In this document: piece by piece, positions 1-64,000 of the stretch | How positions within the stretch are numbered: position 1 is the first letter of the stretch | Layout of the letters: every line of letters begins with the position of its first letter | NCBI GenBank assembly: GCA_029972225.1 | Contig: CP124756.1 | Location: forward strand, 124,001-188,000 | From: Candidatus Thiothrix putei | GTDB taxonomy: Bacteria > Pseudomonadota > Gammaproteobacteria > Thiotrichales > Thiotrichaceae | Direction: 5' to 3' | Length of the DNA stretch: 64,000 bases | The notes under the pieces: model-generated | Databases searched by the model: none | Told to the model about the DNA's origin: nothing | What the model saw: the letters and a program-made list of their open reading frames with translations, nothing else | Translations under genes and position numbers: made by a program

Positions 1-1
1 T

Positions 2-238
2 GCGGTATTTGTGGTGTTCATGCTGCCATTAATGGCTCAGGGGCATGACCAGATCACCGCATTTTCTGCGGTAGCCGCTACCTTGAATAACTTGGGGCCG
101 GGGCTTGGGGAAGTTGCCGGTACGTTCAAGAGCCTCGATGATTTCTCTAAATGGTGGCTGTGTCTGGCTATGTTGATGGGGCGCTTGGAATTATTCACCA
201 TGTTGGTCATTTTAACCCCCGCATTTTGGCGCAAGTAA
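2..238 (+). CDS. trkH: TrkH-family potassium uptake protein, C-terminal end (partial)
   Basis: The reading frame is open from the window edge, so only the last 78 residues are present. They match the conserved end of TrkH/KtrB-type potassium channel subunits: a pore-region stretch with LNNLGPGLGEVAG, then FSKWWLCLAMLMGRLELFTMLVILTPAFWRK. The GRLE and FTxL...PxFW elements are typical of the last transmembrane helix. In the family this inner-membrane protein works with the NAD-binding TrkA to import potassium. The 5' part and any trkA partner lie outside the window. The family call is firm; the exact paralogue is not decidable from the tail. Confidence 0.85.
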   Translation, partial: AVFVVFMLPLMAQGHDQITAFSAVAATLNNLGPGLGEVAGTFKSLDDFSKWWLCLAMLMGRLELFTMLVILTPAFWRK

Positions 239-393
239 CGCGGTTAATCTGCTGCGGATAGCCGTTCATCCCACAGCCACCGCTGATGAATGGCTGATTT
301 GGTATACTGCTTGCCACAAGGAAGTACGTGCATGGCATGGACGCCTTTTCTTCCCTGAATCCCAACAATAAAACACAGCTAAGGGAATGCCTC

Positions 394-1011
394 ATGAACA
401 AACACTCACAGCGCGGTTTGACGCTCATCGAACTCATCGTCACTGTCACCATCGTGGCAATATTGGCAGCCGTGGCTACGCCGTCATTGCGTGAAATGCT
501 GGAAAATAACCGCCTGACTGCCCTGAACAACCAACTGGTTTCCACCCTAAACTACGTGCGTGCCGAAGCCGTCAAACGCAATTACGATGTCACCATGTGC
601 GTGCGTGCTGATGATGGTGAGGATGCAGACTCAGAACCGGAGTGTGCTACTTCCGGCGGCTTTGAAAATGGCTGGCTGGTGTTTGTGGACTGTGACGGTG
701 ACGACACTGTTGACACAGCAGGCTGCAACTACGGCTCCGGCAATACCAATGTGGCGGAAGAAATCTTGCTAGATACCACGCCAGACTTTCACGGCATCAA
801 TATTACGGGTACATCATCCACCGCTCCCACTGTCCGCTACAAGCCGAATGGCGGCATTGCCGGTGTCAGTGGCAGCCTAACCCTAGCGACAGGTGCAACA
901 GAACATGAGCAAACATTGAATGTCGGCTCCACTCCTCGTTACAAAATCAAAATACAATCAGCAACCGGGCGGATAGCCTCTTGTAGGATAGGCACAAGCG
1001 GGTGTTCATGA
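394..1011 (+). CDS. GspH/FimT-family minor pseudopilin
   Basis: A 205-residue protein with a type IV prepilin signal. The leader MNKHSQRG is followed by LTLIELIVTVTIVAILAAVA, giving a G-1/L+1 cleavage site, Glu at +5 and the hydrophobic helix used for pilus packing. I chose ATG 394 over an upstream in-frame start at 328 because the leader is then 8 residues long and AAGGGA lies 7 bases upstream. The globular domain has three or more Cys pairs and Asp/Gly-rich loops, as in FimT/GspH minor pilins. In the family such proteins are processed by PilD and help initiate pilus assembly or DNA uptake. It stands alone here, without pilVWXY1E neighbours. Confidence 0.85.
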   Translation: MNKHSQRGLTLIELIVTVTIVAILAAVATPSLREMLENNRLTALNNQLVSTLNYVRAEAVKRNYDVTMCVRADDGEDADSEPECATSGGFENGWLVFVDCDGDDTVDTAGCNYGSGNTNVAEEILLDTTPDFHGINITGTSSTAPTVRYKPNGGIAGVSGSLTLATGATEHEQTLNVGSTPRYKIKIQSATGRIASCRIGTSGCS

Positions 1012-1129
1012 AAAACACCTAAGCATGGATAAAATTTCATTGCGTGTTCATCGGGTTTCGCGGAAAATCTTGTAAGATTTACAACAATAAACATGCGCCA
1101 GATCAATGCGGCGTAGCAGTTTTCCGGCA

Positions 1130-1135
1130 TATAAT
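1130..1135 (+). promoter_or_regulatory. possible -10 element upstream of pgi
   Basis: A perfect TATAAT hexamer sits 43 bases before the pgi start codon in an otherwise plain leader. I do not find a convincing -35 hexamer at 16-18 bases upstream, so this is only a candidate. Confidence 0.3.
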
Positions 1136-1178
1136 TTGCGTAAATAAGATCTGCCGGTCACGCGAACAAGGAGAGATC

Positions 1179-2819
1179 ATGCATAAACCGCCGCTTCACC
1201 ACGCAGTGAGTGATGCCCTGCAAGCGCATTACCAAAGCCTCCGTCACGTCCACATGCGCGAATTATTCGCGGCTGACCCGGCACGTTTCGAGCAATTTTC
1301 CCTGCATGTCGGGGACATCCTGCTGGACTATTCCAAAAACCGTATCACCGCCGAAACCCTGTCATTACTGACGCAACTGGCAGACGTGGCAGATGTAGCA
1401 GGTTGGCGCGAACGGATGTTTCAAGGCGACAAGATCAATAACACCGAAGGGCGTGCCGTGCTGCACACAGCCTTGCGTAACCAGCGCAATACGCCAGTGA
1501 TAGTGGATGGCGAAGACGTGATGCCTGCTGTCAATGCCGTCATTGACCAGATGAGCGCATTCGCCGAACGGGTACGTAGCGGTACCTGGACAGGTTACAC
1601 CGGCAAGCCGATTGTGGATGTGGTGAATGTCGGTATCGGTGGTTCTGATCTCGGCCCCCACATGGTGTATCAAGCCCTGAAAGCCTATCGCCACCCGCGT
1701 TTGCAGATGCATTACGTGTCCAACGTTGACGGTGCGCACATTGTCGAAAAGCTCGAAAGCCTTGACCCTGAAACCACACTGTTCATCGTCGCCTCCAAAA
1801 CCTTCACCACGCAAGAAACCATGACCAATGCGCATCACGCACGGCACTGGTTTTTGCAACACGCCGAAGATGACACGCACATTGCCAAGCATTTCGTGGC
1901 AGTTTCCACCAACCGGGAGGCGGTCATTGGATTTGGAATTGACCCTGACAATATGTTCGGCTTCTGGGATTGGGTCGGCGGGCGCTATTCCCTATGGTCA
2001 GCGATTGGGCTTTCCATCGTGTTGGCCGTGGGTGCGGATCATTTCAATGACTTGCTTGGTGGTGCACATGCGATGGATCAGCATTTCAGAGAAGCACCGT
2101 TTGAGCGCAATATGCCGGTGATTCTCGCGCTATTGGGCGTGTGGTACAGCAATTTCTTTGGGGCAGAATCACAAGCGGTATTGCCTTATGACCATTACTT
2201 GCGCAGCCTGCCGCTGTACTTGCAACAGGCTGATATGGAAAGCAATGGTAAGTCAGTTGACCGTAACGGGTGCAATGTTGATTATGCCACCGGCCCGATT
2301 ATCTGGGGTACGAGCGGCATCAATGGGCAACATGCGTTCTACCAACTGATTCACCAAGGAACCCGCTTGATTCCGGCAGATTTTATTATCTCCGTGACCC
2401 CCCCCACCGGCTTGCATGAGCAGCATGACATTCTCATGGCAAACTTCTTGGCACAAACTGAAGCTTTGATGCGTGGGCGTACCTTGGAGGAAACCCGTGA
2501 CAGCGGTGTTGCCCCACCTCACGCACCTAAAGTATTTGCTGGCAATCACCCTAGTAATGCTTTATTGCTGAAGGCGCTCACCCCGCATAGTTTAGGCATG
2601 TTGATTGCGTTATACGAACACAAGATCTTTGTGCAAGGCATCATCTGGAACTTGAATTCCTATGACCAGTGGGGTGTTGAGTTAGGCAAGCAATTGGCGA
2701 AATGCATTCAACCCGAATTGAATGCAGCGGAAACGGTTACTACCCATGATGCTTCCACCAATGGCTTGATTAACTATTACCGTCAGCAACGTGCTCAACA
2801 GGAGCAAACACAGGGATAA
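1179..2819 (+). CDS. pgi: glucose-6-phosphate isomerase
   Basis: 546 residues, close to the 549 of E. coli Pgi. It interconverts glucose-6-phosphate and fructose-6-phosphate in the cytoplasm, here feeding the adjacent glycogen pathway. The sugar-phosphate site [10 protein letters not shown], the catalytic Glu in ADMESNGKS (about E354), His in NGQHAFYQ (about H385) and Lys in GVELGKQLA (about K504) are all present. The longer open frame begins at 1044, but ATG 1179 is preceded by AAGGAGAG at a good distance and matches the family N-terminus. A 116-base gap separates it from glk, so it may be transcribed with the glycogen genes or independently. Confidence 0.97.
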
Positions 2820-2935
2820 GCGCTAGTAAGCTTAACTATCTTGATATGCAGCAGAGTATCTACTATTCAGGGCTGCTAATATTAGGGCATAACAAGCCAT
2901 AACCCAAAAACGGACACATAACCACAGGGTCATTG

Positions 2936-3925
2936 ATGAATATAATTGCGGGTGATATTGGTGGTACTAAAAGTTGGTTGGCATGGGTACAAGTTGACGC
3001 GCAGGCTTTAAGCGTGTGTTTTGAGCATGTATATGTCAGCAGTGACTTTGCCAGTGCTGAGGCATTGTTAGCACAATTCCTCACGGATGCGCAGCAAAGC
3101 GTAGTGCCGGATAGTGTGTGCTTGGCTTTACCGGGGCCGGTGCAAGCTGATCAGCCGATTCGTCTTACCAATTTGGACTGGACGTTGGAACAATCAGCTC
3201 TGCAAACCTTGTTAAATACGCCGCAGCTTCTGTTTATCAATGATTTCCAAGCGGCTGCTGCGGGTGTTGCTAAGTTAACGGTTGATGACTATGTGGTACT
3301 GAATGCGGGAGCAGCAACTCGGCAAGCATCTGGGGTGCGTGTTATCACTGGTGCGGGTACAGGTTTAGGCTTGGCATGGATGCAAGCTGATGCGTGGGGT
3401 CATTACCAGAGTTTCGCGACTGAGGGTGGACATACGGATTTTGCCCCGGCGAATGCTCAGCAAGAACGTTTGCTGACCTTTATGCGGCAACGATTCAGTC
3501 ATGTTTCGTGGGAACGGGTACTTTCCGGGCCTGGGGTGAATCAGGTGTACCAGTTCTGTTTACAAGACATGACAGGAACATTGCCGGATGCGTTGCGTGA
3601 ACGTGGTGGTGCGGCAGTCAATAGTGCTGCACAGGCGGGTGACCCGATTGCCATCGCCGCAATGGAGTTGTTTACGGATATTTATGCTAACTGGGTAGGC
3701 AATGTGGCGCTGCTCTACCAACCACGTGGTGGTTTATACCTTGGTGGAGGCATTTCCGCCCGAATCCAACCGTGGTTAACCAGTCAACGTTTTTTGGATG
3801 CTTGTTTTGACAAAGGCAGAATGGCTGGCTTGGTTCAGCAAATGCCTATTTACTTGATTACTAATACGCGGCTCGGCTTGCAAGGGGCACTGGCGGTCGC
3901 ACTGCACCATAGGAAAACATCATGA
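2936..3925 (+). CDS. glk: glucokinase
   Basis: 329 residues of the E. coli Glk family, not the ROK family. It phosphorylates glucose with ATP, giving glucose-6-phosphate for storage or catabolism. The ATP-binding AGDIGGTKS is at the N-terminus, followed by LTNLDW, FINDFQAA, the VITGAGTGLGLAW segment, EGGHTDFAP and LYLGGGIS, all in family order. A TTG codon lies directly before ATG 2936; I use the ATG. The stop overlaps the glgC start in an ATGA, so this gene is translationally coupled to the glycogen operon. It would recover free glucose released by the GH57/MalQ activities encoded downstream (inference). Confidence 0.95.
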   Translation: MNIIAGDIGGTKSWLAWVQVDAQALSVCFEHVYVSSDFASAEALLAQFLTDAQQSVVPDSVCLALPGPVQADQPIRLTNLDWTLEQSALQTLLNTPQLLFINDFQAAAAGVAKLTVDDYVVLNAGAATRQASGVRVITGAGTGLGLAWMQADAWGHYQSFATEGGHTDFAPANAQQERLLTFMRQRFSHVSWERVLSGPGVNQVYQFCLQDMTGTLPDALRERGGAAVNSAAQAGDPIAIAAMELFTDIYANWVGNVALLYQPRGGLYLGGGISARIQPWLTSQRFLDACFDKGRMAGLVQQMPIYLITNTRLGLQGALAVALHHRKTS

Positions 3926-5250
3926 CACTGGATAAAAATCAACAGGCGAAGTTGTACCGGTATTACACCGAGCCGAAGATGGTCACGGAACTGACCCGTA
4001 AAACCTTAGCGTTGGTGTTGGCGGGCGGCGAAGGGTCGCGCTTGAAAGACCTGACCATGTGGCGGGCGAAACCGGCTGTACCTTTTGGTGGTAAATACCG
4101 CATTATCGACTTTGCACTGTCTAACTGCGTGAATTCTGGGATTCGTCGGGTCGGGGTACTGACGCAATACAAATCGCATTCCATGATCCGCCACCTGCAA
4201 CGCGCATGGGGTTTCATGCGGGCAGAAATTGGCGAATTCGTGGAAATTCTCCCGGCACAGCAACGTACCAGCAAAAAGGAATGGTATCAGGGGACGGCGG
4301 ATGCGCTGTTCCAGAATATCGACATTGTGCAACGCCACGACCCTGATTACGTGTTGGTACTGGGTGGTGACCATATTTATACGATGGATTATTCCAAAAT
4401 GCTGGTGCACCACGTCAATTCTGGGGCAGATTTCACGGTGGGTTGTATTGAAGTACCGGTGGAAGAAGCGAAAGGTTTTGGGGTGATGTCGGTCGATGAG
4501 GGCTTGCGGATCACTAAATTCACTGAGAAGCCTGCGCACCCTGAAGAAATTGCTGGCAAGCCGGGTATGGCGTTAGCATCGATGGGGATCTATATTTTTT
4601 CACGCGATTTCCTCTACAAGGTGCTGTATGAAGACGCCGCAAAAACGCAGTCTTCGCGTGATTTCGGTAAGGACATTATCCCATCCAACATTCATAAGTC
4701 AGTGGCAATGGCTTACCCGTTCCGCAAGGATAATGGCGAACCGGGCTACTGGCGTGATGTGGGGACGGTACATTCTTACTGGCAGGCCAATATGGAATTG
4801 TGCGCGGTGGAGCCAGAGTTAAACCTGTATGACCGCGATTGGGCGATTTGGACATATCAGCCACAATACCCACCCGCCAAATTCGTGTTCGATGATGACG
4901 GTCGTCGGGGTGAGGCGATTGATTCGCTGATTTCCGCAGGCTGCATTTTGTCAGGTGCACGGGTGAAGCGTTCAATGGTGTTCTTTGCTACTACCATTGA
5001 AAGTTACAGTTCAGTCAAAGACAGCGTGATCTTACCCAAGGTCAGCATCGGTAAAAATTGCCGGATCACCAAAGCCATTATCGACAAAGGTACGGTGATC
5101 CCCGACGGTACGATTATCGGAGAAGACCTTGAACTCGACCGCAAACGTTTCCACGTCACCCCCGAAGGTATTGTGCTGGTCACAGCCGAAATGATGGGGC
5201 AAAAATTACGTACAGGCGATAGGGATATGTTATGGCGAATGGCCAGTTAA
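3922..5250 (+). CDS. glgC: glucose-1-phosphate adenylyltransferase (ADP-glucose pyrophosphorylase)
   Basis: 442 residues. It makes ADP-glucose from glucose-1-phosphate and ATP, the committed and allosterically controlled step of bacterial glycogen synthesis. The nucleotidyltransferase signature LALVLAGGEGSRLKDLT is at residues 30-46. It is followed by PAVPFGGKYRIIDFALSN, the substrate loop GTADALFQN and the LGGDHIYTMDY metal site. A C-terminal left-handed beta-helix region follows from about residue 325. The start overlaps glk by four bases, with AGGAAA upstream. The last 19 bases overlap the next gene. Effectors cannot be read from sequence alone. Confidence 0.97.
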   Translation: MTLDKNQQAKLYRYYTEPKMVTELTRKTLALVLAGGEGSRLKDLTMWRAKPAVPFGGKYRIIDFALSNCVNSGIRRVGVLTQYKSHSMIRHLQRAWGFMRAEIGEFVEILPAQQRTSKKEWYQGTADALFQNIDIVQRHDPDYVLVLGGDHIYTMDYSKMLVHHVNSGADFTVGCIEVPVEEAKGFGVMSVDEGLRITKFTEKPAHPEEIAGKPGMALASMGIYIFSRDFLYKVLYEDAAKTQSSRDFGKDIIPSNIHKSVAMAYPFRKDNGEPGYWRDVGTVHSYWQANMELCAVEPELNLYDRDWAIWTYQPQYPPAKFVFDDDGRRGEAIDSLISAGCILSGARVKRSMVFFATTIESYSSVKDSVILPKVSIGKNCRITKAIIDKGTVIPDGTIIGEDLELDRKRFHVTPEGIVLVTAEMMGQKLRTGDRDMLWRMAS

Positions 5251-6953
5251 ATGTTGTTTTATGCTGGCACATGCACCAGCCGTGGTATCGCAATGGGCTG
5301 GATGGTGAGTACCGTCTGCCGTGGGTTTACTTGCATGGTATCAAAGATTACAGCGACATGGCGGCACATCTGGAAAAACAGAGCCGGATGCGTTGTGTGG
5401 TTAACTTTGCCCCAGTCTTGCTGGAGCAAATTGACGATTACGCCCAGCAATTAAGTGCTTTTCTGCAAGAGGGTACACCCATGCAGGATCGCTTGCTCAA
5501 TTTGCTGGCAGGTGTCGACGATGTGCCGCTGGATAAAGTCGCGCGGGCTGAATTGATTGCGGAGTGCCAGCGTTGCCATGCACCGACTATGATTCATCCG
5601 CACCCAGCGTTCCAACGTCTGTTTAAGATGATTGGGGCAACCGATGAATCGGGTGTGGGCAGTAAACATTTTCGCTGTTCATTGGCCTATTTGAGCCGTC
5701 AGTATTTTCTGGATTTATTGACGTGGTATCACTTGGCATGGATGGGGCAGTCATTACAAGACTTGCCGATTATCCAGCGTTTGATGCAGCAAGGCAGTGA
5801 GTTCAGTGCGGCAGACCGGCACGATTTGTTAAGTGTTATGCGGGATTGCTTGAGTGGGCTGATTCCGCGTTACCGCAAATTGGCAGAACGTGGGCAGGTG
5901 GAACTTTCCATGACACCCTACATGCACCCGATTGTGCCGTTATTGAATGATTTCCAGAATTTGCGTTGTTCTTTGCCGGATGCGCCTGTGCCTGAAGCCA
6001 GTAGTTACCCTGATGGGGAGGCGCGTTCCCGCTGGCATTTACAACAGGGTATTGATGTATTCCAACGTTATTTTGGGCTTAAACCACAGGGTGTTTGGTT
6101 GTCGGAAGGCGGCATCAGTAGCGATGCCGTGCAATTGCTGGATGAGTTAGGGATTCGCTGGACTGCTTCCGGGGAAGGTGTATGGCGCAACAGTTGCCGC
6201 CTTTCGGGGTATGACGGCGAAGACGAACACAGTAAACGCAGCCTGTTCATGCCGTACCAGCAGCCGGATAGTAAGGTACGTTTGTTTTTCCGTGATGATG
6301 GTTTATCGGATTTGATCGGCTTTAAGTACAGTGATTGGCACGCCCGTGATGCGGTGGCGGATTTTGTGCAACACCTAGAAAATATTGCGATATTTCTCAA
6401 TCACAATGTATCTAATCAGGTCGTGTCGATCATTTTGGATGGCGAAAATGCGTGGGAGTATTACCCGAAAAACGGTGTGTATTTCCTCGATGCGCTCTAC
6501 GCTGCCCTCAGCCATTCTGATCAAATTAAGATGGTAACGTTTGCACAAGCCAGTCAGTTGCCGACGCGCCCGTTACCCGCGATTTGTGCGGGTAGTTGGG
6601 TCTATGGTTCATTCTCAACGTGGATAGGTTCAACCGACAAAAATCGGGGGTGGGATTATCTTGCCGCTGCGAAAGTTGCTTTTGATGAGGTCATGGCGGC
6701 AGGTACATTGGATAAGCAGCAACAAGAATTGACTAGTCGTCAGTTAGGGATTTGCGAAGGCTCAGACTGGTTCTGGTGGTTCGGCGATTACAATCCGGCG
6801 GATAGCGTGCGCGATTTCGAGCGCTTGTTCCGTCAGCAATTGCACAAGCTGTACGAAATGTTGGGTGTGGATGCGCCCGCGTATTTGGATAAACCAATGT
6901 CACAAGGTGGTGCAGCCGCTGAAAATGCAGGCACGATGCGTAGGAATACTTAA
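5232..6953 (+). CDS. glycoside hydrolase family 57 protein (alpha-amylase/amylopullulanase type)
   Basis: 573 residues of a GH57 enzyme. The five family regions are visible: WHMHQPWY at residues 12-19; the nucleophile Glu in GVWLSEGG (about E292); FFRDDGLSDLIGFKY with the likely acid/base Asp (about D355); and ILDGENAWEYYPKNG. No signal peptide is present, so it acts in the cytoplasm. It presumably hydrolyses or debranches alpha-glucans, filling the role usually taken by a GlgX debranching enzyme, which is absent from this operon (inference). The start overlaps glgC by 19 bases with AGGGA six bases upstream, and the stop overlaps malQ in TAATG. Exact bond specificity is unknown. Confidence 0.85.
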   Translation: MANGQLNVVLCWHMHQPWYRNGLDGEYRLPWVYLHGIKDYSDMAAHLEKQSRMRCVVNFAPVLLEQIDDYAQQLSAFLQEGTPMQDRLLNLLAGVDDVPLDKVARAELIAECQRCHAPTMIHPHPAFQRLFKMIGATDESGVGSKHFRCSLAYLSRQYFLDLLTWYHLAWMGQSLQDLPIIQRLMQQGSEFSAADRHDLLSVMRDCLSGLIPRYRKLAERGQVELSMTPYMHPIVPLLNDFQNLRCSLPDAPVPEASSYPDGEARSRWHLQQGIDVFQRYFGLKPQGVWLSEGGISSDAVQLLDELGIRWTASGEGVWRNSCRLSGYDGEDEHSKRSLFMPYQQPDSKVRLFFRDDGLSDLIGFKYSDWHARDAVADFVQHLENIAIFLNHNVSNQVVSIILDGENAWEYYPKNGVYFLDALYAALSHSDQIKMVTFAQASQLPTRPLPAICAGSWVYGSFSTWIGSTDKNRGWDYLAAAKVAFDEVMAAGTLDKQQQELTSRQLGICEGSDWFWWFGDYNPADSVRDFERLFRQQLHKLYEMLGVDAPAYLDKPMSQGGAAAENAGTMRRNT

Positions 6954-8356
6954 TGGGTATACAAACGATTGGGCGTGCTGCGGGCGTGTTGTTGCACCCC
7001 ACTTCTTTGCCAAGCGGCAAATTGGATGCAGATGCGTACCGCTGGGTGGATTGGCTGGCGGAAGCGGGCTTTAAGGTCTGGCAAATGTTGCCGCTGGGAG
7101 TGCCGCTGGCGGGGCTGTCGCCGTATCAGTGTGCATCAGCGTTTGCGGTGAATCCGGCGTTGTTTGGCGATGGGGAGGCAACGAGCATTGATGCAGATCA
7201 GTCTTTTGACGTTTGGTACGCTAACCAAAAGCACTGGGTGGAGGACTACGCACTGTTTATGGTGCTGAAGCAGCGGTTTCAGGGACAGGAATGGAGCGAA
7301 TGGCCAGAACCCCTGCGCTTGCGTGACCCGAAGGCCATGTTTATTGTACGTGGTGAACAGGCCGAAGCTCTTGCCGCTATGATCCACGAGCAATACGCTT
7401 GCTGGTTGCAGTGGCAAGCCTTACGCACCTATGCGGCTGAACGTGGGGTGTACCTATTCGGGGATATGCCAATTTTTGTGGCCTACGACAGCGCGGATGT
7501 GTGGGCAAACCCGCAGCGCTTCCTGCTGGATGATACCGGCACGCCAACCTTAGTCACCGGTGTGCCGCCCGATTATTTCTCCGAAACAGGGCAGCGTTGG
7601 GGCAATCCGCACTATCATTGGGAAAATATGCAGGCGGAAAACTTCGTGTGGTGGCAACAACGCTTGCTGTATCACTTTGAATTTTTCGATTTAGTGCGGC
7701 TGGATCACTTCCGTGGTTTAGCAGCAAGCTGGATGATTCCGGCAACTGAGCCGACCGCCATCAATGGCTATTGGCAGGAGGTTCCCGGTGACGCCATGCT
7801 TGCCAGCTTGCAAGCGGCCTTGGGGAATATCCCGTTAGTCGCTGAAGATTTAGGTGTCATTACGCCCGATGTGACGGAATTGCGTGATAAATACGAGTTG
7901 CCGGGCATGAGCGTGCTGCAATTTGGCTTCGACCACTTTGAGGATAATCCACACAAACCCCACAATGTACGCGCTAACACGGTGTATTATACGGGGACAC
8001 ACGATAACGATACCTTGCAGGGTTGGTTTACCAGCTTAAGTGAGGAATCCCAACAATACGTCATGCAGGTGTTAGGTATTGAAGACACCTCACAGGTAAC
8101 AGACACCATGCTGGACACGATTTTCGCCAGCAGCGCGTTGTTAGCCATGATTCCATTACAAGATTTGCTGCATTTAGGTAGCGCTGCCCGCATGAATACC
8201 CCCGGTACGGTGGAGGGGAATTGGGCATGGCGCTTCGACTGGTCAGACATACCGGATACTCTGGCATCGCAATTGCATGAAAAACTACAGGGACACCAGC
8301 GAGATGAACGAGAACTTGATTCGGATACAACAAGGCACACATCACGATCCGTTTGA
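6953..8356 (+). CDS. malQ: 4-alpha-glucanotransferase (amylomaltase, GH77)
   Basis: 467 residues, the compact form of amylomaltase rather than the long E. coli-type MalQ. It transfers glucan chains between oligosaccharides and releases glucose. The catalytic triad is visible: nucleophile Asp in RLDHFRGL (about D251), Glu in LVAEDLG (about E298) and Asp in GTHDNDT (about D351). RAAGVLLHPTSLPSG and the WQMLPLG/SPYQ substrate region are at the N-terminus. It begins in the TAATG overlap with the GH57 gene and its last 53 bases overlap glgB in another frame. The C-terminus after residue 440 is charged and differs from typical homologues, probably because of that overlap. Confidence 0.93.
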   Translation: MGIQTIGRAAGVLLHPTSLPSGKLDADAYRWVDWLAEAGFKVWQMLPLGVPLAGLSPYQCASAFAVNPALFGDGEATSIDADQSFDVWYANQKHWVEDYALFMVLKQRFQGQEWSEWPEPLRLRDPKAMFIVRGEQAEALAAMIHEQYACWLQWQALRTYAAERGVYLFGDMPIFVAYDSADVWANPQRFLLDDTGTPTLVTGVPPDYFSETGQRWGNPHYHWENMQAENFVWWQQRLLYHFEFFDLVRLDHFRGLAASWMIPATEPTAINGYWQEVPGDAMLASLQAALGNIPLVAEDLGVITPDVTELRDKYELPGMSVLQFGFDHFEDNPHKPHNVRANTVYYTGTHDNDTLQGWFTSLSEESQQYVMQVLGIEDTSQVTDTMLDTIFASSALLAMIPLQDLLHLGSAARMNTPGTVEGNWAWRFDWSDIPDTLASQLHEKLQGHQRDERELDSDTTRHTSRSV

Positions 8357-10472
8357 TTGGCTGGGATGGCATCCGCTACCGGATGGCAACCGGGTGCTGC
8401 GTACTTTCATGCCCGCCGCTGAAGCGGTTGAAGTCGTCGGGCATGGATTGATGACACGCCTGGAAGGTACTGATTGTTTTGAAGCGAAGCTACCCTCTCC
8501 GACTGACGCTGCTCCTTCGCATCCCGCCCTACGCTGGCAGGACAAACAAGCAGGCAACTGGCACGATGCCGTCTGTCCTTATACGTTTCCTCCACAGGTG
8601 GGCGACCTTGATTTGCATCTCCTTGGTCAAGGTCGCCATCACCACGCTTGGAAAGTCCTCGGTTCCCATGCGATCCGCATTGATGGTATCGCAGGCACAC
8701 GGTTTGCGGTGTGGGCACCAGCAGTCAAGCGCGTCAGCGTCATCGGCGATTTCAATGCGTGGGACGGGCGGCGTCACCCGATGCGCGTGCGCGGTGATTC
8801 CGGCGTGTGGGAAATTTTCATCCCCGGCATTGCGGTTGGTACGTCATACAAATACGAAATTCTCAATCAGCATGATGCTATCGTGGTCAAAACCGACCCG
8901 TATGCGCAGCAGATGTTCATGCGCCCTGAAACCACCTCCCGTGTTCCCAATGATATGCCGCACCCTTGGCAAGATAATGCGTGGATTGCTGCCCGCGAAC
9001 AATTTGATTGGCAACACCAGCCGATGAGCGTGTATGAATTGCACCCCGGTTCATGGCGCAAACACCCCGACGGGCGTTTTTATTCGTGGGCGGAACTCAT
9101 CGAAACCCTGATTCCTTATGTCACCGACTTAAATTACACCCACATTGAATTAATGCCGGTCGCGGAACACCCGCTGGATGAATCGTGGGGTTATCAGGTA
9201 TCGGGTTATTACGCCCCCACTGCGCGTTACGGCACGCCGGATGACTTCCGCGCCTTTGTGGATGCCTGCCACGTCGCAGGGATTGGCGTATTGCTCGACT
9301 GGGTTCCGGCACATTTCCCCAAAGACGATTTTGCGCTGGCAAAATTCACCGGCGAACCGCTTTACGAACACGCTGACCCGCGTCGTGGCGAACATCAGGA
9401 TTGGGGTACACTGATTTTCGATTTCGGGCGCAATGAGGTGAAGAACTTTCTGATTTCCAATGCGCTGTACTGGATTGATGAATTCCACATTGACGGCTTA
9501 CGGGTGGATGCGGTCGCCTCCATGCTGTATTTGGACTATTCGCGCAAAGCCGGTGAATGGTTGCCGAATCAATACGGCGGGCGTGAAAACATTGAAGCGA
9601 TTGCATTTTTGCGCGAAATGAATACCGTGGTGCATGGCTATTTCCCCGGCGTGCTGACGATTGCGGAAGAATCCACTTCGTGGCCTGCGGTCTCGCGCCC
9701 CGTGGAAATCGGCGGCTTGGGTTTCAGCATGAAATGGAATATGGGTTGGATGAACGACAACCTCAAGTACATTGAGCAAAACCCCGTGCATCGTAAATAC
9801 CACCATAACTTACTGACGTTTAGCCAGATTTATGCGTATTCGGAAAACTTTGTGCTGCCGCTGTCACACGACGAAGTGGTGCATTTGAAGCACAGCATGT
9901 TGGATAAAATGCCCGGCGATTACTGGCAAGCCTTTGCGAATTTACGGCTGTTTTATGCCTGGCATTACGCGCACCCCGGTAAAAAGCTGCTGTTTATGGG
10001 CAGTGAATTCGGGCAATGGGCAGAGTGGAACGTGAAAAAGGAACTGGATTGGGCGTTGGTGAGTTTTCCTGCTCATGACAGCCTGCGCCACGTTTTGCGG
10101 GACTTGAACCGCTTGTACCGCGATTTGCCAGCCCTGCACCACTACGATTTTGATGGGCGCGGCTTTCAGTGGATTGATTGCCATGATTCCGACCAGTCAG
10201 TACTTAGCTTGATTCGTCACGGCGAAAACCCCGACGATAAGTTGATTATATTGCTAAACTTTACTCCTGTACCCCGTTACGCTTACCGTATTGGGGTTCC
10301 CGCTGCTGCGAACTACCGCGAAGTGCTGAATACTGATTCGGAATACTACGGCGGGAGCAATTGCGGCAATGCGGGCATGATTCCGGTGCAACCTCATGCA
10401 TGGATGGGGTTTGAGCATTCGGTCGAAGTAACCTTGCCGCCATTGGCGGCGTTATTTTTACAAGCGTGCTGA
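8304..10472 (+). CDS. glgB: 1,4-alpha-glucan branching enzyme (GH13)
   Basis: 722 residues, compared with 728 in E. coli. It cuts alpha-1,4 chains and re-attaches them as alpha-1,6 branches. A CBM48 module ([23 protein letters not shown]) precedes the GH13 barrel. The nucleophile is Asp in [11 protein letters not shown] (D402), the acid/base Glu is in [10 protein letters not shown] (E455), and [15 protein letters not shown] follows. An in-frame ATG lies 27 bases upstream at 8277, but AGGGA upstream of 8304 and the family N-terminus favour 8304. Either start lies inside malQ, so the two genes are tightly coupled. Its stop overlaps the glgA start in TGATG. Confidence 0.95.
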
Positions 10473-11941
10473 TGAAATTATTGTTTGTTGCGAGTGAAGC
10501 CTACCCCTTGGTAAAAACAGGTGGGTTGGGGGATGTTGCGTACAGTTTGCCGGTGGCCTTGCACAAAGCCGAGGTGGATGTGCGGCTGTTGTTACCCGGC
10601 TACCGCGATTTATTGCGCAAATTGCCTAGTGTGCGGATTCTGGGCTGGCTGGAATTGCAAGGTGCGGGGCAAATGCATACGGCACGGATTCTGGAAAGTC
10701 AGCATCCCGATTACCCGTTTCCGCTGTGGATTGTGGATTGCCCCGCGCTATTTGATCGCCCCGGCAACCCGTATTTGCAACCGAATGGCTACGACTGGGC
10801 GGATAATGCCGAACGTTACACCGTGTTTGCACGCGCAGCGGCGGAACTGGCACGGGATGCGCTGCAACTCGACTGGACGCCGGATGTGGTGCACGCACAC
10901 GACTGGCAAACGGGGCTAGTGCCTGCGTTTCTGGACATGTTGCCACAGCGCCCGCAGCGGGTGTTTACCATCCACAATCTGGCTTACGGCGGGCACTTTT
11001 CGCAAGCGGATTTCACCAGCTTACACTTGCCAAGCTATTGGTGGTCAGCGGAAGGGGTGGAATTCTACGGCGGTTTTTCGATGCTCAAAGCGGGAATTGT
11101 CTACTCCGACGCAGTAACGACGGTCAGCCCGACCTATGCGCGGGAAATCTGCACCCCAGCGTTTGGTTATGGCATGGATGGCTTGCTGTTATCACGGTAT
11201 TATAAGTTGCACGGCATCCTCAATGGTATTGACCCGGATGTGTGGAACCCTGCAACTGACCCTTACTTGCCAGCACATTACAGTGTCGAGCAGATTCAGC
11301 CGGGTAAGAGCCTCAATAAGGCTGCACTGCTGCAACGTTTTGGGGCGCATAATCCCGCTGAACACTTGGCTTTCCCATTGTTTGGCATGGTGAGCCGCTT
11401 GGTGGAGCAGAAAGGGGTGGATCTGGTCATTAATGCCATTCCTAGTTTGTTAGCCAGCACGGAGGCGCGTTTTGTGCTGATCGGTGCAGGGCATGGCTAT
11501 TTTGAGCAACGTCTGCTGGATTTGGCGGCACAGCACCCTGAACGTGTATTCGTGTTCATTGGTTATGATGAGCAATTGGCGCATTTGCTGGAAGCCGGTG
11601 CGGATATTTTCCTGATGCCGTCACGTTTTGAACCGTGTGGCTTAAATCAGATGTACAGTTTGCGTTATGGAACGCCACCGATTGTGTTGCATACCGGCGG
11701 TTTAGCCGATACGGTGGTGGACAGTTCGCCTAACCATATCGCGCAGGGTGTTGCGAATGGCTTTGTATTCCATGACCCGATTACCAGTGCGTTGAAAGGG
11801 ACGATTTTGCGGGCAATGGATTATTTCTATCAGCCCGCCGTCTGGCATCAATTACAAATAACCGGCATGAAACATGCATTCGGATGGGATAACAGCGCGG
11901 CAGAGTATCTGACGCTATACAACAAAGGAGCAACAGCATGA
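10472..11941 (+). CDS. glgA: glycogen synthase (ADP-glucose type, GT5)
   Basis: 489 residues. It extends alpha-1,4-glucan chains from ADP-glucose made by GlgC. The N-terminal KTGGLGDV motif (K15) binds the sugar nucleotide. [22 protein letters not shown] and the C-terminal Rossmann segment with [19 protein letters not shown] (retaining-glycosyltransferase Glu) are all present. A GTG two codons upstream is also in frame. ATG 10472, overlapping the glgB stop, gives the standard N-terminus. The 3' end overlaps glgP by ATGA. Confidence 0.97.
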
Positions 11942-14439
11942 CAGAGCATTTTTCCGACCATATCCCTTACGTCGCGATACCACTAGACCCGTTAGCCAAT
12001 GATGCAGAAACCCTCGGTGATGATTTTCAGCGTTACCTTTCTTACCACTTAGGGCGGTTTCAGGGGTGTAGACCCGTTTACTTGTATCAAGCCTTAGCTT
12101 ACACCTTGCGTGACCGCTTGATGGTGGATTGGCGTGGGACATGGGGTGAATATTTGCAACCCGGTAAGCGGCGTGCTTACTACATGTCGCTGGAGTTCCT
12201 GATTGGGCGTTCTCTCGGCAATAATTTGCTGAACCTCGATATTTGCGAACCGACAAAAACAGCTTTGTTGAATTACTGCACTGATTTAGAAGAGGTTGCC
12301 TCACAAGAACCTGATGCGGGGTTGGGGAATGGTGGCTTGGGTCGACTCGCTGCGTGTTTCATGGACAGTTGTGCAACCTTGCGTTTGCCAGTGCTGGGCT
12401 ACGGTATTCGTTACGAATACGGCATGTTCCGCCAACACATTGAAAACGGCTATCAAATCGAAAATCCTGATCATTGGTTACGCGATCCGAACCCGTGGGA
12501 GGTGGAACGCGCCGAGTACAGCCAACGGGTACAGTTTGGTGGACATACCGAACATTTCCTGGATCATAGAGGCAGGCAGCGCGTGCGGTGGGTTGGCACC
12601 AATGATGTGTTGGCAGTACCGTTTGATATGCCCATTTCCGGCTACAAGAATGATACCGTGAATACCTTACGCTTGTGGAAAGCGACTGCGACGGATGAGT
12701 TCAATCTTGACGAATTTAATGCAGGCAGTTACACCGAAGCGGTCGAAGCAAAAAACCACGCCGAACACATTTCGATGGTGCTGTACCCCAATGACAGCAG
12801 CGAAAACGGCAAGGAATTGCGCTTGCGCCAGCAATATTTCCTGGCTTCTGCCAGCTTGAAAGATGCGATCCGCTTGTGGGAGCGTCAAGGCAATCACGAT
12901 TACAGCAAGTTTGCGGCGGAACATGTGTTCCAGATGAACGATACGCACCCGACCATTGCAGTGGCGGAATTGATGCGACTCTTGATGGATGAAAAGGGTC
13001 TAGGTTGGGAAGAGGCATGGGCGATCACCTCCAACTGCATGGCTTACACCAACCACACCCTGCTGCCGGAAGCGTTGGAACGTTGGGCAGTGCACCTGTT
13101 TGCCAAATTGTTGCCACGCTTGCTGGAAATTATTTACGAAATTAATGCGCGTTTCTTGCGTGAAGTGTCGATGAAGTGGCCGGGTGATACGGAGCGTTTG
13201 CGGCGTATGTCCATTATTGAGGAAGGCTCAAGACAGCAAGTGCGCATGGCTTGGTTAGCAATTGTCGGTAGCTTCTCGGTCAATGGGGTCGCAGCGTTGC
13301 ATTCGCAGTTGCTGGTGGACGGTTTGTTCCACGATTTCTATGAACTCTGGCCAGAAAAATTCAACAATAAAACCAATGGGGTAACGCCGCGCCGCTGGGT
13401 AGCGCACGCTAACCCCGGCATGACGGCGCTGATCAGTGAGCATATTGGCGACAGTTGGGTGCGTGATTTGAGCCAGTTGGCGAAACTCAAGCCATTGGCT
13501 GAGCCTGAACATTCTGCCTTCCATGCGCGTTGGCGCGAGGTGAAATATGCGAATAAACAACGCTTAGCGGCGTTGGTGAAAAAGGAATGCGGCGTCGATT
13601 TCAACCCCCATGCCTTGTTCGATGTGCAGGTGAAACGCATCCACGAGTACAAGCGTCAATTGCTCAATCTGTTGCACGTTGTGCATCTCTACCGGCGCAT
13701 CAAACTGGGTAAGCTGGCTCACTGGGCTGACCGTTGCGTACTGATCGGGGGCAAGGCAGCGCCCGGTTACGCGATGGCAAAGCGCATTATCAAGCTGATC
13801 AACAGCGTAGCCGAAGTGGTGAATACTGACCCGGATGTGGACGGCAGGCTGAAGGTGGCCTTCATCCCCAATTACCGAGTTTCCAGTATGGAAGTGATCG
13901 CCCCTGCTGCAAACTTATCGGAGCAGATTTCGACGGCGGGTAAGGAAGCCTCTGGTACTGGCAATATGAAGTTCATGATGAACGGTGCGTTGACCATTGG
14001 CACGTATGACGGGGCGAACATTGAAATCCTGGAAGCGGTGGGTGAGTCTAACTTCTTCTTATTTGGTTTACGTGCTGATGACGTTGATGAGTTACGCCAT
14101 TGCTACCGCCCTTGGCATTACGTCGAACACGATGAGGATTTGCGCGGTGTGATTGAGCTGATTCGTTGCGGTCATTTCAATATGACGGAGCCGGGTATTT
14201 TCGACATGGTGCTGGATGCCATCCTCAGCCCGCACGACCCGTGGATGACCTTGGCGGATTTCCGCAGCTACGTGAATGCACAGGAACAAGTGTCAATCGC
14301 ATGGCAGGATCAGGAACACTGGACGCGCATGAGTATCCTCAATACGGCGAGCAGCGGATTTTTCTCCACTGACCGCACGATGGAAGAGTATAACCGCGAT
14401 ATTTGGAAACTAACGCCGGAGAATCGCAACGGGGATTAG
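11938..14439 (+). CDS. glgP: glycogen/starch/alpha-glucan phosphorylase (GT35)
   Basis: 833 residues, full length. It releases glucose-1-phosphate from alpha-glucan ends using phosphate and pyridoxal phosphate. The PLP lysine lies in [20 protein letters not shown] (K678), followed by DGANIEI. The N-terminal [17 protein letters not shown] and [16 protein letters not shown] elements are typical. An AAAGGAG ribosome-binding site lies seven bases before the ATG, which overlaps glgA by four bases. With glgC, glgA and glgB it completes synthesis plus breakdown in one transcription unit. Confidence 0.97.
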
Positions 14440-14466
14440 TGGCACTCCACTATCCGCGTATACGCT

Positions 14467-14501
14467 TTTGGGTGGTGGCGAAAGCTTCGTTACCACCCAA
14501 A
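14467..14501. terminator. hairpin between convergent glgP and mobAB-moeA
   Basis: A 10-bp perfect stem (TTTGGGTGGT / ACCACCCAAA) encloses a smaller CGAA/TTCG stem joined by G-T wobble positions. It sits between two convergent genes and overlaps the end of the minus-strand gene. Neither side carries a clear T tract, so it may be a shared transcription end or an mRNA-stabilising structure. Confidence 0.5.
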
Positions 14502-16859
14502 GAGCTGCACCTGTACCACATCCCCCGGCTGCACGTTTCCCCTTTCTTCCGGCAAGATAATGAAGCCATTGCCCCGACTCATGGAACTCAGTGCGCCTGA
14601 GCCTTGATAACCTGTTTTATCCACCACGAGTCTGCCACCTTCCTGTCGCACAAAACCGTGTTGGAATTCGGTGCGCCCCGGCTGTTTTTTCAGACTGCTT
14701 AAACACACAGCATCGAGCAACAACGGTTCGTTCGCGGTTGCGCCTGCCATTTTCAGCAATGCGGGTTGGACAAATTGTAAAAATGTCACCATCACGGCGA
14801 CGGGATTGCCCGGCAAGCCAAAAAATTGCGCCTTGCCCACAGTGCCAAATGCCAGTGGTCGCCCCGGTTTGATGGCAATTTTCCAGAAATGGATTTGCCC
14901 CAGTTTTGCCAATATGCCTTTGATATGATCCGCTTCCCCAACCGATACGCCACCGGAGGTTAGCACCACGTCAGCGATGTCAGAGGCTTGCAGCAAGGTC
15001 GCCTCCAGCGTGGCGGGGTCATCGCGTACTACGCCCATGTCGAAAATGTCGACGTTAAGTTGCTTCAACAGGCCGTACAGGGTGTAACGGTTGCTGTCGT
15101 AAACTTGCCCTGCTTCTAAGGTTTCGCCGAGCGAACGCAATTCATTGCCGGTGGAAAAGAAGGCGACGCGTAACGGGCGTGTCACGCTGACTTCGTTGAT
15201 GCCTAGTGATGCCAATACGCCCAAATCGGCAGGCGTTATGCGTCGGCCTGCGGGCAACACGCTGCTGCCGTGGGCAATGTCTTCACCGGCAAGGCGCACG
15301 TTTTGCCTCGCCTGCTGCCCGGTGGCAATTCGCACGTAACCGTCTGCACCCGCTGTGACTTGCTCTTGCATCACCACCGTATCTGTGCCAGCAGGCATTG
15401 CCGCACCCGTCATAATGCGCACGCATTCGCCAGCGCCACATTCCCCCGCAAACGCGCCCCCTGCAAAGGCTTTGCCGATGACGCGGTATTCACGGGGGGA
15501 CTCGGTGGGTAAATCCACGCCGCGCAAGGCATAGCCATCCATGGCGGAATTGGTGTAATTCGGGACGTTGTGCGGGGAAATGACGGCTTCGGCTAACACT
15601 TGCCCTAGCGCATCGCGTAAGGGGCGTTTGAGGGCGGCAGTCAATGGTTGCACACGGTTGAGAATGCGGGTGCGGGCTTCGGTCATGGATAGGTGTTTGG
15701 GGAGGTGGGTTGCTGCTGGCGTTTTTTTCTGTTGCAACCACCCTACAATAAACGCCGCCAATGCTTGCGGTTGGTTCAGGTCAAACTTGGCAATGTGTGC
15801 GGGTACAGCCAACGACGGCTCGTCGGTTGCCAGCGCAATCACCGTTGGGTCGTCAGGGAACAGTAAGGGCTTGCCAAGGCTGGGGCGATGCACTTCAATT
15901 TTGGGGATAGCCGTATGCTTAAAACCTTCCACCAGCACCAAATCAGCGCAATCGGGGTTGATGAAACGTAGCACATCCGCCAGTTCCGGTTCACGCTGGG
16001 TTTTGCATTCCTGCATCATTGCCATGCGCTTGCGTGAAGCCAGCAATACCTGATCCGCACCGGCTTCACGGAAGCGGTAGGTGTCTTTGCCGGGGGTATC
16101 TAACTCAATGTGATGATGCCCGTGCTTAATCACCGTCAGGCGTAGCCCCGCCTGTTTCAAGAGTGGAATCAGGGCAGCAAGCAAGGTGGTTTTGCCCGAA
16201 CCGCTCCAAGCACTCACGCCGAGTACCCGCAATGGCAGGGGTGGTAAGGTTTGAGCTAACGCTTGTTGTTGTTCCGGTGTATTGATATTGCGGAACATCT
16301 CGCGGCAATCACTAAAGTCGGCCTGTGCGACACGGTGCTGGCTGTACCACAAATCCGTTTTGCGGTCGCCGCCTGCTAAGAAAGCTTGCAGGCTCGGCAA
16401 TAAGGTCACTGGGATCAGGGCGTGGATGGGTTGCAAGCGTTCGCCATCGTGTGCCACAGCGAGTTCTGCACCATCACGTTGCAGGGCTTGCCACAAGCGT
16501 GCCGCCATGTCGGGTGCAATGTGTGGTGCATCACACGGTACGGTGAGAATATACGGTGTGGTGGCGGCTTGCAGGGCGGCGGCAATGCCTGCTAAGGGGC
16601 CTAAGTATGCATTGCCAGTGGTATTTTGCGCATCGCTGATTACGGGGTAGCCATAGGTTTGATAACGGGCGTGGTTGCGATTGGCGTTGATCAGCAATGC
16701 ATCCGTTTGTGGTTGCAAAGCCTCTAGCAAGTGTTCGATCAGTGGGCGACCGTTAAAGACTAATAAGCCTTTGTCTTGCCCGCCCATGCGGCTGCCTTGT
16801 CCACCCGCGAGTACCACTCCGGTGGTACTCCTTTGGTCTGGTATCCTTTGCCCCGTCAT
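14490..16859 (-). CDS. MobA-MobB-MoeA three-domain molybdenum cofactor fusion protein
   Basis: 789 residues joining three normally separate enzymes. Residues about 10-195 are a MobA guanylyltransferase (VVLAGGQGSRMGGQDKGLL, then LTVPCDAP). Residues about 208-375 are a MobB GTP-binding adaptor (Walker A SAWSGSGKTT, then VIKHGHHH and LVLVEGFKH). Residues about 391-789 are a MoeA molybdotransferase (NYTNSAMDGYALRG, MTGAAMPAGTD, TSGGVSVGEADH, LPGNPVAVMV). Together they would insert molybdate into molybdopterin and attach GMP. A GTG six codons upstream (16877) is also in frame; I prefer ATG 16859, with GGGAG about 11 bases upstream. It is divergent from moaA across 40 bases, suggesting joint control. 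Confidence 0.92.
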   Translation of the reverse strand: MTGQRIPDQRSTTGVVLAGGQGSRMGGQDKGLLVFNGRPLIEHLLEALQPQTDALLINANRNHARYQTYGYPVISDAQNTTGNAYLGPLAGIAAALQAATTPYILTVPCDAPHIAPDMAARLWQALQRDGAELAVAHDGERLQPIHALIPVTLLPSLQAFLAGGDRKTDLWYSQHRVAQADFSDCREMFRNINTPEQQQALAQTLPPLPLRVLGVSAWSGSGKTTLLAALIPLLKQAGLRLTVIKHGHHHIELDTPGKDTYRFREAGADQVLLASRKRMAMMQECKTQREPELADVLRFINPDCADLVLVEGFKHTAIPKIEVHRPSLGKPLLFPDDPTVIALATDEPSLAVPAHIAKFDLNQPQALAAFIVGWLQQKKTPAATHLPKHLSMTEARTRILNRVQPLTAALKRPLRDALGQVLAEAVISPHNVPNYTNSAMDGYALRGVDLPTESPREYRVIGKAFAGGAFAGECGAGECVRIMTGAAMPAGTDTVVMQEQVTAGADGYVRIATGQQARQNVRLAGEDIAHGSSVLPAGRRITPADLGVLASLGINEVSVTRPLRVAFFSTGNELRSLGETLEAGQVYDSNRYTLYGLLKQLNVDIFDMGVVRDDPATLEATLLQASDIADVVLTSGGVSVGEADHIKGILAKLGQIHFWKIAIKPGRPLAFGTVGKAQFFGLPGNPVAVMVTFLQFVQPALLKMAGATANEPLLLDAVCLSSLKKQPGRTEFQHGFVRQEGGRLVVDKTGYQGSGALSSMSRGNGFIILPEERGNVQPGDVVQVQLFGW

Positions 16860-16899
16860 GCTTATTGCGACTCCCACGCCGAATTGGTAAAACAGTCAC

Positions 16900-17913
16900 A
16901 TGATAGCAAGCAACCCCAACTCAAACCTATTGATTGACCGCTTCGGGCGGCAAATTACTTATGTGCGCCTTTCCGTGACTGACCGTTGTGACCTGCGTTG
17001 TGTGTATTGCATGGCGGAAGACATGACCTTCGTACCGCGAGCGCAATTGCTGACATTGGAGGAAATGTTCCGACTGGGCAAAACCTTCGTCGCAATGGGC
17101 GTGGATAAACTGCGTATTACGGGTGGTGAACCGCTGGTGCGGCGCAATATCCTCAAACTGTTCCAGGATTTGGGGCAATTGGAGGGGTTGCGAGATTTGA
17201 CCCTGACCACCAATGGCACGCAATTGGTGCGCTACGCCAAAGAACTGAAAGCCGCAGGCGTGACCCGCATCAATATCAGCCTTGATACCCTCGACCCTGC
17301 CCGTTTCCACGCACTCACCCGGTTGGGAGACATCAATAAAGTGCTGGAGGGGATTGATGCGGCCTTAGCGGCAGGTTTCCAACGTATCAAACTCAATGCG
17401 GTGGTGCTGAAAAACCGTAATCACGACGAAGTGGCGGATTTGGTGAATTTTGCTCACGAGCGCGGCATGGATATGACCTTCATCGAGGAAATGCCGCTGG
17501 GGGTGATTGGTGAGCATGACCGTGCTGAAGCCTTTTATTCCAGCGACGAAATCTTGCGCGATTTGCGCACCACCATGCAGTTGGAGGAAATGGCGGAGAA
17601 GACTGGTGGGCCTGCACGTTATTTTCGACGTGATGGCGGTACGGCGCGGGTGGGTTTTATTTCACCGCACAGCCACAACTTCTGCGATACCTGCAATCGG
17701 GTGCGGGTCACGGCGGAAGGGCGCTTGTTGCTGTGTTTGGGGCAAGAGCATTCATTGGATTTACGCCGTGTGTTACGTGCTAATCCTACCGATGATTCAC
17801 GGGTACGGGAGGCATTGCTTCAGGCAATGGAGATTAAACCGCAAGGGCATGAATTCAATTTGCAAGCAGCACAGCCGATGATTTTTCGCCACATGAGTGC
17901 TACAGGCGGTTAA
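16900..17913 (+). CDS. moaA: GTP 3',8-cyclase (molybdenum cofactor biosynthesis)
   Basis: 337 residues of a radical SAM enzyme that starts molybdopterin synthesis from GTP together with MoaC. The N-terminal 4Fe-4S/SAM cluster motif CDLRCVYC is followed by LRITGGEPLVRRN. The second cluster is carried by FCDTCNRVRVTAEGRLLLC. The protein ends in the functionally important Gly-Gly tail (ATGG), so it is complete. It lies 40 bases from the divergent MobA-MobB-MoeA gene. The stop codon overlaps the end of the convergent Sel1-like gene by four bases. Confidence 0.97.
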   Translation: MIASNPNSNLLIDRFGRQITYVRLSVTDRCDLRCVYCMAEDMTFVPRAQLLTLEEMFRLGKTFVAMGVDKLRITGGEPLVRRNILKLFQDLGQLEGLRDLTLTTNGTQLVRYAKELKAAGVTRINISLDTLDPARFHALTRLGDINKVLEGIDAALAAGFQRIKLNAVVLKNRNHDEVADLVNFAHERGMDMTFIEEMPLGVIGEHDRAEAFYSSDEILRDLRTTMQLEEMAEKTGGPARYFRRDGGTARVGFISPHSHNFCDTCNRVRVTAEGRLLLCLGQEHSLDLRRVLRANPTDDSRVREALLQAMEIKPQGHEFNLQAAQPMIFRHMSATGG

Positions 17914-18425
17914 TGCTGCGTTTCCTGTTCCAACTGTTGTAACCATTGTTGGGCGGAATCACGCACGTCGCTGTCGTCGCTGTGAGCTGCTTGACGATAA
18001 TGCTTGGCTGCTTCCTGAAGGTTTTTTGCCACACCCCAGCCATGGTGATGCGCTTGCCCTAGCCATACTTCCGCACCTTTATCACCCGCTAGGCTTTCAG
18101 CTTGCAGAAATGCCAGACAGCTTGCCTGGCGAGGGGCATCACTGCTGCTTAAACTGTCCCGAATCGTGTCGCTGGATAACGTCACACCCGCAGACGTACA
18201 GGTCGCCGCTGGTTCAGTTGGCTTGGTAGGAGCAACTGTCGGAGCAGTCGTTGGGGTTGCCTCTGGCGTCGTTGCGATTACAACAGGTGCTGATGCTACC
18301 GTAGCGGTGTTAGTGGCAGGCTTATCGGCAAACAGGCCGAATGAAAACAGGTAACTGCCAATTAACAGCGTAAACAAGATCAGGATGATGACAATTTGTA
18401 CCATCCAGAAACGGTCAAGTTTCAT
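17910..18425 (-). CDS. membrane-anchored Sel1-repeat-like protein
   Basis: 171 residues. A single N-terminal transmembrane helix (about residues 9-31) is followed by an Ala/Thr/Pro-rich linker to about residue 80. A C-terminal helical region contains WLGQAHHHGWGVAKNLQEAAKHYRQAA, which resembles one Sel1/TPR-like repeat. The C-terminal part probably lies in the periplasm. The start overlaps the stop of the solute-binding gene in ATGA and has a strong AAGGAGACGCC leader, so the two are coupled. No specific function can be assigned; a structural or partner role in the envelope is a guess. Confidence 0.7.
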   Translation of the reverse strand: MKLDRFWMVQIVIILILFTLLIGSYLFSFGLFADKPATNTATVASAPVVIATTPEATPTTAPTVAPTKPTEPAATCTSAGVTLSSDTIRDSLSSSDAPRQASCLAFLQAESLAGDKGAEVWLGQAHHHGWGVAKNLQEAAKHYRQAAHSDDSDVRDSAQQWLQQLEQETQH

Positions 18426-19444
18426 GGCGTCTCCTTCGCCTTGGTGTCAGGCATAATTAATACATCACCCGTTTCCAATAAGTTAGGGTTAGGAATACGA
18501 TTCTTATTGAGTTCCCACAGGGTTTTCCATGCCGTCGTCGTACCCAGTTTGGCGGCGGCAATTTTACCGAGCGAATCACCCGGTTGGATGGTGTAAGTAT
18601 TACTGCCATCCGGTACTTCCTTGGAAATTTTGAAGGGCAAATAGCGTTTGATCAACTCAGCATACTCACTGGATTCCTTGATCTTCGCGAGAGCCGTATT
18701 GACAGCAGTACGCATTTCATCATTGCCCTGTTTGATGCCAATGGCGTAGGTGCTTTCATTTAAGTTAAAGGCTGCAATCTGCAAGCTGCTGCTAAACGGC
18801 TTGATTTCTTCAACCGTAAAGGGGTAATCGTAAATGATCGCATCAACATCGCGTTTTTCCAGATGACGAAACCAGCCGACACCTTCGTAAGTCACTAGCG
18901 CTTTTTTGTCGGGGATGTTGTCGTTGATCCACTTGATAACAGCGGGATCCTCGTAAGCCCCAATGGTTTTACCGCGTAGCTGCTTGATGTTTTTGATGGT
19001 GCTGCCACGCGGCACAATCAGGCATTGACCGAAATCCAGATAACTATCCGTCCAATCGACACCCTCAATGGAATGATCAGGGATGTAGCCGCCCATCACC
19101 ATGTCAGCCTTGCCTTCAACCGCCAGGCCAGGCAGCTTGGAATAATCATCTTCAACCGCTTTCACGGCTGGAATGCCCAGCTCTTTGGCAACCAGTAGCG
19201 CAAGGTGGTAATCGAAACCGTCTTCCTTGCCTTCTTCATTGAGCCAGTACATGGGTGGAAAATCCGGTTCCATCGCCACCCGTAACACCCCTGCTTGTTT
19301 AGCGGCAGCCAGTACATTCACCGGCTCGGCGGATTGTGTGGCTGCGGCAGACGCAGTTGGGGGTGAAGGTGGTGGCACCGCTGCTGCTAAATTGGTTGCC
19401 AGACAAAACAGGGCAACACCACAAGACCAAATAAGTTTTCGCAT
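18422..19444 (-). CDS. periplasmic solute-binding protein family 3 with C-terminal LysM domain
   Basis: 340 residues. A signal peptide (cleavage near residue 22) and a Pro/Ala-rich linker lead into an SBP_bac_3 fold at about 50-270, with VLRVAMEPDFPPMYW, ADMVMGGY, GKTIGAYEDPAV and DAIIYDYPFTV. A LysM domain follows at about 283-332 (YTIQPGDSLGKIAAAKLG ... GDVLIMP). The first domain should bind a small polar ligand and the LysM should hold it to peptidoglycan. No ABC permease or ATPase gene is adjacent, so a sensing or wall-associated role is as likely as transport. It is divergent from dprA, a position where many gammaproteobacteria carry a LysM gene (from memory). Confidence 0.82.
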   Translation of the reverse strand: MRKLIWSCGVALFCLATNLAAAVPPPSPPTASAAATQSAEPVNVLAAAKQAGVLRVAMEPDFPPMYWLNEEGKEDGFDYHLALLVAKELGIPAVKAVEDDYSKLPGLAVEGKADMVMGGYIPDHSIEGVDWTDSYLDFGQCLIVPRGSTIKNIKQLRGKTIGAYEDPAVIKWINDNIPDKKALVTYEGVGWFRHLEKRDVDAIIYDYPFTVEEIKPFSSSLQIAAFNLNESTYAIGIKQGNDEMRTAVNTALAKIKESSEYAELIKRYLPFKISKEVPDGSNTYTIQPGDSLGKIAAAKLGTTTAWKTLWELNKNRIPNPNLLETGDVLIMPDTKAKETP

Positions 19445-19619
19445 ACCACAATTCCATGCTGTTATTGTTGATTAACACGTTGGCACAGTATAGACGCAAT
19501 CAGGCGGTGCTTGGTCGTGACAAGATAAATGGTAGGTTACACAGATTAGCGGATTTGTTTGCATCGACATCATTCACGGGATGAAAATGCAAGGCTTGTC
19601 ATCACGGAACACCTTTTTC

Positions 19620-20780
19620 ATGCTCACTGATACAGAACTTCGCGCCCGCCTGCACTTCTGGCGTGCTAAAGGCATCGGCCCCGGTAGCCTGCGCCGCATC
19701 GTGGAATACTTTGGTGGTGCAGCAGAAGCGTTACAGGTGTCTGATACGGCTTTGCTAGAGGCTGGCTTGAAAAAAGAAGGGATTGCTGCCTACCGCGCCC
19801 AGCCGCGTGACGCTGCTGTTCCTGATTGGCGTTGGGTGGAAGCTTCTGATCAGCATCATATTTTAGTGCCGGAAGACAGCCGTTACCCGGCTCTGCTCAA
19901 GCGCATCCGCACGGCTCCGCCGGTATTGTTCGCATTGGGTAATGCTGGGTTACTGAATGACCCGCAGATTGGCATGGTAGGCAGCCGCAACCCAACCCAG
20001 GGCGGCAAAGAAAACGCCCGCGCGTTTGCGGCACATTTCGCTACCAATGGCCTTACCGTCACCAGCGGTCTGGCCGTTGGCATTGATGCACACAGCCACG
20101 AAGCCGCTTTGGAGGCTGGGGGCAATACCATTGCCGTGGTGGGGAATGGCCTCGATATTATCTACCCCTTACGCAACCGTAAACTAGCGGAGCGTATTGT
20201 CGCACAAGGTTGTATCGTGTCTGAATTTCCGATTGGTATTCCTGCACACCCCCAACATTTTCCGCGTCGTAACCGCATTATCAGCGGCATGAGTTTCGGG
20301 GTATTAATTGTGGAAGCCGCCTTGCAAAGTGGCACGCTCGTCACCGCCCGTCATGCGATGGAACAAGGGCGTGAAGTATTTGCCATTCCCGGCTCGATTC
20401 ACAATCCCTTGGCGCGTGGTTGCCACCATTTGATCCGTCAAGGTGCAAAATTAGTCGAAACCGCCAACGATATTCTGGAGGAAATTGCGCCACAATTAAA
20501 CGTTTGGTTACAACAAGATAAGGCGAATTCCACACCCCTAGGACAAGCGGCTCTAAACTTGTCTGCGCAATTACCTGACACCACTACCTTTGATCCCGAA
20601 TACCTGCAAGTACTTGATGCGTTGGGCTACGAACCACTACCGATAGACCAGATTATCCTGAATACAGGCTTGACCGCTGACGCAGTTTCATCCATTCTCC
20701 TTATGCTCGAACTGCATAACCTTGTAGCAGCGTGTGGTGGTGGTCACTACATGCGATTGGGGTCAGGAACTGGAATCTGA
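19620..20780 (+). CDS. dprA: DNA-processing protein DprA (Smf)
   Basis: 386 residues from ATG 19620; an alternative in-frame ATG at 19581 would add 13. DprA binds incoming single-stranded DNA and loads RecA during natural transformation. An N-terminal SAM-like helical region is followed by the Rossmann-like core, with IGMVGSRNPTQGGKENARAFA, TVTSGLAVGIDAHSHEAAL, GNGLDIIYPLRN and FPRRNRIISGMSFGVLIVEA. A C-terminal winged-helix region starts near residue 330. I chose 19620 because homologues begin just before the LRARLHFWRAKGIG segment and GGAAC lies upstream. The stop overlaps smg in TGATG. Confidence 0.93.
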   Translation: MLTDTELRARLHFWRAKGIGPGSLRRIVEYFGGAAEALQVSDTALLEAGLKKEGIAAYRAQPRDAAVPDWRWVEASDQHHILVPEDSRYPALLKRIRTAPPVLFALGNAGLLNDPQIGMVGSRNPTQGGKENARAFAAHFATNGLTVTSGLAVGIDAHSHEAALEAGGNTIAVVGNGLDIIYPLRNRKLAERIVAQGCIVSEFPIGIPAHPQHFPRRNRIISGMSFGVLIVEAALQSGTLVTARHAMEQGREVFAIPGSIHNPLARGCHHLIRQGAKLVETANDILEEIAPQLNVWLQQDKANSTPLGQAALNLSAQLPDTTTFDPEYLQVLDALGYEPLPIDQIILNTGLTADAVSSILLMLELHNLVAACGGGHYMRLGSGTGI

Positions 20781-21253
20781 TGAAAGAAAATACGCTGGAT
20801 GTTCTCTTCTACCTATTTGACAACTATCCCGACATGGGTGACAACCTGCCGGAAGACCGTGCGTCTATGCATGGCTACTTGCAGGATGCGGGTTTCCTCA
20901 ACAGTGAAATTACCCGCGCTTTCGATTGGCTGGAAAGCCTCGGTGATACCGCCGAACGGGTGGAAGTGACCTATCGCTCTTGTACCACCCGCATTTTTGC
21001 CCCACAAGAACGTTACTGGCTGGATGGCGAATGCCAAGGCTATTTGATGTTCTTAGAGCACGCAGGCGTGATCAGTGCCGAAGCCCGTGAACAAATTCTC
21101 GACCGCGTGTTGGAATTACAGGACGAAGATTTTAACCTCGACCGCCTCAAATGGGTGGTGTTAATGGTGTTATTGAATCGCCCAGAAGAAGGCAACAGCT
21201 TTTTTTGGGCTGAAGGCTTAAGTGTTTCCGGCGAAGCCCCTGTGTTTCATTGA
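20780..21253 (+). CDS. smg: Smg family protein (DUF494)
   Basis: 157 residues, the same length as E. coli Smg. The N-terminus MKENTLDVLFYLFDNYPD and the FNLDRLKWVVLMVLLNRP segment are characteristic. The biochemical role is unknown, but it sits next to dprA in many gammaproteobacteria, as here. A longer frame opens at 20732, but ATG 20780 overlaps the dprA stop and matches the family start. The next gene begins 70 bases later on the same strand. Confidence 0.92.
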   Translation: MKENTLDVLFYLFDNYPDMGDNLPEDRASMHGYLQDAGFLNSEITRAFDWLESLGDTAERVEVTYRSCTTRIFAPQERYWLDGECQGYLMFLEHAGVISAEAREQILDRVLELQDEDFNLDRLKWVVLMVLLNRPEEGNSFFWAEGLSVSGEAPVFH

Positions 21254-21323
21254 AGAGTCATTCACCCGCCTGAACGCTTGTGGCATGATAGCGCCTTTGT
21301 GTGAACAACCAACAGGCGCTGCC

Positions 21324-22181
21324 ATGACAACCCAACCTAACTGGTTTACTGAATTATCTGATTCCGGCACGATTTTCGGCTTGGAATTGACCGAAGCGGG
21401 CAAACTCCACGAAGAACAAACCCCGTTCCAAAAGCTGGCAATCTACGACACCACAACCTTCGGCAAGCTGATGACGCTGGACGGTTGCACGATGGTCACG
21501 ACCCGTGACAACTTCGTTTACCACGAAATGATGGCACATCCGGTATTATTCAGCCACCCTGCGCCTAAGCGCGTGTGCATTATCGGCGGCGGCGACTGTG
21601 GTACGTTACGTGAAGTGTTACGCCACCCGGAAGTCGAATCCGCGATTCAAATCGACATTGATGAGCGCGTGACCCGTGTGAGTGAAATGTTTTTCCCGGA
21701 ACTGTGCGAGTCCAACAATGACCCGCGTGCGACCTTGGCGTTTGAAGATGGCATTGCGTGGATTAATAATGCTGAACCCGGCTCACTGGATGTGCTGATT
21801 GTGGATAGCACCGATCCAGTAGGCCCCGGCGCGGTATTGTACAGTGAAGAGTTTTTCCGGGGCTGCTGGCGGGCGCTGGGTGAGAATGGTTTGTTGGTGC
21901 AGCAAAGCGAATCACCCTTGGTTCACGCCGAAAAAATCATTAAACCGATGCACGACACCATGCGTCAAGCAGGTTTCAGCGATACCAAACTGCACCAGTT
22001 TCAACTGGTGAGCTACCCGACCGGCTGGTGGAGTTGCACAATTGCGGCGAAAGCGGGCAAGGTAGAATTTGCACGGCAAGCCGCAGCAGAGGTACTGACC
22101 TTCCCGACCCGCTATTACAATGCAGGGATTCATCAGGGAAGTGCTGCGCTACCGCAGTTTTTGAAAGAGCTGCTGGGCTAA
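21324..22181 (+). CDS. speE: polyamine aminopropyltransferase (spermidine synthase)
   Basis: 285 residues (E. coli SpeE is 288). It transfers an aminopropyl group from decarboxylated S-adenosylmethionine to putrescine. The N-terminal beta domain includes FQKLAIYDT...GKLMTLDGCTMVTTRDNFVYHEM. The nucleotide site is IIGGGDCGTLREVLRH, and the conserved acidic motif is VDSTDPVGPGAVLYS. ATG 21324 gives the family N-terminus; the frame is open upstream to 21222 but that part overlaps smg. A hairpin terminator follows. No speD gene is in view. Confidence 0.95.
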   Translation: MTTQPNWFTELSDSGTIFGLELTEAGKLHEEQTPFQKLAIYDTTTFGKLMTLDGCTMVTTRDNFVYHEMMAHPVLFSHPAPKRVCIIGGGDCGTLREVLRHPEVESAIQIDIDERVTRVSEMFFPELCESNNDPRATLAFEDGIAWINNAEPGSLDVLIVDSTDPVGPGAVLYSEEFFRGCWRALGENGLLVQQSESPLVHAEKIIKPMHDTMRQAGFSDTKLHQFQLVSYPTGWWSCTIAAKAGKVEFARQAAAEVLTFPTRYYNAGIHQGSAALPQFLKELLG

Positions 22182-22187
22182 TGTTTG

Positions 22188-22215
22188 AGGGGGTGAGTTA
22201 TCACCCCCCTTCTTT
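22188..22215 (+). terminator. rho-independent terminator after speE
   Basis: GGGGGTGA, a GTTA loop and TCACCCCC form an 8-bp GC-rich stem seven bases after the speE stop, followed by a T-rich run (CTTCTTT). It lies between convergent speE and creD and may also limit read-through from the other side. Confidence 0.75.
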
Positions 22216-22221
22216 GGGTAA

Positions 22222-23583
22222 TCACCCTTTGTCTTTTTCTGTGGTGAGTGCGTACCAATCGAAATGCCGTGTTGCCATCATCAGCAAGGCAAGTACCGCA
22301 AAGATCAATACACTGCCCATGAGTAGCGCATTTTCTTCAGCCTGTAAAATGATGTAGAGCAAGGTGTATAGCCCTGCTAACCCTGCCCCTAGCAGTAAAC
22401 CCAGCTTGCGGCTATGCAAAATGGCAGCAAAATACAGCGTTAACAGACTCGTGCTGGCTAAGGCCGCTATGCCATAAGCTTGCAGAAAATCAATGTGTTC
22501 TGACAGGGAAATCAGTAGCAGGTAGAACACCAGTAAGGCAAACCCCACTAGCGTGTATTGCACCGGATGAACCCGCAGCTTTTTCAATAATTCAAACAGC
22601 ATCAGCACCACAAAGGTGAGGATGATGAACAGTGCGGCGTATTTGATGCTACGTTCGGATTGCTGATACACATCCACCGGCTGGATGAGGTCAAACCCGA
22701 CGGCGCGATCTAACAAGCTGCTGCATTCACCCTGACGGCATTGTTCCAAGGCTCCGCTAACATTGTAAGAAAACGATGAGGCTTGCCACACTGCATGGAA
22801 GCCGCTGTCATTAACGTCACGTGTTTCGGGGAGTAATTCACCGCTAAAGCTGGGGTGAGGCCAGTTAGCCGCCAGTTTTACCGTGCTGTTTTCAGCTAAT
22901 AGGGCGAAATTCATCGAGCGCATTCCGCGCAATGCCACATCGAATTGGAAGGGAATACGCTGGCTTTGGGTCAAATCGAGGTCGGGGAGTTTGGCGTGCA
23001 TCCCGGCACTGGCACTGCCGGGAAGATTGTTCCCCGGTTTGAAGGCGAGGGTTGTGCCGTTCCATTGCAAGCTGGGCGGGGTGGCAATGCCGCGTTGATC
23101 ACGTACCATGACGGCAAGCTGGGGTTTTTCCCAGCGGATTTGTTTGTTTTTGGTGTCAGCAATGCGATCCAGCAAGGCTTGCGTATTGAACTCACCCGTA
23201 ACGTGTAAATCACTGGTATACACCGGCACATCGTAAATGCCGCGATAGCGTAATGCGCTGTTGAGTTGGCTGGTAATGTCAAGGCGTGTCGGCATCAGGT
23301 ACAGCGTGTCTTTGTCCGTGACTTCGCGCCGGATTTCACGTTCCTTGCCGTCTTTGTCTTTGACCATTTCCTTGATGTTGTAGGTCAGTTGGTAGGGAAT
23401 GGTGAGCACCGGGCCTGCCAGCGTTTGCGTACCCGGCCAGCTTTGTTCGATGCTTTGATACGCTTGAGAGCGCCAACTTTCGCGTTCACCCACTAACCCT
23501 AACATAAAGGCTTGCGGGATCAGCAATAAAATAATCAGAAAAGCGATGAGTGCGAGTTTGAGGTAGTAACGCTGATTCGACAT
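22222..23583 (-). CDS. creD: cell envelope integrity protein CreD (inner membrane)
   Basis: 453 residues. One N-terminal transmembrane helix (about 9-30) precedes a large periplasmic domain. At least five transmembrane helices occupy about 315-445 (KYAALFIILTFVVLMLFELL and following). The family start RESWRSQAYQSIEQSWPGTQTLAGPVLTIPY and the LYLMPTRLDITSQLN segment are recognisable. In enterobacteria CreD belongs to the CreBC regulon and alters colicin tolerance, but its activity is unknown. No creB or creC lies beside it. AAGGAG is six bases before the ATG. Confidence 0.88.
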   Translation of the reverse strand: MSNQRYYLKLALIAFLIILLLIPQAFMLGLVGERESWRSQAYQSIEQSWPGTQTLAGPVLTIPYQLTYNIKEMVKDKDGKEREIRREVTDKDTLYLMPTRLDITSQLNSALRYRGIYDVPVYTSDLHVTGEFNTQALLDRIADTKNKQIRWEKPQLAVMVRDQRGIATPPSLQWNGTTLAFKPGNNLPGSASAGMHAKLPDLDLTQSQRIPFQFDVALRGMRSMNFALLAENSTVKLAANWPHPSFSGELLPETRDVNDSGFHAVWQASSFSYNVSGALEQCRQGECSSLLDRAVGFDLIQPVDVYQQSERSIKYAALFIILTFVVLMLFELLKKLRVHPVQYTLVGFALLVFYLLLISLSEHIDFLQAYGIAALASTSLLTLYFAAILHSRKLGLLLGAGLAGLYTLLYIILQAEENALLMGSVLIFAVLALLMMATRHFDWYALTTEKDKG

Positions 23584-23707
23584 GAAAGACTCCTTATGAT
23601 GACAGGGCGAGTGCTATCATAAAGAACAATAATGCAGGATTGATGGGGGCAATGTGGAAAAGCAGCGGAGTTTGGTGCAGCTTTCGTGCAGTGGCAGGCT
23701 CGCCGGA

Positions 23708-24646
23708 TTAATCGCGCCGCAATGCCTTTGGTAACACAAACGATACGTTTTCGGTGATGCCTGAATCTTGTACGCGTACCTGTGCCCCGTGCGCTTGTAG
23801 GTGGGCAATCACGCCTTCCACCAACACTTCGGGGGCAGATGCGCCAGCGGTTACACCGACGCACTGCTTGCCTTCCAGCCATTCGACACGAATGTCTTCC
23901 GCGCCATCAATCAAGTAAGCGGGTGTGCCACGCTTTTCGGCAATTTCACGTAAGCGGTTGGAGTTAGAACTGTTGGGCGAACCGACCACCAAGATCATAT
24001 CGCTTTCATCTGCGAGTTTTTTCAGCGCATCTTGACGGTTTTGGGTGGCGTAGCAAATGTCGTCTTTTTTGGGGCCAATGATGGCGGGGAAGCGGGTGCG
24101 TAAGGCATCAATCACGATGGAGGCATCATCCACTGACAAGGTGGTTTGGGTGACGAATGCCAGCTTTCCGGGGTTGTTCACCACCAGTTCCGCCACTTCT
24201 TGCGGAGAATCAACGCGGTAGACAGCACCACCAAAAGACGTATCGTATTGCCCCATTGTGCCTTCGACTTCGGGGTGATTTTTGTGACCGATGAGGATGG
24301 TTTCGCGCCCTTCGCGGCTGTAACGCATCACTTCAATATGCACTTTCGTGACCAGCGGGCAGGTGGCATCGAATACTTTCAAGCCCCGGCGTTTGGCTTC
24401 TTGCTGTACCGCGAGCGACACCCCGTGGGCGCTGAAAATGACGGTGGCATCGTCGGGCACTTCGTCGAGTTCTTGTACGAAAATCGCGCCTTTGTCACGC
24501 AAGTTGTTCACCACAAAACGGTTATGCACGACTTCGTGACGCACGTAGATGGGTGCGCCGAGGATTTCCAAGGCACGGTCAACGATTTCGATAGCGCGGT
24601 CAACACCGGCACAAAAGCCGCGTGGGTTGGCGAGAATGGCTTGCAT
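23708..24646 (-). CDS. ispH: 4-hydroxy-3-methylbut-2-enyl diphosphate reductase
   Basis: 312 residues. This is the last enzyme of the non-mevalonate isoprenoid pathway, reducing HMBPP to IPP and DMAPP at an iron-sulfur cluster. The three cluster cysteines are visible: C12 in NPRGFCAGV, one in [12 protein letters not shown] and one in [11 protein letters not shown]. The substrate-binding [26 protein letters not shown] and [11 protein letters not shown] motifs are also present. The protein is complete. It diverges from the methyltransferase gene across about 120 bases. Confidence 0.97.
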
Positions 24647-24766
24647 GGAGGGATTCCGTCTTGTCTAAAAGTGGTTGTCAGGGCAACTGTAAACTAAAGG
24701 GTGGTTTCAAGGCTATTTTCCGTTATATTGCCTGTTTTTGATTACCTTTCCCCCAAGGGCTAACGA

Positions 24767-27493
24767 ATGGCGAAGCAACCCGAACCCGCGCAAGAATCAT
24801 CCCTTTACGAACACAAACAAGAGGCAATCCAACGCCCGGATGTTGGCGTACAGGAAGGTTTCCGCGACCACAAGCCGCCGCGTCAGTACCGTTATGACTC
24901 TTCACTGTCACCGGAATTGTGTTGGGATGAAACCGCCGGACGGGAATTTGCCGAATGGTTGCTGATGCGGATTACCGAAGCCGCTGAACAGGGGGAAGCG
25001 GCGGTGTTTGCCGAAGCCTTGGTTTGGCAAGGCACGGGGGAGAAATTCCGTAGTATCCGTGAGTGTGTGGCGCGGTTGCAGACCTTGACCCAACCGTTTT
25101 TGAATTGGACGGGCAAGGCGGAACGCCATCAAATCAGTGTGCCGACCATTCCGCTGTTTGTGCATGAACGCCATTCGACGCAGGGGATTTTGAACGGGCT
25201 GGATAGCTACCGTCAAGCGGGGACAAATCTGGATTTATTCGGCGATCCGCAACTGGATATTAGCGAAAAGCTCGAAGCGTATGAGCATAAAGGGCCGTGG
25301 GTGAACCGCATGGTGCTGGGGGATTCGCTGCATGTGATGAATTCGCTGCTGGAATACGAGGGCATGGGTGGTCAGGTGCAGATGATCTACATCGACCCGC
25401 CGTATGGGGTGAAATTTGGCTCGAATTTCCAGCCGTTTGTACGCAAGCGCGATGTGAAACACGGGGCGGATGATGAAATGATCCGCGAGCCGGAAATGGT
25501 GAAGGCGTACCGCGATACGTGGGAACTCGGCTTGCATTCGTACCTGACCTATTTGCGTGATCGGCTGTTGCTTGCCCGCGAACTGCTCACCGAATCCGGC
25601 TCCGTCTTCGTCCAAATCTCCGACGAAAACCTCCATCACGTCCGCGAAGTCCTCGACGAAGTTTTCGGTGCAAATAACTTTTTGAGGGTAATTTCTTTCC
25701 GAAAGAAGTCTATGCCTTTGGGTGGTGCTGTTTTAGAAGAAATGAACGACTATCTTATTTGGTATGCTAAATCTAAATCATCTGTCAAATATAACCAGTT
25801 ATTTCAAGAGGTTGACCTGCAAGGACTATACTATTGGAACAAAGCCGTTCTTCCAGATGGCTCACTTATTTCTTTAAATCGTGATCAGATAGCTAACCAC
25901 AGCTTAATACCAGATCAAGGAGCTGTCGCTCGTTTAGTTTCAATCAGACCTCCTTCATTTAGTGCCAATGCAGTCTTTCCAGTGAAAGTTGATGGAAAAA
26001 CCTATTTCCCTACGAAGGGAGGATGTTGGATAACTAATCCTGAAGGAATGAGTCGGCTTGTTAGTCAAAGAAGGTTAACCCCATCAGGGAGTAGTTTGGC
26101 TTATATCTACAAAAAGAATGACTTTCCTTTTAGTAAAGTTACAACGCCGTGGATGGACACCGGCACTGGAAACTTTTCAGAAGAAAAAATGTATGTTGTT
26201 CAAACATCATACAAAGTGATTCAGCGGTGTATGTTGATGACGACTGATCCGGGGGATTTGGTGCTTGACCCGACGTGTGGGAGCGGTACGACGGCGTATG
26301 TGGCGGAACAATGGGGCAGACGCTGGATTACCTGCGACACCTCCCGCGTCCCGCTGGCATTGGCACGGCAACGCCTGCTAACCGCTACTTTTCCGTGGTA
26401 CGAACTCGACCAACCCAGCCGTGGCCCCATTGGTGGCTTCGTTTACACCCGCAAACAAAACCGCAAAGGCGAAGAAATCGGCGGCAAAGTCCCGCGTATT
26501 ACCCTCAAATCCATCGCCAACAACGAAGACCCCGAAATGGTCACGCTGGTGGATAAACCTGAAATCAACAACAAAATCACCCGCGTGTGTGGTGCATTCA
26601 CCGTAGAAGCCACCATCCAAGCCGCCAATTCCCTGCTGCACGAACAACACGCCGTCGATAAAAGCGTCGCCGTGCAAGGCAATGCCGGGGCATACCTTGA
26701 CCGGATGCTGGAAGTCCTACGCAAATCCGAACGCTTGCAACTCCCCGGCAATAAACAACTGTTACTCGACCATGTGCGGGCATTATCCGCCGAAGACTAC
26801 GAACACCTGCACGCCGAAGCCACCGAAAAGAGCGATGCAGACAAACGCATTGCGATTGTGTTTGGCGCGGAAAGTGGCGCAATCAGCAGCGAACTGGTAT
26901 TCAACGCCGCCAGTGAAGCCGTGTTCATGCGCTTTGACGCGCTGTATTTCTTCGGTTTCGCCATCCAAGCCAAAGCCCGCGAACTGCTAGAAGACCGTAA
27001 GAAAATGCGTATTCCCTGCACTTACGTGGCCGTGACCCCCGATGTGGTCATGTCGGATTTGCTCAAAACCAGCAAATCATCCGAAATCTTTTCCATCACC
27101 GGCTTACCCGACATCGCGTTCTACAAAACCAGTGAAAAAACCCCCGCCAAAGAACCGCTGTATCAGGTCAAATTGTTAGGGCTGGACATTTTCACCCCGC
27201 ACAATTGCGCCACCGAATCCATCGAAGCCAATAACCTGCCGTGCTGGATGCTCGACACCGACTACAACGGCATGAGTTTTATTGCACGGCAAGTGTTTTT
27301 CCCCAAAACCGCCGCGTGGGACAACCTGCAAAAATCCCTCAAAGGGCGCTTTGCTGATAGCGTGTGGGATCATCTGGCAGGCACAGAAAGCGAAGCCTTC
27401 CGCTTAGGCACACGCAACCGCATTGCCGTCAAAGTGATTGATGAGCGCGGCAATGAATTGATGGTGGTCAGGGATGCAGCCGATGCACGGTAG
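24767..27493 (+). CDS. site-specific DNA methyltransferase (type III Mod-like, beta class)
   Basis: 908 residues. DPPY at D210-Y213 precedes the SAM-binding DPTCGSGTT at D501-T509, the order of beta-class N6-adenine or N4-cytosine methyltransferases such as type III Mod subunits. The segment between them (about residues 305-485) should be the target-recognition domain. A long N-terminal region (1-190) and about 380 residues after motif I are additional. AAGGG is seven bases upstream of the ATG. Base composition changes sharply inside the gene: 25681-26220 is AT-rich and the flanks are not, suggesting a swapped recognition domain. With the helicase/nuclease at 29119 it forms a restriction-modification pair; the recognition sequence cannot be predicted. 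Confidence 0.88.
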   Translation: MAKQPEPAQESSLYEHKQEAIQRPDVGVQEGFRDHKPPRQYRYDSSLSPELCWDETAGREFAEWLLMRITEAAEQGEAAVFAEALVWQGTGEKFRSIRECVARLQTLTQPFLNWTGKAERHQISVPTIPLFVHERHSTQGILNGLDSYRQAGTNLDLFGDPQLDISEKLEAYEHKGPWVNRMVLGDSLHVMNSLLEYEGMGGQVQMIYIDPPYGVKFGSNFQPFVRKRDVKHGADDEMIREPEMVKAYRDTWELGLHSYLTYLRDRLLLARELLTESGSVFVQISDENLHHVREVLDEVFGANNFLRVISFRKKSMPLGGAVLEEMNDYLIWYAKSKSSVKYNQLFQEVDLQGLYYWNKAVLPDGSLISLNRDQIANHSLIPDQGAVARLVSIRPPSFSANAVFPVKVDGKTYFPTKGGCWITNPEGMSRLVSQRRLTPSGSSLAYIYKKNDFPFSKVTTPWMDTGTGNFSEEKMYVVQTSYKVIQRCMLMTTDPGDLVLDPTCGSGTTAYVAEQWGRRWITCDTSRVPLALARQRLLTATFPWYELDQPSRGPIGGFVYTRKQNRKGEEIGGKVPRITLKSIANNEDPEMVTLVDKPEINNKITRVCGAFTVEATIQAANSLLHEQHAVDKSVAVQGNAGAYLDRMLEVLRKSERLQLPGNKQLLLDHVRALSAEDYEHLHAEATEKSDADKRIAIVFGAESGAISSELVFNAASEAVFMRFDALYFFGFAIQAKARELLEDRKKMRIPCTYVAVTPDVVMSDLLKTSKSSEIFSITGLPDIAFYKTSEKTPAKEPLYQVKLLGLDIFTPHNCATESIEANNLPCWMLDTDYNGMSFIARQVFFPKTAAWDNLQKSLKGRFADSVWDHLAGTESEAFRLGTRNRIAVKVIDERGNELMVVRDAADAR

Positions 27494-27520
27494 TTTTGTA
27501 CGACAAATAGCCGTGTTAAA

Positions 27521-27557
27521 GTTTACAAAATATACTAAAAGTATGAGAATTGTAAAC
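27521..27557. promoter_or_regulatory. nested inverted-repeat operator/promoter upstream of the XRE-ImmA gene
   Basis: GTTTACAA (27521-27528) is exactly inverted at 27550-27557 (TTGTAAAC). Inside it lies a second small inverted repeat, ATACT AAA AGTAT (27532-27544). The site fills the gap between the methyltransferase stop and the regulator start. TTTACA at 27522 and GAGAAT at 27545, spaced 17 bases, could be a sigma70 promoter overlapping the operator. This suggests autoregulation by the HTH protein encoded immediately downstream (inference). Confidence 0.6.
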
Positions 27558-27576
27558 CGTGTTGCTGGAGGCTGCC

Positions 27577-28647
27577 ATGTACCCTGAACGTCTAAAACGC
27601 GCCCGCGAAGCAGCGGGTTTATCGCTACGTGCGCTCGCGGAACAAGTGGGCGTTTCCCAAACTGCGATCAAAAAATACGAAGACGGTGTTAATACCCCTG
27701 ACTCTAGCCAATTGATTAAATTGGCAAAAGCCCTGAACGTGCGTGGGGAATATTTCTTCCGCCCGTTTACTATCCAGCTTGATAAAACTGTCGAATACCG
27801 CAAACGTGCTAACACGCCAGAAAAGTTGCTCAAGCAAATTCGTGCCGATGTGGAGGAACAAGCCGAACGCTGGCACGAATTAGCCAATCTTTACCCACAG
27901 TTCCCCGTTAAGCCTTTTGCTGTACCCGCAGATTTGCCTGCTACGGTGCAAACACTCGATGAGGTGGAACAGGTAGCCGCTAAGGTACGTGAATGCTGGA
28001 AACTCGGCGAAGACCCCATTACGGATTTGGTAGATGTACTGGAAGAACACGGTATTCTGGTAATTTTTACTGGACTGAATGCTGAGAGTAAATTCGATGG
28101 TTTAGCCGCAACAATTGAAACGCAACCTGTCATCGTAGTGGCGAAACATTGGGCAGGAGATCGGCAGCGTTTCACCTTGGCACATGAGTTAGGACATTTA
28201 ATGCTGCACGGGCGGTTAGCTGAAGAAATTGGTGAGGAAAAAGCTTGTAACCGCTTTGCTGGGGCATTCCTATTGCCTGCAACCGCTATCCAGCGGCAAT
28301 TAGGGCAACAACGCCGCACGTTGGAATGGCAGGAACTTTACATGCTCAAACATGAGTTTGGTTTGAGTATGGCGGCTTGCCTGTACCGTTCTTCAGATAC
28401 CGCTATCACGTCCCCTGACGTGACGAAAAGCCTGTACCAACAATTTGCAATACGTGGGTGGCGCAAACAAGAACCTAAAGCCCCTTACCCACAAGAACAA
28501 ACCTTGTTGTTTAAACAACTGGTTTATCGTGCCTTGGCAGAAGGCTGGATAGGCGAATCCAAAGCGGCTGAATTATTGGGTATCCCGCTCTCCCGTTTCC
28601 ATCACGAACGCAAACTGGAAGGTGCGGATGCAGTTACTGATCAGTGA
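27577..28647 (+). CDS. XRE-family regulator fused to ImmA/IrrE metallopeptidase domain
   Basis: 356 residues. An N-terminal Cro/CI helix-turn-helix (about 3-60: YPERLKRAREAAGLSLRALA, VSQTAIKKYEDG) is followed by a linker. The ImmA/IrrE (COG2856) zinc peptidase domain carries HELGH at 203-207. ATG 27577 has GGAGG five bases upstream; the frame is open slightly further. Proteins of this architecture act as transcriptional regulators or antitoxin-like partners, sometimes cleaving a repressor. Its 3' end overlaps the PIN gene by 20 bases, the arrangement of a toxin-antitoxin pair. Its place inside a restriction locus suggests it controls expression of the PIN and nuclease genes (inference). Confidence 0.85.
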   Translation: MYPERLKRAREAAGLSLRALAEQVGVSQTAIKKYEDGVNTPDSSQLIKLAKALNVRGEYFFRPFTIQLDKTVEYRKRANTPEKLLKQIRADVEEQAERWHELANLYPQFPVKPFAVPADLPATVQTLDEVEQVAAKVRECWKLGEDPITDLVDVLEEHGILVIFTGLNAESKFDGLAATIETQPVIVVAKHWAGDRQRFTLAHELGHLMLHGRLAEEIGEEKACNRFAGAFLLPATAIQRQLGQQRRTLEWQELYMLKHEFGLSMAACLYRSSDTAITSPDVTKSLYQQFAIRGWRKQEPKAPYPQEQTLLFKQLVYRALAEGWIGESKAAELLGIPLSRFHHERKLEGADAVTDQ

Positions 28648-29122
28648 TGCCAACATCCTCATCGACATGGAGGAAGGGCAGTTATTGAAACTGATGTTCA
28701 AACTTCCTTTTGATTTTCGTGTGCCGGATTTGCTGTTTTTTGATGAACTGGAAGAGCAACATGCCCACTGGCTGGATCATGGTTTGCAATTAGGCACACT
28801 GAGTGGCGAAAGCGTCAGGCGTGTCTCACAACTCACCCTAAAATACCCAAAACCCAGCCGCAACGATTGCATGGCATTGGTGTTAGCACAGCAGGAAAAA
28901 TGCCCTCTGCTCACAGGTGACAGAGATTTACGACAAGCCGCTGAACGTGAGGGCATCATGGTTCAAGGCAGTATCTGGCTAGTAGAGCAACTGGTGACGC
29001 ACGGTATTATCAGCCTTGATGCCTCCCGACAGAGCTACCAACACATGGAACGTAACGGACGGCGATTACCTTGGAAGTTAGCCTACCAACGTTTGGATGC
29101 TTTACAGGATGAACTAATATGA
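28628..29122 (+). CDS. PIN-domain ribonuclease-like protein
   Basis: 164 residues. The acidic PIN constellation is intact: D7 and D13 in ISDANILID, E40 in LFFDELEEQ, D80 in SRNDCMALVLA, and D98/D100 in LLTGDRDLRQAA. PIN domains bind Mg2+ and cut RNA; many are VapC-like toxins. ATG 28628, with GGAAGG five bases upstream, lies inside the XRE-ImmA gene (20-base overlap), and its stop overlaps the helicase start in ATGA. The three genes therefore look translationally coupled. Whether it is a toxin, an effector triggered by infection or a processing enzyme cannot be told from sequence. Confidence 0.8.
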   Translation: MQLLISDANILIDMEEGQLLKLMFKLPFDFRVPDLLFFDELEEQHAHWLDHGLQLGTLSGESVRRVSQLTLKYPKPSRNDCMALVLAQQEKCPLLTGDRDLRQAAEREGIMVQGSIWLVEQLVTHGIISLDASRQSYQHMERNGRRLPWKLAYQRLDALQDELI

Positions 29123-32100
29123 CCACCGATACCGCCGTCGAAAATCCTATCATCAACTCCCCCTTTGTTGAGCCGCAATGCTATTGGGACATCAAAAAAG
29201 GCGAACAACCCAAAACGCTAACGGGCAGACGTGAAGCCTATTACTACTACCGTGTGCCGGACAGTGCCAAACGCGGACGTAAAAGCAATCAATTGAGCTT
29301 TGACGGTGACTTGGGCGTAGGTCAAAAAGAAGAACTGCACATCGCCAATTGGCTGCGTAAACGGGTCAAAGAATGGCGTAGCGGGTCACTGACAGGCATT
29401 CCGTATGATGGCGCATCCGACATTACCAAAGAACTCCTGCGCTTGTGGAAAGCCGAAGAAGGGCGTTTCCAGCGTTTATTCTTCGCCCAAGTGGAAGCCG
29501 CTGAAACCATCATTTTCCTGACCGAAGCCAACCCGCTTTACCATAAAAGTATGCCGCTGATTCCGGTGGATCAACCGGGAGAAAAAACCAAAGCGGCTGG
29601 CTTCAAGTCATTCACGCGCTACGCCTGCAAAATGGCAACGGGTACAGGTAAAACCACCGTCATGGGGATGCTGTCGGCATGGACAATCCTTAATCGTGTG
29701 GCTTTCCCGACGGACAACCGCTTTACCGATACCATCCTGATTGTTTGCCCCAACGTGACTATCCGCGAACGCCTCAAAGAGCTTGACCCAGCATTAGGCG
29801 ACCAAAGCATTTACCGCACCCGCCAACTCGTACCACCGCACCGCATGGAAGAACTGCGCCGGGGTGAAGTCATGGTAACGAACTGGCACAAACTGGCGAA
29901 GAAAGAAACCAACACTGTCAATGGTGATTCTGCCAAGGTGGTAAAAACAGGCGAAGCGGTCGAAATCACCAAAAACGCGGGCAAAAAGAACGAATCGGTC
30001 GAGGTAAAATACCAAGAATCCGATCAGGCTTGGTTCAAACGTATCAAACAAGAATTAGGGTCTGGCAAAGGTCGTTGCCCATATTGGCTGGTATTCAATG
30101 ATGAAGCCCACCATGCCTACCGCCGTGGTGATACCAGTGATGATGAGGATGAAGCCATTACACTGGATGAAACCGCCAGTGAAGACCGTTCAACTTTGGC
30201 GAAAAAGAATGACAAAGAAGCCACCATCTGGATTGAGGGCTTAGACCGCATCAATCGCATGGCAGGCAAAAATAAACAGGCAGGCGCAAGAGGTGACAGG
30301 GGAATTAACCTCTGTGTGGATTTATCAGCTACGCCGTTTTACATCCAAGGTTCAGGCAACGAAGTCGGCAAGCCGTTCCCGTGGGTAGTGTCAGATTTCG
30401 GCTTGTTGGATGCGATTGAATCCGGTTTGGTGAAAATCCCGCAATTACCCAGCCGTGACATTTCCGGCAATGAAGAAGCCAACTATTTCAATATCTGGCG
30501 TTGGATGGAAGAACAGGCTTTTAAAGACGGCATAGCCAAATCCGCCAAAGATTTAACGCCTGAAGTGGTGTTGCGCTATGCATCCACTCCGATTCTGATA
30601 CAAGCCAGCGATTGGCATCAGCGTTTCCAACAATGGATGGAAACCGAAAAAACCGAACTGCACCCCGTTCCGCCCGTCTTCATTATCGTCTGCCGGGATA
30701 CCAAATTAGCAGCAGAAGTGTACGAATGGCTTGCCAACGACAAAGGCAACTATGGCACATCCCCCGACTATTTCCGCAACCATCCGGGTGAAGAAAAAAC
30801 CGTGCGCATAGATTCCAAAGTCATGGAAGATATGGAAGAAGGCACGGGTACAGATGAAGTTAAACGCCTGCGCTTCATCCTCGATACCGTTGGCAAAAAG
30901 ACATGGGCAGGCGGCAAAGTACCCGAAGAATACGCCGACATCGTGCGCAAGAATAACGAAAAAGCCGCCAGTGATGACAATGACGGTTCGACTGTATTCA
31001 TGGACGACAAAGTACCGCCGGGGCGTGATATTCGCTGCATCATTTCCGTGGCGATGCTGGCAGAAGGTTGGGATGCCAATACCGTTACCCATATCGTCGG
31101 CTTGCGCCCCTTCGGTTCACAATTATTGTGTGAACAGGTGGTCGGTCGTGCCTTGCGCCGCCGTTATTACACACTGGAAGAAGGCACAGACCGCTTCGGG
31201 GAAGAATCCGCCCGTGTGTTTGGCGTACCGTTTGAATTGATTCCGCTGAAAGTCTCCAAACCGGGGACAAGCCCGCCGAAACCTGACCCTACCCATATAT
31301 TCAGCGTACCGGAAAAGCAACGCTATCAAATCACTTTCCCGATGGTGTCCGGTTACTTCATGCAGGAAGAATCAGCGGTTAGTGTGGATTACACCCGTAT
31401 CCAACAAGTTACCCTTGACCCGACAGAAATCAATGACAGTGTGGAACTCACTTCCATGACTGTGCCAGAAGGTCATTTAGCGGTGTATGGGCCAGGTGAA
31501 AAACCGGTACTGACCTTGGCGGATTGGCGCAAACAGTTTGGGCGTGACCAGATGGTAGCGTTCAAAATTGCCAGCAAGGTTTGCCAACACTGGCAAAAGG
31601 AGCGGGTACAATCGGTCAATGATGCTGCCGCGCAAGCCACGCTCCAAGATTTATTCCCACAAGTGCTACTAGCCACCAAACGCTTGCTGCAAGACCGGGA
31701 AAAGCTCATTTGCAAAGGCACAACCCAACCTTGTGATGTGTTACTGGCAGGCAAATATCAAATGTCAGTAGTGGATGCTTTGTATCAAGCCATTGCCTTT
31801 GGCGATGCCAGCAACCACGAACTGCCACGCATTCCCAAAGGTGAAGCGGGCAGAGGTTCTACCGAACACGTTGATTTTCACACCTACAAGCCGACCTATG
31901 CCGCCAACAAATGCCATATCAATTTGCTGGTAGCCGATACCAAAAAATGGGAACAAAGCACCGGGTTTGCGCTCGATACCCATGCAGGTGTGGTGAAATG
32001 GGTCAAGAATGAACACCTGAATTTTGTCATTCCCTACCGCAAAGAAGGCATACCAGCGCGTTACATTCCCGATTTCATCGCGGTACTGGATAACGGTCTG

Positions 32101-32307
32101 AACCTGATTCTCGAAACCAAAGGGCGTTATCTGGATGATGCCGACCGCAAAGCCAAAGCAGCACAAAGGTGGGTGGATGCGGTGAACCGAACACAACAAT
32201 ACGGGCAATGGGCTTATATCGTGGTGCGTGATCCGACTGAGCTGCCGAAGTTGTTGGATCGTTTGGCAGATACATCCACCAACCTGCCTTTCATGACATC
32301 CGCGTGA
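29119..32307 (+). CDS. type III restriction-type helicase-endonuclease (Res-like)
   Basis: 1062 residues. The SF2 helicase core shows Walker A ATGTGKTT (K178), DEAH at 328-331, DLSATPFY (motif III) and QVVGRALRR (motif VI). The C-terminus has a PD-(D/E)XK nuclease site: D985 in YIPDFIAVL and E999/K1001 in LILETKGR. This is the layout of type III Res subunits, which translocate or signal along DNA and cleave when two unmodified sites are met. Low-complexity charged insertions sit around residues 265-310 and 335-365. Its ATG overlaps the PIN stop. All key residues are intact, so the nuclease is predicted to be active. Confidence 0.88.
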   Translation: MTTDTAVENPIINSPFVEPQCYWDIKKGEQPKTLTGRREAYYYYRVPDSAKRGRKSNQLSFDGDLGVGQKEELHIANWLRKRVKEWRSGSLTGIPYDGASDITKELLRLWKAEEGRFQRLFFAQVEAAETIIFLTEANPLYHKSMPLIPVDQPGEKTKAAGFKSFTRYACKMATGTGKTTVMGMLSAWTILNRVAFPTDNRFTDTILIVCPNVTIRERLKELDPALGDQSIYRTRQLVPPHRMEELRRGEVMVTNWHKLAKKETNTVNGDSAKVVKTGEAVEITKNAGKKNESVEVKYQESDQAWFKRIKQELGSGKGRCPYWLVFNDEAHHAYRRGDTSDDEDEAITLDETASEDRSTLAKKNDKEATIWIEGLDRINRMAGKNKQAGARGDRGINLCVDLSATPFYIQGSGNEVGKPFPWVVSDFGLLDAIESGLVKIPQLPSRDISGNEEANYFNIWRWMEEQAFKDGIAKSAKDLTPEVVLRYASTPILIQASDWHQRFQQWMETEKTELHPVPPVFIIVCRDTKLAAEVYEWLANDKGNYGTSPDYFRNHPGEEKTVRIDSKVMEDMEEGTGTDEVKRLRFILDTVGKKTWAGGKVPEEYADIVRKNNEKAASDDNDGSTVFMDDKVPPGRDIRCIISVAMLAEGWDANTVTHIVGLRPFGSQLLCEQVVGRALRRRYYTLEEGTDRFGEESARVFGVPFELIPLKVSKPGTSPPKPDPTHIFSVPEKQRYQITFPMVSGYFMQEESAVSVDYTRIQQVTLDPTEINDSVELTSMTVPEGHLAVYGPGEKPVLTLADWRKQFGRDQMVAFKIASKVCQHWQKERVQSVNDAAAQATLQDLFPQVLLATKRLLQDREKLICKGTTQPCDVLLAGKYQMSVVDALYQAIAFGDASNHELPRIPKGEAGRGSTEHVDFHTYKPTYAANKCHINLLVADTKKWEQSTGFALDTHAGVVKWVKNEHLNFVIPYRKEGIPARYIPDFIAVLDNGLNLILETKGRYLDDADRKAKAAQRWVDAVNRTQQYGQWAYIVVRDPTELPKLLDRLADTSTNLPFMTSA

Positions 32308-32395
32308 AAAATATGAAAGGTGACGGTTCGCTTTACCCACGCAACCTTGTAAGATACCCGCACCTTTAGTGTTCAAAATAAAAGCGAGTGCATCC

Positions 32396-33391
32396 ATGCT
32401 CCACGCTCACCTTTCCCCAGGGCCGCTACCGTCGCGTATGCAATTGACCAAAGACGGCAAGTTGAAACACTTTCTGACTATCGAAGGTTTGCCGCCGCTA
32501 TTGTTGGAAGAGATCCTTGATCGCGCCGAACAATTCGTCACGTTGCCGAATAAACAGCAGAAAAAAGCCCCCCTGCTGCGCGGCAAAACAGTCATGAACT
32601 TGTTTTTCGAGAACTCCACCCGTACCCGTGTGACGTTTGAAATCGCCGCGCAACGCCTCGGCGCAGATGTCACCAACCTCGACATCCGCACCTCATCCGC
32701 CTCCAAGGGCGAAACCTTGCTGGATACGGTGCGCAATCTGGAAGCGATGAACGCCGATATGTTTGTGGTGCGCCATGAACACGCGGGCGCGGCGCATTTC
32801 ATTGCCCGCTACTGCGCCCCGCACATCAGCGTGTTGAACGCGGGGGATGGGCGGCATTCGCACCCCACCCAAGCGATGTTGGATATGTTCACCATCCGCC
32901 AAAAGAAGGGCAGTTTCCAGCCGTTGAAAGTGGCGATTGTCGGCGATGTGTTGCATTCGCGGGTGGCACGTTCGCAAATCCACGCCCTGACCACGCTGGC
33001 AGCCGGGGAAGTGCGCGTGGTTGCGCCGAAAACGCTCGTACCTGCGGGTATCGAGCGTATGGGGGTGAACGTGTTCCACCACATGGAACAGGGCATTGAA
33101 GACGTGGATGTGGTGATTATGCTGCGCCTGCAACGCGAACGGATGCAGACCGCTTTGCTGCCTTCCGAACGCGAATTTTTTAAGCTCTACGGCTTGACCG
33201 AAGAACGCCTGCAACTGGCTAAACCCGATGCGATCGTGATGCATCCCGGCCCGATCAATCGCGGGGTGGAAATTGATTCCCGCGTTGCCGATGGTTTGCA
33301 ATCGGTCATTCTTGAGCAAGTTACCAACGGCATTGCGGTGCGCATGGCGGTCATGTCGATGATCATGGGTTCACAAGGAGGTGCAGCATGA
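32396..33391 (+). CDS. pyrB: aspartate carbamoyltransferase catalytic subunit
   Basis: 331 residues, close to the 334 of the Pseudomonas enzyme. It condenses carbamoyl phosphate and aspartate in pyrimidine synthesis. The carbamoyl-phosphate loop [21 protein letters not shown] and [10 protein letters not shown] are conserved. An upstream GTG (32369) is in frame, but ATG 32396 gives the Pseudomonas-like N-terminal extension that in that family contacts PyrC'. The last four bases overlap the next gene (ATGA), and AAGGAGG for that gene lies inside the pyrB end. No pyrI regulatory subunit is present. Confidence 0.95.
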
Positions 33392-34662
33392 GCCTATTGA
33401 TACGCAATGCACGGGTTATTGATCCCGCCAGTGGGCTGGATGGGCAACGCACTGTCCTGATCGACGGTGGGCGGATTACCGCGTTGGCAGAAACCTCCGC
33501 CGCATTTGCCGCCGATGAAACCATCGACGCGCAAGGCTTGTGGGTATTCCCCGGTGCAGTGGATTTGGCCGCGTGTTTGCGCGAGCCGGGGTTAGACCAT
33601 AAAGCCACCCTCGCCAGCGAAACCTTTGCTGCTGCCAGTAGTGGCATTACCACGTTGTGCTACCAGCCTGAACCGGGTGCCAATTTCGACAATGCAGCGC
33701 AGGTCAAACTGATATACGACCTCAACCGGCGGGCGCACTACGCCAATGTTGAAGTGTTGGGTAATTTGACTCAAGGCTTAAAAGGTCAGCAACTCAGCAA
33801 TATGGCAAGCCTGAAACGCGCCGGTTGCGTGGGCATGAGCAATGGGCGGCAGCCATTCCATAGCCTGCAAACCTTGCGCCGTGCAATGGAATACGCTGCC
33901 ACTCATGACTTGACCGTGTTCATTTACCCCGTGGAACACGCATTGGCTGCGGGTGGCTTTATGCACGAAGGTGAGGTATCGGCTCGCTTGGGCTTGCCTG
34001 CGATTCCATCTGCTGCGGAAACGGTGGCGGTGGCGCAAACCTTGGCACTGGCAAGCCATACCGGGGCAAAAGTGCATTTCTGTCGGTTGTCTGCGAAACT
34101 GAGTGTGCGCCTGATCCGGCAGGGCAAGGATAGTGGTCTCGACATTACGGCGGATGTGGCTGCTCACCAACTGTTCCTGACGGATATGGATGTGAGTGAT
34201 TTCAACCCGCTGTGCCACGTGATGCCGCCGTTGCGCTCAGCACGTGATTTGGATGCATTACGTGAAGGGTTGGCGGATGGCACGATTGATGCGATTTGTT
34301 CCGACCATCAGCCGCACGAAGTCGATGCTAAACTGGCACCTTTCCAGCAAACTGAACCGGGCATTTCGGCACTGGAAACCTTGTTACCGCTGACCTTACG
34401 CTTGGTGGAAGACGGGGTGTTGAGCTTGCCAGAAGCTTTGCGTAAGATCACCGCAGGTCCCGCGACTATCATTGACAGCGAGGCAGGGCAGATCAATGTA
34501 GGTGCTCCGGCTGATTTGGTGCTGTTTGATCCAGCGGCCTTGTGGGAGCTGGATCTGAATACGATGCACAGCAACGGGCGCAATTCGCCGTTTGGTGGCT
34601 GGAATTTTAACGGTGCGGTGAAACGTACTTTATTGGCAGGGAAGACTGTGTTTAGCCGTTAA
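33388..34662 (+). CDS. pyrX: dihydroorotase-like protein lacking catalytic residues (PyrX/PyrC')
   Basis: 424 residues with the type I dihydroorotase fold ([16 protein letters not shown] at the start, [11 protein letters not shown] near residue 310). The zinc-binding HxH, normally in PGxIDxHxH, is replaced: here the segment reads [15 protein letters not shown]. This matches the non-catalytic PyrC' of Pseudomonas and relatives, which is needed to assemble the dodecameric aspartate carbamoyltransferase with PyrB. The four-base overlap with pyrB fits obligate complex formation. A true dihydroorotase must be encoded elsewhere. Confidence 0.9.
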
Positions 34663-35897
34663 CTGCCCCACAAACTTGACAATGGCACTGCCATGAGCTT
34701 TTCGCCCAATGGCAGTGCCTCCGTCCCATCGTACAGAATCACCCCTAGTTTCATGGCATCGCCTGCCAAACCCGCCAGCCGTTTCAGCCCGCGCAGGTCT
34801 TTTTCGGTGAGCGTGGCGGAGGCTTTAACTTCCACGCCGATCAGTTCGCCCGCCCTGTTTTCCACCACAAAATCGACCTCATACTGGTCAGTATCACGGT
34901 AATAGAGGATTTGGTAATCTGCTTGTGCCCAGGTACTGTGCTTGAGCAATTCGGCATACACAAAAGTTTCCAGCAATGCGCCGAACAAAGTGCGATCACG
35001 TTTGAGGCTATCCACCGTCAACCCCCGCACAGAAGCCAGCAAACCGGAATCTATAAATTGCAGTTTGGGGGATTTGAGGACGCGCTTGAGACGGTTATTC
35101 GCCCACACCGGAATACGTTTCAGCACATACATCTGCTCGAAAATACCCATGTATTTGTTGGCTGTTTTGGCATCCATCCCCATTTGCGCCCCTAACTGGC
35201 TGTAATTGCAGAGTTGCCCTGCCATTTCTGCCAATGCGTGTAGGAAAAGGGGGAGTTGCCCCAACTTGTCGATAGTGGCAATGTCCTGCACGTCGCGTTG
35301 GATGAGTGCATCAAGATACTGGCGATGCCATGCCTGACGGCGACGTGGATTCGGGCGGGTTAAGGCTTCAGGGTAGCCACCGCGCAAAACGGCTTCTATC
35401 AGGTCATCACCCAGCAGGGGTTGAGTGGTCACAGGGATGTTTCCTGCAAAGATGGCATCTAGCCAACAGCTTGTTTGGTAATGGGTTTCTACCTGAGCAA
35501 ACGGGTACAAGGGAAGGGTTTCCATGCGTCCTGCCAATGAATCCGCTACTAAGGGCAACGTCATTAAGTTGGCAGAACCCGTTAGCAGGAAACGCCCCGG
35601 TCGGCGGTCTTCATCCACGGTCTTTTTGATCGCCAGCAACAGTTGCGGCGCACGCTGGATTTCGTCAATCACTGCCCGATCAAGAGTACGGATAAAACCG
35701 ACCGGATCTTGTTGCGCCGCCAACAGGGTAAGGTTATCGTCCAGTGTCAGGTAGCGCATCCCAGTGCCTGCTAATTGGCGTACCAACGTGGTTTTTCCTG
35801 CTTGACGTGGGCCAGTAATCAATACTACGGGTGTATCAGCTAATGCTTCTTGTACGTGTGTTAGCAGTAGTCTGGGGTATAATGAGGCGTTATTCAT
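34659..35897 (-). CDS. AAA_14/DUF4143 ATP-binding protein
   Basis: 412 residues. The N-terminal P-loop GPRQAGKTTLVRQLA (about residues 29-43) is followed by the Walker B-like AVIDEIQRAP, the sensor-1 segment LLTGSANL and a C-terminal DUF4143 region. That region has a PD-(D/E)XK-like fold signature (YYRDTDQYEVDFVVEN ... GVEVKAS). This archaeal-ATPase-like family is widespread and often mobile; its role is not established, and links to toxin-antitoxin or defence are only suggested. It is convergent with pyrX (four-base overlap), so it may be a later insertion between pyrX and trmL. Confidence 0.83.
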   Translation of the reverse strand: MNNASLYPRLLLTHVQEALADTPVVLITGPRQAGKTTLVRQLAGTGMRYLTLDDNLTLLAAQQDPVGFIRTLDRAVIDEIQRAPQLLLAIKKTVDEDRRPGRFLLTGSANLMTLPLVADSLAGRMETLPLYPFAQVETHYQTSCWLDAIFAGNIPVTTQPLLGDDLIEAVLRGGYPEALTRPNPRRRQAWHRQYLDALIQRDVQDIATIDKLGQLPLFLHALAEMAGQLCNYSQLGAQMGMDAKTANKYMGIFEQMYVLKRIPVWANNRLKRVLKSPKLQFIDSGLLASVRGLTVDSLKRDRTLFGALLETFVYAELLKHSTWAQADYQILYYRDTDQYEVDFVVENRAGELIGVEVKASATLTEKDLRGLKRLAGLAGDAMKLGVILYDGTEALPLGEKLMAVPLSSLWGS

Positions 35898-35986
35898 GCG
35901 GTACCTACGTCGTAATATTAGGATTAGTATAGCGTGAAATCAGGATTATGTTGCCCTACGATCAGGAATGAAATGGATGTTTTTTG

Positions 35987-36451
35987 ATGTTTGATATTGC
36001 GCTTTACCAACCCGAAATTCCGCCGAATACTGGCAATATCATGCGCTTGTGCGCCAACACTGGCTGCCGTTTGCACCTAATCCACCCGCTAGGCTTTTCG
36101 CTGGATGAGAAGCAAGTCAAGCGGGCGGGAATGGATTACCGCGATCTAGCGGTGGTACAGGAACACGACAACTTTGCCGTGTTTAACCTAGCGATGCAGG
36201 GCAAGCGCGTGTTTGCACTGAGTACCAAGGTGAGTACGCGCTACAGCGATGCGGATTTTCAGCCGGGGGATGTGTTGTTGTTTGGCCCTGAAACGCGGGG
36301 TTTGCCAGAAGCCTTGTTGTTGAGCCTGCCGGATGAGCTGAAGTTGCGTGTACCGATGCTGCCGGATAGTCGCAGTTTGAATTTGTCGAATACTGTAGCG
36401 GTCGTGGTGTATGAGGCATTACGTCAACAACATTTTGTGGGATTAGGCTAG
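35987..36451 (+). CDS. trmL: tRNA (cytidine(34)-2'-O)-methyltransferase
   Basis: 154 residues of the SPOUT family (E. coli TrmL/YibK has 157). It 2'-O-methylates the wobble base of certain tRNA-Leu species. The conserved N-terminus [20 protein letters not shown], the [19 protein letters not shown] segment and the knot motifs [12 protein letters not shown] and [19 protein letters not shown] are present. A TTG codon lies just before ATG 35987. It is followed nine bases later by ribF on the same strand. Confidence 0.95.
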
Positions 36452-36460
36452 ACTCGACAC

Positions 36461-37381
36461 ATGAAACTAATTCGCCGCATTTTCCCCGCTCCTGCTCATG
36501 ACCCCGGTTGTGTTGCTACCATTGGCAATTTCGATGGGTTGCACAAAGGGCATCAAGCGGTTATCCAACACGTTGAATGGAAGGCACAAGCCTTAGGCTT
36601 GCCTGCAACGGTGATCAGTTTTGAACCGCTGCCGATTGAGTTCTTCCGCTCGCCGCCACCACCGCGCATTTATGCGTTGCGTGACAAATTACGCTTGCTG
36701 GAAGCGATGCAGGTTGAGCGCTTCGCTTGCCTACGTTTCAACAAGCAGCTTGCTAATATGGAAGCAGAAGACTTTGTGCAACATATCTTGCTGGATGGCT
36801 TGAAGGTGCGCTATCTGGTGGTGGGCGATGATTTCCGCTTTGGCAAAGGGCGGCGCGGCGATTACCACTTGTTGCAAGCCATGGGGGCAATAGCCGGGAT
36901 GCAGGTGGTGGATACCCCGACATTTCTGCACGCCGATGAGCGGGTCAGCAGTACCCGTATCCGGCTGGCATTGAGTACGGCGGAATTGGGTTTGGCAGCG
37001 GAATTGTTGGGCAAACCTTACCGGATTTCAGGGCGCGTCCGCCACGGTGACAAACGTGGGCGCACCATTGGTTTTCCCACGTTGAACATGCGTGTGCCAC
37101 AACATATTGCGTTACGACGTGGGGTGTATGCGGTGCAGGTGTATGGGTTAGGTGAGGAAGTCATCAACGGCGTGGCAAATTTAGGTACACGTCCATCGGT
37201 GCATGGGGTGGAAAACCGGCTGGAAGTCCACCTGTTCGACTTTGCCCAACAGGTGTACGGTAAGCATATTTGCGTGGAACCCGTGGCATTCATCCGTGAC
37301 GAAATGAAATTTGCGTCATTGGATGAATTGCAAGCACAGATTGCGCGGGACGCGGTGCAGGCACGCCATGCCTTAGCATGA
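36461..37381 (+). CDS. ribF: bifunctional riboflavin kinase/FAD synthetase
   Basis: 306 residues. The N-terminal FMN adenylyltransferase domain carries TIGNFDGLHKGHQAVI and the RYLVVGDDFRFGKGRRGD and SSTRIR segments. The C-terminal flavokinase domain (about 180-306) has GKPYRISGRVRHGDKRGRTIGFPTLN and GVANLGTRPSV. It converts riboflavin to FMN and then FAD in the cytoplasm. It probably shares a transcript with trmL, nine bases upstream. Confidence 0.97.
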   Translation: MKLIRRIFPAPAHDPGCVATIGNFDGLHKGHQAVIQHVEWKAQALGLPATVISFEPLPIEFFRSPPPPRIYALRDKLRLLEAMQVERFACLRFNKQLANMEAEDFVQHILLDGLKVRYLVVGDDFRFGKGRRGDYHLLQAMGAIAGMQVVDTPTFLHADERVSSTRIRLALSTAELGLAAELLGKPYRISGRVRHGDKRGRTIGFPTLNMRVPQHIALRRGVYAVQVYGLGEEVINGVANLGTRPSVHGVENRLEVHLFDFAQQVYGKHICVEPVAFIRDEMKFASLDELQAQIARDAVQARHALA

Positions 37382-37406
37382 CGCACACCCTGAACCCCGT
37401 TGTTTA

Positions 37407-38324
37407 TTACTCGGCGCGAGTGGTGGTTTCGTAGATACCATCACCGTTGGCATCTAAGTCTAACCATACAATGCCGCTAACGGGGTAAATGCGTAATTTG
37501 CTGTTGCTGGCACCACTCAATAGCATTTGTCCAGTCGTTCCCGCAGCATTGATAGGTGTTGGGGTGCTGATGTTCACACACCCATCTACCCCTTCACACA
37601 ATTGACCGGAGACCGTGATATTGCCTTGGTTAACCATGAGGACGAGATTATTTTCTAACAACTGTAGCCCGCCTGCTTTGCGGGTTATGTTAGAAACAGC
37701 GGTGAGTCGCCCTTTGTAATGGTCAATGGCAAATTGTTGTGTACCGGTTTCGGTGTAAGTAATGCCGTTGTATAGCGTATTGCCTGTAGCACTGACACTA
37801 AAGTCAGTAATTTTCAGTAAATTCGTGTCAAATTTGTTGATCGTTAATGTGCCAACACTGTTGATAACGACATCACCTTCTGCACACTGGTTGTGGGAAA
37901 CGTTTAAAGTTCCGGTGTTGGTTTGGTCATTCAGTGTGCCGCTAATGGTGATTGAGCCACCATTGGTGCAGGGTACACTGTTATTAATCGTCCGTGCTTG
38001 ATAGTTCTGGTTTGCGATGTATTCATCAATCGTCCCTGCCAAGCGTGCATAACGTTGGGATAAAAGAGCGAAACTGGTGACGCTTGGGTCGCTGGATTTT
38101 GCCGCTAACTCACTGGTTTCACTTAAATTCAGCAGGGATAATTCAAGCGCACTGTAGAAAAGTTGCTGATTGTTGCTATTTAAGGCGGCGAGGGTGCGTG
38201 CGCCGGTGTAGGCGTTATTGGCAGTTGCTGCACTGCCGGTATCACTACCGCCACCGCAGGCTACGAGGGCGCTGGTTAAGGTTAACAGTGTGACTGTGTA
38301 AATGTGTTTAATCTTCAGATTCAT
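37407..38324 (-). CDS. putative lipoprotein of unknown function
   Basis: 305 residues. A signal peptide ending in the lipobox LVAC places the lipidated cysteine at about position 23, followed by GGGSDTGS. The mature part has a helical stretch (about 40-110) and then Thr/Asn/Gly-rich beta-type sequence with Cys pairs (PCTNGG/NQCAEG and LCEGVDGC). It ends with an Asp-rich DLDANGDGIYETT motif resembling a calcium-binding loop. I recognise no family. It lies 25 bases downstream of the adenosine kinase-type gene on the same strand and may be co-transcribed. Confidence 0.75.
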   Translation of the reverse strand: MNLKIKHIYTVTLLTLTSALVACGGGSDTGSAATANNAYTGARTLAALNSNNQQLFYSALELSLLNLSETSELAAKSSDPSVTSFALLSQRYARLAGTIDEYIANQNYQARTINNSVPCTNGGSITISGTLNDQTNTGTLNVSHNQCAEGDVVINSVGTLTINKFDTNLLKITDFSVSATGNTLYNGITYTETGTQQFAIDHYKGRLTAVSNITRKAGGLQLLENNLVLMVNQGNITVSGQLCEGVDGCVNISTPTPINAAGTTGQMLLSGASNSKLRIYPVSGIVWLDLDANGDGIYETTTRAE

Positions 38325-38349
38325 TGTTATGTTCTGCCCTTAAAATGGA

Positions 38350-39345
38350 TTAAATAATGGCGAGCACTTCTTGATGTGCTGCTTTGCTGAGGCGTGCCCC
38401 GAACACGGTTACGATTTGTGCTGCGGATAAACTCGCTAGTTTCCCTGCTTGGGCATTATCCATGCCTTGGGTGATGCCGTACAAGAACGCACCTGCAAAC
38501 ATATCCCCTGCGCCGTTGGTATCGACCGCTTTTACCGGGTGTGCCGCAATTTCAGTGCGCCCAGTTGCATCGACGACCAGTGCACCTTGGCTACCTAAGG
38601 TTATCACCAGTTTGCCAGCGTAAGGCTTAATCGCTCGAATGGCGTCTTCCAGATCATCCTTGCCGGTAAAAACGCTGGCTTCTTCGCGATTGCAGAATAA
38701 AATATCTGCACCATCGCCCAGCATCTCATCCACACCACTACGGAAGAAACGCACCATTGCCGGGTCAGAGAATGTCATCGCCGTTTTTACACCGTGTTCC
38801 TTAGCGACTTGTCTGGCTTTTAAAGCGGCTGCTCGTGATATGTCTGAGGTCACCAAATAGCCTTCGATATACAAATAGTTGGATTGCTTGAGTTCATCCA
38901 AGTGCAATTCGGCTTCGGAAAAGTCAGCGGTAATCCCTAAAAACGTATTCATGGTGCGTTCCGCATCGGGTGTCACCATCACCATACACTTGCCCGTTAC
39001 GCCTTCGCTGGCTCCGCGCACCTGATCAAGGCGGGTATTTACCCCAGCGGCGTGTAAATCATGCATGTAAAACTCGCCGCTTTCGTCATTCGCTACTTTA
39101 CAAGCGTAAAACGTTTTACCCCCAAACTGACTAATCGCTACGATGCTGTTAGCGGCTGAACCACCACTGGCACGCTTTTTCAACCCAAAAGTGTCGGTCA
39201 AACCAGCGATTAAGTGTTGCTGTTTCGCCTCATCAATCAGGGTCATCATGCCTTTTTGGATGCCATGCGCTGCCAAAAAGTCTTCTGTCACCTCAAATTC
39301 TTTGTCCACTAGTGCATTGCCAATACCGAATACGTCGTATTTCAT
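38350..39345 (-). CDS. PfkB-family adenosine kinase-type carbohydrate/nucleoside kinase
   Basis: 331 residues. The N-terminus YDVFGIGNALVD and the central RASGGSAANSIVAISQFGGKTFYACKVANDESG are typical of the PfkB subgroup annotated as adenosine kinase in Proteobacteria. The catalytic base is in DTNGAGDMFAGAFLYG near residue 270. It probably phosphorylates adenosine or a related nucleoside or sugar with ATP; the substrate is not proven. GGGGAC lies upstream of the ATG. Its 5' side faces the long intergenic region with DnaA boxes. Confidence 0.87.
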   Translation of the reverse strand: MKYDVFGIGNALVDKEFEVTEDFLAAHGIQKGMMTLIDEAKQQHLIAGLTDTFGLKKRASGGSAANSIVAISQFGGKTFYACKVANDESGEFYMHDLHAAGVNTRLDQVRGASEGVTGKCMVMVTPDAERTMNTFLGITADFSEAELHLDELKQSNYLYIEGYLVTSDISRAAALKARQVAKEHGVKTAMTFSDPAMVRFFRSGVDEMLGDGADILFCNREEASVFTGKDDLEDAIRAIKPYAGKLVITLGSQGALVVDATGRTEIAAHPVKAVDTNGAGDMFAGAFLYGITQGMDNAQAGKLASLSAAQIVTVFGARLSKAAHQEVLAII

Positions 39346-39464
39346 CGTGTCCCCGTCAGATTATTGCTTGAAAATGCCTTGTACCTTATCTAGGTTTTCT
39401 TTTCCAGCATTTACCCTGCAATCTGCTACACTGTGCCACCGTGAGCCAGCTTAACGTTACACAC

Positions 39465-39737
39465 TTACCCACAAACTTTTCCCCAGAGTTATCCACGAAG
39501 TTATCCACAGGAAAGAAGCTTATCAACACAGTGTTATTTACCATAGAAAAAGCTGTTGATTGTCAGTGCAAGAGGAAGGCAGTCAGCATCTGCGTATCGT
39601 TAGTCTGGTTATTTACACCATTTGTCTAAAAAATCTGTTTTTTAATATTAGGTTCAGCGAAGCGTCTGAAAAAAACCAACAAGGTGTAACGGTGTCAAAC
39701 CTCCTATCTTTTTATCAGGCTGGCAGACTTATCCACA
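39465..39737 (+). other. DnaA-box cluster (candidate replication origin or DnaA-binding locus)
   Basis: The gene-free stretch 39346-39792 (447 bases) carries two perfect consensus DnaA boxes TTATCCACA (39501-39509 and 39729-39737). Near-matches on the same strand are TTACCCACA at 39465, TTATCCACG at 39489, TTATCAACA at 39520 and TTATTTACA at 39609. The boxes at 39489 and 39501 are 12 bases apart. AT-rich runs lie between 39620 and 39720. This density in non-coding DNA fits an oriC or a DnaA-titration/reactivation locus. No dnaA, dnaN or gidA gene is in the window, so the origin call is tentative. Confidence 0.55.
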
Positions 39738-39770
39738 ATCGCTGTCAGCAGAATGTTTACCTAGAGGCGA

Positions 39771-39786
39771 TGTTTCACGTGGAGCT
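39771..39786 (+). promoter_or_regulatory. parS-like sequence next to the DnaA boxes
   Basis: TGTTTCACGTGGAGCT matches the conserved ParB-binding site TGTTTCACGTGAAACA at 13 of 16 positions; the first 11 are identical and only the right arm deviates. It lies 34 bases after the last DnaA box and just before the heptosyltransferase start. The right arm also contains the ribosome-binding GGAG of that gene. Confidence 0.4.
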
Positions 39787-39792
39787 TGTCTG

Positions 39793-40773
39793 ATGTCAGT
39801 ACGTAACATTCTGATCATTAAAACATCATCTTTGGGTGATGTGGTACACATGCTACCCGCGATTACTGATGCCAGTCGCCAGCATCCAGGGCTGAACATT
39901 GATTGGGTTGTAGAAGAAAATTTTGCTGAAGTTCCCGCTTGGCATCCATCTGTCGGGAATATTCTGCCAGTTGCCATTCGTCGCTGGCGTAAACACGTGT
40001 TCAATCGAACAACTTGGCAGGAAATAAGCGCCTTTCACCGACGCTTACACCAGGTGCAGTATGATGCAATTATTGATACACAAGGTTTGTTGAAAAGTGC
40101 CCTGATTGCAGCCTTCGCCCAAGGAAAACGTTACGGTTATGACCGCCATAGCATCCGTGAACCGCTGGCTAGCGTGCTGTACCAACAAGGGTTTAGTGTC
40201 GATAAGCAACGCCATGCGATCACCCGTAACCGCCTGTTGATGGCACATGCCTTGGGGTACAGTATTGAAACCTTGCCGCTGGAGCACGGTATTGCAGGTG
40301 GCACTTACCCTTTGCCTAATTTACCGCTTCCCAGCCGCTACGTGGTTGGCTTACACGGGACTAGCCGGGTTGACAAAGAATGGCCGGAAACACACTGGCA
40401 AACCCTGCTGACTGCGCTGGCAGAACAAGGGATTAGCACCTTATTGCCTTGGGGAAATGCACGTGAACACGCACGGGCGCAACGGCTTGCTCAAGTCACT
40501 GAGGGTGTACAGGTACTGCCGCGTAGTGGTTTAGGGGAACTCGCCGCCATCATGCAGCAGGCAGTCGGGGTTATCGGCATGGATACGGGTTTGATGCATA
40601 TTGCAGCCGCTTTGGATAAGCCGGGTTTGGCTCTGTACCCCGTTACTCAGCCTGCTTTGACTGGCATACAGGGTAACAGCCGCAGCACTAACACCTTGGA
40701 AAATCTCAGTGGTGCAGACACGCAGGATGCGGAAGCGGTTACCCAGCGTTTGCTGAATCTGTTGCTTAAATAA
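39793..40773 (+). CDS. waaC: lipopolysaccharide heptosyltransferase I
   Basis: 326 residues of the GT9 family. It adds the first heptose to Kdo in the LPS inner core, at the cytoplasmic face of the inner membrane. The N-terminus ILIIKTSSLGDVVHMLPA, the WVVEENFAEVPAWHPSV segment, LHGTSRVDKEWPETHW (ADP-heptose binding) and GVIGMDTGLMHIAAALDKPGLALY are characteristic. GGAG is eight bases upstream of the ATG. It converges with the hydrolase gene, the two ends overlapping by eight bases. Confidence 0.92.
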   Translation: MSVRNILIIKTSSLGDVVHMLPAITDASRQHPGLNIDWVVEENFAEVPAWHPSVGNILPVAIRRWRKHVFNRTTWQEISAFHRRLHQVQYDAIIDTQGLLKSALIAAFAQGKRYGYDRHSIREPLASVLYQQGFSVDKQRHAITRNRLLMAHALGYSIETLPLEHGIAGGTYPLPNLPLPSRYVVGLHGTSRVDKEWPETHWQTLLTALAEQGISTLLPWGNAREHARAQRLAQVTEGVQVLPRSGLGELAAIMQQAVGVIGMDTGLMHIAAALDKPGLALYPVTQPALTGIQGNSRSTNTLENLSGADTQDAEAVTQRLLNLLLK

Positions 40774-41428
40774 ACTGACCTGTGTGCAGGAAATGTTGGA
40801 TATAAGTATATGTTAACGGGGAAAACAGCATCCCTGTGTGGGATACTCGTTGCTGGATACGCACTGTTTGTGCCGGATGGTATGCTTCTACAACACTGAC
40901 CGCACCATCATTAGGTTCACCCAATAAAAAGGGTGAGCCTAAACCTAATGGCAAGGTTCCGATAATCGCTCCCCATTCACGTCCAATGTTAGTAGGTATA
41001 TTAACACCGGCTAAACCTGCATCCATGCTGTTACCAAATGCCAAGCCCAATAGTGGTAAGGGTTTGATCATTCGCGCAATTTTGCTGCCTTGAATCGGTG
41101 TACCTAAGGTGACGAGACGGCCTGGTGGTAGTTCGGGGTGTTGACTCAACAAATGCAATGCAACAATTCCACCCAAACTGTGTGCGACGAGGTGTAGATA
41201 ATCTGTGGATAAGCTTTGGATAAACAGGTGTAAGCGCTCAGCATTTTGAGCAGGCGTCAGACTAACAGAGGCATAAGCAGGTACTTTGACAAGATAACCT
41301 GCTTGCCGTAAGCGCCTTGCTAGTGTTTGTAATACCAGCGGGCGCATCCAAATACCGTGCAAGAGCACGATGGTTGAAGTGGTAATGGTGCTAACCCTCC
41401 AGTTCTGCCCGCAGGCGTTCTTCCTCAC
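40766..41428 (-). CDS. alpha/beta-hydrolase (lipase/esterase-like)
   Basis: 220 residues from a GTG at 41428. The oxyanion region LLHGIWMRPLVLQTLARRL is followed by the nucleophile elbow HLVAHSLGGIVALHLL (GxSxG), an Asp in EPNDGAVSVVEA and the catalytic-type His in QRVSHTGMLFS, so the triad looks complete. The substrate is unknown. The start is uncertain: the GTG has no ribosome-binding site. A clear GGAGGG lies about 10-15 bases before an ATT codon 14 codons further in, so initiation at that unusual codon is possible. The 5' end overlaps the FimV-like gene. Confidence 0.78.
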   Translation of the reverse strand: MRKNACGQNWRVSTITTSTIVLLHGIWMRPLVLQTLARRLRQAGYLVKVPAYASVSLTPAQNAERLHLFIQSLSTDYLHLVAHSLGGIVALHLLSQHPELPPGRLVTLGTPIQGSKIARMIKPLPLLGLAFGNSMDAGLAGVNIPTNIGREWGAIIGTLPLGLGSPFLLGEPNDGAVSVVEAYHPAQTVRIQQRVSHTGMLFSPLTYTYIQHFLHTGQFI

Positions 41429-42575
41429 GATTTAAGGCACGTCGTTGCGACAGTGAGCGCCATAGCAATGCTAAAATAAACATCAAAGAAATCAACGCAA
41501 CCACTAACGAGACGCGAGCTGGGGCTGGTAATTTACCGTCCTCACTGCCTGACACCTGTTGTTCTAAGATGTTTTGCAAGGAAGTGCCGGGTTTCTCTGC
41601 TTTCCCTGTTTCAGTCGTTGCCGTTGGTGGCGTGAGCTGATCAGTAAAGACCGGTGCTTGTTCAGGGGGAGCTGTTGGGGTTTGGTCGGCTTCTGGGTTG
41701 GCTGCTAACGTCAGGTTGGGGGGAGTTGTGCTGCCCGGTTCCGCTGGCGGTTGTGGCGCTGTAACCGTATTACCAGGTTCGAGTTCCTTCAGACGCCCAT
41801 AGAGTTCCTGGCTTTCTGCATACTGGCGCTTAATAGAAATGCTAGCTTCTCGTAAAGATGCCTGCAAGTTCTGAATATGGGTATCGCGTTGTTCCAGCAA
41901 TTGTTTGAGTTCAGTCAGCTCTGCTTGCATAGCCGCATCGTCTTGTTGCGCTTGTGCCGGGGTGACGCTGGTAGTAGGGTCGTTGGTGGCATTCGGTAGG
42001 GTAGCCACTTGTACCGACGCCGCCTCTAACTCCTTGATGCGTGCATCTTTAACTTGTACCTGCTGCTTTAACTCGGTTAATTCGGTTTGCAATTTAATCA
42101 TTAAGTCGTTTTGCAGTTGTGCGACCTGTGCTTGTTCGGGAAGAGGTGTCGTGGAAGGTGTTGCTGCTTGTGTGGCCTGCAACGCTTTGAGTTGTTTAGC
42201 TAAGGTGGCGCTGTGTTGTTGTTCTGTTTTAAGCTGACCACGTAAGCGGCGGATTTCAGCACGTAAGCTGGCAAGAGAGGCTTGTTTGCCTGCGCTTTGC
42301 TTAACTTCTGGCATAACCGGAATTTTTAGGTAAGTGCCTCTTTTTAGAAGATTAATATCGCCATCAATAAAGGCTTGTGGGTTTTGAGCACGGATGGCTG
42401 CCATCATTTGTGGCACGCTAATGTCATAGGAAGGGCGGCGGCGACTCGCAATATCCCACAACGTTTCATTATTTTTCACCGGGCCGTAACTGGCTGCGGC
42501 ATAAGCAGGTGGTAAGCTGGTGAGTGATGCCGCCAGCAGCAGCCCCGTGGCAACGGCAAGTATTTTATATTTCAT
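41391..42575 (-). CDS. FimV/HubP-like LysM protein with coiled coil (short form)
   Basis: 394 residues. A signal peptide (to about residue 27) precedes the FimV N-terminal LysM-like domain (YGPVKNNETLWDIASRRRP ... LLKRGTYLKIP, about 30-90). Next come coiled-coil segments (about 100-250, with repeated ELTELKQ), a Pro/Thr-rich linker and one transmembrane helix at about 350-372 (VSLVVALISLMFILALLW). It ends after a short basic cytoplasmic tail. Pseudomonas FimV continues with a large acidic cytoplasmic region and TPR-like C-terminal domain, which is missing here. FimV-type proteins mark the cell pole and support type IV pili. Confidence 0.83.
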   Translation of the reverse strand: MKYKILAVATGLLLAASLTSLPPAYAAASYGPVKNNETLWDIASRRRPSYDISVPQMMAAIRAQNPQAFIDGDINLLKRGTYLKIPVMPEVKQSAGKQASLASLRAEIRRLRGQLKTEQQHSATLAKQLKALQATQAATPSTTPLPEQAQVAQLQNDLMIKLQTELTELKQQVQVKDARIKELEAASVQVATLPNATNDPTTSVTPAQAQQDDAAMQAELTELKQLLEQRDTHIQNLQASLREASISIKRQYAESQELYGRLKELEPGNTVTAPQPPAEPGSTTPPNLTLAANPEADQTPTAPPEQAPVFTDQLTPPTATTETGKAEKPGTSLQNILEQQVSGSEDGKLPAPARVSLVVALISLMFILALLWRSLSQRRALNREEERLRAELEG

Positions 42576-42615
42576 GATAGTTCCGCGCAGACAGTCTAAG
42601 TTAATCTTTTATATA

Positions 42616-42648
42616 GACGATCCGCACTGTAAATGCAGTCGGATCGTC
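42616..42648 (-). terminator. hairpin downstream of the 493-residue membrane protein gene
   Basis: GACGATCCG pairs with CGGATCGTC, and the inner ACTG pairs with CAGT, giving about 13 bp with one bulge around a six-base loop. It lies between the end of the 42694-44175 gene and the start of the FimV-like gene. The following bases on the minus strand (TATATAAAAG) are AT-rich but not a T tract. Confidence 0.5.
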
Positions 42649-42693
42649 AACAGCCCAGTTAATCATAACCTGATGTCAGCCGCTCTGCACGGT

Positions 42694-44175
42694 TTACCGG
42701 ATGGCTTGCCCCGGCATCGGTATTTCCGGTACAGACTGGTTTGCCCAACGGCTTGCCAGCAGGTATTTAGGTTTTCCGACACCTTGTTGGGGATTCAGTT
42801 CCAGTATCGCTTCACGTTCCAGCTTTTCAAGGATTTTTTCCGCGATTTTCTGGCGTTCGGGCTTGCCAATTAAGGACGGTTGTAAGCCTAATGCCTTGGT
42901 GTGGTGGCGGATGACGTCAGTCACGGCATCGGTTACAGGGCGTACTGTGGGTTTTATCCCGCCATTGAGGATGCGTGAACGCACTTCCATGTAAATCAGT
43001 TTGAAAAAGCGTTCGCGGGTCAGGTCACGCACCTTGGATTCTGGCGGATCAGGGCGTGAATCATCCAGCGTTGCAGTGTTGGTTTCAGCCATTACCGGGG
43101 GCATATCGGCTTGTACCGGTACGGTTTCATCTTTGATGCGGATATTGCTGGTATCGGCTGATTCGGTACGTTCTGGTGTAATCTGATTGAGGTACTGATT
43201 ACGCTCTGTATTGCCGAAGTCTCTGGGGATGCCGTTAACATTGCTGCCCACGCTTGCGTCCGTATCAGGGTGGATTAATTCGCCACGGGTATCCCGCCCC
43301 ATCAGGAGTAAGGCGCGTTTATGGTCGGCTACGTAGCTGCCTACAAAGTGGAAAGCGTATTCAAATGTACCAATAATGATGACCGAAAACAGGAAGGATG
43401 CCCAAATGCCGCCTACATTAAGCAAGTCCTTAAGTAAGCGGATCATGGCATAGTGCTTGTCTTCGTCATATTCCAGCGTTTTCGCTTGGGTAATGGCTGC
43501 ACTTAGCGCGGAACCCACGACTGCTGCTGAGCCACTGGCAGCGGCTTCGGCGGCGGCAACTTCGCCACGGGCTTCGGCAATTTTGGCATGTTCGTAGCGT
43601 TCGCATTGTTGGATGCGGGCATCAGCACGGTATTTGGCACGGCAAGCCGCGAGTTCTGCCTCGTGTCTTGCCAGTGTGCCTCGTGCTGTCGCCAGTTGTG
43701 CGGTTGCGCCCGACGGTGTGGCGGCTTGCACGCTCAAATTCTGGATGCTGCCCAACGCGGCCTGAAACACGGGCGACCCTTCAGAACGTTGCCGCACCGT
43801 GGCATCCTCACGTTCCATGGACTGAGAGACTTCGGAAAATAAGCCGAAAAACACCACAATGACGGTCGCTACTACAGCAGCCGGGCCTTTGTAACCACTG
43901 GCATACAAAAATGCCTGTGCGGCGGTGATCACGGCGGTAATGCCTAGCCCTAGTATCGCATTTGCCCATTGCTCGCCACTCCAATTGGGCGGATCCATTT
44001 CCCCGCCCACAAAATATTTGACGACAAAAAATGCGGAGGCGAGGAATGCAGCAAAAGCAGCCATCAATAGCCATGCTTCGGCTTTGCGTAGGTCGCCGAG
44101 GATGTCGCGCAATGATTTTGTGGTGATCAGGTGCGCTGGTCGATCCAAGTTGGTATTTGTGTTGGAATCCGTCAT
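42694..44175 (-). CDS. multi-pass membrane protein of unknown function
   Basis: 493 residues. Predicted transmembrane helices lie near residues 35-56, 70-92, 98-115 and 262-285. Between the third and fourth is an Ala/Glu-rich helical region (about 125-235, QLATARGTLARHEAELAACR and EARGEVAAAEAAASGSAA) likely to form a coiled coil. The C-terminal 110 residues are charged and look cytoplasmic, resembling a winged-helix fold (KPERQKIAEKILEKLEREAI). I recognise no family. GGAAGG precedes the ATG. It is the third gene of a minus-strand run beginning with lexA, so a link to DNA-damage control is possible but unproven. Confidence 0.7.
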   Translation of the reverse strand: MTDSNTNTNLDRPAHLITTKSLRDILGDLRKAEAWLLMAAFAAFLASAFFVVKYFVGGEMDPPNWSGEQWANAILGLGITAVITAAQAFLYASGYKGPAAVVATVIVVFFGLFSEVSQSMEREDATVRQRSEGSPVFQAALGSIQNLSVQAATPSGATAQLATARGTLARHEAELAACRAKYRADARIQQCERYEHAKIAEARGEVAAAEAAASGSAAVVGSALSAAITQAKTLEYDEDKHYAMIRLLKDLLNVGGIWASFLFSVIIIGTFEYAFHFVGSYVADHKRALLLMGRDTRGELIHPDTDASVGSNVNGIPRDFGNTERNQYLNQITPERTESADTSNIRIKDETVPVQADMPPVMAETNTATLDDSRPDPPESKVRDLTRERFFKLIYMEVRSRILNGGIKPTVRPVTDAVTDVIRHHTKALGLQPSLIGKPERQKIAEKILEKLEREAILELNPQQGVGKPKYLLASRWANQSVPEIPMPGQAIR

Positions 44176-44289
44176 AATAAAACCTTCCTGTCTTTAACTA
44201 TTAACCCAGTGATAGCGGGAATCTCCGGCGTGTTGAAAGCGGCAACTTTCATCACGCCATTTTTATGCTGCATGTTTTTGTCTCATGAT

Positions 44290-44595
44290 TTACATCCAGC
44301 CAGCCAACATCAGTAATACACCCAGAAACCATAACAAGTGCCGATCCGCACGCAAGCTATGGGCTGCCACCACTGCCCCGACCAAAGCCAAGCCAATCAG
44401 CATGTAAGGTAAATGCAGCATCGCTGTTTCGACATCAATAATTTGTTCTAAACCGGGCAGCAGGATCAGCAAAGCCCATACTGCCGATGCCCAAACGACC
44501 AATAAGGCGCGGGTGACTTTCCAGACTTGTCCCCACTCTGGTTTATCGGGTATTTCCTGTATCCCTGTTGCAGGTGTTTGCATCTCAATATTCAT
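44290..44595 (-). CDS. small three-helix membrane protein
   Basis: 101 residues with an approximately 25-residue soluble start and three hydrophobic segments (about 27-50, 58-78 and 85-101), ending directly in membrane sequence (LLMLAGWM). AGGAGT lies six bases before the ATG, supporting translation. It begins 23 bases after lexA and is followed by another membrane protein. The function is unknown; small hydrophobic proteins next to lexA can be SOS-induced, but nothing in the sequence proves it. Confidence 0.65.
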   Translation of the reverse strand: MNIEMQTPATGIQEIPDKPEWGQVWKVTRALLVVWASAVWALLILLPGLEQIIDVETAMLHLPYMLIGLALVGAVVAAHSLRADRHLLWFLGVLLMLAGWM

Positions 44596-44618
44596 AAGGT
44601 TACTCCTGGATTTTCTGT

Positions 44619-45230
44619 TTAATAACTACGGAACAAACCGACCATTTTGCCCTGTACCTGTACACTTTCCGCCGGATAGACCATCGGTTGCATCTGGCTG
44701 TTTTCAGGGCGTAATTCGATTTGTCCATCGGGTTGGCGGTACAGGCGTTTGAGGGTGGCTTCTTCACGCTCGACCAAAGCGACAACAATGTCGCCATCAC
44801 GGGCATTTTCCTGTTGTTGAATGACGACGAAATCACCGTCCATAATGCCGATGTCTATCATTGATTCGCCACGTACTTCCAGCACGTAGCGCCCGTTGCC
44901 ACTGAAAAGGTCGCTGGGGTTGATTTCATCTTTGCCAGCGATAGCTTCAATCGGCTTACCGGCAGCGATACGCCCTGCCAGTGGTAAACCGAGGCTGAGC
45001 GGCATTTGCGGGTGACGCGCCACTGCCGTTTCAGGCATCCGGTAGGCACGCTTGCCCGCTGTGGCTTGCAGGCGGCCTTCCCGGATCAGTGCCTGCACAT
45101 GTTGGTGAACGGTGCTGCGGGTGGATATTCCACCTGCCTGCGCAATTTCATCCAAGGTTGGGGCGTAGCCGTTACGGGCGTACAGGGACTGGATGATGTC
45201 CATCATCTGCTGTTGTCTGCGTGTGAGCAT
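44619..45230 (-). CDS. lexA: LexA repressor (SOS regulator)
   Basis: 203 residues. The N-terminal winged helix has APTLDEIAQAGGISTRSTVHQHVQALIREG. Its recognition helix differs from the E. coli sequence and resembles the Firmicute/alphaproteobacterial type. The S24 domain has the Ala-Gly self-cleavage site in LAGRIAAG, the nucleophile Ser in VRGESMIDIGI and the catalytic Lys in EEATLKRLY. RecA-stimulated autocleavage would derepress DNA-repair genes. The ATG has GAGGAAAC upstream. Its promoter region contains a palindrome with GAAC/GTTC half-sites, described separately. Two membrane protein genes follow on the same strand. Confidence 0.95.
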   Translation of the reverse strand: MLTRRQQQMMDIIQSLYARNGYAPTLDEIAQAGGISTRSTVHQHVQALIREGRLQATAGKRAYRMPETAVARHPQMPLSLGLPLAGRIAAGKPIEAIAGKDEINPSDLFSGNGRYVLEVRGESMIDIGIMDGDFVVIQQQENARDGDIVVALVEREEATLKRLYRQPDGQIELRPENSQMQPMVYPAESVQVQGKMVGLFRSY

Positions 45231-45255
45231 AATGCTGTTTCCTCATCAACAAACC

Positions 45256-45293
45256 GAACAAAACACGAACTAAATATACGGTTTAGTTCGTGT
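45256..45293. promoter_or_regulatory. lexA promoter/operator with GTTC-type palindrome
   Basis: ACACGAACTAAA (45263-45274) is perfectly inverted at 45282-45293 (TTTAGTTCGTGT) around a seven-base spacer. In addition GAAC-N7-GAAC (45256-45259 and 45267-45270) is a direct repeat identical in form to the alphaproteobacterial LexA box GTTC-N7-GTTC. On the minus strand a TATATT -10 lies inside the palindrome, with TTGGCG 18 bases upstream. A further ATTC-N7-GTTC sits at 45322-45336. This suggests LexA autorepression through a non-enteric operator (inference). Confidence 0.6.
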
Positions 45294-45497
45294 CTACGCC
45301 AATCAAAAATACTTGCCATATATTCGTTTTTTGTTCGGTTTTACCGATGAGCGGTAGCTGGGTGGTGTATGAAATGCACTATGTTGGTGTTGTCGAGCAT
45401 GGACTACCCAAGATTAGAGCATTGATTTCGCTAATTAAAATAATCGCTTTAATCGTTTAGCCAAGGGCAAGCCTGAATGCTATGTTTGAATAGTGCG

Positions 45498-45507
45498 AAG
45501 GAGGTGA
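45498..45507 (+). promoter_or_regulatory. strong ribosome-binding site of the interrupted cfa gene
   Basis: AAGGAGGTGA is a full-length match to the 16S rRNA 3' end and ends three bases before the ATG at 45511. It shows that the broken gene once had a high translation rate and fixes its start. Confidence 0.8.
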
Positions 45508-45510
45508 TTT

Positions 45511-46125
45511 ATGAATACACCAACGGTTCAGCATACTGATAAATCGGTATTCCAGATTCCTCAACAGCGTATGGGACGCAATGAGCGTAGTGTGCGGATG
45601 TTGCTGGCAAGCGCAGGTGTGGGGGTGGAAGGTAAACAGGTGTTTGATCTGGAGGTACATGACCCGCGTTTTTATCGTCGCATCTTGCAACAAGGCTCCC
45701 TTGGGATGGGGGAGAGCTATATGGATGGCTGGTGGGATTGTAGCAGTGTTGATGCTCTTACGACCCGGCTGTTGCAGGCAAACCTTGATGAAACCCTGCG
45801 CCATAATCCGCCGTTCTGGTTACAGGTACTACGGGCACGTTTATTCAATCTGCAATCCAGTCGTCGCGCCTATCAGGTGGCAGACACGCATTACAATCTT
45901 GGCAATGACCTGTTCGTCGCAATGTTGGATAGCCGTATGTGTTATTCCTGCGGTTACTGGAAAGATGCCAGCGATTTAGAGCAAGCACAGGTGAACAAGC
46001 TGGATTTGTTGTGTCGTAAGCTGGCGTTGCAGCCTGACGAGCATGTGTTGGATATTGGCTGCGGCTGGGGTGGTTTTGCGCAGTATGCTGCCAGTCATTA
46101 CGGGGTGAAGGTGACGGGGGTTTGA
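45511..46125 (+). pseudogene. cfa: cyclopropane-fatty-acyl-phospholipid synthase, N-terminal fragment (split by transposon)
   Basis: The first 204 residues match the N-terminal half of Cfa: QQGSLGMGESYMDGWWDC, HYNLGNDLFVAMLDSRMCYSCGYW and the SAM-binding VLDIGCGWGGFAQYAASHYG. The frame then hits TGA supplied by the first bases of the inserted element. The full enzyme methylenates cis double bonds of membrane phospholipids from S-adenosylmethionine. The C-terminal half is found at 47519-48085. The joined gene would encode 392 residues (E. coli 382), so the only visible defect is the insertion. This fragment alone lacks most of the catalytic domain and is presumably inactive. Confidence 0.92.
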
Positions 46126-47518
46126 AACAGTTACCATAAAATCTATATAAATCTATTCAAACTTTATCATTTTGGTTAGGTTTATAAAAGCGTAGTGCCG
46201 TTTATCCGTAAAAGATAGCAGCAAAAGCACGGATGACTAGACAACTATCACACCGTGCTGCATTCTGTTTGCCATGATCATCAGCCACAAAATCCGCCTT
46301 GACCCCAACCATAAGCAAGCGACGTACTTGGCGAAAGCCGCTGGTACAGCACGGTTCGCCTACAACTGGGCGTTGGCAGAATGGCAAACCCAATACACGG
46401 CATGGAAGGAAGACAACACTCAGCCAAAACCCAACCAAATGCGCTTGCGCCGCCAATTGAACGCCATCAAACGCGCACAATTCCCCTGGATGCTGGAAGT
46501 CACCAAAAACGCCCCACAAATGGCAATTATCCAACTCGGCGCAGCTTTCAAGAACTTCTTTGCGGGGCGAGCCAAGTACCCGCAATTCAAAAAGAAAGGC
46601 AAAAGCCGCGACAGTTTCACCCTCACCAACGACCAGTTCAGCCTTGACGGTTGCCGCATCCGCATTCCCAACCTTGGGGTAGTACGGATGCGGGAAACGT
46701 TACGCTTTTCCGGTAAAATTCTCTCTGCCACGATTTCCCGCACCGCTGACCAGTGGTTCGCCAGCATCACCGTGGACACCACCTCAAACCATCTCCCGCC
46801 TGCCAAAAACCAAGGCACGGTAGGGGTGGATTTGGGCGTATCTGCACTGGCAACCCTATCAACGGGGGAAAAAGTGGTTGGGGCAAAGCCGCATAAAGCC
46901 TTGCTTTCCCGCCTAAAACGGCTCTCGCGCAGCCTGTCCCGCAAGGTCAAAGGCAGTGCCAACCGTCACAAGGCGAAGCAGAAGCTGGCAACACTTCACG
47001 CACGTATTGCCAATATCCGCCAAGACAGTTTGCACCAGTTCACCACGGATTTAACCCGCCGTTTTCACACCATCGGCATTGAAGATTTGAACGTGTCGGG
47101 TATGGTGAAAAATCGCCATTTATCCCGTGCCATCAGTGATATGGGGTTTTTCGAGTTTCGCCGTCAACTGGAATACAAGGCGGGAATGCGCGGTGCGGTG
47201 GTCGTGGTGGCTGATCGGTTTTTTGCCTCCAGCAAAACCTGTTCTGCTGCTGGCTGTGGGCATAAAGTGGACAAGCTGCCACTGTCGGTACGTGAATGGA
47301 CTTGCCCCGTTTGCGGTGCAGTCCATGACCGTGACGTAAATGCCGCCAAGAATTTAGAAGAATACGCCGTGAGTTACACGGTGTCTGCCTGTGGAGGGGA
47401 AGGCTCTGGTCTTGGGCGCAAGCCGAAGACGAAACCAGCCCCCGTGAAGCAGGAATTCAACACCATGACTACTTTTAGTTAGCTATAGGTAGATTTGGGT
47501 AGGTTTGAAATAACGGTT
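46123..47518 (+). mobile_element. IS200/IS605-type TnpB-only insertion element (IS1341-like)
   Basis: About 1396 bases inserted in cfa. GGTT occurs directly before the left edge (46119-46122) and as the last four bases at the right edge (47515-47518). Removing 46123-47518 restores the cfa frame exactly (GTT ACG GTG TCA). This matches IS200/IS605 behaviour, in which the left tetranucleotide is the target and the right one belongs to the element. There is no target duplication, no terminal inverted repeat and no TnpA. GGTTTGAAA is repeated at 46119-46127 and 47502-47510. A 7-bp stem (AGCACGG/CCGTGCT) lies at 46226-46259 before tnpB. Confidence 0.85.
46274..47482 (+). CDS. tnpB: RNA-guided endonuclease TnpB family protein (IS605 OrfB)
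   Basis: 402 residues, full length. The N-terminal OrfB_IS605 helix-turn-helix (ARFAYNWALAEWQTQYTAWK) is followed by the split RuvC nuclease. Its acidic residues are D186 in VGVDLGVSALATL, E270 in IGIEDLNVSGM and D352/D354 in HDRDVNAAKNLEEYA. The zinc ribbon CSAAGCGHK ... WTCPVCG sits between the last two. All catalytic positions are intact. TnpB proteins cut DNA guided by an omega-RNA transcribed from the right end of the element, so the guide here would begin with cfa sequence from 47519. No TnpA transposase accompanies it, so movement would depend on one in trans. Confidence 0.93.
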   Translation: MIISHKIRLDPNHKQATYLAKAAGTARFAYNWALAEWQTQYTAWKEDNTQPKPNQMRLRRQLNAIKRAQFPWMLEVTKNAPQMAIIQLGAAFKNFFAGRAKYPQFKKKGKSRDSFTLTNDQFSLDGCRIRIPNLGVVRMRETLRFSGKILSATISRTADQWFASITVDTTSNHLPPAKNQGTVGVDLGVSALATLSTGEKVVGAKPHKALLSRLKRLSRSLSRKVKGSANRHKAKQKLATLHARIANIRQDSLHQFTTDLTRRFHTIGIEDLNVSGMVKNRHLSRAISDMGFFEFRRQLEYKAGMRGAVVVVADRFFASSKTCSAAGCGHKVDKLPLSVREWTCPVCGAVHDRDVNAAKNLEEYAVSYTVSACGGEGSGLGRKPKTKPAPVKQEFNTMTTFS

Positions 47519-48085
47519 ACGGTGTCACGGGAACAGCAAGTACTGGCAGAAGAGCGTTGCCGAGGTTTGCCAGTTGACATCCGTTTGCAGGATTATCGTG
47601 ATATAACCGGGCAATTCGACAAGGTGGTGTCTATCGGTATGTTTGAGCACGTGGGGTTAAAAAATTACGCTGCTTATTTTGCGATGGTGCAACGGGTATT
47701 AAAACCGGATGGTGTCTTTGCCCTGCATACGATTGGGACTGATCGGCAGGTACAGGCAACGGATCCTTGGATTGAACGTTACATTTTCCCTAATGGTCAA
47801 CTGCCCACTCTCGCACAAATTGCAGGGGCGTGCGAACCGCATTTCGTGGTTGAAGATGTGCAGAATTTAGGCGCAGATTATGACACGACGCTCATGGTTT
47901 GGCAGCAGCGTTTTAGTGCGGCGTGGTCTGGACTACAGCAGCGCTATACGGCACGTTTCCGACGCATGTGGGAGTATTACTTGCTAACGTGTGCTGGCGC
48001 TTTCCGTAGCGGGCAGTTGCAGTTGTTTCAGTTAGTACTGAGGCAGCGCAATCGGCAGCGCAACCGTTACGATGCCCCACGTTGA
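47519..48085 (+). pseudogene. cfa: cyclopropane-fatty-acyl-phospholipid synthase, C-terminal fragment
   Basis: 188 residues continuing the N-terminal fragment without loss: TVSREQQVLAEERCRGLPVD, LQDYRDITGQFDKVVSIGMFEHVG, KPDGVFALHTIG, PWIERYIFPNG, SEPHFV-like EPHFVVEDVQNLGADYDTTLMVW and CAGAFRSGQLQLFQLV. No stop or frameshift has accumulated, so the disruption looks recent. A start codon is available in the element-derived leader at 47495, but the fragment lacks the membrane-binding N-terminal domain and the glycine-rich SAM loop. Its last 19 bases overlap the convergent Fur-family gene. Confidence 0.9.
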
Positions 48086-48525
48086 GCCGCAGATGAACCA
48101 GCCGCGCAATCCGGGCATTGCCCTTGGAGATTCAGTTCGACTTCTTCAAGCTGGTAGCCGGGGGGAAGGCTAAATAGCCAAGCGGGTTGAAGATTTTCTA
48201 AGCAAAACACATGTTCACAGTGTTTGCAATAAAAATGGGCGTGTTGCTGTGGAACCCCCGTTTGGGCATTGTAACGCCAAGTACGGTCTACACCGGCAAT
48301 TTTATGCGCCACATGGTGTTCCACCAACCAATCCAAGGCACGGTAGAGGGTTACGCGGTCAAAGGTGTCGCCTTGTTGTTGGGCGAGCTGTTCGATTTCC
48401 TGATGGGTGAGAGCAGTTTTGGCTTCCAGCAATATGCTGAGTACGCCAATTCTAGCAGGTGTTACCCGACCATTGGATTGCTGAAGTAGTGTACGGGCAG
48501 TTTGTTCATAGGGGGGTGCAGTCAT
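48067..48525 (-). CDS. Fur-family metal-responsive transcriptional regulator
   Basis: 152 residues. The N-terminal winged helix (VTPARIGVLSILLEAKTALTHQEI ... DRVTLYRALDWLVEHHVA) is followed by the dimerisation/metal domain. That domain has HAHFYCKHCEHVFCLE and QCPDC, giving the paired CxxC zinc site of the Fur superfamily. Whether it senses iron (Fur), zinc (Zur) or peroxide (PerR) cannot be fixed. The short and relatively His-poor C-terminus is closer to Zur-like members (weak inference). A zinc-free L31 gene lies 7 kb away, a common Zur target. It is divergent from hemC over a 314-base gap and overlaps the cfa tail by 19 bases. Confidence 0.85.
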   Translation of the reverse strand: MTAPPYEQTARTLLQQSNGRVTPARIGVLSILLEAKTALTHQEIEQLAQQQGDTFDRVTLYRALDWLVEHHVAHKIAGVDRTWRYNAQTGVPQQHAHFYCKHCEHVFCLENLQPAWLFSLPPGYQLEEVELNLQGQCPDCAAGSSAAQRGAS

Positions 48526-48839
48526 TCGCTCACTTTAGCACTCTTGAAGTAATCAAGGAAGTGCCGGATCCGGGCTAAAGATCCGGCACGTTACAAGCGA
48601 AACATTATGGGGGCTGATCATTTCGCCCGTCCCTGAACAACCACGTTAAGAGGAAGAGATAAGTATAACTTCCGTGTTATTTTTTCATTCCGTTGGTCGT
48701 ATCCTTAATGTAGCCTGAATAGAAAAAAATACAAGGGTTATGGTTAAATTTTAATCGTAAATATTTTGCAAGGATGGAAGTTAAGCCCACTTTGCCGTAA
48801 AGTGCTACGCTATCATTGGATTAGACACGCGCAGGAATC
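48526..48839. other. intergenic region between the Fur-family gene and hemC
   Basis: No gene is visible in this 314-base divergent region. It holds a perfect 10-bp inverted repeat, GTGCCGGATC / GATCCGGCAC, around nine bases (48561-48589). A shorter one, ATAAC-N6-GTTAT, lies at 48665-48680 in an AT-rich stretch and could be a metal-regulator operator. The remaining sequence presumably carries the two promoters; I cannot place -35/-10 pairs with confidence. Confidence 0.5.
48561..48589. repeat. 10-bp perfect inverted repeat upstream of the Fur-family gene
   Basis: GTGCCGGATC and GATCCGGCAC flank a nine-base loop. No T tract follows on either strand, so it is more likely an operator or a REP-like hairpin than a terminator. 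Confidence 0.45.
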
Positions 48840-49769
48840 ATGTCCGAAATTATTCGTATCGCCACTCGTACCAGTCCGCTTGCCATGTGGCAGGCCGAAC
48901 ATGTCGCACGCCGTTTACAGGAACTTCACCCCAACCTTCAGATTGAAATGGTGGGTATGGTGACGCGTGGTGATAAAATTCTGGATAGCCCGTTGTCCAA
49001 AATCGGCGGCAAAGGCTTGTTCGTGAAAGAGCTGGAATTAGGGATGTTGGAAGGGACTGCGGATATTGCGGTGCATTCGATGAAAGATGTGCCGATGGAA
49101 TTCCCTGAAGGTTTGCACTTACCCATTATTTTGGAGCGTGAAGACCCTCGCGATGCGTTTGTGTCCAACCGTTACCAAACCTTGGATGAGCTGCCGCATG
49201 GGGCTGTGGTTGGCACATCCAGTTTGCGCCGCCAGACACAAATCCGCGCCCGTTACCCGCATTTGCACATTAAGGATTTACGCGGCAACGTCAATACCCG
49301 CCTAGCGAAGTTGGATAACGGTGAATACGATGCCATTATTCTGGCGGCTGCTGGGTTGATTCGCCTTGAATTCCAGTCACGCATTACCGCCTATTTGTCC
49401 ACCGAACAGAGTTTGCCTGCGATTGGGCAAGGTGCGGTCGGCATTGAGTGTCGTCGGCATGATCCACGGGTGGAAAATTTGCTGGCACCGTTGCGTCATG
49501 CGGAAACTACGGTGTGTGTGCGTGCCGAACGCGCGATGAATCACCGCCTTAACGGTGGTTGCCAAGTACCTGTCGCGGGGTTTGCTGAGTTGCAAGAGGG
49601 TGTGCTGCGAATGCGTGGGTTGATTGGTTTTCCGGATGGTTCGGCGCTGTACCATTGTGAGCAACACGGTTGTGCGGTCGATCCAGAGGCATTAGGCGTG
49701 GCGATTGCCGAGGATTTGTTGGCACAAGGTGGGGATAAAGTGCTGGCTTTGTTGGGGATTCATGCCTAA
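48840..49769 (+). CDS. hemC: hydroxymethylbilane synthase (porphobilinogen deaminase)
   Basis: 309 residues. It joins four porphobilinogen units into hydroxymethylbilane in heme synthesis. The N-terminus [18 protein letters not shown], the [19 protein letters not shown] motif, [11 protein letters not shown] and LRGNVNTRL are conserved. The dipyrromethane cofactor cysteine is C241 in [16 protein letters not shown] precedes the ATG. The stop overlaps hemD by eight bases, beginning a four-gene heme operon. Confidence 0.97.
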
Positions 49770-50541
49770 AGTGCTGCATGACTTGCATGTGATGGTGACA
49801 CGTCCTGCTCATCAGGCAGAAGGTTTGCGTCAACGTTTGGAACAGGCGGGCGCTATCGTGCAATTATTGCCAGTGGTTGAGGTTTGCCCGCTGGAGAATC
49901 CGCAAGCCGCGTTAACCACATTGGCGCAGCTATCACGCTATGACACTGCCGTGTTTATCAGTGCGAATGCGGTAAGTTATGGCTTGAGCTTATTAGACGC
50001 GCAACAAGGCGAAGTGTTGCAAACTTTGGTGTTGGGGGCGATTGGTAAACAGACGGCGAGCGTGTTGCAACAGCAGGGTTTTACCGCGCATTGGGTTCCA
50101 CAACAGGGTTTTACCAGTGAAGATTTCCTTGCTTTGCCGCAAACACAGCAATTAGCGAATCGGCATATCCTGATTTTTCGGGGGCAAGGGGGGCGGGAAT
50201 TACTCGCGGATACCTTGCGTGAACGCGGTGCACAAGTGACTTATGTTGATGTGTACCGACGGGTTTGCCCACAAATCGATGCCAGTCACCTGAAATCCCT
50301 TCATGAACAGCAGCAGCTTGATATAATCACTATTACCAGTAGCGAGGGGCTATTGAATTTGCTCGTCATGCTGAATAATCCCGACTGGATAAAAACGGTT
50401 CCCCTGCTGGTTGGTAGCCAGCGTATGTTAGCAACGGCACGCCAAGCCGGATTTACCGGAATCATCCGCATTGCAGACAACCCCGGTGATGAGGCCATGT
50501 TGCAGGCACTCCTCCATTGGGTACAGGAATTCCAACCATGA
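49762..50541 (+). CDS. hemD: uroporphyrinogen-III synthase
   Basis: 259 residues, of the usual length for this poorly conserved family. It cyclises hydroxymethylbilane with ring-D inversion. [23 protein letters not shown], the AVFISANAV segment and [13 protein letters not shown] fit HemD. ATG 49762 inside the hemC end, preceded by TTGGGG, gives the family start; the frame is open further upstream. Position between hemC and hemX supports the call. Its stop overlaps hemX in ATGA. Confidence 0.92.
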
Positions 50542-51839
50542 TTGATAAAGCAGCGACACACGAAGCTGATAACGAGACTTTGCACACAGCAGTTGATGCT
50601 GTTGATCACCTCGGTAACGATGTTGGGTATGCCGCCCCCAAAAAATCAACGGGTGCTCGTTTTGCTGTGTTTGTGTCTATTTTGGCACTGTCTTTCACGG
50701 CTATCGGTATTGCTGCGGGCTATAAGCATTGGCAGCGTATGAATGACAAAGCACGTGGCAATGAGGCTGAGATTGCAGCGTTACGTGAACAGTTACAAAG
50801 TGTACCTACCAGCGATGCGCTGAATACCTTACGGCAAGATTTGGATGCTAAGGCCACGCAGGCATTAAGCAATAATGATCGGGCACTTCAGGAAATGGCG
50901 CGGCTACAAAATCAAACCCGCCAATTCGCGGATACGGTGGCCTCACAAGTTGAGCAGGTCACTTTCCTGCAAGCTAAAATGCAGCAAAGTGCCACACCCG
51001 CCAGTGCTAATGAGTGGCAAATCACGGAGGTCGAATTTTTGCTGCAATTAGCAGGGCGGCAATTGCATTTGGCGCAAGATGTTCGCACTGCGATTTCTGC
51101 GTTGAAGGAAGCGGATACTTTGTTGGCAAAAGCGGGTTCAGTGAATTACCTGACGGTACGCCAACAGATTGCACGGGATATTTCTGCTTTAGAAGCTGTG
51201 CCTGTCCCTGATATTGTGGGCGTTTCCCAACGTATTAATGCGCTGATGCTGGGTTTAAAACCCTTACCAGCCTTGAGTTCGACACCGGTTGCAGGGGAGT
51301 CGGTGGCCTTGACTGGCGCGACTGAGGCGGATGTGACCGGCAATTCATTGTGGGCAGACTACAAGCGTAAAGCCTTGGAAACTCTCAACGAGGCAATTGT
51401 GATCCGTGAGCACGATAAGCCTTTGCAAATGCAATTGGATGCGGATGCACGCTTACATTTGTTCCAGCTTCTGCAACTGCGGCTCGAAAATCTGCGCTTA
51501 TTGGTGCTTCAGCGTGATCATGTGGGGTTTCGTGCTCAACTGGGGTTGATTCAGGAAACGCTGAGTGAGTATTACCCGCCTGATCAGGCTAAACCGGTAT
51601 TAGCGGAGTTGGATGACATCGGTAAGCTGGAATTACAGCCGGTTCTCCCGGATATTTCTGCCAGCCTCAAACAATTGGAAAGTGCACGCCATGCGGAAGC
51701 CTCCAGAGTGATACAGGAAGCTGAAAGCAACAATGCCGAGACTAAAAAGGTTGAGACGGGGGATGCAGAGGCTGGTAAAGCAGCAAAACCTGCCAAAACC
51801 ACGGATAAAGCTAAATCAGAGGGAGGCAAACGCGAATGA
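50538..51839 (+). CDS. hemX: HemX-like membrane protein
   Basis: 433 residues. A cytoplasmic leader, one transmembrane helix (about 43-65, FAVFVSILALSFTAIGIAAG) and a long coiled-coil region precede the conserved EWQITEVEFLLQLAGRQLHLAQD segment. The C-terminal tail is Ala/Lys/Glu-rich. It is often labelled a uroporphyrinogen-III methyltransferase but has no SAM-binding sequence; the family role in heme synthesis is unclear. ATG 50538 overlaps hemD by four bases and has AGGA ten bases upstream. It overlaps hemY by ATGA. Confidence 0.9.
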   Translation: MIDKAATHEADNETLHTAVDAVDHLGNDVGYAAPKKSTGARFAVFVSILALSFTAIGIAAGYKHWQRMNDKARGNEAEIAALREQLQSVPTSDALNTLRQDLDAKATQALSNNDRALQEMARLQNQTRQFADTVASQVEQVTFLQAKMQQSATPASANEWQITEVEFLLQLAGRQLHLAQDVRTAISALKEADTLLAKAGSVNYLTVRQQIARDISALEAVPVPDIVGVSQRINALMLGLKPLPALSSTPVAGESVALTGATEADVTGNSLWADYKRKALETLNEAIVIREHDKPLQMQLDADARLHLFQLLQLRLENLRLLVLQRDHVGFRAQLGLIQETLSEYYPPDQAKPVLAELDDIGKLELQPVLPDISASLKQLESARHAEASRVIQEAESNNAETKKVETGDAEAGKAAKPAKTTDKAKSEGGKRE

Positions 51840-53113
51840 TGTTTTACCTGATCGTGTTGCTGATCCTGATCGCTCTGATTGTGTGGATGGGGCAAGTGGT
51901 ATTATCACACCCTGGCATTGCCACCATTACGTGGGGGGTGTGGAGTTTTGAGATGAAGACTGCCACCTTGGCAGCTTTAGTTCTGTTGGCGTGTGTGGGT
52001 TTTTACCTGTTGGTGAGTTTGCTGCGTCACGGTTTTGGAATGCGTCGCAGCTTCAGCCGGTTTCGTGCCGCACGGTTGGGGAGCAAGGCTAACCGGGCGC
52101 TAACTCAAGGGCTGATTCAGTTAACAGAAGGTCACTGGGATAAAGCAGAAAAATTGTTGGTGGATCATGCACCCTACAGCGATACACCGTTGCTGAATTA
52201 CTTGGCGGCAGCAAGGGCGGCGCACATGCGTGAAGCTTATGAACGCCGGGATGAGTTGCTCAAACAAGCGATTGAAAGTGATAGTAAAGCCAATGTTGCG
52301 GTGGGTGTTTCGCAAGCTGAAATGCAATTCGGTAGTGGGCAGCTAGAACAAGCACACGCTACCTTAGTGCGTTTGCGCGATCTCTCCCCTAAGCATCCTT
52401 ATGTGCTGAAGTTGCTGGCTAAGGTATTGTATCGGCAAGAAAACTGGGATGCTTTATTGGGTTTGTTGCCCGATTTAGCTAAACAAAACTTGTTGAAAAA
52501 TGACGACATGAGCAAAGTGCAAGGTGCAACCCTGAAAGCCATGTTTCAGCATTATGCGAAGGCAGGGCAGACCGATAAACTACAGGCTATGTGGAAAAAA
52601 CTACCCGCTCCGATCCGCGAAAACCACGAAGCTATTCTGCTCTATGCCAAAGCGTTGCACTCCGCCGGGGATGATTTGGCCTGTAATAGCTTTATCAGTA
52701 GCATTCTGAACAAACGTTGGGATGATGGGCTGGCTGATTTGTTCGGGCGCACTCAGCACCACAGCCTTGGCAATACTATCCAGCAAGCAGAAAAGTGGCA
52801 ACTCAGCCAACCTGAGAACAACCCGGCATTGCTGTTGCTATTAGCACGTTTATATAACCAGCAAAAATTGTGGGGAATGGCGAAAAGCTATTACGAAGCC
52901 AGCCTTAATCAAGCCCCAAACACGGAGGGCTACCTGGAGTTGGCTGAATTGTTGGAAACGATGAAAGAGCCGGAAAATGCGCAACGCTGTTACCGCATGG
53001 GCTTGCGTTATTGCATCCGCAGTGACGGTGAAAAGCTAAATTTAACCCCAACGCAGCGTCCGCAGGTTAACCCGCAGACACCGCCAGCACTAACGCCTTA
53101 TAACGGCTTATAA
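51836..53113 (+). CDS. hemY: HemY-like TPR membrane protein
   Basis: 425 residues. Two N-terminal transmembrane helices (about 1-20 and 42-62) are followed by an FRAARLGSKANRALTQGLIQLTEG segment typical of HemY. Tetratricopeptide-type repeats follow (AHATLVRLRDLSPKHPYVLK, LLARLYNQQKLWGMAKSYYE and others). The protein is membrane-bound and probably scaffolds late heme enzymes; it is unrelated to the Bacillus HemY oxidase. It ends against the convergent malic enzyme gene with a six-base overlap. Confidence 0.92.
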   Translation: MMFYLIVLLILIALIVWMGQVVLSHPGIATITWGVWSFEMKTATLAALVLLACVGFYLLVSLLRHGFGMRRSFSRFRAARLGSKANRALTQGLIQLTEGHWDKAEKLLVDHAPYSDTPLLNYLAAARAAHMREAYERRDELLKQAIESDSKANVAVGVSQAEMQFGSGQLEQAHATLVRLRDLSPKHPYVLKLLAKVLYRQENWDALLGLLPDLAKQNLLKNDDMSKVQGATLKAMFQHYAKAGQTDKLQAMWKKLPAPIRENHEAILLYAKALHSAGDDLACNSFISSILNKRWDDGLADLFGRTQHHSLGNTIQQAEKWQLSQPENNPALLLLLARLYNQQKLWGMAKSYYEASLNQAPNTEGYLELAELLETMKEPENAQRCYRMGLRYCIRSDGEKLNLTPTQRPQVNPQTPPALTPYNGL

Positions 53114-54331
53114 CGGAAGACGTGCAACACCACTGTCAATCGCTGCCTGGGCGACGGCAGTGGGTACACGTTCGCGTAAGCGCAGATCAAAAGGTTTAGG
53201 AATGATGTAATCTTTTCCAAACGTTAACGATGCTAAGCCGTAAGCATCTAGTACATCTTGGGGGACAGGTTCACGTGCTAATGCAGCTAAGGTGTATACG
53301 GCTGCTTTGAGCATGTCGATATTGATGCAGCGAGCACGCACATCTAACGCACCCCGGAACAGGAATGGGAAACCGAGTACATTGTTGATTTGGTTAGGGT
53401 GATCGCTGCGTCCGGTTGCCATAATCAAGTCACTGCGTAGTGCCAAGGCTACGTTTGGATTAATTTCTGGGTCAGGATTAGACAACGCGAACACAATCGG
53501 GTTAGCTGCCATGCTATTGAGCATCTCAATACTCATGATGTCGGGGCCAGACAAACCGATGAACACATCCGCACCTTGACACGCATCCGCCAGCGTATGC
53601 TTGTCGGTATCCACCGCATAATCCCGTTTGAAAGTGTTCAAATCCGTGCGCCCGGTATGCAATACACCTTTGCTATCCACCATCAACAGCTTTTGCTTGT
53701 TCGCCCCTAATGCTGCCAGCAAATTCATCGAGGCTATCCCCGCCGCGCCTGCACCGACGCACACGATGTTGACTTCTGCCAAGGTTTTGCCCTGAAGTTC
53801 CAGCGCATTCATCAAACCCGCCGCAATAATGACTGCCGTGCCATGCTGATCGTCGTGAAATACGGGAATATCGAGCATCGCTTGTAAGCGCTTTTCGATC
53901 TCAAAACAGCGTGGCGCGGAAATATCTTCCAGATTAATCCCACCGAAAGTACCCGCAATGTTCCTCACCACGGTGATGAACTCTTCCACATCTTGGGTGG
54001 CAACCTCAATATCAAAGACATCGATGTCGGCAAAACGCTTGAATAACAGCCCCTTGCCTTCCATGACGGGTTTGCCAGCGAGTGCGCCGACATTGCCTAA
54101 GCCCAGCACTGCTGAGCCATCGGAAATGACGGCAACCAGATTACCTTTGCCAGTGTAACGGTAGGCTGCTTCTGGATCTTTGTGGATTTCGCGTACCGGT
54201 TCGGCAACACCGGGAGAATAGGCTAAGGCCAAATCCCGCTGCGTTGCGGTTGGCTTGGTGATGTGGGTGGCAATTTTGCCGGGACGTGGTTCAGCGTGAT
54301 ATTTCAGCGCATCTTCTTTTAACGTAGACAT
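53108..54331 (-). CDS. NAD(P)-dependent malic enzyme, short form
   Basis: 407 residues. It decarboxylates malate to pyruvate and produces NAD(P)H. The core motifs are present: YSPGVAEPVREI, GNLVAVISDGSAVLGLGNVG, KGLLFKRFADIDVFDIE, NLEDISAPRCFEIE, FHDDQHGTAVI and the Rossmann VCVGAGAAGIA. It lacks the C-terminal phosphotransacetylase-like domain of the long MaeB enzymes (about 750 residues). I chose ATG 54331, which has GGAGGAG upstream, over a longer frame opening at 54430. NAD or NADP preference is not clear from sequence. Confidence 0.93.
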   Translation of the reverse strand: MSTLKEDALKYHAEPRPGKIATHITKPTATQRDLALAYSPGVAEPVREIHKDPEAAYRYTGKGNLVAVISDGSAVLGLGNVGALAGKPVMEGKGLLFKRFADIDVFDIEVATQDVEEFITVVRNIAGTFGGINLEDISAPRCFEIEKRLQAMLDIPVFHDDQHGTAVIIAAGLMNALELQGKTLAEVNIVCVGAGAAGIASMNLLAALGANKQKLLMVDSKGVLHTGRTDLNTFKRDYAVDTDKHTLADACQGADVFIGLSGPDIMSIEMLNSMAANPIVFALSNPDPEINPNVALALRSDLIMATGRSDHPNQINNVLGFPFLFRGALDVRARCINIDMLKAAVYTLAALAREPVPQDVLDAYGLASLTFGKDYIIPKPFDLRLRERVPTAVAQAAIDSGVARLPL

Positions 54332-54386
54332 GGCTCCTCCGCCTGCTGGGTTTAATGTGTTGGGGCTAACTGAGTGTGCTGCAATC

Positions 54387-55370
54387 TTATTGTATGGTCT
54401 TGAGTAACTGACCGGGGCGGGGTTCGCCATTCGGAAACAGGCCGTTCAGCACGCGCAAATGCATGGCTGGATTGTTGCTTAAGCGGCTGGAGCGTGCGAG
54501 GTTATCGAATGTGTCGCCGGGGCGTGCTGTGAGCAAGCGTACCTGTACAGTTTGTCCATTACCCAGAGGTAGGCGTAAACCTTCGATTTGCTGTAAGTAG
54601 GTTTCATGACCTGCATCGCGTGTGCCAGTACCATAGCGCCTCGCCTGTCCGATCAGTTGCTGTAAACGCAGGTCATTGTTGGGATGAGTGGAAAACAGGT
54701 CACGATAAGGGTCGGAACTGCCGCCTTTGAATTGATCATAAGCTTGCAGCGTGGCAATCACATTGGCCATGTTGGCTGGATCGTAACCAGCACGGGCGAG
54801 GTATTCAGCACCTAAGCCATCTGCGTCCAGTTCTTGGTTACGGCTGTAGTTGCTTAAGCCCAGTTCACCTAGGGTTCCGATAAGTTCTTTATTGCCCAGT
54901 TTTTCACTGAGAACGTTGGTGACAATGCCGCCTACCACGCCCCAAGAGGCTTGACTAACGTTATGGCGGGCAGCAACGTGACCGGTTTCATGTCCGAGCA
55001 CACCCGCGAGTTCTGCTTCGGAATTCAGATAAGCCATCAGGCCAGTGGTGATATAGATGTAGCCACCGGGTAAGGCAAATGCATTGACGGCTGGGTCATC
55101 CAGTACCGTAAAGGTAAACCGCAGATTGTTGCGGTGGCTTTGTGCTGCCATTAACTGCCCAATACGATTGACATACGCTTGTAGGGCTGCATTTTGGTAA
55201 GCGGGTGTTTTAGCGAGAATTTCTCGGTGTGCTTGTTGCCCTGTCTGAATTTCTTCAGCCTCTGACATCAGGGCGAGTTGATTTTCACCTGAAACCGGGT
55301 TGGCAGAACAACCAGCCAGCAGTGTAGCACTGCTAAGGAGGATGCTGGTTACTAAGGTAGTTAGCCGCAT
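54387..55370 (-). CDS. M48-family periplasmic metalloprotease lipoprotein
   Basis: 327 residues. A lipoprotein signal ends at LLAGC (C21). The zinc site HETGH is at 127-131, with the third ligand Glu in NQELDADGLGAEYL, preceded by FALPGGYIYITTGLM. The C-terminal 60 residues (VRLLTARPGDTFDNLARSS ... PRPGQLLKTI) look like a small LysM-type module rather than the TPR of BepA. It probably degrades or checks misfolded envelope proteins. ATG 55370 has GGAGA eight bases upstream. Confidence 0.88.
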   Translation of the reverse strand: MRLTTLVTSILLSSATLLAGCSANPVSGENQLALMSEAEEIQTGQQAHREILAKTPAYQNAALQAYVNRIGQLMAAQSHRNNLRFTFTVLDDPAVNAFALPGGYIYITTGLMAYLNSEAELAGVLGHETGHVAARHNVSQASWGVVGGIVTNVLSEKLGNKELIGTLGELGLSNYSRNQELDADGLGAEYLARAGYDPANMANVIATLQAYDQFKGGSSDPYRDLFSTHPNNDLRLQQLIGQARRYGTGTRDAGHETYLQQIEGLRLPLGNGQTVQVRLLTARPGDTFDNLARSSRLSNNPAMHLRVLNGLFPNGEPRPGQLLKTIQ

Positions 55371-55398
55371 ATTATCGTTCTCCGTCAAAAACAAAAAA

Positions 55399-55420
55399 GG
55401 CGCTCGTTAGAGCGCCTTTT
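55399..55420 (-). terminator. bidirectional rho-independent terminator after rpmE
   Basis: GGCGCTC, a GTTA loop and GAGCGCC form a 7-bp stem with T runs on both sides: six Ts on the minus strand, ending the rpmE transcript, and four on the plus strand. Confidence 0.85.
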
Positions 55421-55454
55421 AATGATGCATGATTCTGGAACAGTCTGCTAGGAC

Positions 55455-55706
55455 TTACTTGCCACCACGTGCATAACGGCTCTTGAACTTGTCTACACGA
55501 CCAGCCGTGGTGCTAATCGCTTGCTTGCCAGTGTAAAAAGGGTGAGATTGGCTGGAAACCTCCACTTTGACCAATGGGTATTCTTTACCATCTTCCCAGG
55601 TGATATTTTCACGGGTGTTGACCGTGGAGCGGGTCAGGAACGCGAAGCCGCTAGTCAGGTCTTGAAAGACGACTTCTCTGTAGTTAGGGTGAATGCCGGG
55701 CTTCAT
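55455..55706 (-). CDS. rpmE2: 50S ribosomal protein L31 type B (zinc-independent)
   Basis: 83 residues. [28 protein letters not shown] and [11 protein letters not shown] identify L31. There is no cysteine at all, so the zinc ribbon of the C+ form is absent. The longer spacing between the N-terminus and the FYTGKQ motif is that of the type B paralogue. In many bacteria this form replaces zinc-binding L31 under zinc limitation and is controlled by Zur. No Zur box is obvious in the short upstream gap. A strong terminator follows. Confidence 0.93.
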
Positions 55707-55758
55707 GTTGAAATCCTCAAGTTATTCGGGTATATGCGAAAAGCGCAACATCTTAGCG

Positions 55759-56454
55759 TTATTGAATCGAAAGTTCAATCTCGGCTTGCACATTCACTTG
55801 CAGGTTTTGTTTACCGCCTTCCAATGAGGGTGGTGCGGGGGCAGCATCGAGTGCCATTGCTGCCATCCGATACATCGGTGCTTGTGGTGATTCGCTTCCC
55901 AGTGCTTGCACCTCTAGGCGCACGATGCGGTATTCTGCTCGCTCCATACCGTCTTTGATCTGGTCAGCCCTTTCCTTGAAATTTTTCAGGGCTTGGTCGA
56001 TCAGGGTTTTTTCAGTTTCGGTTTTGACTTCAGGGGAAACACTGTAGTGAATACCCTCGATACGCAATTTTTCCTGCAATTTACCCAGCAGGCCACTGAG
56101 AATTTTACTGTCCTTGCTTTTTAACTGGATGTTTTGACGTACTTGCCAGCCCGTGACCCGCCCATCAGTGTACACGGGGTTGGTGGTGTAGTTTAGGGTA
56201 CTGCTTGCTACCGCCGTTTCCTGTTTGGCGAGGTCTAGCGCCCAAGTGATCGTTTGATTAATACTATCAGCCATCGCTGCGGTGTCTTGCCCTTGCTGCT
56301 CGGCGTAAAGTATCGCGGTCAGCATATCATTAGGCACTTCTTTTTCCGCCATGACAGCAAAAACCATGCGGTCGTAAACCGGGGGGGGGTCAGCAATAAC
56401 GTTATTGCTGAGTGCAGAGAGTGAAAGTAAAACCGCAGCAACTAGCTGTTTCAT
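55759..56454 (-). CDS. SIMPL-domain (DUF541) periplasmic protein
   Basis: 231 residues. A signal peptide (to about residue 21, NNVIADPPP) precedes a SIMPL domain with EKEVPNDMLTAILYAEQQGQD, VTGWQVRQNIQLKSKD and EKTLIDQALKNFKERAD. Members are exported and of unsettled function. It starts in a one-base overlap with the fabA stop (TAATG on the minus strand), so it is coupled to fabA, although no functional link is known. Confidence 0.88.
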   Translation of the reverse strand: MKQLVAAVLLSLSALSNNVIADPPPVYDRMVFAVMAEKEVPNDMLTAILYAEQQGQDTAAMADSINQTITWALDLAKQETAVASSTLNYTTNPVYTDGRVTGWQVRQNIQLKSKDSKILSGLLGKLQEKLRIEGIHYSVSPEVKTETEKTLIDQALKNFKERADQIKDGMERAEYRIVRLEVQALGSESPQAPMYRMAAMALDAAPAPPSLEGGKQNLQVNVQAEIELSIQ

Positions 56455-56969
56455 TAGAAATTATCCGTTGACGTGAATAGACCAACACGTAAGTCCTTGG
56501 CGGTGTAAATTTCACGCCCATCCACTTCCATGCTGCCATTACCAATGCCCATCACCAGTTTGCGGGTGATGACGCGGGTTAATTCAATTTTATAGGTTAC
56601 TTTCTTGGCTTTTGGGAGTACTTGACCGAAGAATTTTACCTCACCTACACCCAGTGCCCGCCCATGACCGGGGTTGCCAAGCCAAGCCAGGTAAAAACCG
56701 ATGATTTGCCACATGGCATCCAGACCTAAGCAACCGGGCATAACCGGGTCGCCGGGGAAATGGCAATCAAAAAACCACAATTCAGGGGTAATATCCAGTT
56801 CTGCCAGAATGTGACCTTTGCCGTGTGCGCCACCGTTATCGCTGATTTCGACGATACGATCCATCATTAGCATATTGGGGATGGGTAATTGCGCATTACC
56901 AGGGCCGAACATTTCGCCACGACCACATTGCAGGAGTTCTTCACGGGTAAAACTGGATTGTCTGGACAT
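56454..56969 (-). CDS. fabA: 3-hydroxyacyl-[acyl-carrier-protein] dehydratase/isomerase FabA
   Basis: 171 residues, the same length as E. coli FabA. It dehydrates 3-hydroxydecanoyl-ACP and isomerises the product, introducing the double bond for unsaturated fatty acids. The catalytic H70 ([22 protein letters not shown]) and D84 are in place. FabA usually pairs with FabB, which is not in the window. It makes the unsaturated chains that the broken cfa enzyme would modify. Confidence 0.97.
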
Positions 56970-57019
56970 AGTGCAAGCTCAAGAGTGTCATAAAACAACC
57001 GATTGTAACGGAATCTGTC

Positions 57020-57877
57020 TCAGAAAGCATAATCAGCAACCAAGCCCATGAAAATCGCCATACCCAGCCAATGGTTGTTGAGGAAGGCTTGTAAACTGGG
57101 TTGTGGTTCTCGGTGACGAATCAACCACTGTTGGTAAACTGAGAGTCCGCAAGCGACTAACCAGCCTAGCCAATACCACAGGCCGAGTTCCGCTAGAATA
57201 CCCACTACCATGAGCAATAACAGGGTCAATAGTTGCAAGATGCCGATGATCAAACGGTCATGCTCGCCAAACAGAATGGCGCTGGACTTAACCCCGATTT
57301 TCACATCATCTTCACGGTCACACATGGCGTACATGGTGTCATAGGCAGTTGTCCATAGTACCGCAGCCAAAAATAACAGCCAGGCAACCAAGGGCGGCAT
57401 TGCGCCGGTGATGGCAGTAAAGGCCATGGGAATTGCCCAAGCAAACGCAGCGCCCAAATGCACTTGCGGTAAATGGTGAAAGCGTTTCATAAAGGGGTAA
57501 GTCGCGGCCAGCAACACAGCAACCACTGACAGTGCGATAGTCAACCCATTAAGCAATAAAGCCAGTGCGAAAGCCAGTAAGCTTAATACGGTAAAAACGC
57601 CTAATGCTTCATTGGGTGAAAGATGTCCGGCAGCAAGCGGGCGGGTTTTGGTACGGGCAACGTGGGGATCAACGTCGCGGTCTGCATAGTCATTAATCGC
57701 ACAACCGGCTGAACGCATTAAGACGACTCCGGCAATGAATACTAAAAGTATGACCAGATTGGGTACACCTTCTGCTGCTATCCACAATGCCCACAGGGTT
57801 GGCCATAGTAAGAGGTAGATGCCAATAGGCCGATCCAGCCTCACCAAATGTGCGTAATGGCGCAGTTTCGTCATCAT
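57020..57877 (-). CDS. ubiA: 4-hydroxybenzoate octaprenyltransferase
   Basis: 285 residues with about eight transmembrane helices. It attaches the polyprenyl chain to 4-hydroxybenzoate in ubiquinone synthesis. The two Asp-rich prenyl-diphosphate motifs are NDYADRDVD (about 63-71) and YAMCDREDD (about 183-191). The N-terminus [21 protein letters not shown] is characteristic. It overlaps the preceding ferredoxin gene by ATGA on the minus strand. No ubiC is adjacent. Confidence 0.96.
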
Positions 57878-58191
57878 TGTGGATCAAGCATCAGGCGTTT
57901 GACGGGCTTGCCGTGTTGCAAGTGACTTTCGATAATTTCGTCAATGTCTTCTTGATCGACATAGGTGTACCAGATAGCTTCAGGGTACACGACGATAACC
58001 GGGCCTTCGGCGCAACGGTTTAGGCAGCCAGCAGTGTTAATTCGCGACTTGCCGTCTTTGTGCAAACCTAACGCTTTAGAGCGTTGCTTGGCATAATCGC
58101 GCATGGCTTGGGCATCAAACTGAGCGCAACAGGACTCGCCATCCGCGCGTTGATTGGTGCAAAAAAAGACATGATATTGATAGTAACTCAT
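57874..58191 (-). CDS. thioredoxin-like [2Fe-2S] ferredoxin
   Basis: 105 residues. Cys residues C11, C21 or C22, C56 and C60 ([14 protein letters not shown] ... [20 protein letters not shown]) match the C-x(10-12)-C ... C-x3-C cluster pattern of the thin [2Fe-2S] ferredoxins with a thioredoxin fold. It carries electrons in the cytoplasm; the partner is unknown. It is coupled to ubiA by a four-base overlap, which may reflect convenience rather than function. Confidence 0.88.
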
Positions 58192-58254
58192 GGGTCATTG
58201 CTTGCCTAAAGAACAGAGGTTCATTATGCCAGAGGCGCTCATACCCACAAAATA

Positions 58255-58282
58255 AAACAGGGTGGAAAAATCCACCCTGTTT
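58255..58282 (-). terminator. rho-independent terminator after the small lipoprotein gene
   Basis: A 12-bp perfect stem (AAACAGGGTGGA / TCCACCCTGTTT) with a four-base loop lies 27 bases after the 58310 stop. On the minus strand it continues into a T-rich run (TTTTATTTTG). Confidence 0.85.
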
Positions 58283-58309
58283 CGTATTCATTCGCCTAAC
58301 GGCTAGTGA

Positions 58310-58489
58310 TCACTTTGGTGCAGCAGGTGCAGCTTGGTCAACAGCAGGCGCTGCTGGAGCAGCTTGTGCAGGTGCAGCTTGATCAACAGCAGGTGCATCA
58401 GCTTTAGGTGCATCCGCAGCTTTTTCACCACAAGCAGTCAGAGCGAAAGCAGCCAGCAAAGCAGCGATCAGTACACGGTATTGAGTCAT
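58310..58489 (-). CDS. small Ala/Pro-rich lipoprotein
   Basis: 59 residues. The signal peptide ends in the lipobox ALTAC (C20), followed by GEK. The rest is a low-complexity Ala/Pro/Asp tail with a repeated unit (APAVDQAAPA occurs twice). ATG 58489 has GGAG eight bases upstream; a longer frame to 58540 lacks one. A strong terminator follows, so it is expressed on its own. The role is unknown; such tails suggest a spacer or surface lipopeptide. Confidence 0.7.
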   Translation of the reverse strand: MTQYRVLIAALLAAFALTACGEKAADAPKADAPAVDQAAPAQAAPAAPAVDQAAPAAPK

Positions 58490-58666
58490 TGTTTTATCTC
58501 CACAAAAGTTGACTTGAAAAAACTGAGTGGCGACCTTCATGATTCCTTGAATGTCACCTTTCTATATGTGCAATTCTTGCTTACCCTTGATGGGTATTCC
58601 TACGTTGCTAAGCGTAGCACTGTTTTAAACTTTGTGTATAAGTTTTTAATAAAATAGCGATATTGC

Positions 58667-59029
58667 TTATTGGGTATCAGAAGTATTGCTCAGGCTGGTA
58701 AGCACACCGTTAACTTCAGCACCTTCGTCCATTTGTATCTCAACATAATGAATATTGCCATTAATTTTAGCAGTAGACTTAAGTGAAATACGGCGAGAGA
58801 CGAATATATCGCCACAAATAGTGCCTGAAACAACCACTAACGGGGCGCGTATTTCGCCGCTTACTTCACTGTCGCCTTGAATATACAATGCTGCTCGCGA
58901 GTCCATGGGGGCAGTAATATTGCCATTAACTTTTCCATGAACGTATAAATTATTCTGAAAGGCAATGTTGCCAATAATTTCCAGGTCTTTTTCCAGCAGC
59001 GAAGCTGAAGAGGTATTTCTGGTTGTCAT
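58667..59029 (-). CDS. bactofilin (polymer-forming cytoskeletal protein)
   Basis: 120 residues of the DUF583 fold: NLYVHGKVNGNITAPMDSRAALYIQGD, EVSGEIRAPLVVVSGTICGDIFVSRRI and AKINGNIHYVEIQMDEGAEVNGVL, a right-handed beta-helix built from about six-residue turns. It forms non-dynamic filaments that help set cell shape or place polar proteins. It lies on the opposite strand to, and about 670 bases from, the GTPase/roadblock cluster. In Myxococcus bactofilins position a small GTPase, so the closeness may matter (inference). Confidence 0.9.
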   Translation of the reverse strand: MTTRNTSSASLLEKDLEIIGNIAFQNNLYVHGKVNGNITAPMDSRAALYIQGDSEVSGEIRAPLVVVSGTICGDIFVSRRISLKSTAKINGNIHYVEIQMDEGAEVNGVLTSLSNTSDTQ

Positions 59030-59111
59030 GTATTTGTCGTATTTATTGAAGTCGGAAAATCAAGATAATTAAGTCAAGAATAGTAGCAGGTGTTAAACAA
59101 AACATCATGCA

Positions 59112-59501
59112 TTATTGCTTCTGATCGCGTAGTTGTTCTAACTCCTGTTCCAGTACTGCAATAGTATCATCACGCATTTGCAAGTCTTCCATCAGGGCTT
59201 CTAGACGAATTTCATAGGTTTCTAGGCGTTCCAGCACGTCATCATCGTGTTGTGTACTGTTGTCTAAACGTGCATTTAATTTCTCAGCACGTTCTTCGGT
59301 TTCTTTCAAGTCACGTCTTAGCGTTGCATTTTCACGGTGGCATTGTTCCAAGCGAAACCGTGCATCGAAAGGATTATCAGATGTTTCTTGGGGTAATGCA
59401 GGTGATTGTTTTAGTTTATTAGCAATCCACCAACCGATAGCCACGCCAATAAAAATAGCTAGGGTTAACAGAAAAGCAATTTGTATGGTTAGGTAAAACA
59501 T
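59112..59501 (-). CDS. membrane-anchored coiled-coil protein
   Basis: 129 residues. One N-terminal transmembrane helix (about 5-29, IQIAFLLTLAIFIGVAIGWWIA) is followed by a short linker and a long charged coiled coil (about 50-127). GGGAG lies just before the ATG. The layout resembles small envelope or division-associated proteins, but no family is recognised. It shares strand with the bactofilin 80 bases downstream and may be co-transcribed with it. Confidence 0.7.
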   Translation of the reverse strand: MFYLTIQIAFLLTLAIFIGVAIGWWIANKLKQSPALPQETSDNPFDARFRLEQCHRENATLRRDLKETEERAEKLNARLDNSTQHDDDVLERLETYEIRLEALMEDLQMRDDTIAVLEQELEQLRDQKQ

Positions 59502-59587
59502 CGGCTCCCTCTCGCCTTAAATCACCGGACTATCCCAGACTATCCTATTGTAGCAGTCTCATGTTAATAGAAAGCTTCGCCGTTCAT

Positions 59588-59607
59588 CAGAAAAATATAT
59601 TTTTCTG
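59588..59607. promoter_or_regulatory. 20-bp perfect palindrome in a divergent promoter region
   Basis: CAGAAAAATA is followed directly by its reverse complement TATTTTTCTG with no spacer. It lies in the 198-base gap between the divergent coiled-coil gene and the 59700 gene, among AT-rich sequence with TATACT further on (59656-59661). It could bind a dimeric regulator controlling both sides. Confidence 0.45.
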
Positions 59608-59699
59608 GGGCGCTTATAGACTATGATTAAAAAGTCTTCTAGTATCCTGAAAGAATATACTATAAACCATTGTTGAGTGTTTGGTGTGGCCCTAAAATT

Positions 59700-60416
59700 A
59701 TGCTAGAAAAATTATTGCGCAGCGGAAAAGTTCAGCCCCCGCCGGAATTACCTTTGGTTTTTAGTCTTGCGTCTGAACGCCAGCTTCGTTTGCATCAGCA
59801 CCCCGAACCGTTGAGGGCATGGCGATTCTTGTCGCATCATATTCGTCGCTACCCTCAAGATTTACGTGCTCACACCCAAAGGATTTTGTTGGCGCAGCAT
59901 GAGTCTCTTCGTGACCGTTTATCCGGTAGTCTTCAGGATGTATTTCTTGCCTTAGGGCAATCAGGGCATCTGTTGCGTGAACACTTGTTGAATTTGGTTA
60001 AGGATGATTTGAGTCGGCAGGATGAGCTGTTTTTCCAGCAATGGTTAGAAGCTGCGAGTGAGAGCGAGACGCATCAGCAATGGCGTGAAGGCTCTGTGTT
60101 GTCTACGGGGCAAGAAGCCGCAGCAGTGAAGTTATTGACACTTGAGCGCAGTCAAGAAACAGCTCAATATTCGAATGTGATGGAAGAAGTTTTTGCATGT
60201 TTAGAGTATGGTCAGATTGATACCGCGAGGGATCTGTTGGAAGCAGAGGTTCTGGCTGGCAACACTGACGAGTCGATAGAGCAGGAGCTTGTGAACATTT
60301 ATCAGTACACGCGCAGCAAGGATGGGCTGAGTAATATGATTAAGCAGATGCAAGAGGCAGGGCGAGAGATTTCTGCTCTGTGGCTGGAAAAACAGCAGGA
60401 ATCCGAACAATGGTAA
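59700..60416 (+). CDS. FimV C-terminal-like TPR protein
   Basis: 238 residues. There is no signal peptide. The C-terminal segment YGQIDTARDLLEAEVLAGNTDESIEQELVNIYQYTRSKDGLSNMIKQMQ resembles the C-terminal TPR-like domain of FimV/HubP, the polar landmark and type IV pilus assembly factor. The rest is helical and unfamiliar. ATG 59700 is preferred to a TTG at 59670. It opens the plus-strand cluster with the small GTPase. Because the FimV-like gene at 41391 lacks this cytoplasmic part, the two may together replace one full-length FimV (inference). Confidence 0.7.
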   Translation: MLEKLLRSGKVQPPPELPLVFSLASERQLRLHQHPEPLRAWRFLSHHIRRYPQDLRAHTQRILLAQHESLRDRLSGSLQDVFLALGQSGHLLREHLLNLVKDDLSRQDELFFQQWLEAASESETHQQWREGSVLSTGQEAAAVKLLTLERSQETAQYSNVMEEVFACLEYGQIDTARDLLEAEVLAGNTDESIEQELVNIYQYTRSKDGLSNMIKQMQEAGREISALWLEKQQESEQW

Positions 60417-60443
60417 AAAAATAACGACAAGCAGGCTGGATTT

Positions 60444-61823
60444 ATGCTGACACATTCTAAAACAGGCCCTTTGAAAGTTGCACTACTGGCGATTAGCCCG
60501 CATAACCGGGCTATCCTTGAGTTTTTTTTCTCAGGAGCGGGGCGTAATTTGTTCAAGGTTGTCCCGGAGGCAGAGGCAGATGCCTTCATCCTTGACCATG
60601 ATCACCCGGATGCTAAAGCTGACTGGCAACAACGCGCTGCTTTACACAAGCCAGGGATTATTTTGTCGGTACACCCGGTGGAGTTGCCTAATTGTATTTG
60701 GATTCCTAAGCCGCTAACGTCACGTGCCTTAACGGATGCGGTTGATCGGGTTTATGAGTTGGCGGTCAGCTTGGAGCCAGCATTGAATGCGGTACATCGC
60801 CCGGCGATGACACCTGCCTCTGTTGTGGCTGCTGAACAGCCGTTAGTGCAGCACGCTGAAGCACATTTTCGCGATTTGCCTCAGCCCTTTGGCGTATCTG
60901 CCCGTACAGATCGTGTAGACAGAAAGTTACGCTCATTGGTGATTAGTCTCCCGGACGAAGACGAAGCGGAAGAGACGATGGCTGTTACGTCGCCTGTGAT
61001 GCAGCCAGAAGTCGATGTGCCGATGGTAGTGTTTGACCCCGCTGAAGCTGATATTTCTTTAGAAGAGGTCGATCGCCCTGTTGGTGATTCCTTATCGCAA
61101 GAAGACGCTGAGCGCCGCTGGAAGGCTTTGTGTGGTGAACAAGACGATGTGCAGGCGGTACCCGACGTTGCCCTGTTTACCCCGGAAAATTACTTGTTGA
61201 GCACTATTTTGGAGGCACTGCGGTTAGCTAGGGAATCACAGCAGACGGTGCACCTTAAGTTATCAGCACAGGATTACGCATTGTTGATGCCACAACAGGG
61301 ACTGGCTTACTGCACTCTTGACACCCGGTCAGAAGAATTCCGCGTCTTGTGCAATAATCCCATACAAGCTGGGCAAATTGCGCTACATATACCCAACAGT
61401 GTGGAACTCGAACAACTGGAACAGCAAGCAACGCATGATGCAGATGCTTTGCTGGATATCGAAGCGTTTGTGTGGGTGAGTAGTTTGCTGACCGCCAGAG
61501 GCCGGTTGGGGCGTGGTGTTGAGATTGAGCAGAAAATTTCCCTGAAATATTGGCCCAACCTGACGCGCCTTGAACAGTTCCCCCATATCATGCGCATCGC
61601 TGCATTGTGGAACCAGCGCCCGGCAAGTTCATTGGACATTGCCAGTGCCTTGAGTATCCCACAACGCTATGTGTTTGCGTTCCACACGGCAGCCAATGCA
61701 CTTAACCTGTTTGAAATGGATCAGAACAAACTCAAGAGTCGGGAAAAAGAGAAGCCTAAGCAGGAAAATCGTGGCTTCTTCTCGCGCTTGTTGAAGCGTT
61801 TGTTGGGAGGGGGAACGAAATAG
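60444..61823 (+). CDS. receiver-like/PilZ-independent regulatory protein of unknown function in GTPase cluster
   Basis: 459 residues. The first approximately 110 resemble a response-regulator receiver fold: KVALLAISPHNRAILEFFF, then DAFILDHDHPD with an acceptor-like Asp, GIILSVHP and IPKPLTSRALTDAV with the conserved Lys-Pro. A disordered acidic region follows (about 150-220). The C-terminal half (about 240-430) is a helical/beta domain with no recognised family. The end is strongly basic (KSREKEKPKQ ... RLLKRLLGGGTK), possibly membrane-binding. It starts 27 bases after the FimV-like gene and ends four bases before the GTPase, so it probably works with it. Confidence 0.65.
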   Translation: MLTHSKTGPLKVALLAISPHNRAILEFFFSGAGRNLFKVVPEAEADAFILDHDHPDAKADWQQRAALHKPGIILSVHPVELPNCIWIPKPLTSRALTDAVDRVYELAVSLEPALNAVHRPAMTPASVVAAEQPLVQHAEAHFRDLPQPFGVSARTDRVDRKLRSLVISLPDEDEAEETMAVTSPVMQPEVDVPMVVFDPAEADISLEEVDRPVGDSLSQEDAERRWKALCGEQDDVQAVPDVALFTPENYLLSTILEALRLARESQQTVHLKLSAQDYALLMPQQGLAYCTLDTRSEEFRVLCNNPIQAGQIALHIPNSVELEQLEQQATHDADALLDIEAFVWVSSLLTARGRLGRGVEIEQKISLKYWPNLTRLEQFPHIMRIAALWNQRPASSLDIASALSIPQRYVFAFHTAANALNLFEMDQNKLKSREKEKPKQENRGFFSRLLKRLLGGGTK

Positions 61824-61827
61824 CTTT

Positions 61828-62376
61828 ATGAGCAGCATGATCAACCGCAAAATTATTTTTACCGGGCCTGTTGGTGCAGGTAAAACCACGGCTATCGCCG
61901 CCATTAGTGATATAAAACCGATTACAACGGATGAGTACGCTTCTGATATGACCAAAAGTCGCAAGCCACAGACCACGGTGGCGATGGATTATGGTTTAAT
62001 TCGTCTGAGCGAAAATGAACGGGTGCATTTGTATGGCACACCGGGGCAGGAACGCTTCGATTTTATGTGGGATATCCTCACTAAAGGTGGAATCGGTTTG
62101 ATCTTGCTGCTGGATAATACCCGCAAGGATCCGTTTCAGGATATCCGTTTTTACACCAATGCATTCCGTGACTTTATCGAAAAACAGCAAATGGTGGTCG
62201 GTGTGACACGCATGGATTTGCACCGTAAACCGGGGCTGCCGGAGTACCGTCGTTATCTGGAATCCTTGTCGCTGCAAGCACCTGTCTTTGAAGTGGATGC
62301 ACGTAGTCACAAAGATGTCACCATGCTGATTCAGGCGCTGTTGTTCTCACTGGATCCGGGAGTAACGAACGGATGA
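61828..62376 (+). CDS. MglA/COG2229-type small Ras-like GTPase
   Basis: 182 residues. G1 is FTGPVGAGKTTAI (about residues 11-23), the G3 region is LYGTPGQERFDFMW (Gly-Thr-Pro-Gly in place of Asp-x-x-Gly, as in MglA-like proteins) and G4 is GVTRMDLH. Bacterial GTPases of this group switch cell polarity or motility and are controlled by roadblock-domain GAPs. A roadblock gene lies two genes downstream, giving a likely switch/regulator pair. It overlaps the next gene by ATGA. Confidence 0.87.
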   Translation: MSSMINRKIIFTGPVGAGKTTAIAAISDIKPITTDEYASDMTKSRKPQTTVAMDYGLIRLSENERVHLYGTPGQERFDFMWDILTKGGIGLILLLDNTRKDPFQDIRFYTNAFRDFIEKQQMVVGVTRMDLHRKPGLPEYRRYLESLSLQAPVFEVDARSHKDVTMLIQALLFSLDPGVTNG

Positions 62377-63020
62377 GCGAATACATACTCACAGAAAACT
62401 TGCATCTAGGTGTGACCCCTGCGGGTACTTACTACGCTGTACAAGACAGTGCTGAAGAACCCGGCAGGGTGTTTTTACACCGCCTGTTTCAAGAAGCCGC
62501 TACCCCTTTATTCACGGTTGATGTTGCCTGTGAACTGAGTGGCTACAAGAAAAAACGGGCGTTAGAATTTGTGCATTGGATGCAAGAAGCCGGTTTGATT
62601 TTGGGGCAGGAGCAAGGCGAAACGGCTCCTGAGGAAACCTTAGAGCGCTTACTGCCTAAACTATTACGTACCCTCTCTGACGAAGGCAAGGCAATTCTGG
62701 CGGAAAGTCGAGGGTTGTATTTAGGCAGCGCTGGTTTTACCCATGAAGCAGCGGAAGAACTCGCTGCCCTCAGTGCCAATCTGACGGCAGTGTATGCCCG
62801 TCATAAGGAGCTGCTGCACGGTAATCTAGGCTACCGCCAGCGTGCGTGGGGCTTGGTGGATGCGAGTGGTAACAGTGAAGTCGGTTTTTGGCCGCTTTAT
62901 ATTGGTCAAAATCGCTTTACACTTATTATTGGAGGCATTCCCCAGTTCAACCAGCCAGATTTTAAACGGTTGGTGTGGGCGCTGGAAATGCGTTACGGTA
63001 ATACCGAAATACCTGTTTAA
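62373..63020 (+). CDS. GTPase-cluster protein of unknown function
   Basis: 215 residues. The N-terminal half contains a helix-turn-helix-like segment (LFTVDVACELSGYKKKRALEFVHWMQEAGLI). The C-terminal half (about 105-210: AESRGLYLGSAGFTHEAAEELAALSANL ... FWPLYIGQNRFTLIIGGIPQF) has the strand-helix pattern of a roadblock/longin fold. Its coupled start (ATGA with the GTPase) suggests direct interaction with that protein. No known family is recognised with confidence. Confidence 0.65.
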   Translation: MSEYILTENLHLGVTPAGTYYAVQDSAEEPGRVFLHRLFQEAATPLFTVDVACELSGYKKKRALEFVHWMQEAGLILGQEQGETAPEETLERLLPKLLRTLSDEGKAILAESRGLYLGSAGFTHEAAEELAALSANLTAVYARHKELLHGNLGYRQRAWGLVDASGNSEVGFWPLYIGQNRFTLIIGGIPQFNQPDFKRLVWALEMRYGNTEIPV

Positions 63021-63056
63021 TTGAACGAATACTGATAACCAAGGAGAGAAAACAAG

Positions 63057-63419
63057 ATGCGCTCTGAAATGCTGAACTCCATCCTCAGTGACCTGAATGG
63101 TTCATCTGCGGACATTGAAGCCTCTGCTATCTTATCGACGGATGGCTTAATGATGGCTTCTATGTTGCCTGGCGGGATGGATGAAGACCGAGTGGGAGCG
63201 ATGAGTGCTGCCATGTTGTCCCTGGGTGACCGGACTGCCGAAGAATTAGCACGCGGTGCATTGGAGCAAGTACTAATCAAAGGAGCGAGAGGTTATATTC
63301 TGATGACACATGCAGGTAATGAAGCCGTTGTTACTGTCTTGGCTAAACCTAATGCACGCCTTGGCCTCATTTTCTTGGATGTAAAACGTGCGGCTGAAAA
63401 TATTGGTAAAATTATCTGA
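63057..63419 (+). CDS. roadblock/LC7-domain protein (MglB-like)
   Basis: 120 residues, a single roadblock domain: MLNSILSDLNGSSADIEASAILSTDGLMMASMLP, DRVGAMSAAMLSLGDRTAEELARGALEQVLIKGARGYILMT and a C-terminal helix. In this family homodimers act as GTPase-activating or scaffolding partners of Ras-like GTPases. AAGGAGAG is nine bases upstream of the ATG. It lies 36 bases after the preceding gene and belongs to the same plus-strand run. Confidence 0.9.
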   Translation: MRSEMLNSILSDLNGSSADIEASAILSTDGLMMASMLPGGMDEDRVGAMSAAMLSLGDRTAEELARGALEQVLIKGARGYILMTHAGNEAVVTVLAKPNARLGLIFLDVKRAAENIGKII

Positions 63420-63539
63420 TAGCTATAGCTAATCTCGATTTAATAAAAATAAAAAGTGGCTCGGTCAATACAGCGCTGAGGATGTGGTGGTTTATAGCTG
63501 CACCCTCTCAAACTGCCGGGATCAACACGGAGAGATGCG

Positions 63540-64000
63540 ATGGAAGACATGACAACCAAGGATGTGCTTGAGCCTTATACAGAACATGTGTTGGACTATT
63601 ATGATGGTACTTCGCGGCGTGTTTTGGTTAAAGACGAGGAGATTCCCTTTCCTGAGGGGAAGTTGATCGTTTCCCGCACGGATTTGCGGGGTATTATTAC
63701 CCATTGTAATCACGCTTTTGTGGAGATGTCCGGTTATACGGAGGCTGAGTTGATTGGACAGCCACACTATATCCTTAGGCATCCTGATATGCCTAAAGCG
63801 ATCTTCAAGGAAGCATGGGAAACTGTCGCGCAAGGCAATAAATGGCATGGCTATGTTAAAAATTTATGTAAGGATGGGTGTTATTACTGGGTATATGCCA
63901 CGATTATTCTCAATGTGCGGGAGGGGAAAGCGGTGAGCTGTACCTCAGTACGGCGTAAACCTTCGCGTACCCAAGTCGATGCCTGTATCGCACATTATGC
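63540..64000 (+). CDS. PAS-domain sensor protein, probably Aer/MCP type (partial)
   Basis: The first 153 residues are present and the frame is open at the window edge. Residues about 45-140 form a PAS domain of the redox/energy-taxis type: IVSRTDLRGIITHCNHAFVE, SGYTEAELIGQPHYILRHPDMP, WHGYVKNLCKDGCYYWVYAT. This closely resembles Aer and PAS-containing chemoreceptors. GGAGAG is about six bases upstream of the ATG. The C-terminal output domain (methyl-accepting, diguanylate cyclase or kinase) lies outside. Its place behind the GTPase/roadblock genes suggests it feeds a motility system. Confidence 0.8.
   Translation, partial: MEDMTTKDVLEPYTEHVLDYYDGTSRRVLVKDEEIPFPEGKLIVSRTDLRGIITHCNHAFVEMSGYTEAELIGQPHYILRHPDMPKAIFKEAWETVAQGNKWHGYVKNLCKDGCYYWVYATIILNVREGKAVSCTSVRRKPSRTQVDACIAHY

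Follow-up and report, generated by a model that had tools for sequence, protein, structure and literature searches.

The box cluster and its neighbours

The locus lies within a 64,000-bp stretch of DNA (hereafter the window) that covers positions 124001–188000 of the 4,277,058-bp (4.28-Mb) single-contig genome of Candidatus Thiothrix putei. Between open reading frames at 38350–39345 (minus strand) and 39793–40773 (plus strand) of the window is a gap of 447 bp (39346–39792), and this gap holds six DnaA boxes, all on the plus strand and together spanning 273 bp (Table 1). Two of the boxes are perfect and four carry one mismatch. Our recount agrees with the original prediction in the number, position and strand of these boxes and in the 12-bp pitch of the central pair, and their clustering goes beyond that of shuffled sequence: the maximum in 300 approximate dinucleotide shuffles of the window was four same-strand boxes per 273 bp, compared with the six observed. 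Box matches over the window as a whole were not enriched (61 versus a shuffled mean of 55.7). Genome-wide, the perfect box TTATCCACA occurs 61 times, compared with 16 for a reversed-pattern control, and perfect boxes less than 1 kb apart are found at two places only, namely the cluster gap and genome positions 107865–107997 in the gap between dnaA and dnaN.

With respect to the flanking genes, waaC had been correctly named (TIGR02193), and the neighbour described as adenosine kinase-type holds as far as the PfkB family (PF00294), with no NCBIfam model passing its cut-off for this gene. The kinase gene is transcribed away from the boxes. A further, inverted box had been placed in coding sequence at 41204–41212; it is real and sits within an alpha/beta-hydrolase gene (PF12697), where two one-mismatch boxes flank it to give three tandem boxes with an 11-bp pitch at 41193–41223 on the minus strand. 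The 41204–41212 box is perfect in three of six comparable genomes (the window's, G012 and G004) and absent in the other three, and for this lack of conservation it was rejected as a part of the element.

The parS-like site TGTTTCACGTGGAGCT is assigned by comparison with what we take to be the parS consensus. A match with three mismatches is expected by chance 0.36 times per window. The site is retained in 10 of the 16 genus genomes, two of which lack an adjoining waaC, and is 52–61 kb distant from those parS sites that lie close to dnaA.

Table 1. Features in and around the cluster gap, in window coordinates
Feature	Position	Strand	Sequence or family	Occurrence and remarks
PfkB-family kinase gene	38350–39345	-	PF00294	Constant neighbour; adjoins 17/17 pattern-found elements in relatives
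Accessory near-box	39465–39473	+	TTACCCACA	Common only to window genome and nearest relative, G012
Box pair	39489–39509	+	TTATCCACG at 39489, 3-bp spacer, TTATCCACA at 39501	12-bp pitch; 15/16 genus genomes upstream of pfkB, window's included
Accessory near-box	39520–39528	+	TTATCAACA	Common only to window genome, G012 and G005
Middle motif	39598–39631	+	CRNTTRTCNG..AAAA.....CC..TTRTC	34 bp; from Gibbs search
Near-box within middle motif	39609–39617	+	TTATTTACA	Window's genome only, among 30 examined; not conserved as a DnaA box
T-tract right behind middle motif	39638–39646	+	TTTTTTAAT	8/14 genus genomes aligned
Third box	39729–39737	+	TTATCCACA	219 bp past pair; 14/16 genus genomes
parS-like site	39771–39786	+	TGTTTCACGTGGAGCT	3 mismatches to parS; overlaps likely waaC ribosome-binding site; element membership uncertain
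waaC, LPS heptosyltransferase I	39793–40773	+	TIGR02193, 376 bits (cut-off 185)	Variable neighbour

Conservation and internal geometry

Sequence upstream of the kinase gene was surveyed in 30 genomes (16 genus members and 14 other family members) of the 37 with an orthologous PfkB-family match. Among the 16 Thiothrix genus genomes, the window's included, 15 have the pair and 14 the third box. The two incomplete cases are G008, which has no boxes and in which a relative of the window's hydrolase (52% identity) directly adjoins the kinase gene, and G006, which has the pair only, on a contig that ends 331 bp upstream. Of the other family members, G017 and G019 carry the full set and 12 of 14 do not. 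A search for the exact pattern among 372 relatives returned 17 genomes, comprising 14 of 16 in the genus, the single genome of group g3 and two of nine in group g5 (G017, G019 and G057 in these two groups), and all 17 elements lie upstream of a PfkB homologue. The reversed-pattern control gave zero occurrences in the same 372 genomes. At the DNA level, a search with the gap sequence matched 14 of 57 genomes, its own included, the match in G017 being the dnaA–dnaN gap of that genome.

Within the element, spacing is held closely. In the 14 genus members that carry the complete pattern, pair and third box are separated by 205–220 bp (216–220 bp in 13 of them; sd 3.7 bp), whereas the kinase start codon lies anywhere from 40 to 143 bp away from the pair (sd 38 bp). 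Box and pair-spacer positions in 13 relatives are identical to the window's at 28–30 of 30 sites, a figure that is partly built in as these genomes were chosen by the pattern; the unselected counts of 15/16 and 14/16 are the fair test. The interior, by comparison, is 50–62% identical to the window's in 12 of the 13 relatives and 85% identical in the closest. This conserved, constrained box geometry amid a diverging interior is the part of the originally proposed DnaA-control locus that is observed directly; control of DnaA itself is considered below as a proposal.

On the far side, the neighbour is waaC in eight genus genomes. In six others (G001, G009, G002, G010, G014 and G003) a different reading frame, encoded on the same strand as the kinase gene, takes its place, and the only one of these six that was searched, in G010, is FimV-like (TIGR03505, 89.7 bits versus a cut-off of 43.5). 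A hydrolase homologue occupies this side in G019 and G057. The element is thus tied to the kinase gene rather than to waaC. These observations bear on the suggestion that the boxes merely form a waaC promoter region, or occur by chance: the waaC start is 56 bp past the third box in the window, but the element persists in the six genomes with the other reading frame, and both clustering and conservation exceed chance expectation, making either explanation barely credible.

A Gibbs search of 14 element interiors (12 from the genus, together with G019 and G057) returned a 34-bp middle motif composed of two similar half-sites of the C-R-N-T-T-R-T-C type, about 21 bp apart. Its information content was 28.9 bits, compared with 16.4–16.6 bits for shuffled interiors, a contrast that overstates the significance of the motif because interior shuffling ignores relatedness. 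Stronger support comes from the fixed position of the motif amid poorly alignable sequence, as it starts 86–89 bp past the second box in the 12 genus genomes and 94 bp past it in G019 and G057, and from a match in the held-out Thiofilum genome (G017). Specifically, a model built without G017 gave a top score of 18.1 at that locus (next best 11.3), 89 bp past box 2 and 131 bp before box 3. In leave-one-out scans of stretches of 140–448 kb, the element's copy ranked first in four of six cases and second in the other two (G005 and the window's genome). The T-tract TTTTTTAAT behind the motif is absent in G002, G010, G014 and G003. The middle motif was also considered as a promoter, with two GATAA-like half-sites and a spacer of about 17 bp on the kinase-ward strand; this was unconvincing by eye, the −10-like half being poor in the window's clade.

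The Thiofilum element places the same geometry, with a 220-bp gap, in a different setting. The kinase start is 407 bp away, and the element is embedded in a reading frame of 286 amino acids that encodes a domain of glycosyl transferase family 2 (PF00535, 64 bits versus a cut-off of 23.3); waaC follows this reading frame. Binding-site positions and glycosyltransferase codons therefore overlap in this genome (L177, 614–1474). The element can thus occur in coding sequence and still preserve its internal geometry. This is relevant to the main rival explanation, in which the element serves as a promoter region through which DnaA regulates the PfkB-family kinase, looping between pair and third box to repress or time the kinase gene. 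Such a role would agree with the constant presence of the kinase gene, which adjoins all 17 pattern-bearing elements and is transcribed away from them, and with the short distance between pair and start codon in the genus. It accounts less well for a box-to-gene distance that varies ten times as widely as the internal spacing, and for the greater distance and foreign reading frame in Thiofilum, and no constant promoter position emerged; overall, we regard this explanation as unlikely.

In terms of chromosomal position, the element lies 12–158 kb from dnaA (0.3–4.3% of the contig or genome) in each of the 10 genomes that have both on one contig. It occurs on either side of dnaA and its orientation is not conserved, pointing away in six genomes and toward dnaA in four. 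In G008, a genome with no element, some 133 kb likewise separate the kinase gene from dnaA; proximity to dnaA may therefore be inherited along with the kinase gene and is no proof of selection on position.

To place the geometry in a wider context, 84,980 species genomes yielded 79 stretches that satisfy its strict form. Seven of these lie beside a PfkB homologue (six Thiothrix and one Thiofilum), 29 lie beside a DnaA or DnaN homologue, including six from Competibacteraceae of which four also show DnaN, and 43 have neither a PfkB nor a DnaA/DnaN homologue in the stretch compared. Geometry alone is consequently not diagnostic, while the combination of geometry, location and middle motif is. The resemblance to arrays beside dnaA in Competibacteraceae also raises the idea that drift has preserved the element as a remnant of an ancestral or duplicated oriC. 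Boxes and spacing that are held while the interior diverges suggest present selection instead, and the middle motif is absent from the dnaA–dnaN gap of the window's genome, where the best score is 4.4 compared with 28.5 for the element (18.6 when the element is left out of the model). A drifting relic is accordingly very improbable.

Anatomy of the probable chromosomal origin

The original prediction offered the cluster as a possible chromosomal origin separated from dnaA. In the window's genome, the dnaA domain maps to genome positions 108561–109043 on the minus strand, 55 kb from the cluster, and the adjacent dnaN was assigned from its translation. In all 16 genus genomes, the gap between these genes has at least four boxes (perfect or one mismatch away) no more than about 200 bp from the dnaA stop codon. 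Its weakest 50 bp adjoins the dnaN start and measures 46.5–52.3 kcal/mol in the 16 genomes, against a background of 450-bp pieces of the window's genome in which the 1st and 5th percentiles are 50.9 and 55.7 kcal/mol. The corresponding values for the 14 elements scored are 52.2–61.4 kcal/mol, a range that just touches that of dnaA–dnaN, and the dnaA–dnaN gap has the weaker duplex in each of these 14 genomes (330 bp scanned versus 235–250 bp). Perfect parS is found at genome position 105608, with one- or two-mismatch sites at 102948, 103097 and 111905, and each of the 16 genus genomes has at least one parS site (at most two mismatches) within about 10 kb of dnaA.

A DnaA-trio-like run of at least two, starting exactly 14 nt past a box, is present in 13 of 16 dnaA–dnaN gaps, and at least three strict trios beside a box are present in nine of the 16 but in none of 14 elements; the latter counts score strict trios, a tighter rule than that of PMC8287927. 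The succession of DnaA-box, spacer and trio corresponds to the origin anatomy described in the part of PMC8287927 consulted. No trio-like run follows a box with at most one mismatch in the dnaA–dnaN gaps of G010 and G003. The window's genome has two strict trios in its dnaA–dnaN gap and two in its element, which tie; it is on the remaining genomes and on duplex stability that the contrast between origin and element depends. With respect to array size, G008 (L078), which lacks the element, has the largest dnaA–dnaN array of the 16, with 11 boxes within about 165 bp; the arrays of G007 and G011 are also expanded, yet these two genomes retain the element.

GC skew gives a noisier picture. A skew minimum at dnaA–dnaN was what the original prediction said would count against an origin at the cluster, and this is only approximately what the raw skew of the window's genome shows: there is a local low at about 105–110 kb, although the 448-kb stretch reaches its lowest point at 37 kb. 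On either side of the cluster raw skew is mostly positive, and skew at fourfold-degenerate sites is +0.078 from dnaA to the cluster and +0.098 beyond it, with no sign change at the cluster; the fourfold-site minimum in this genome falls at the stretch edge. In all five relatives examined (stretches of 140–400 kb), the fourfold-site minimum is closer to dnaA than to the element, at 4 versus 84 kb in G001, 5 versus 39 kb in G003, 13 versus 172 kb in G005, 51 versus 109 kb in G010 and 23 versus 48 kb in G015. The raw minimum of G005 is closer to the element (51 kb) than to dnaA (108 kb), and that of G010 is at the stretch edge. Skew therefore disfavors the cluster as the origin without pinpointing where the origin is, and because it is noisy, our verdict leans more on the lack of a sign change at the cluster and on origin anatomy.

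Taken together, these results indicate that the origin is probably the dnaA–dnaN gap and not the cluster. An origin, or second active origin, at the cluster would draw on its several boxes, on an AT-rich interior (AT 0.54–0.66 in the elements scored across genomes), on trio-like runs of three to four that appear in several elements once the link to a box is dropped, on the raw skew minimum of G005 and on the similar geometry beside dnaA in the six Competibacteraceae. The window's own element is also comparatively easy to melt (54.0 kcal/mol over 50 bp, under the 5th percentile), though less AT-rich than dnaA–dnaN. Nonetheless, dnaA–dnaN has a box array, the weaker duplex, box-linked trios and nearby parS sites, the fourfold-site minima lie nearer dnaA, skew does not turn at the cluster and G008 does without the cluster altogether. 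The origin claim has therefore been set aside as very unlikely, and the case illustrates how DnaA-box clusters alone can mislead origin prediction.

A proposed role in DnaA control

Detailed knowledge of DnaA-controlling sites outside oriC comes mostly from Escherichia coli, with some work in Bacillus subtilis. We propose that the cluster is a further such site, a DnaA-binding control element working in the manner of datA or of the Bacillus DnaA-box clusters, and we put the probability of this reading at roughly 60%. The geometry fixed over 250 bp, its independence of the far neighbour and the additional motif suggest that the element is the seat of one nucleoprotein complex. DnaA would bind the pair with its 12-bp pitch and, about 227 bp away, the third box; these two ends would probably be joined over the middle motif by a predicted DNA-binding partner. 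Since it is fairly near oriC, the element would be copied shortly after initiation, and the doubled element might then sequester DnaA or promote turnover of its ATP, leaving less free or ATP-bound DnaA and so restraining re-initiation at the dnaA–dnaN origin. Proteins of E. coli-type DnaA control do occur here: all 16 genus genomes encode Hda, and that of the window also encodes IHF-alpha; the element would thus add to regulatory inactivation of DnaA and not replace it.

Several observations count against this control reading. The kinase gene always adjoins the element, which makes regulation in cis possible; G008 dispenses with the element and G006 with the third box; and the orientation of the boxes relative to dnaA varies. 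In addition, IHF, Fis and GATC sites have no conserved positions in the elements. At up to one mismatch, WATCARNNNNTTR, which we take to be the IHF consensus, is absent in seven of 16 elements and has no position common to all, the G005 element having one perfect match and the window's three one-mismatch matches. Perfect matches to the Fis consensus occur in three of 16 elements (G005, G019 and G057) and not in the window's.

Comparison with known systems helps to define what the element could be. Clustered boxes outside but near oriC, a feature of titration-type clusters, are found here in all 10 genomes in which the distance to dnaA could be taken. In B. subtilis, DnaA-box clusters have been reported to lower available DnaA, although the review consulted in part also calls this case weak (PMC5295017). 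They resemble the present cluster in lying outside oriC, and the title of the original paper describes them as oriC-proximal; the Thiothrix genomes differ in having a single element in which three boxes keep a strict geometry and a motif unrelated to DnaA boxes is conserved as well. Titration by this element would be by analogy. DnaA boxes are also described as enriched near E. coli oriC in the portion of PMC12371093 seen.

Judging from extracts of the relevant papers, E. coli datA likewise comprises at least three boxes close to but outside oriC, whose spacing is under selection (PMC4585315, PMC10950094, PMC5742627), and is reported to lower free or ATP-bound DnaA (PMC5742627). In datA, however, an IHF site lies between the essential boxes, whereas the element has no conserved IHF consensus site; stimulation of DnaA-ATP hydrolysis is a further mark of datA. 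The E. coli sites DARS1 and DARS2, as presented in excerpts of PMC5742627, are also clusters with three main boxes outside oriC, but the DARS core has opposed boxes I and II, in contrast to the three same-strand conserved boxes spread over 250 bp in the element, and DARS2 has IHF and Fis sites of which the element shows no conserved counterpart. Set beside oriC with its DnaA-boxes and DnaA-trios, in the sections of PMC8287927 used, the element shares a box array and an AT-rich interior and differs in lacking a box-linked run of at least three strict trios, in its less weak duplex and in its position off the skew turn.

Because defining features that we tested are not found in it, the element is not classed as datA or DARS. 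A more specific version of the control reading, which we put forward tentatively and consider doubtful as it stands, is an element specific to Thiothrix and close relatives that inactivates or titrates DnaA, in which a bender other than IHF acts on the 34-bp motif to close the loop of about 227 bp from a high-affinity pair to the distal box, datA-like in effect but separately evolved. In the open-licence literature, as judged from titles and the beginnings of abstracts, we found no account of the cluster. Were the control reading true, this kind of DnaA control would arise with different parts in another gammaproteobacterial lineage, dispensing with the IHF and Fis sites known from datA and DARS2, and the element offers an exact 250-bp target for test.

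Two further groups of records share the strict geometry and have no DnaA/DnaN homologue in the stretches compared. Nine Exiguobacterium records (L209, L212, L219, L238, L241, L258, L259, L261 and L269) have a pair and a single box spanning 229–230 bp and may represent a conserved cluster of their own. In three Moraxella records (L225, L235 and L271), the same geometry spans 252–253 bp, and one of them has two copies.
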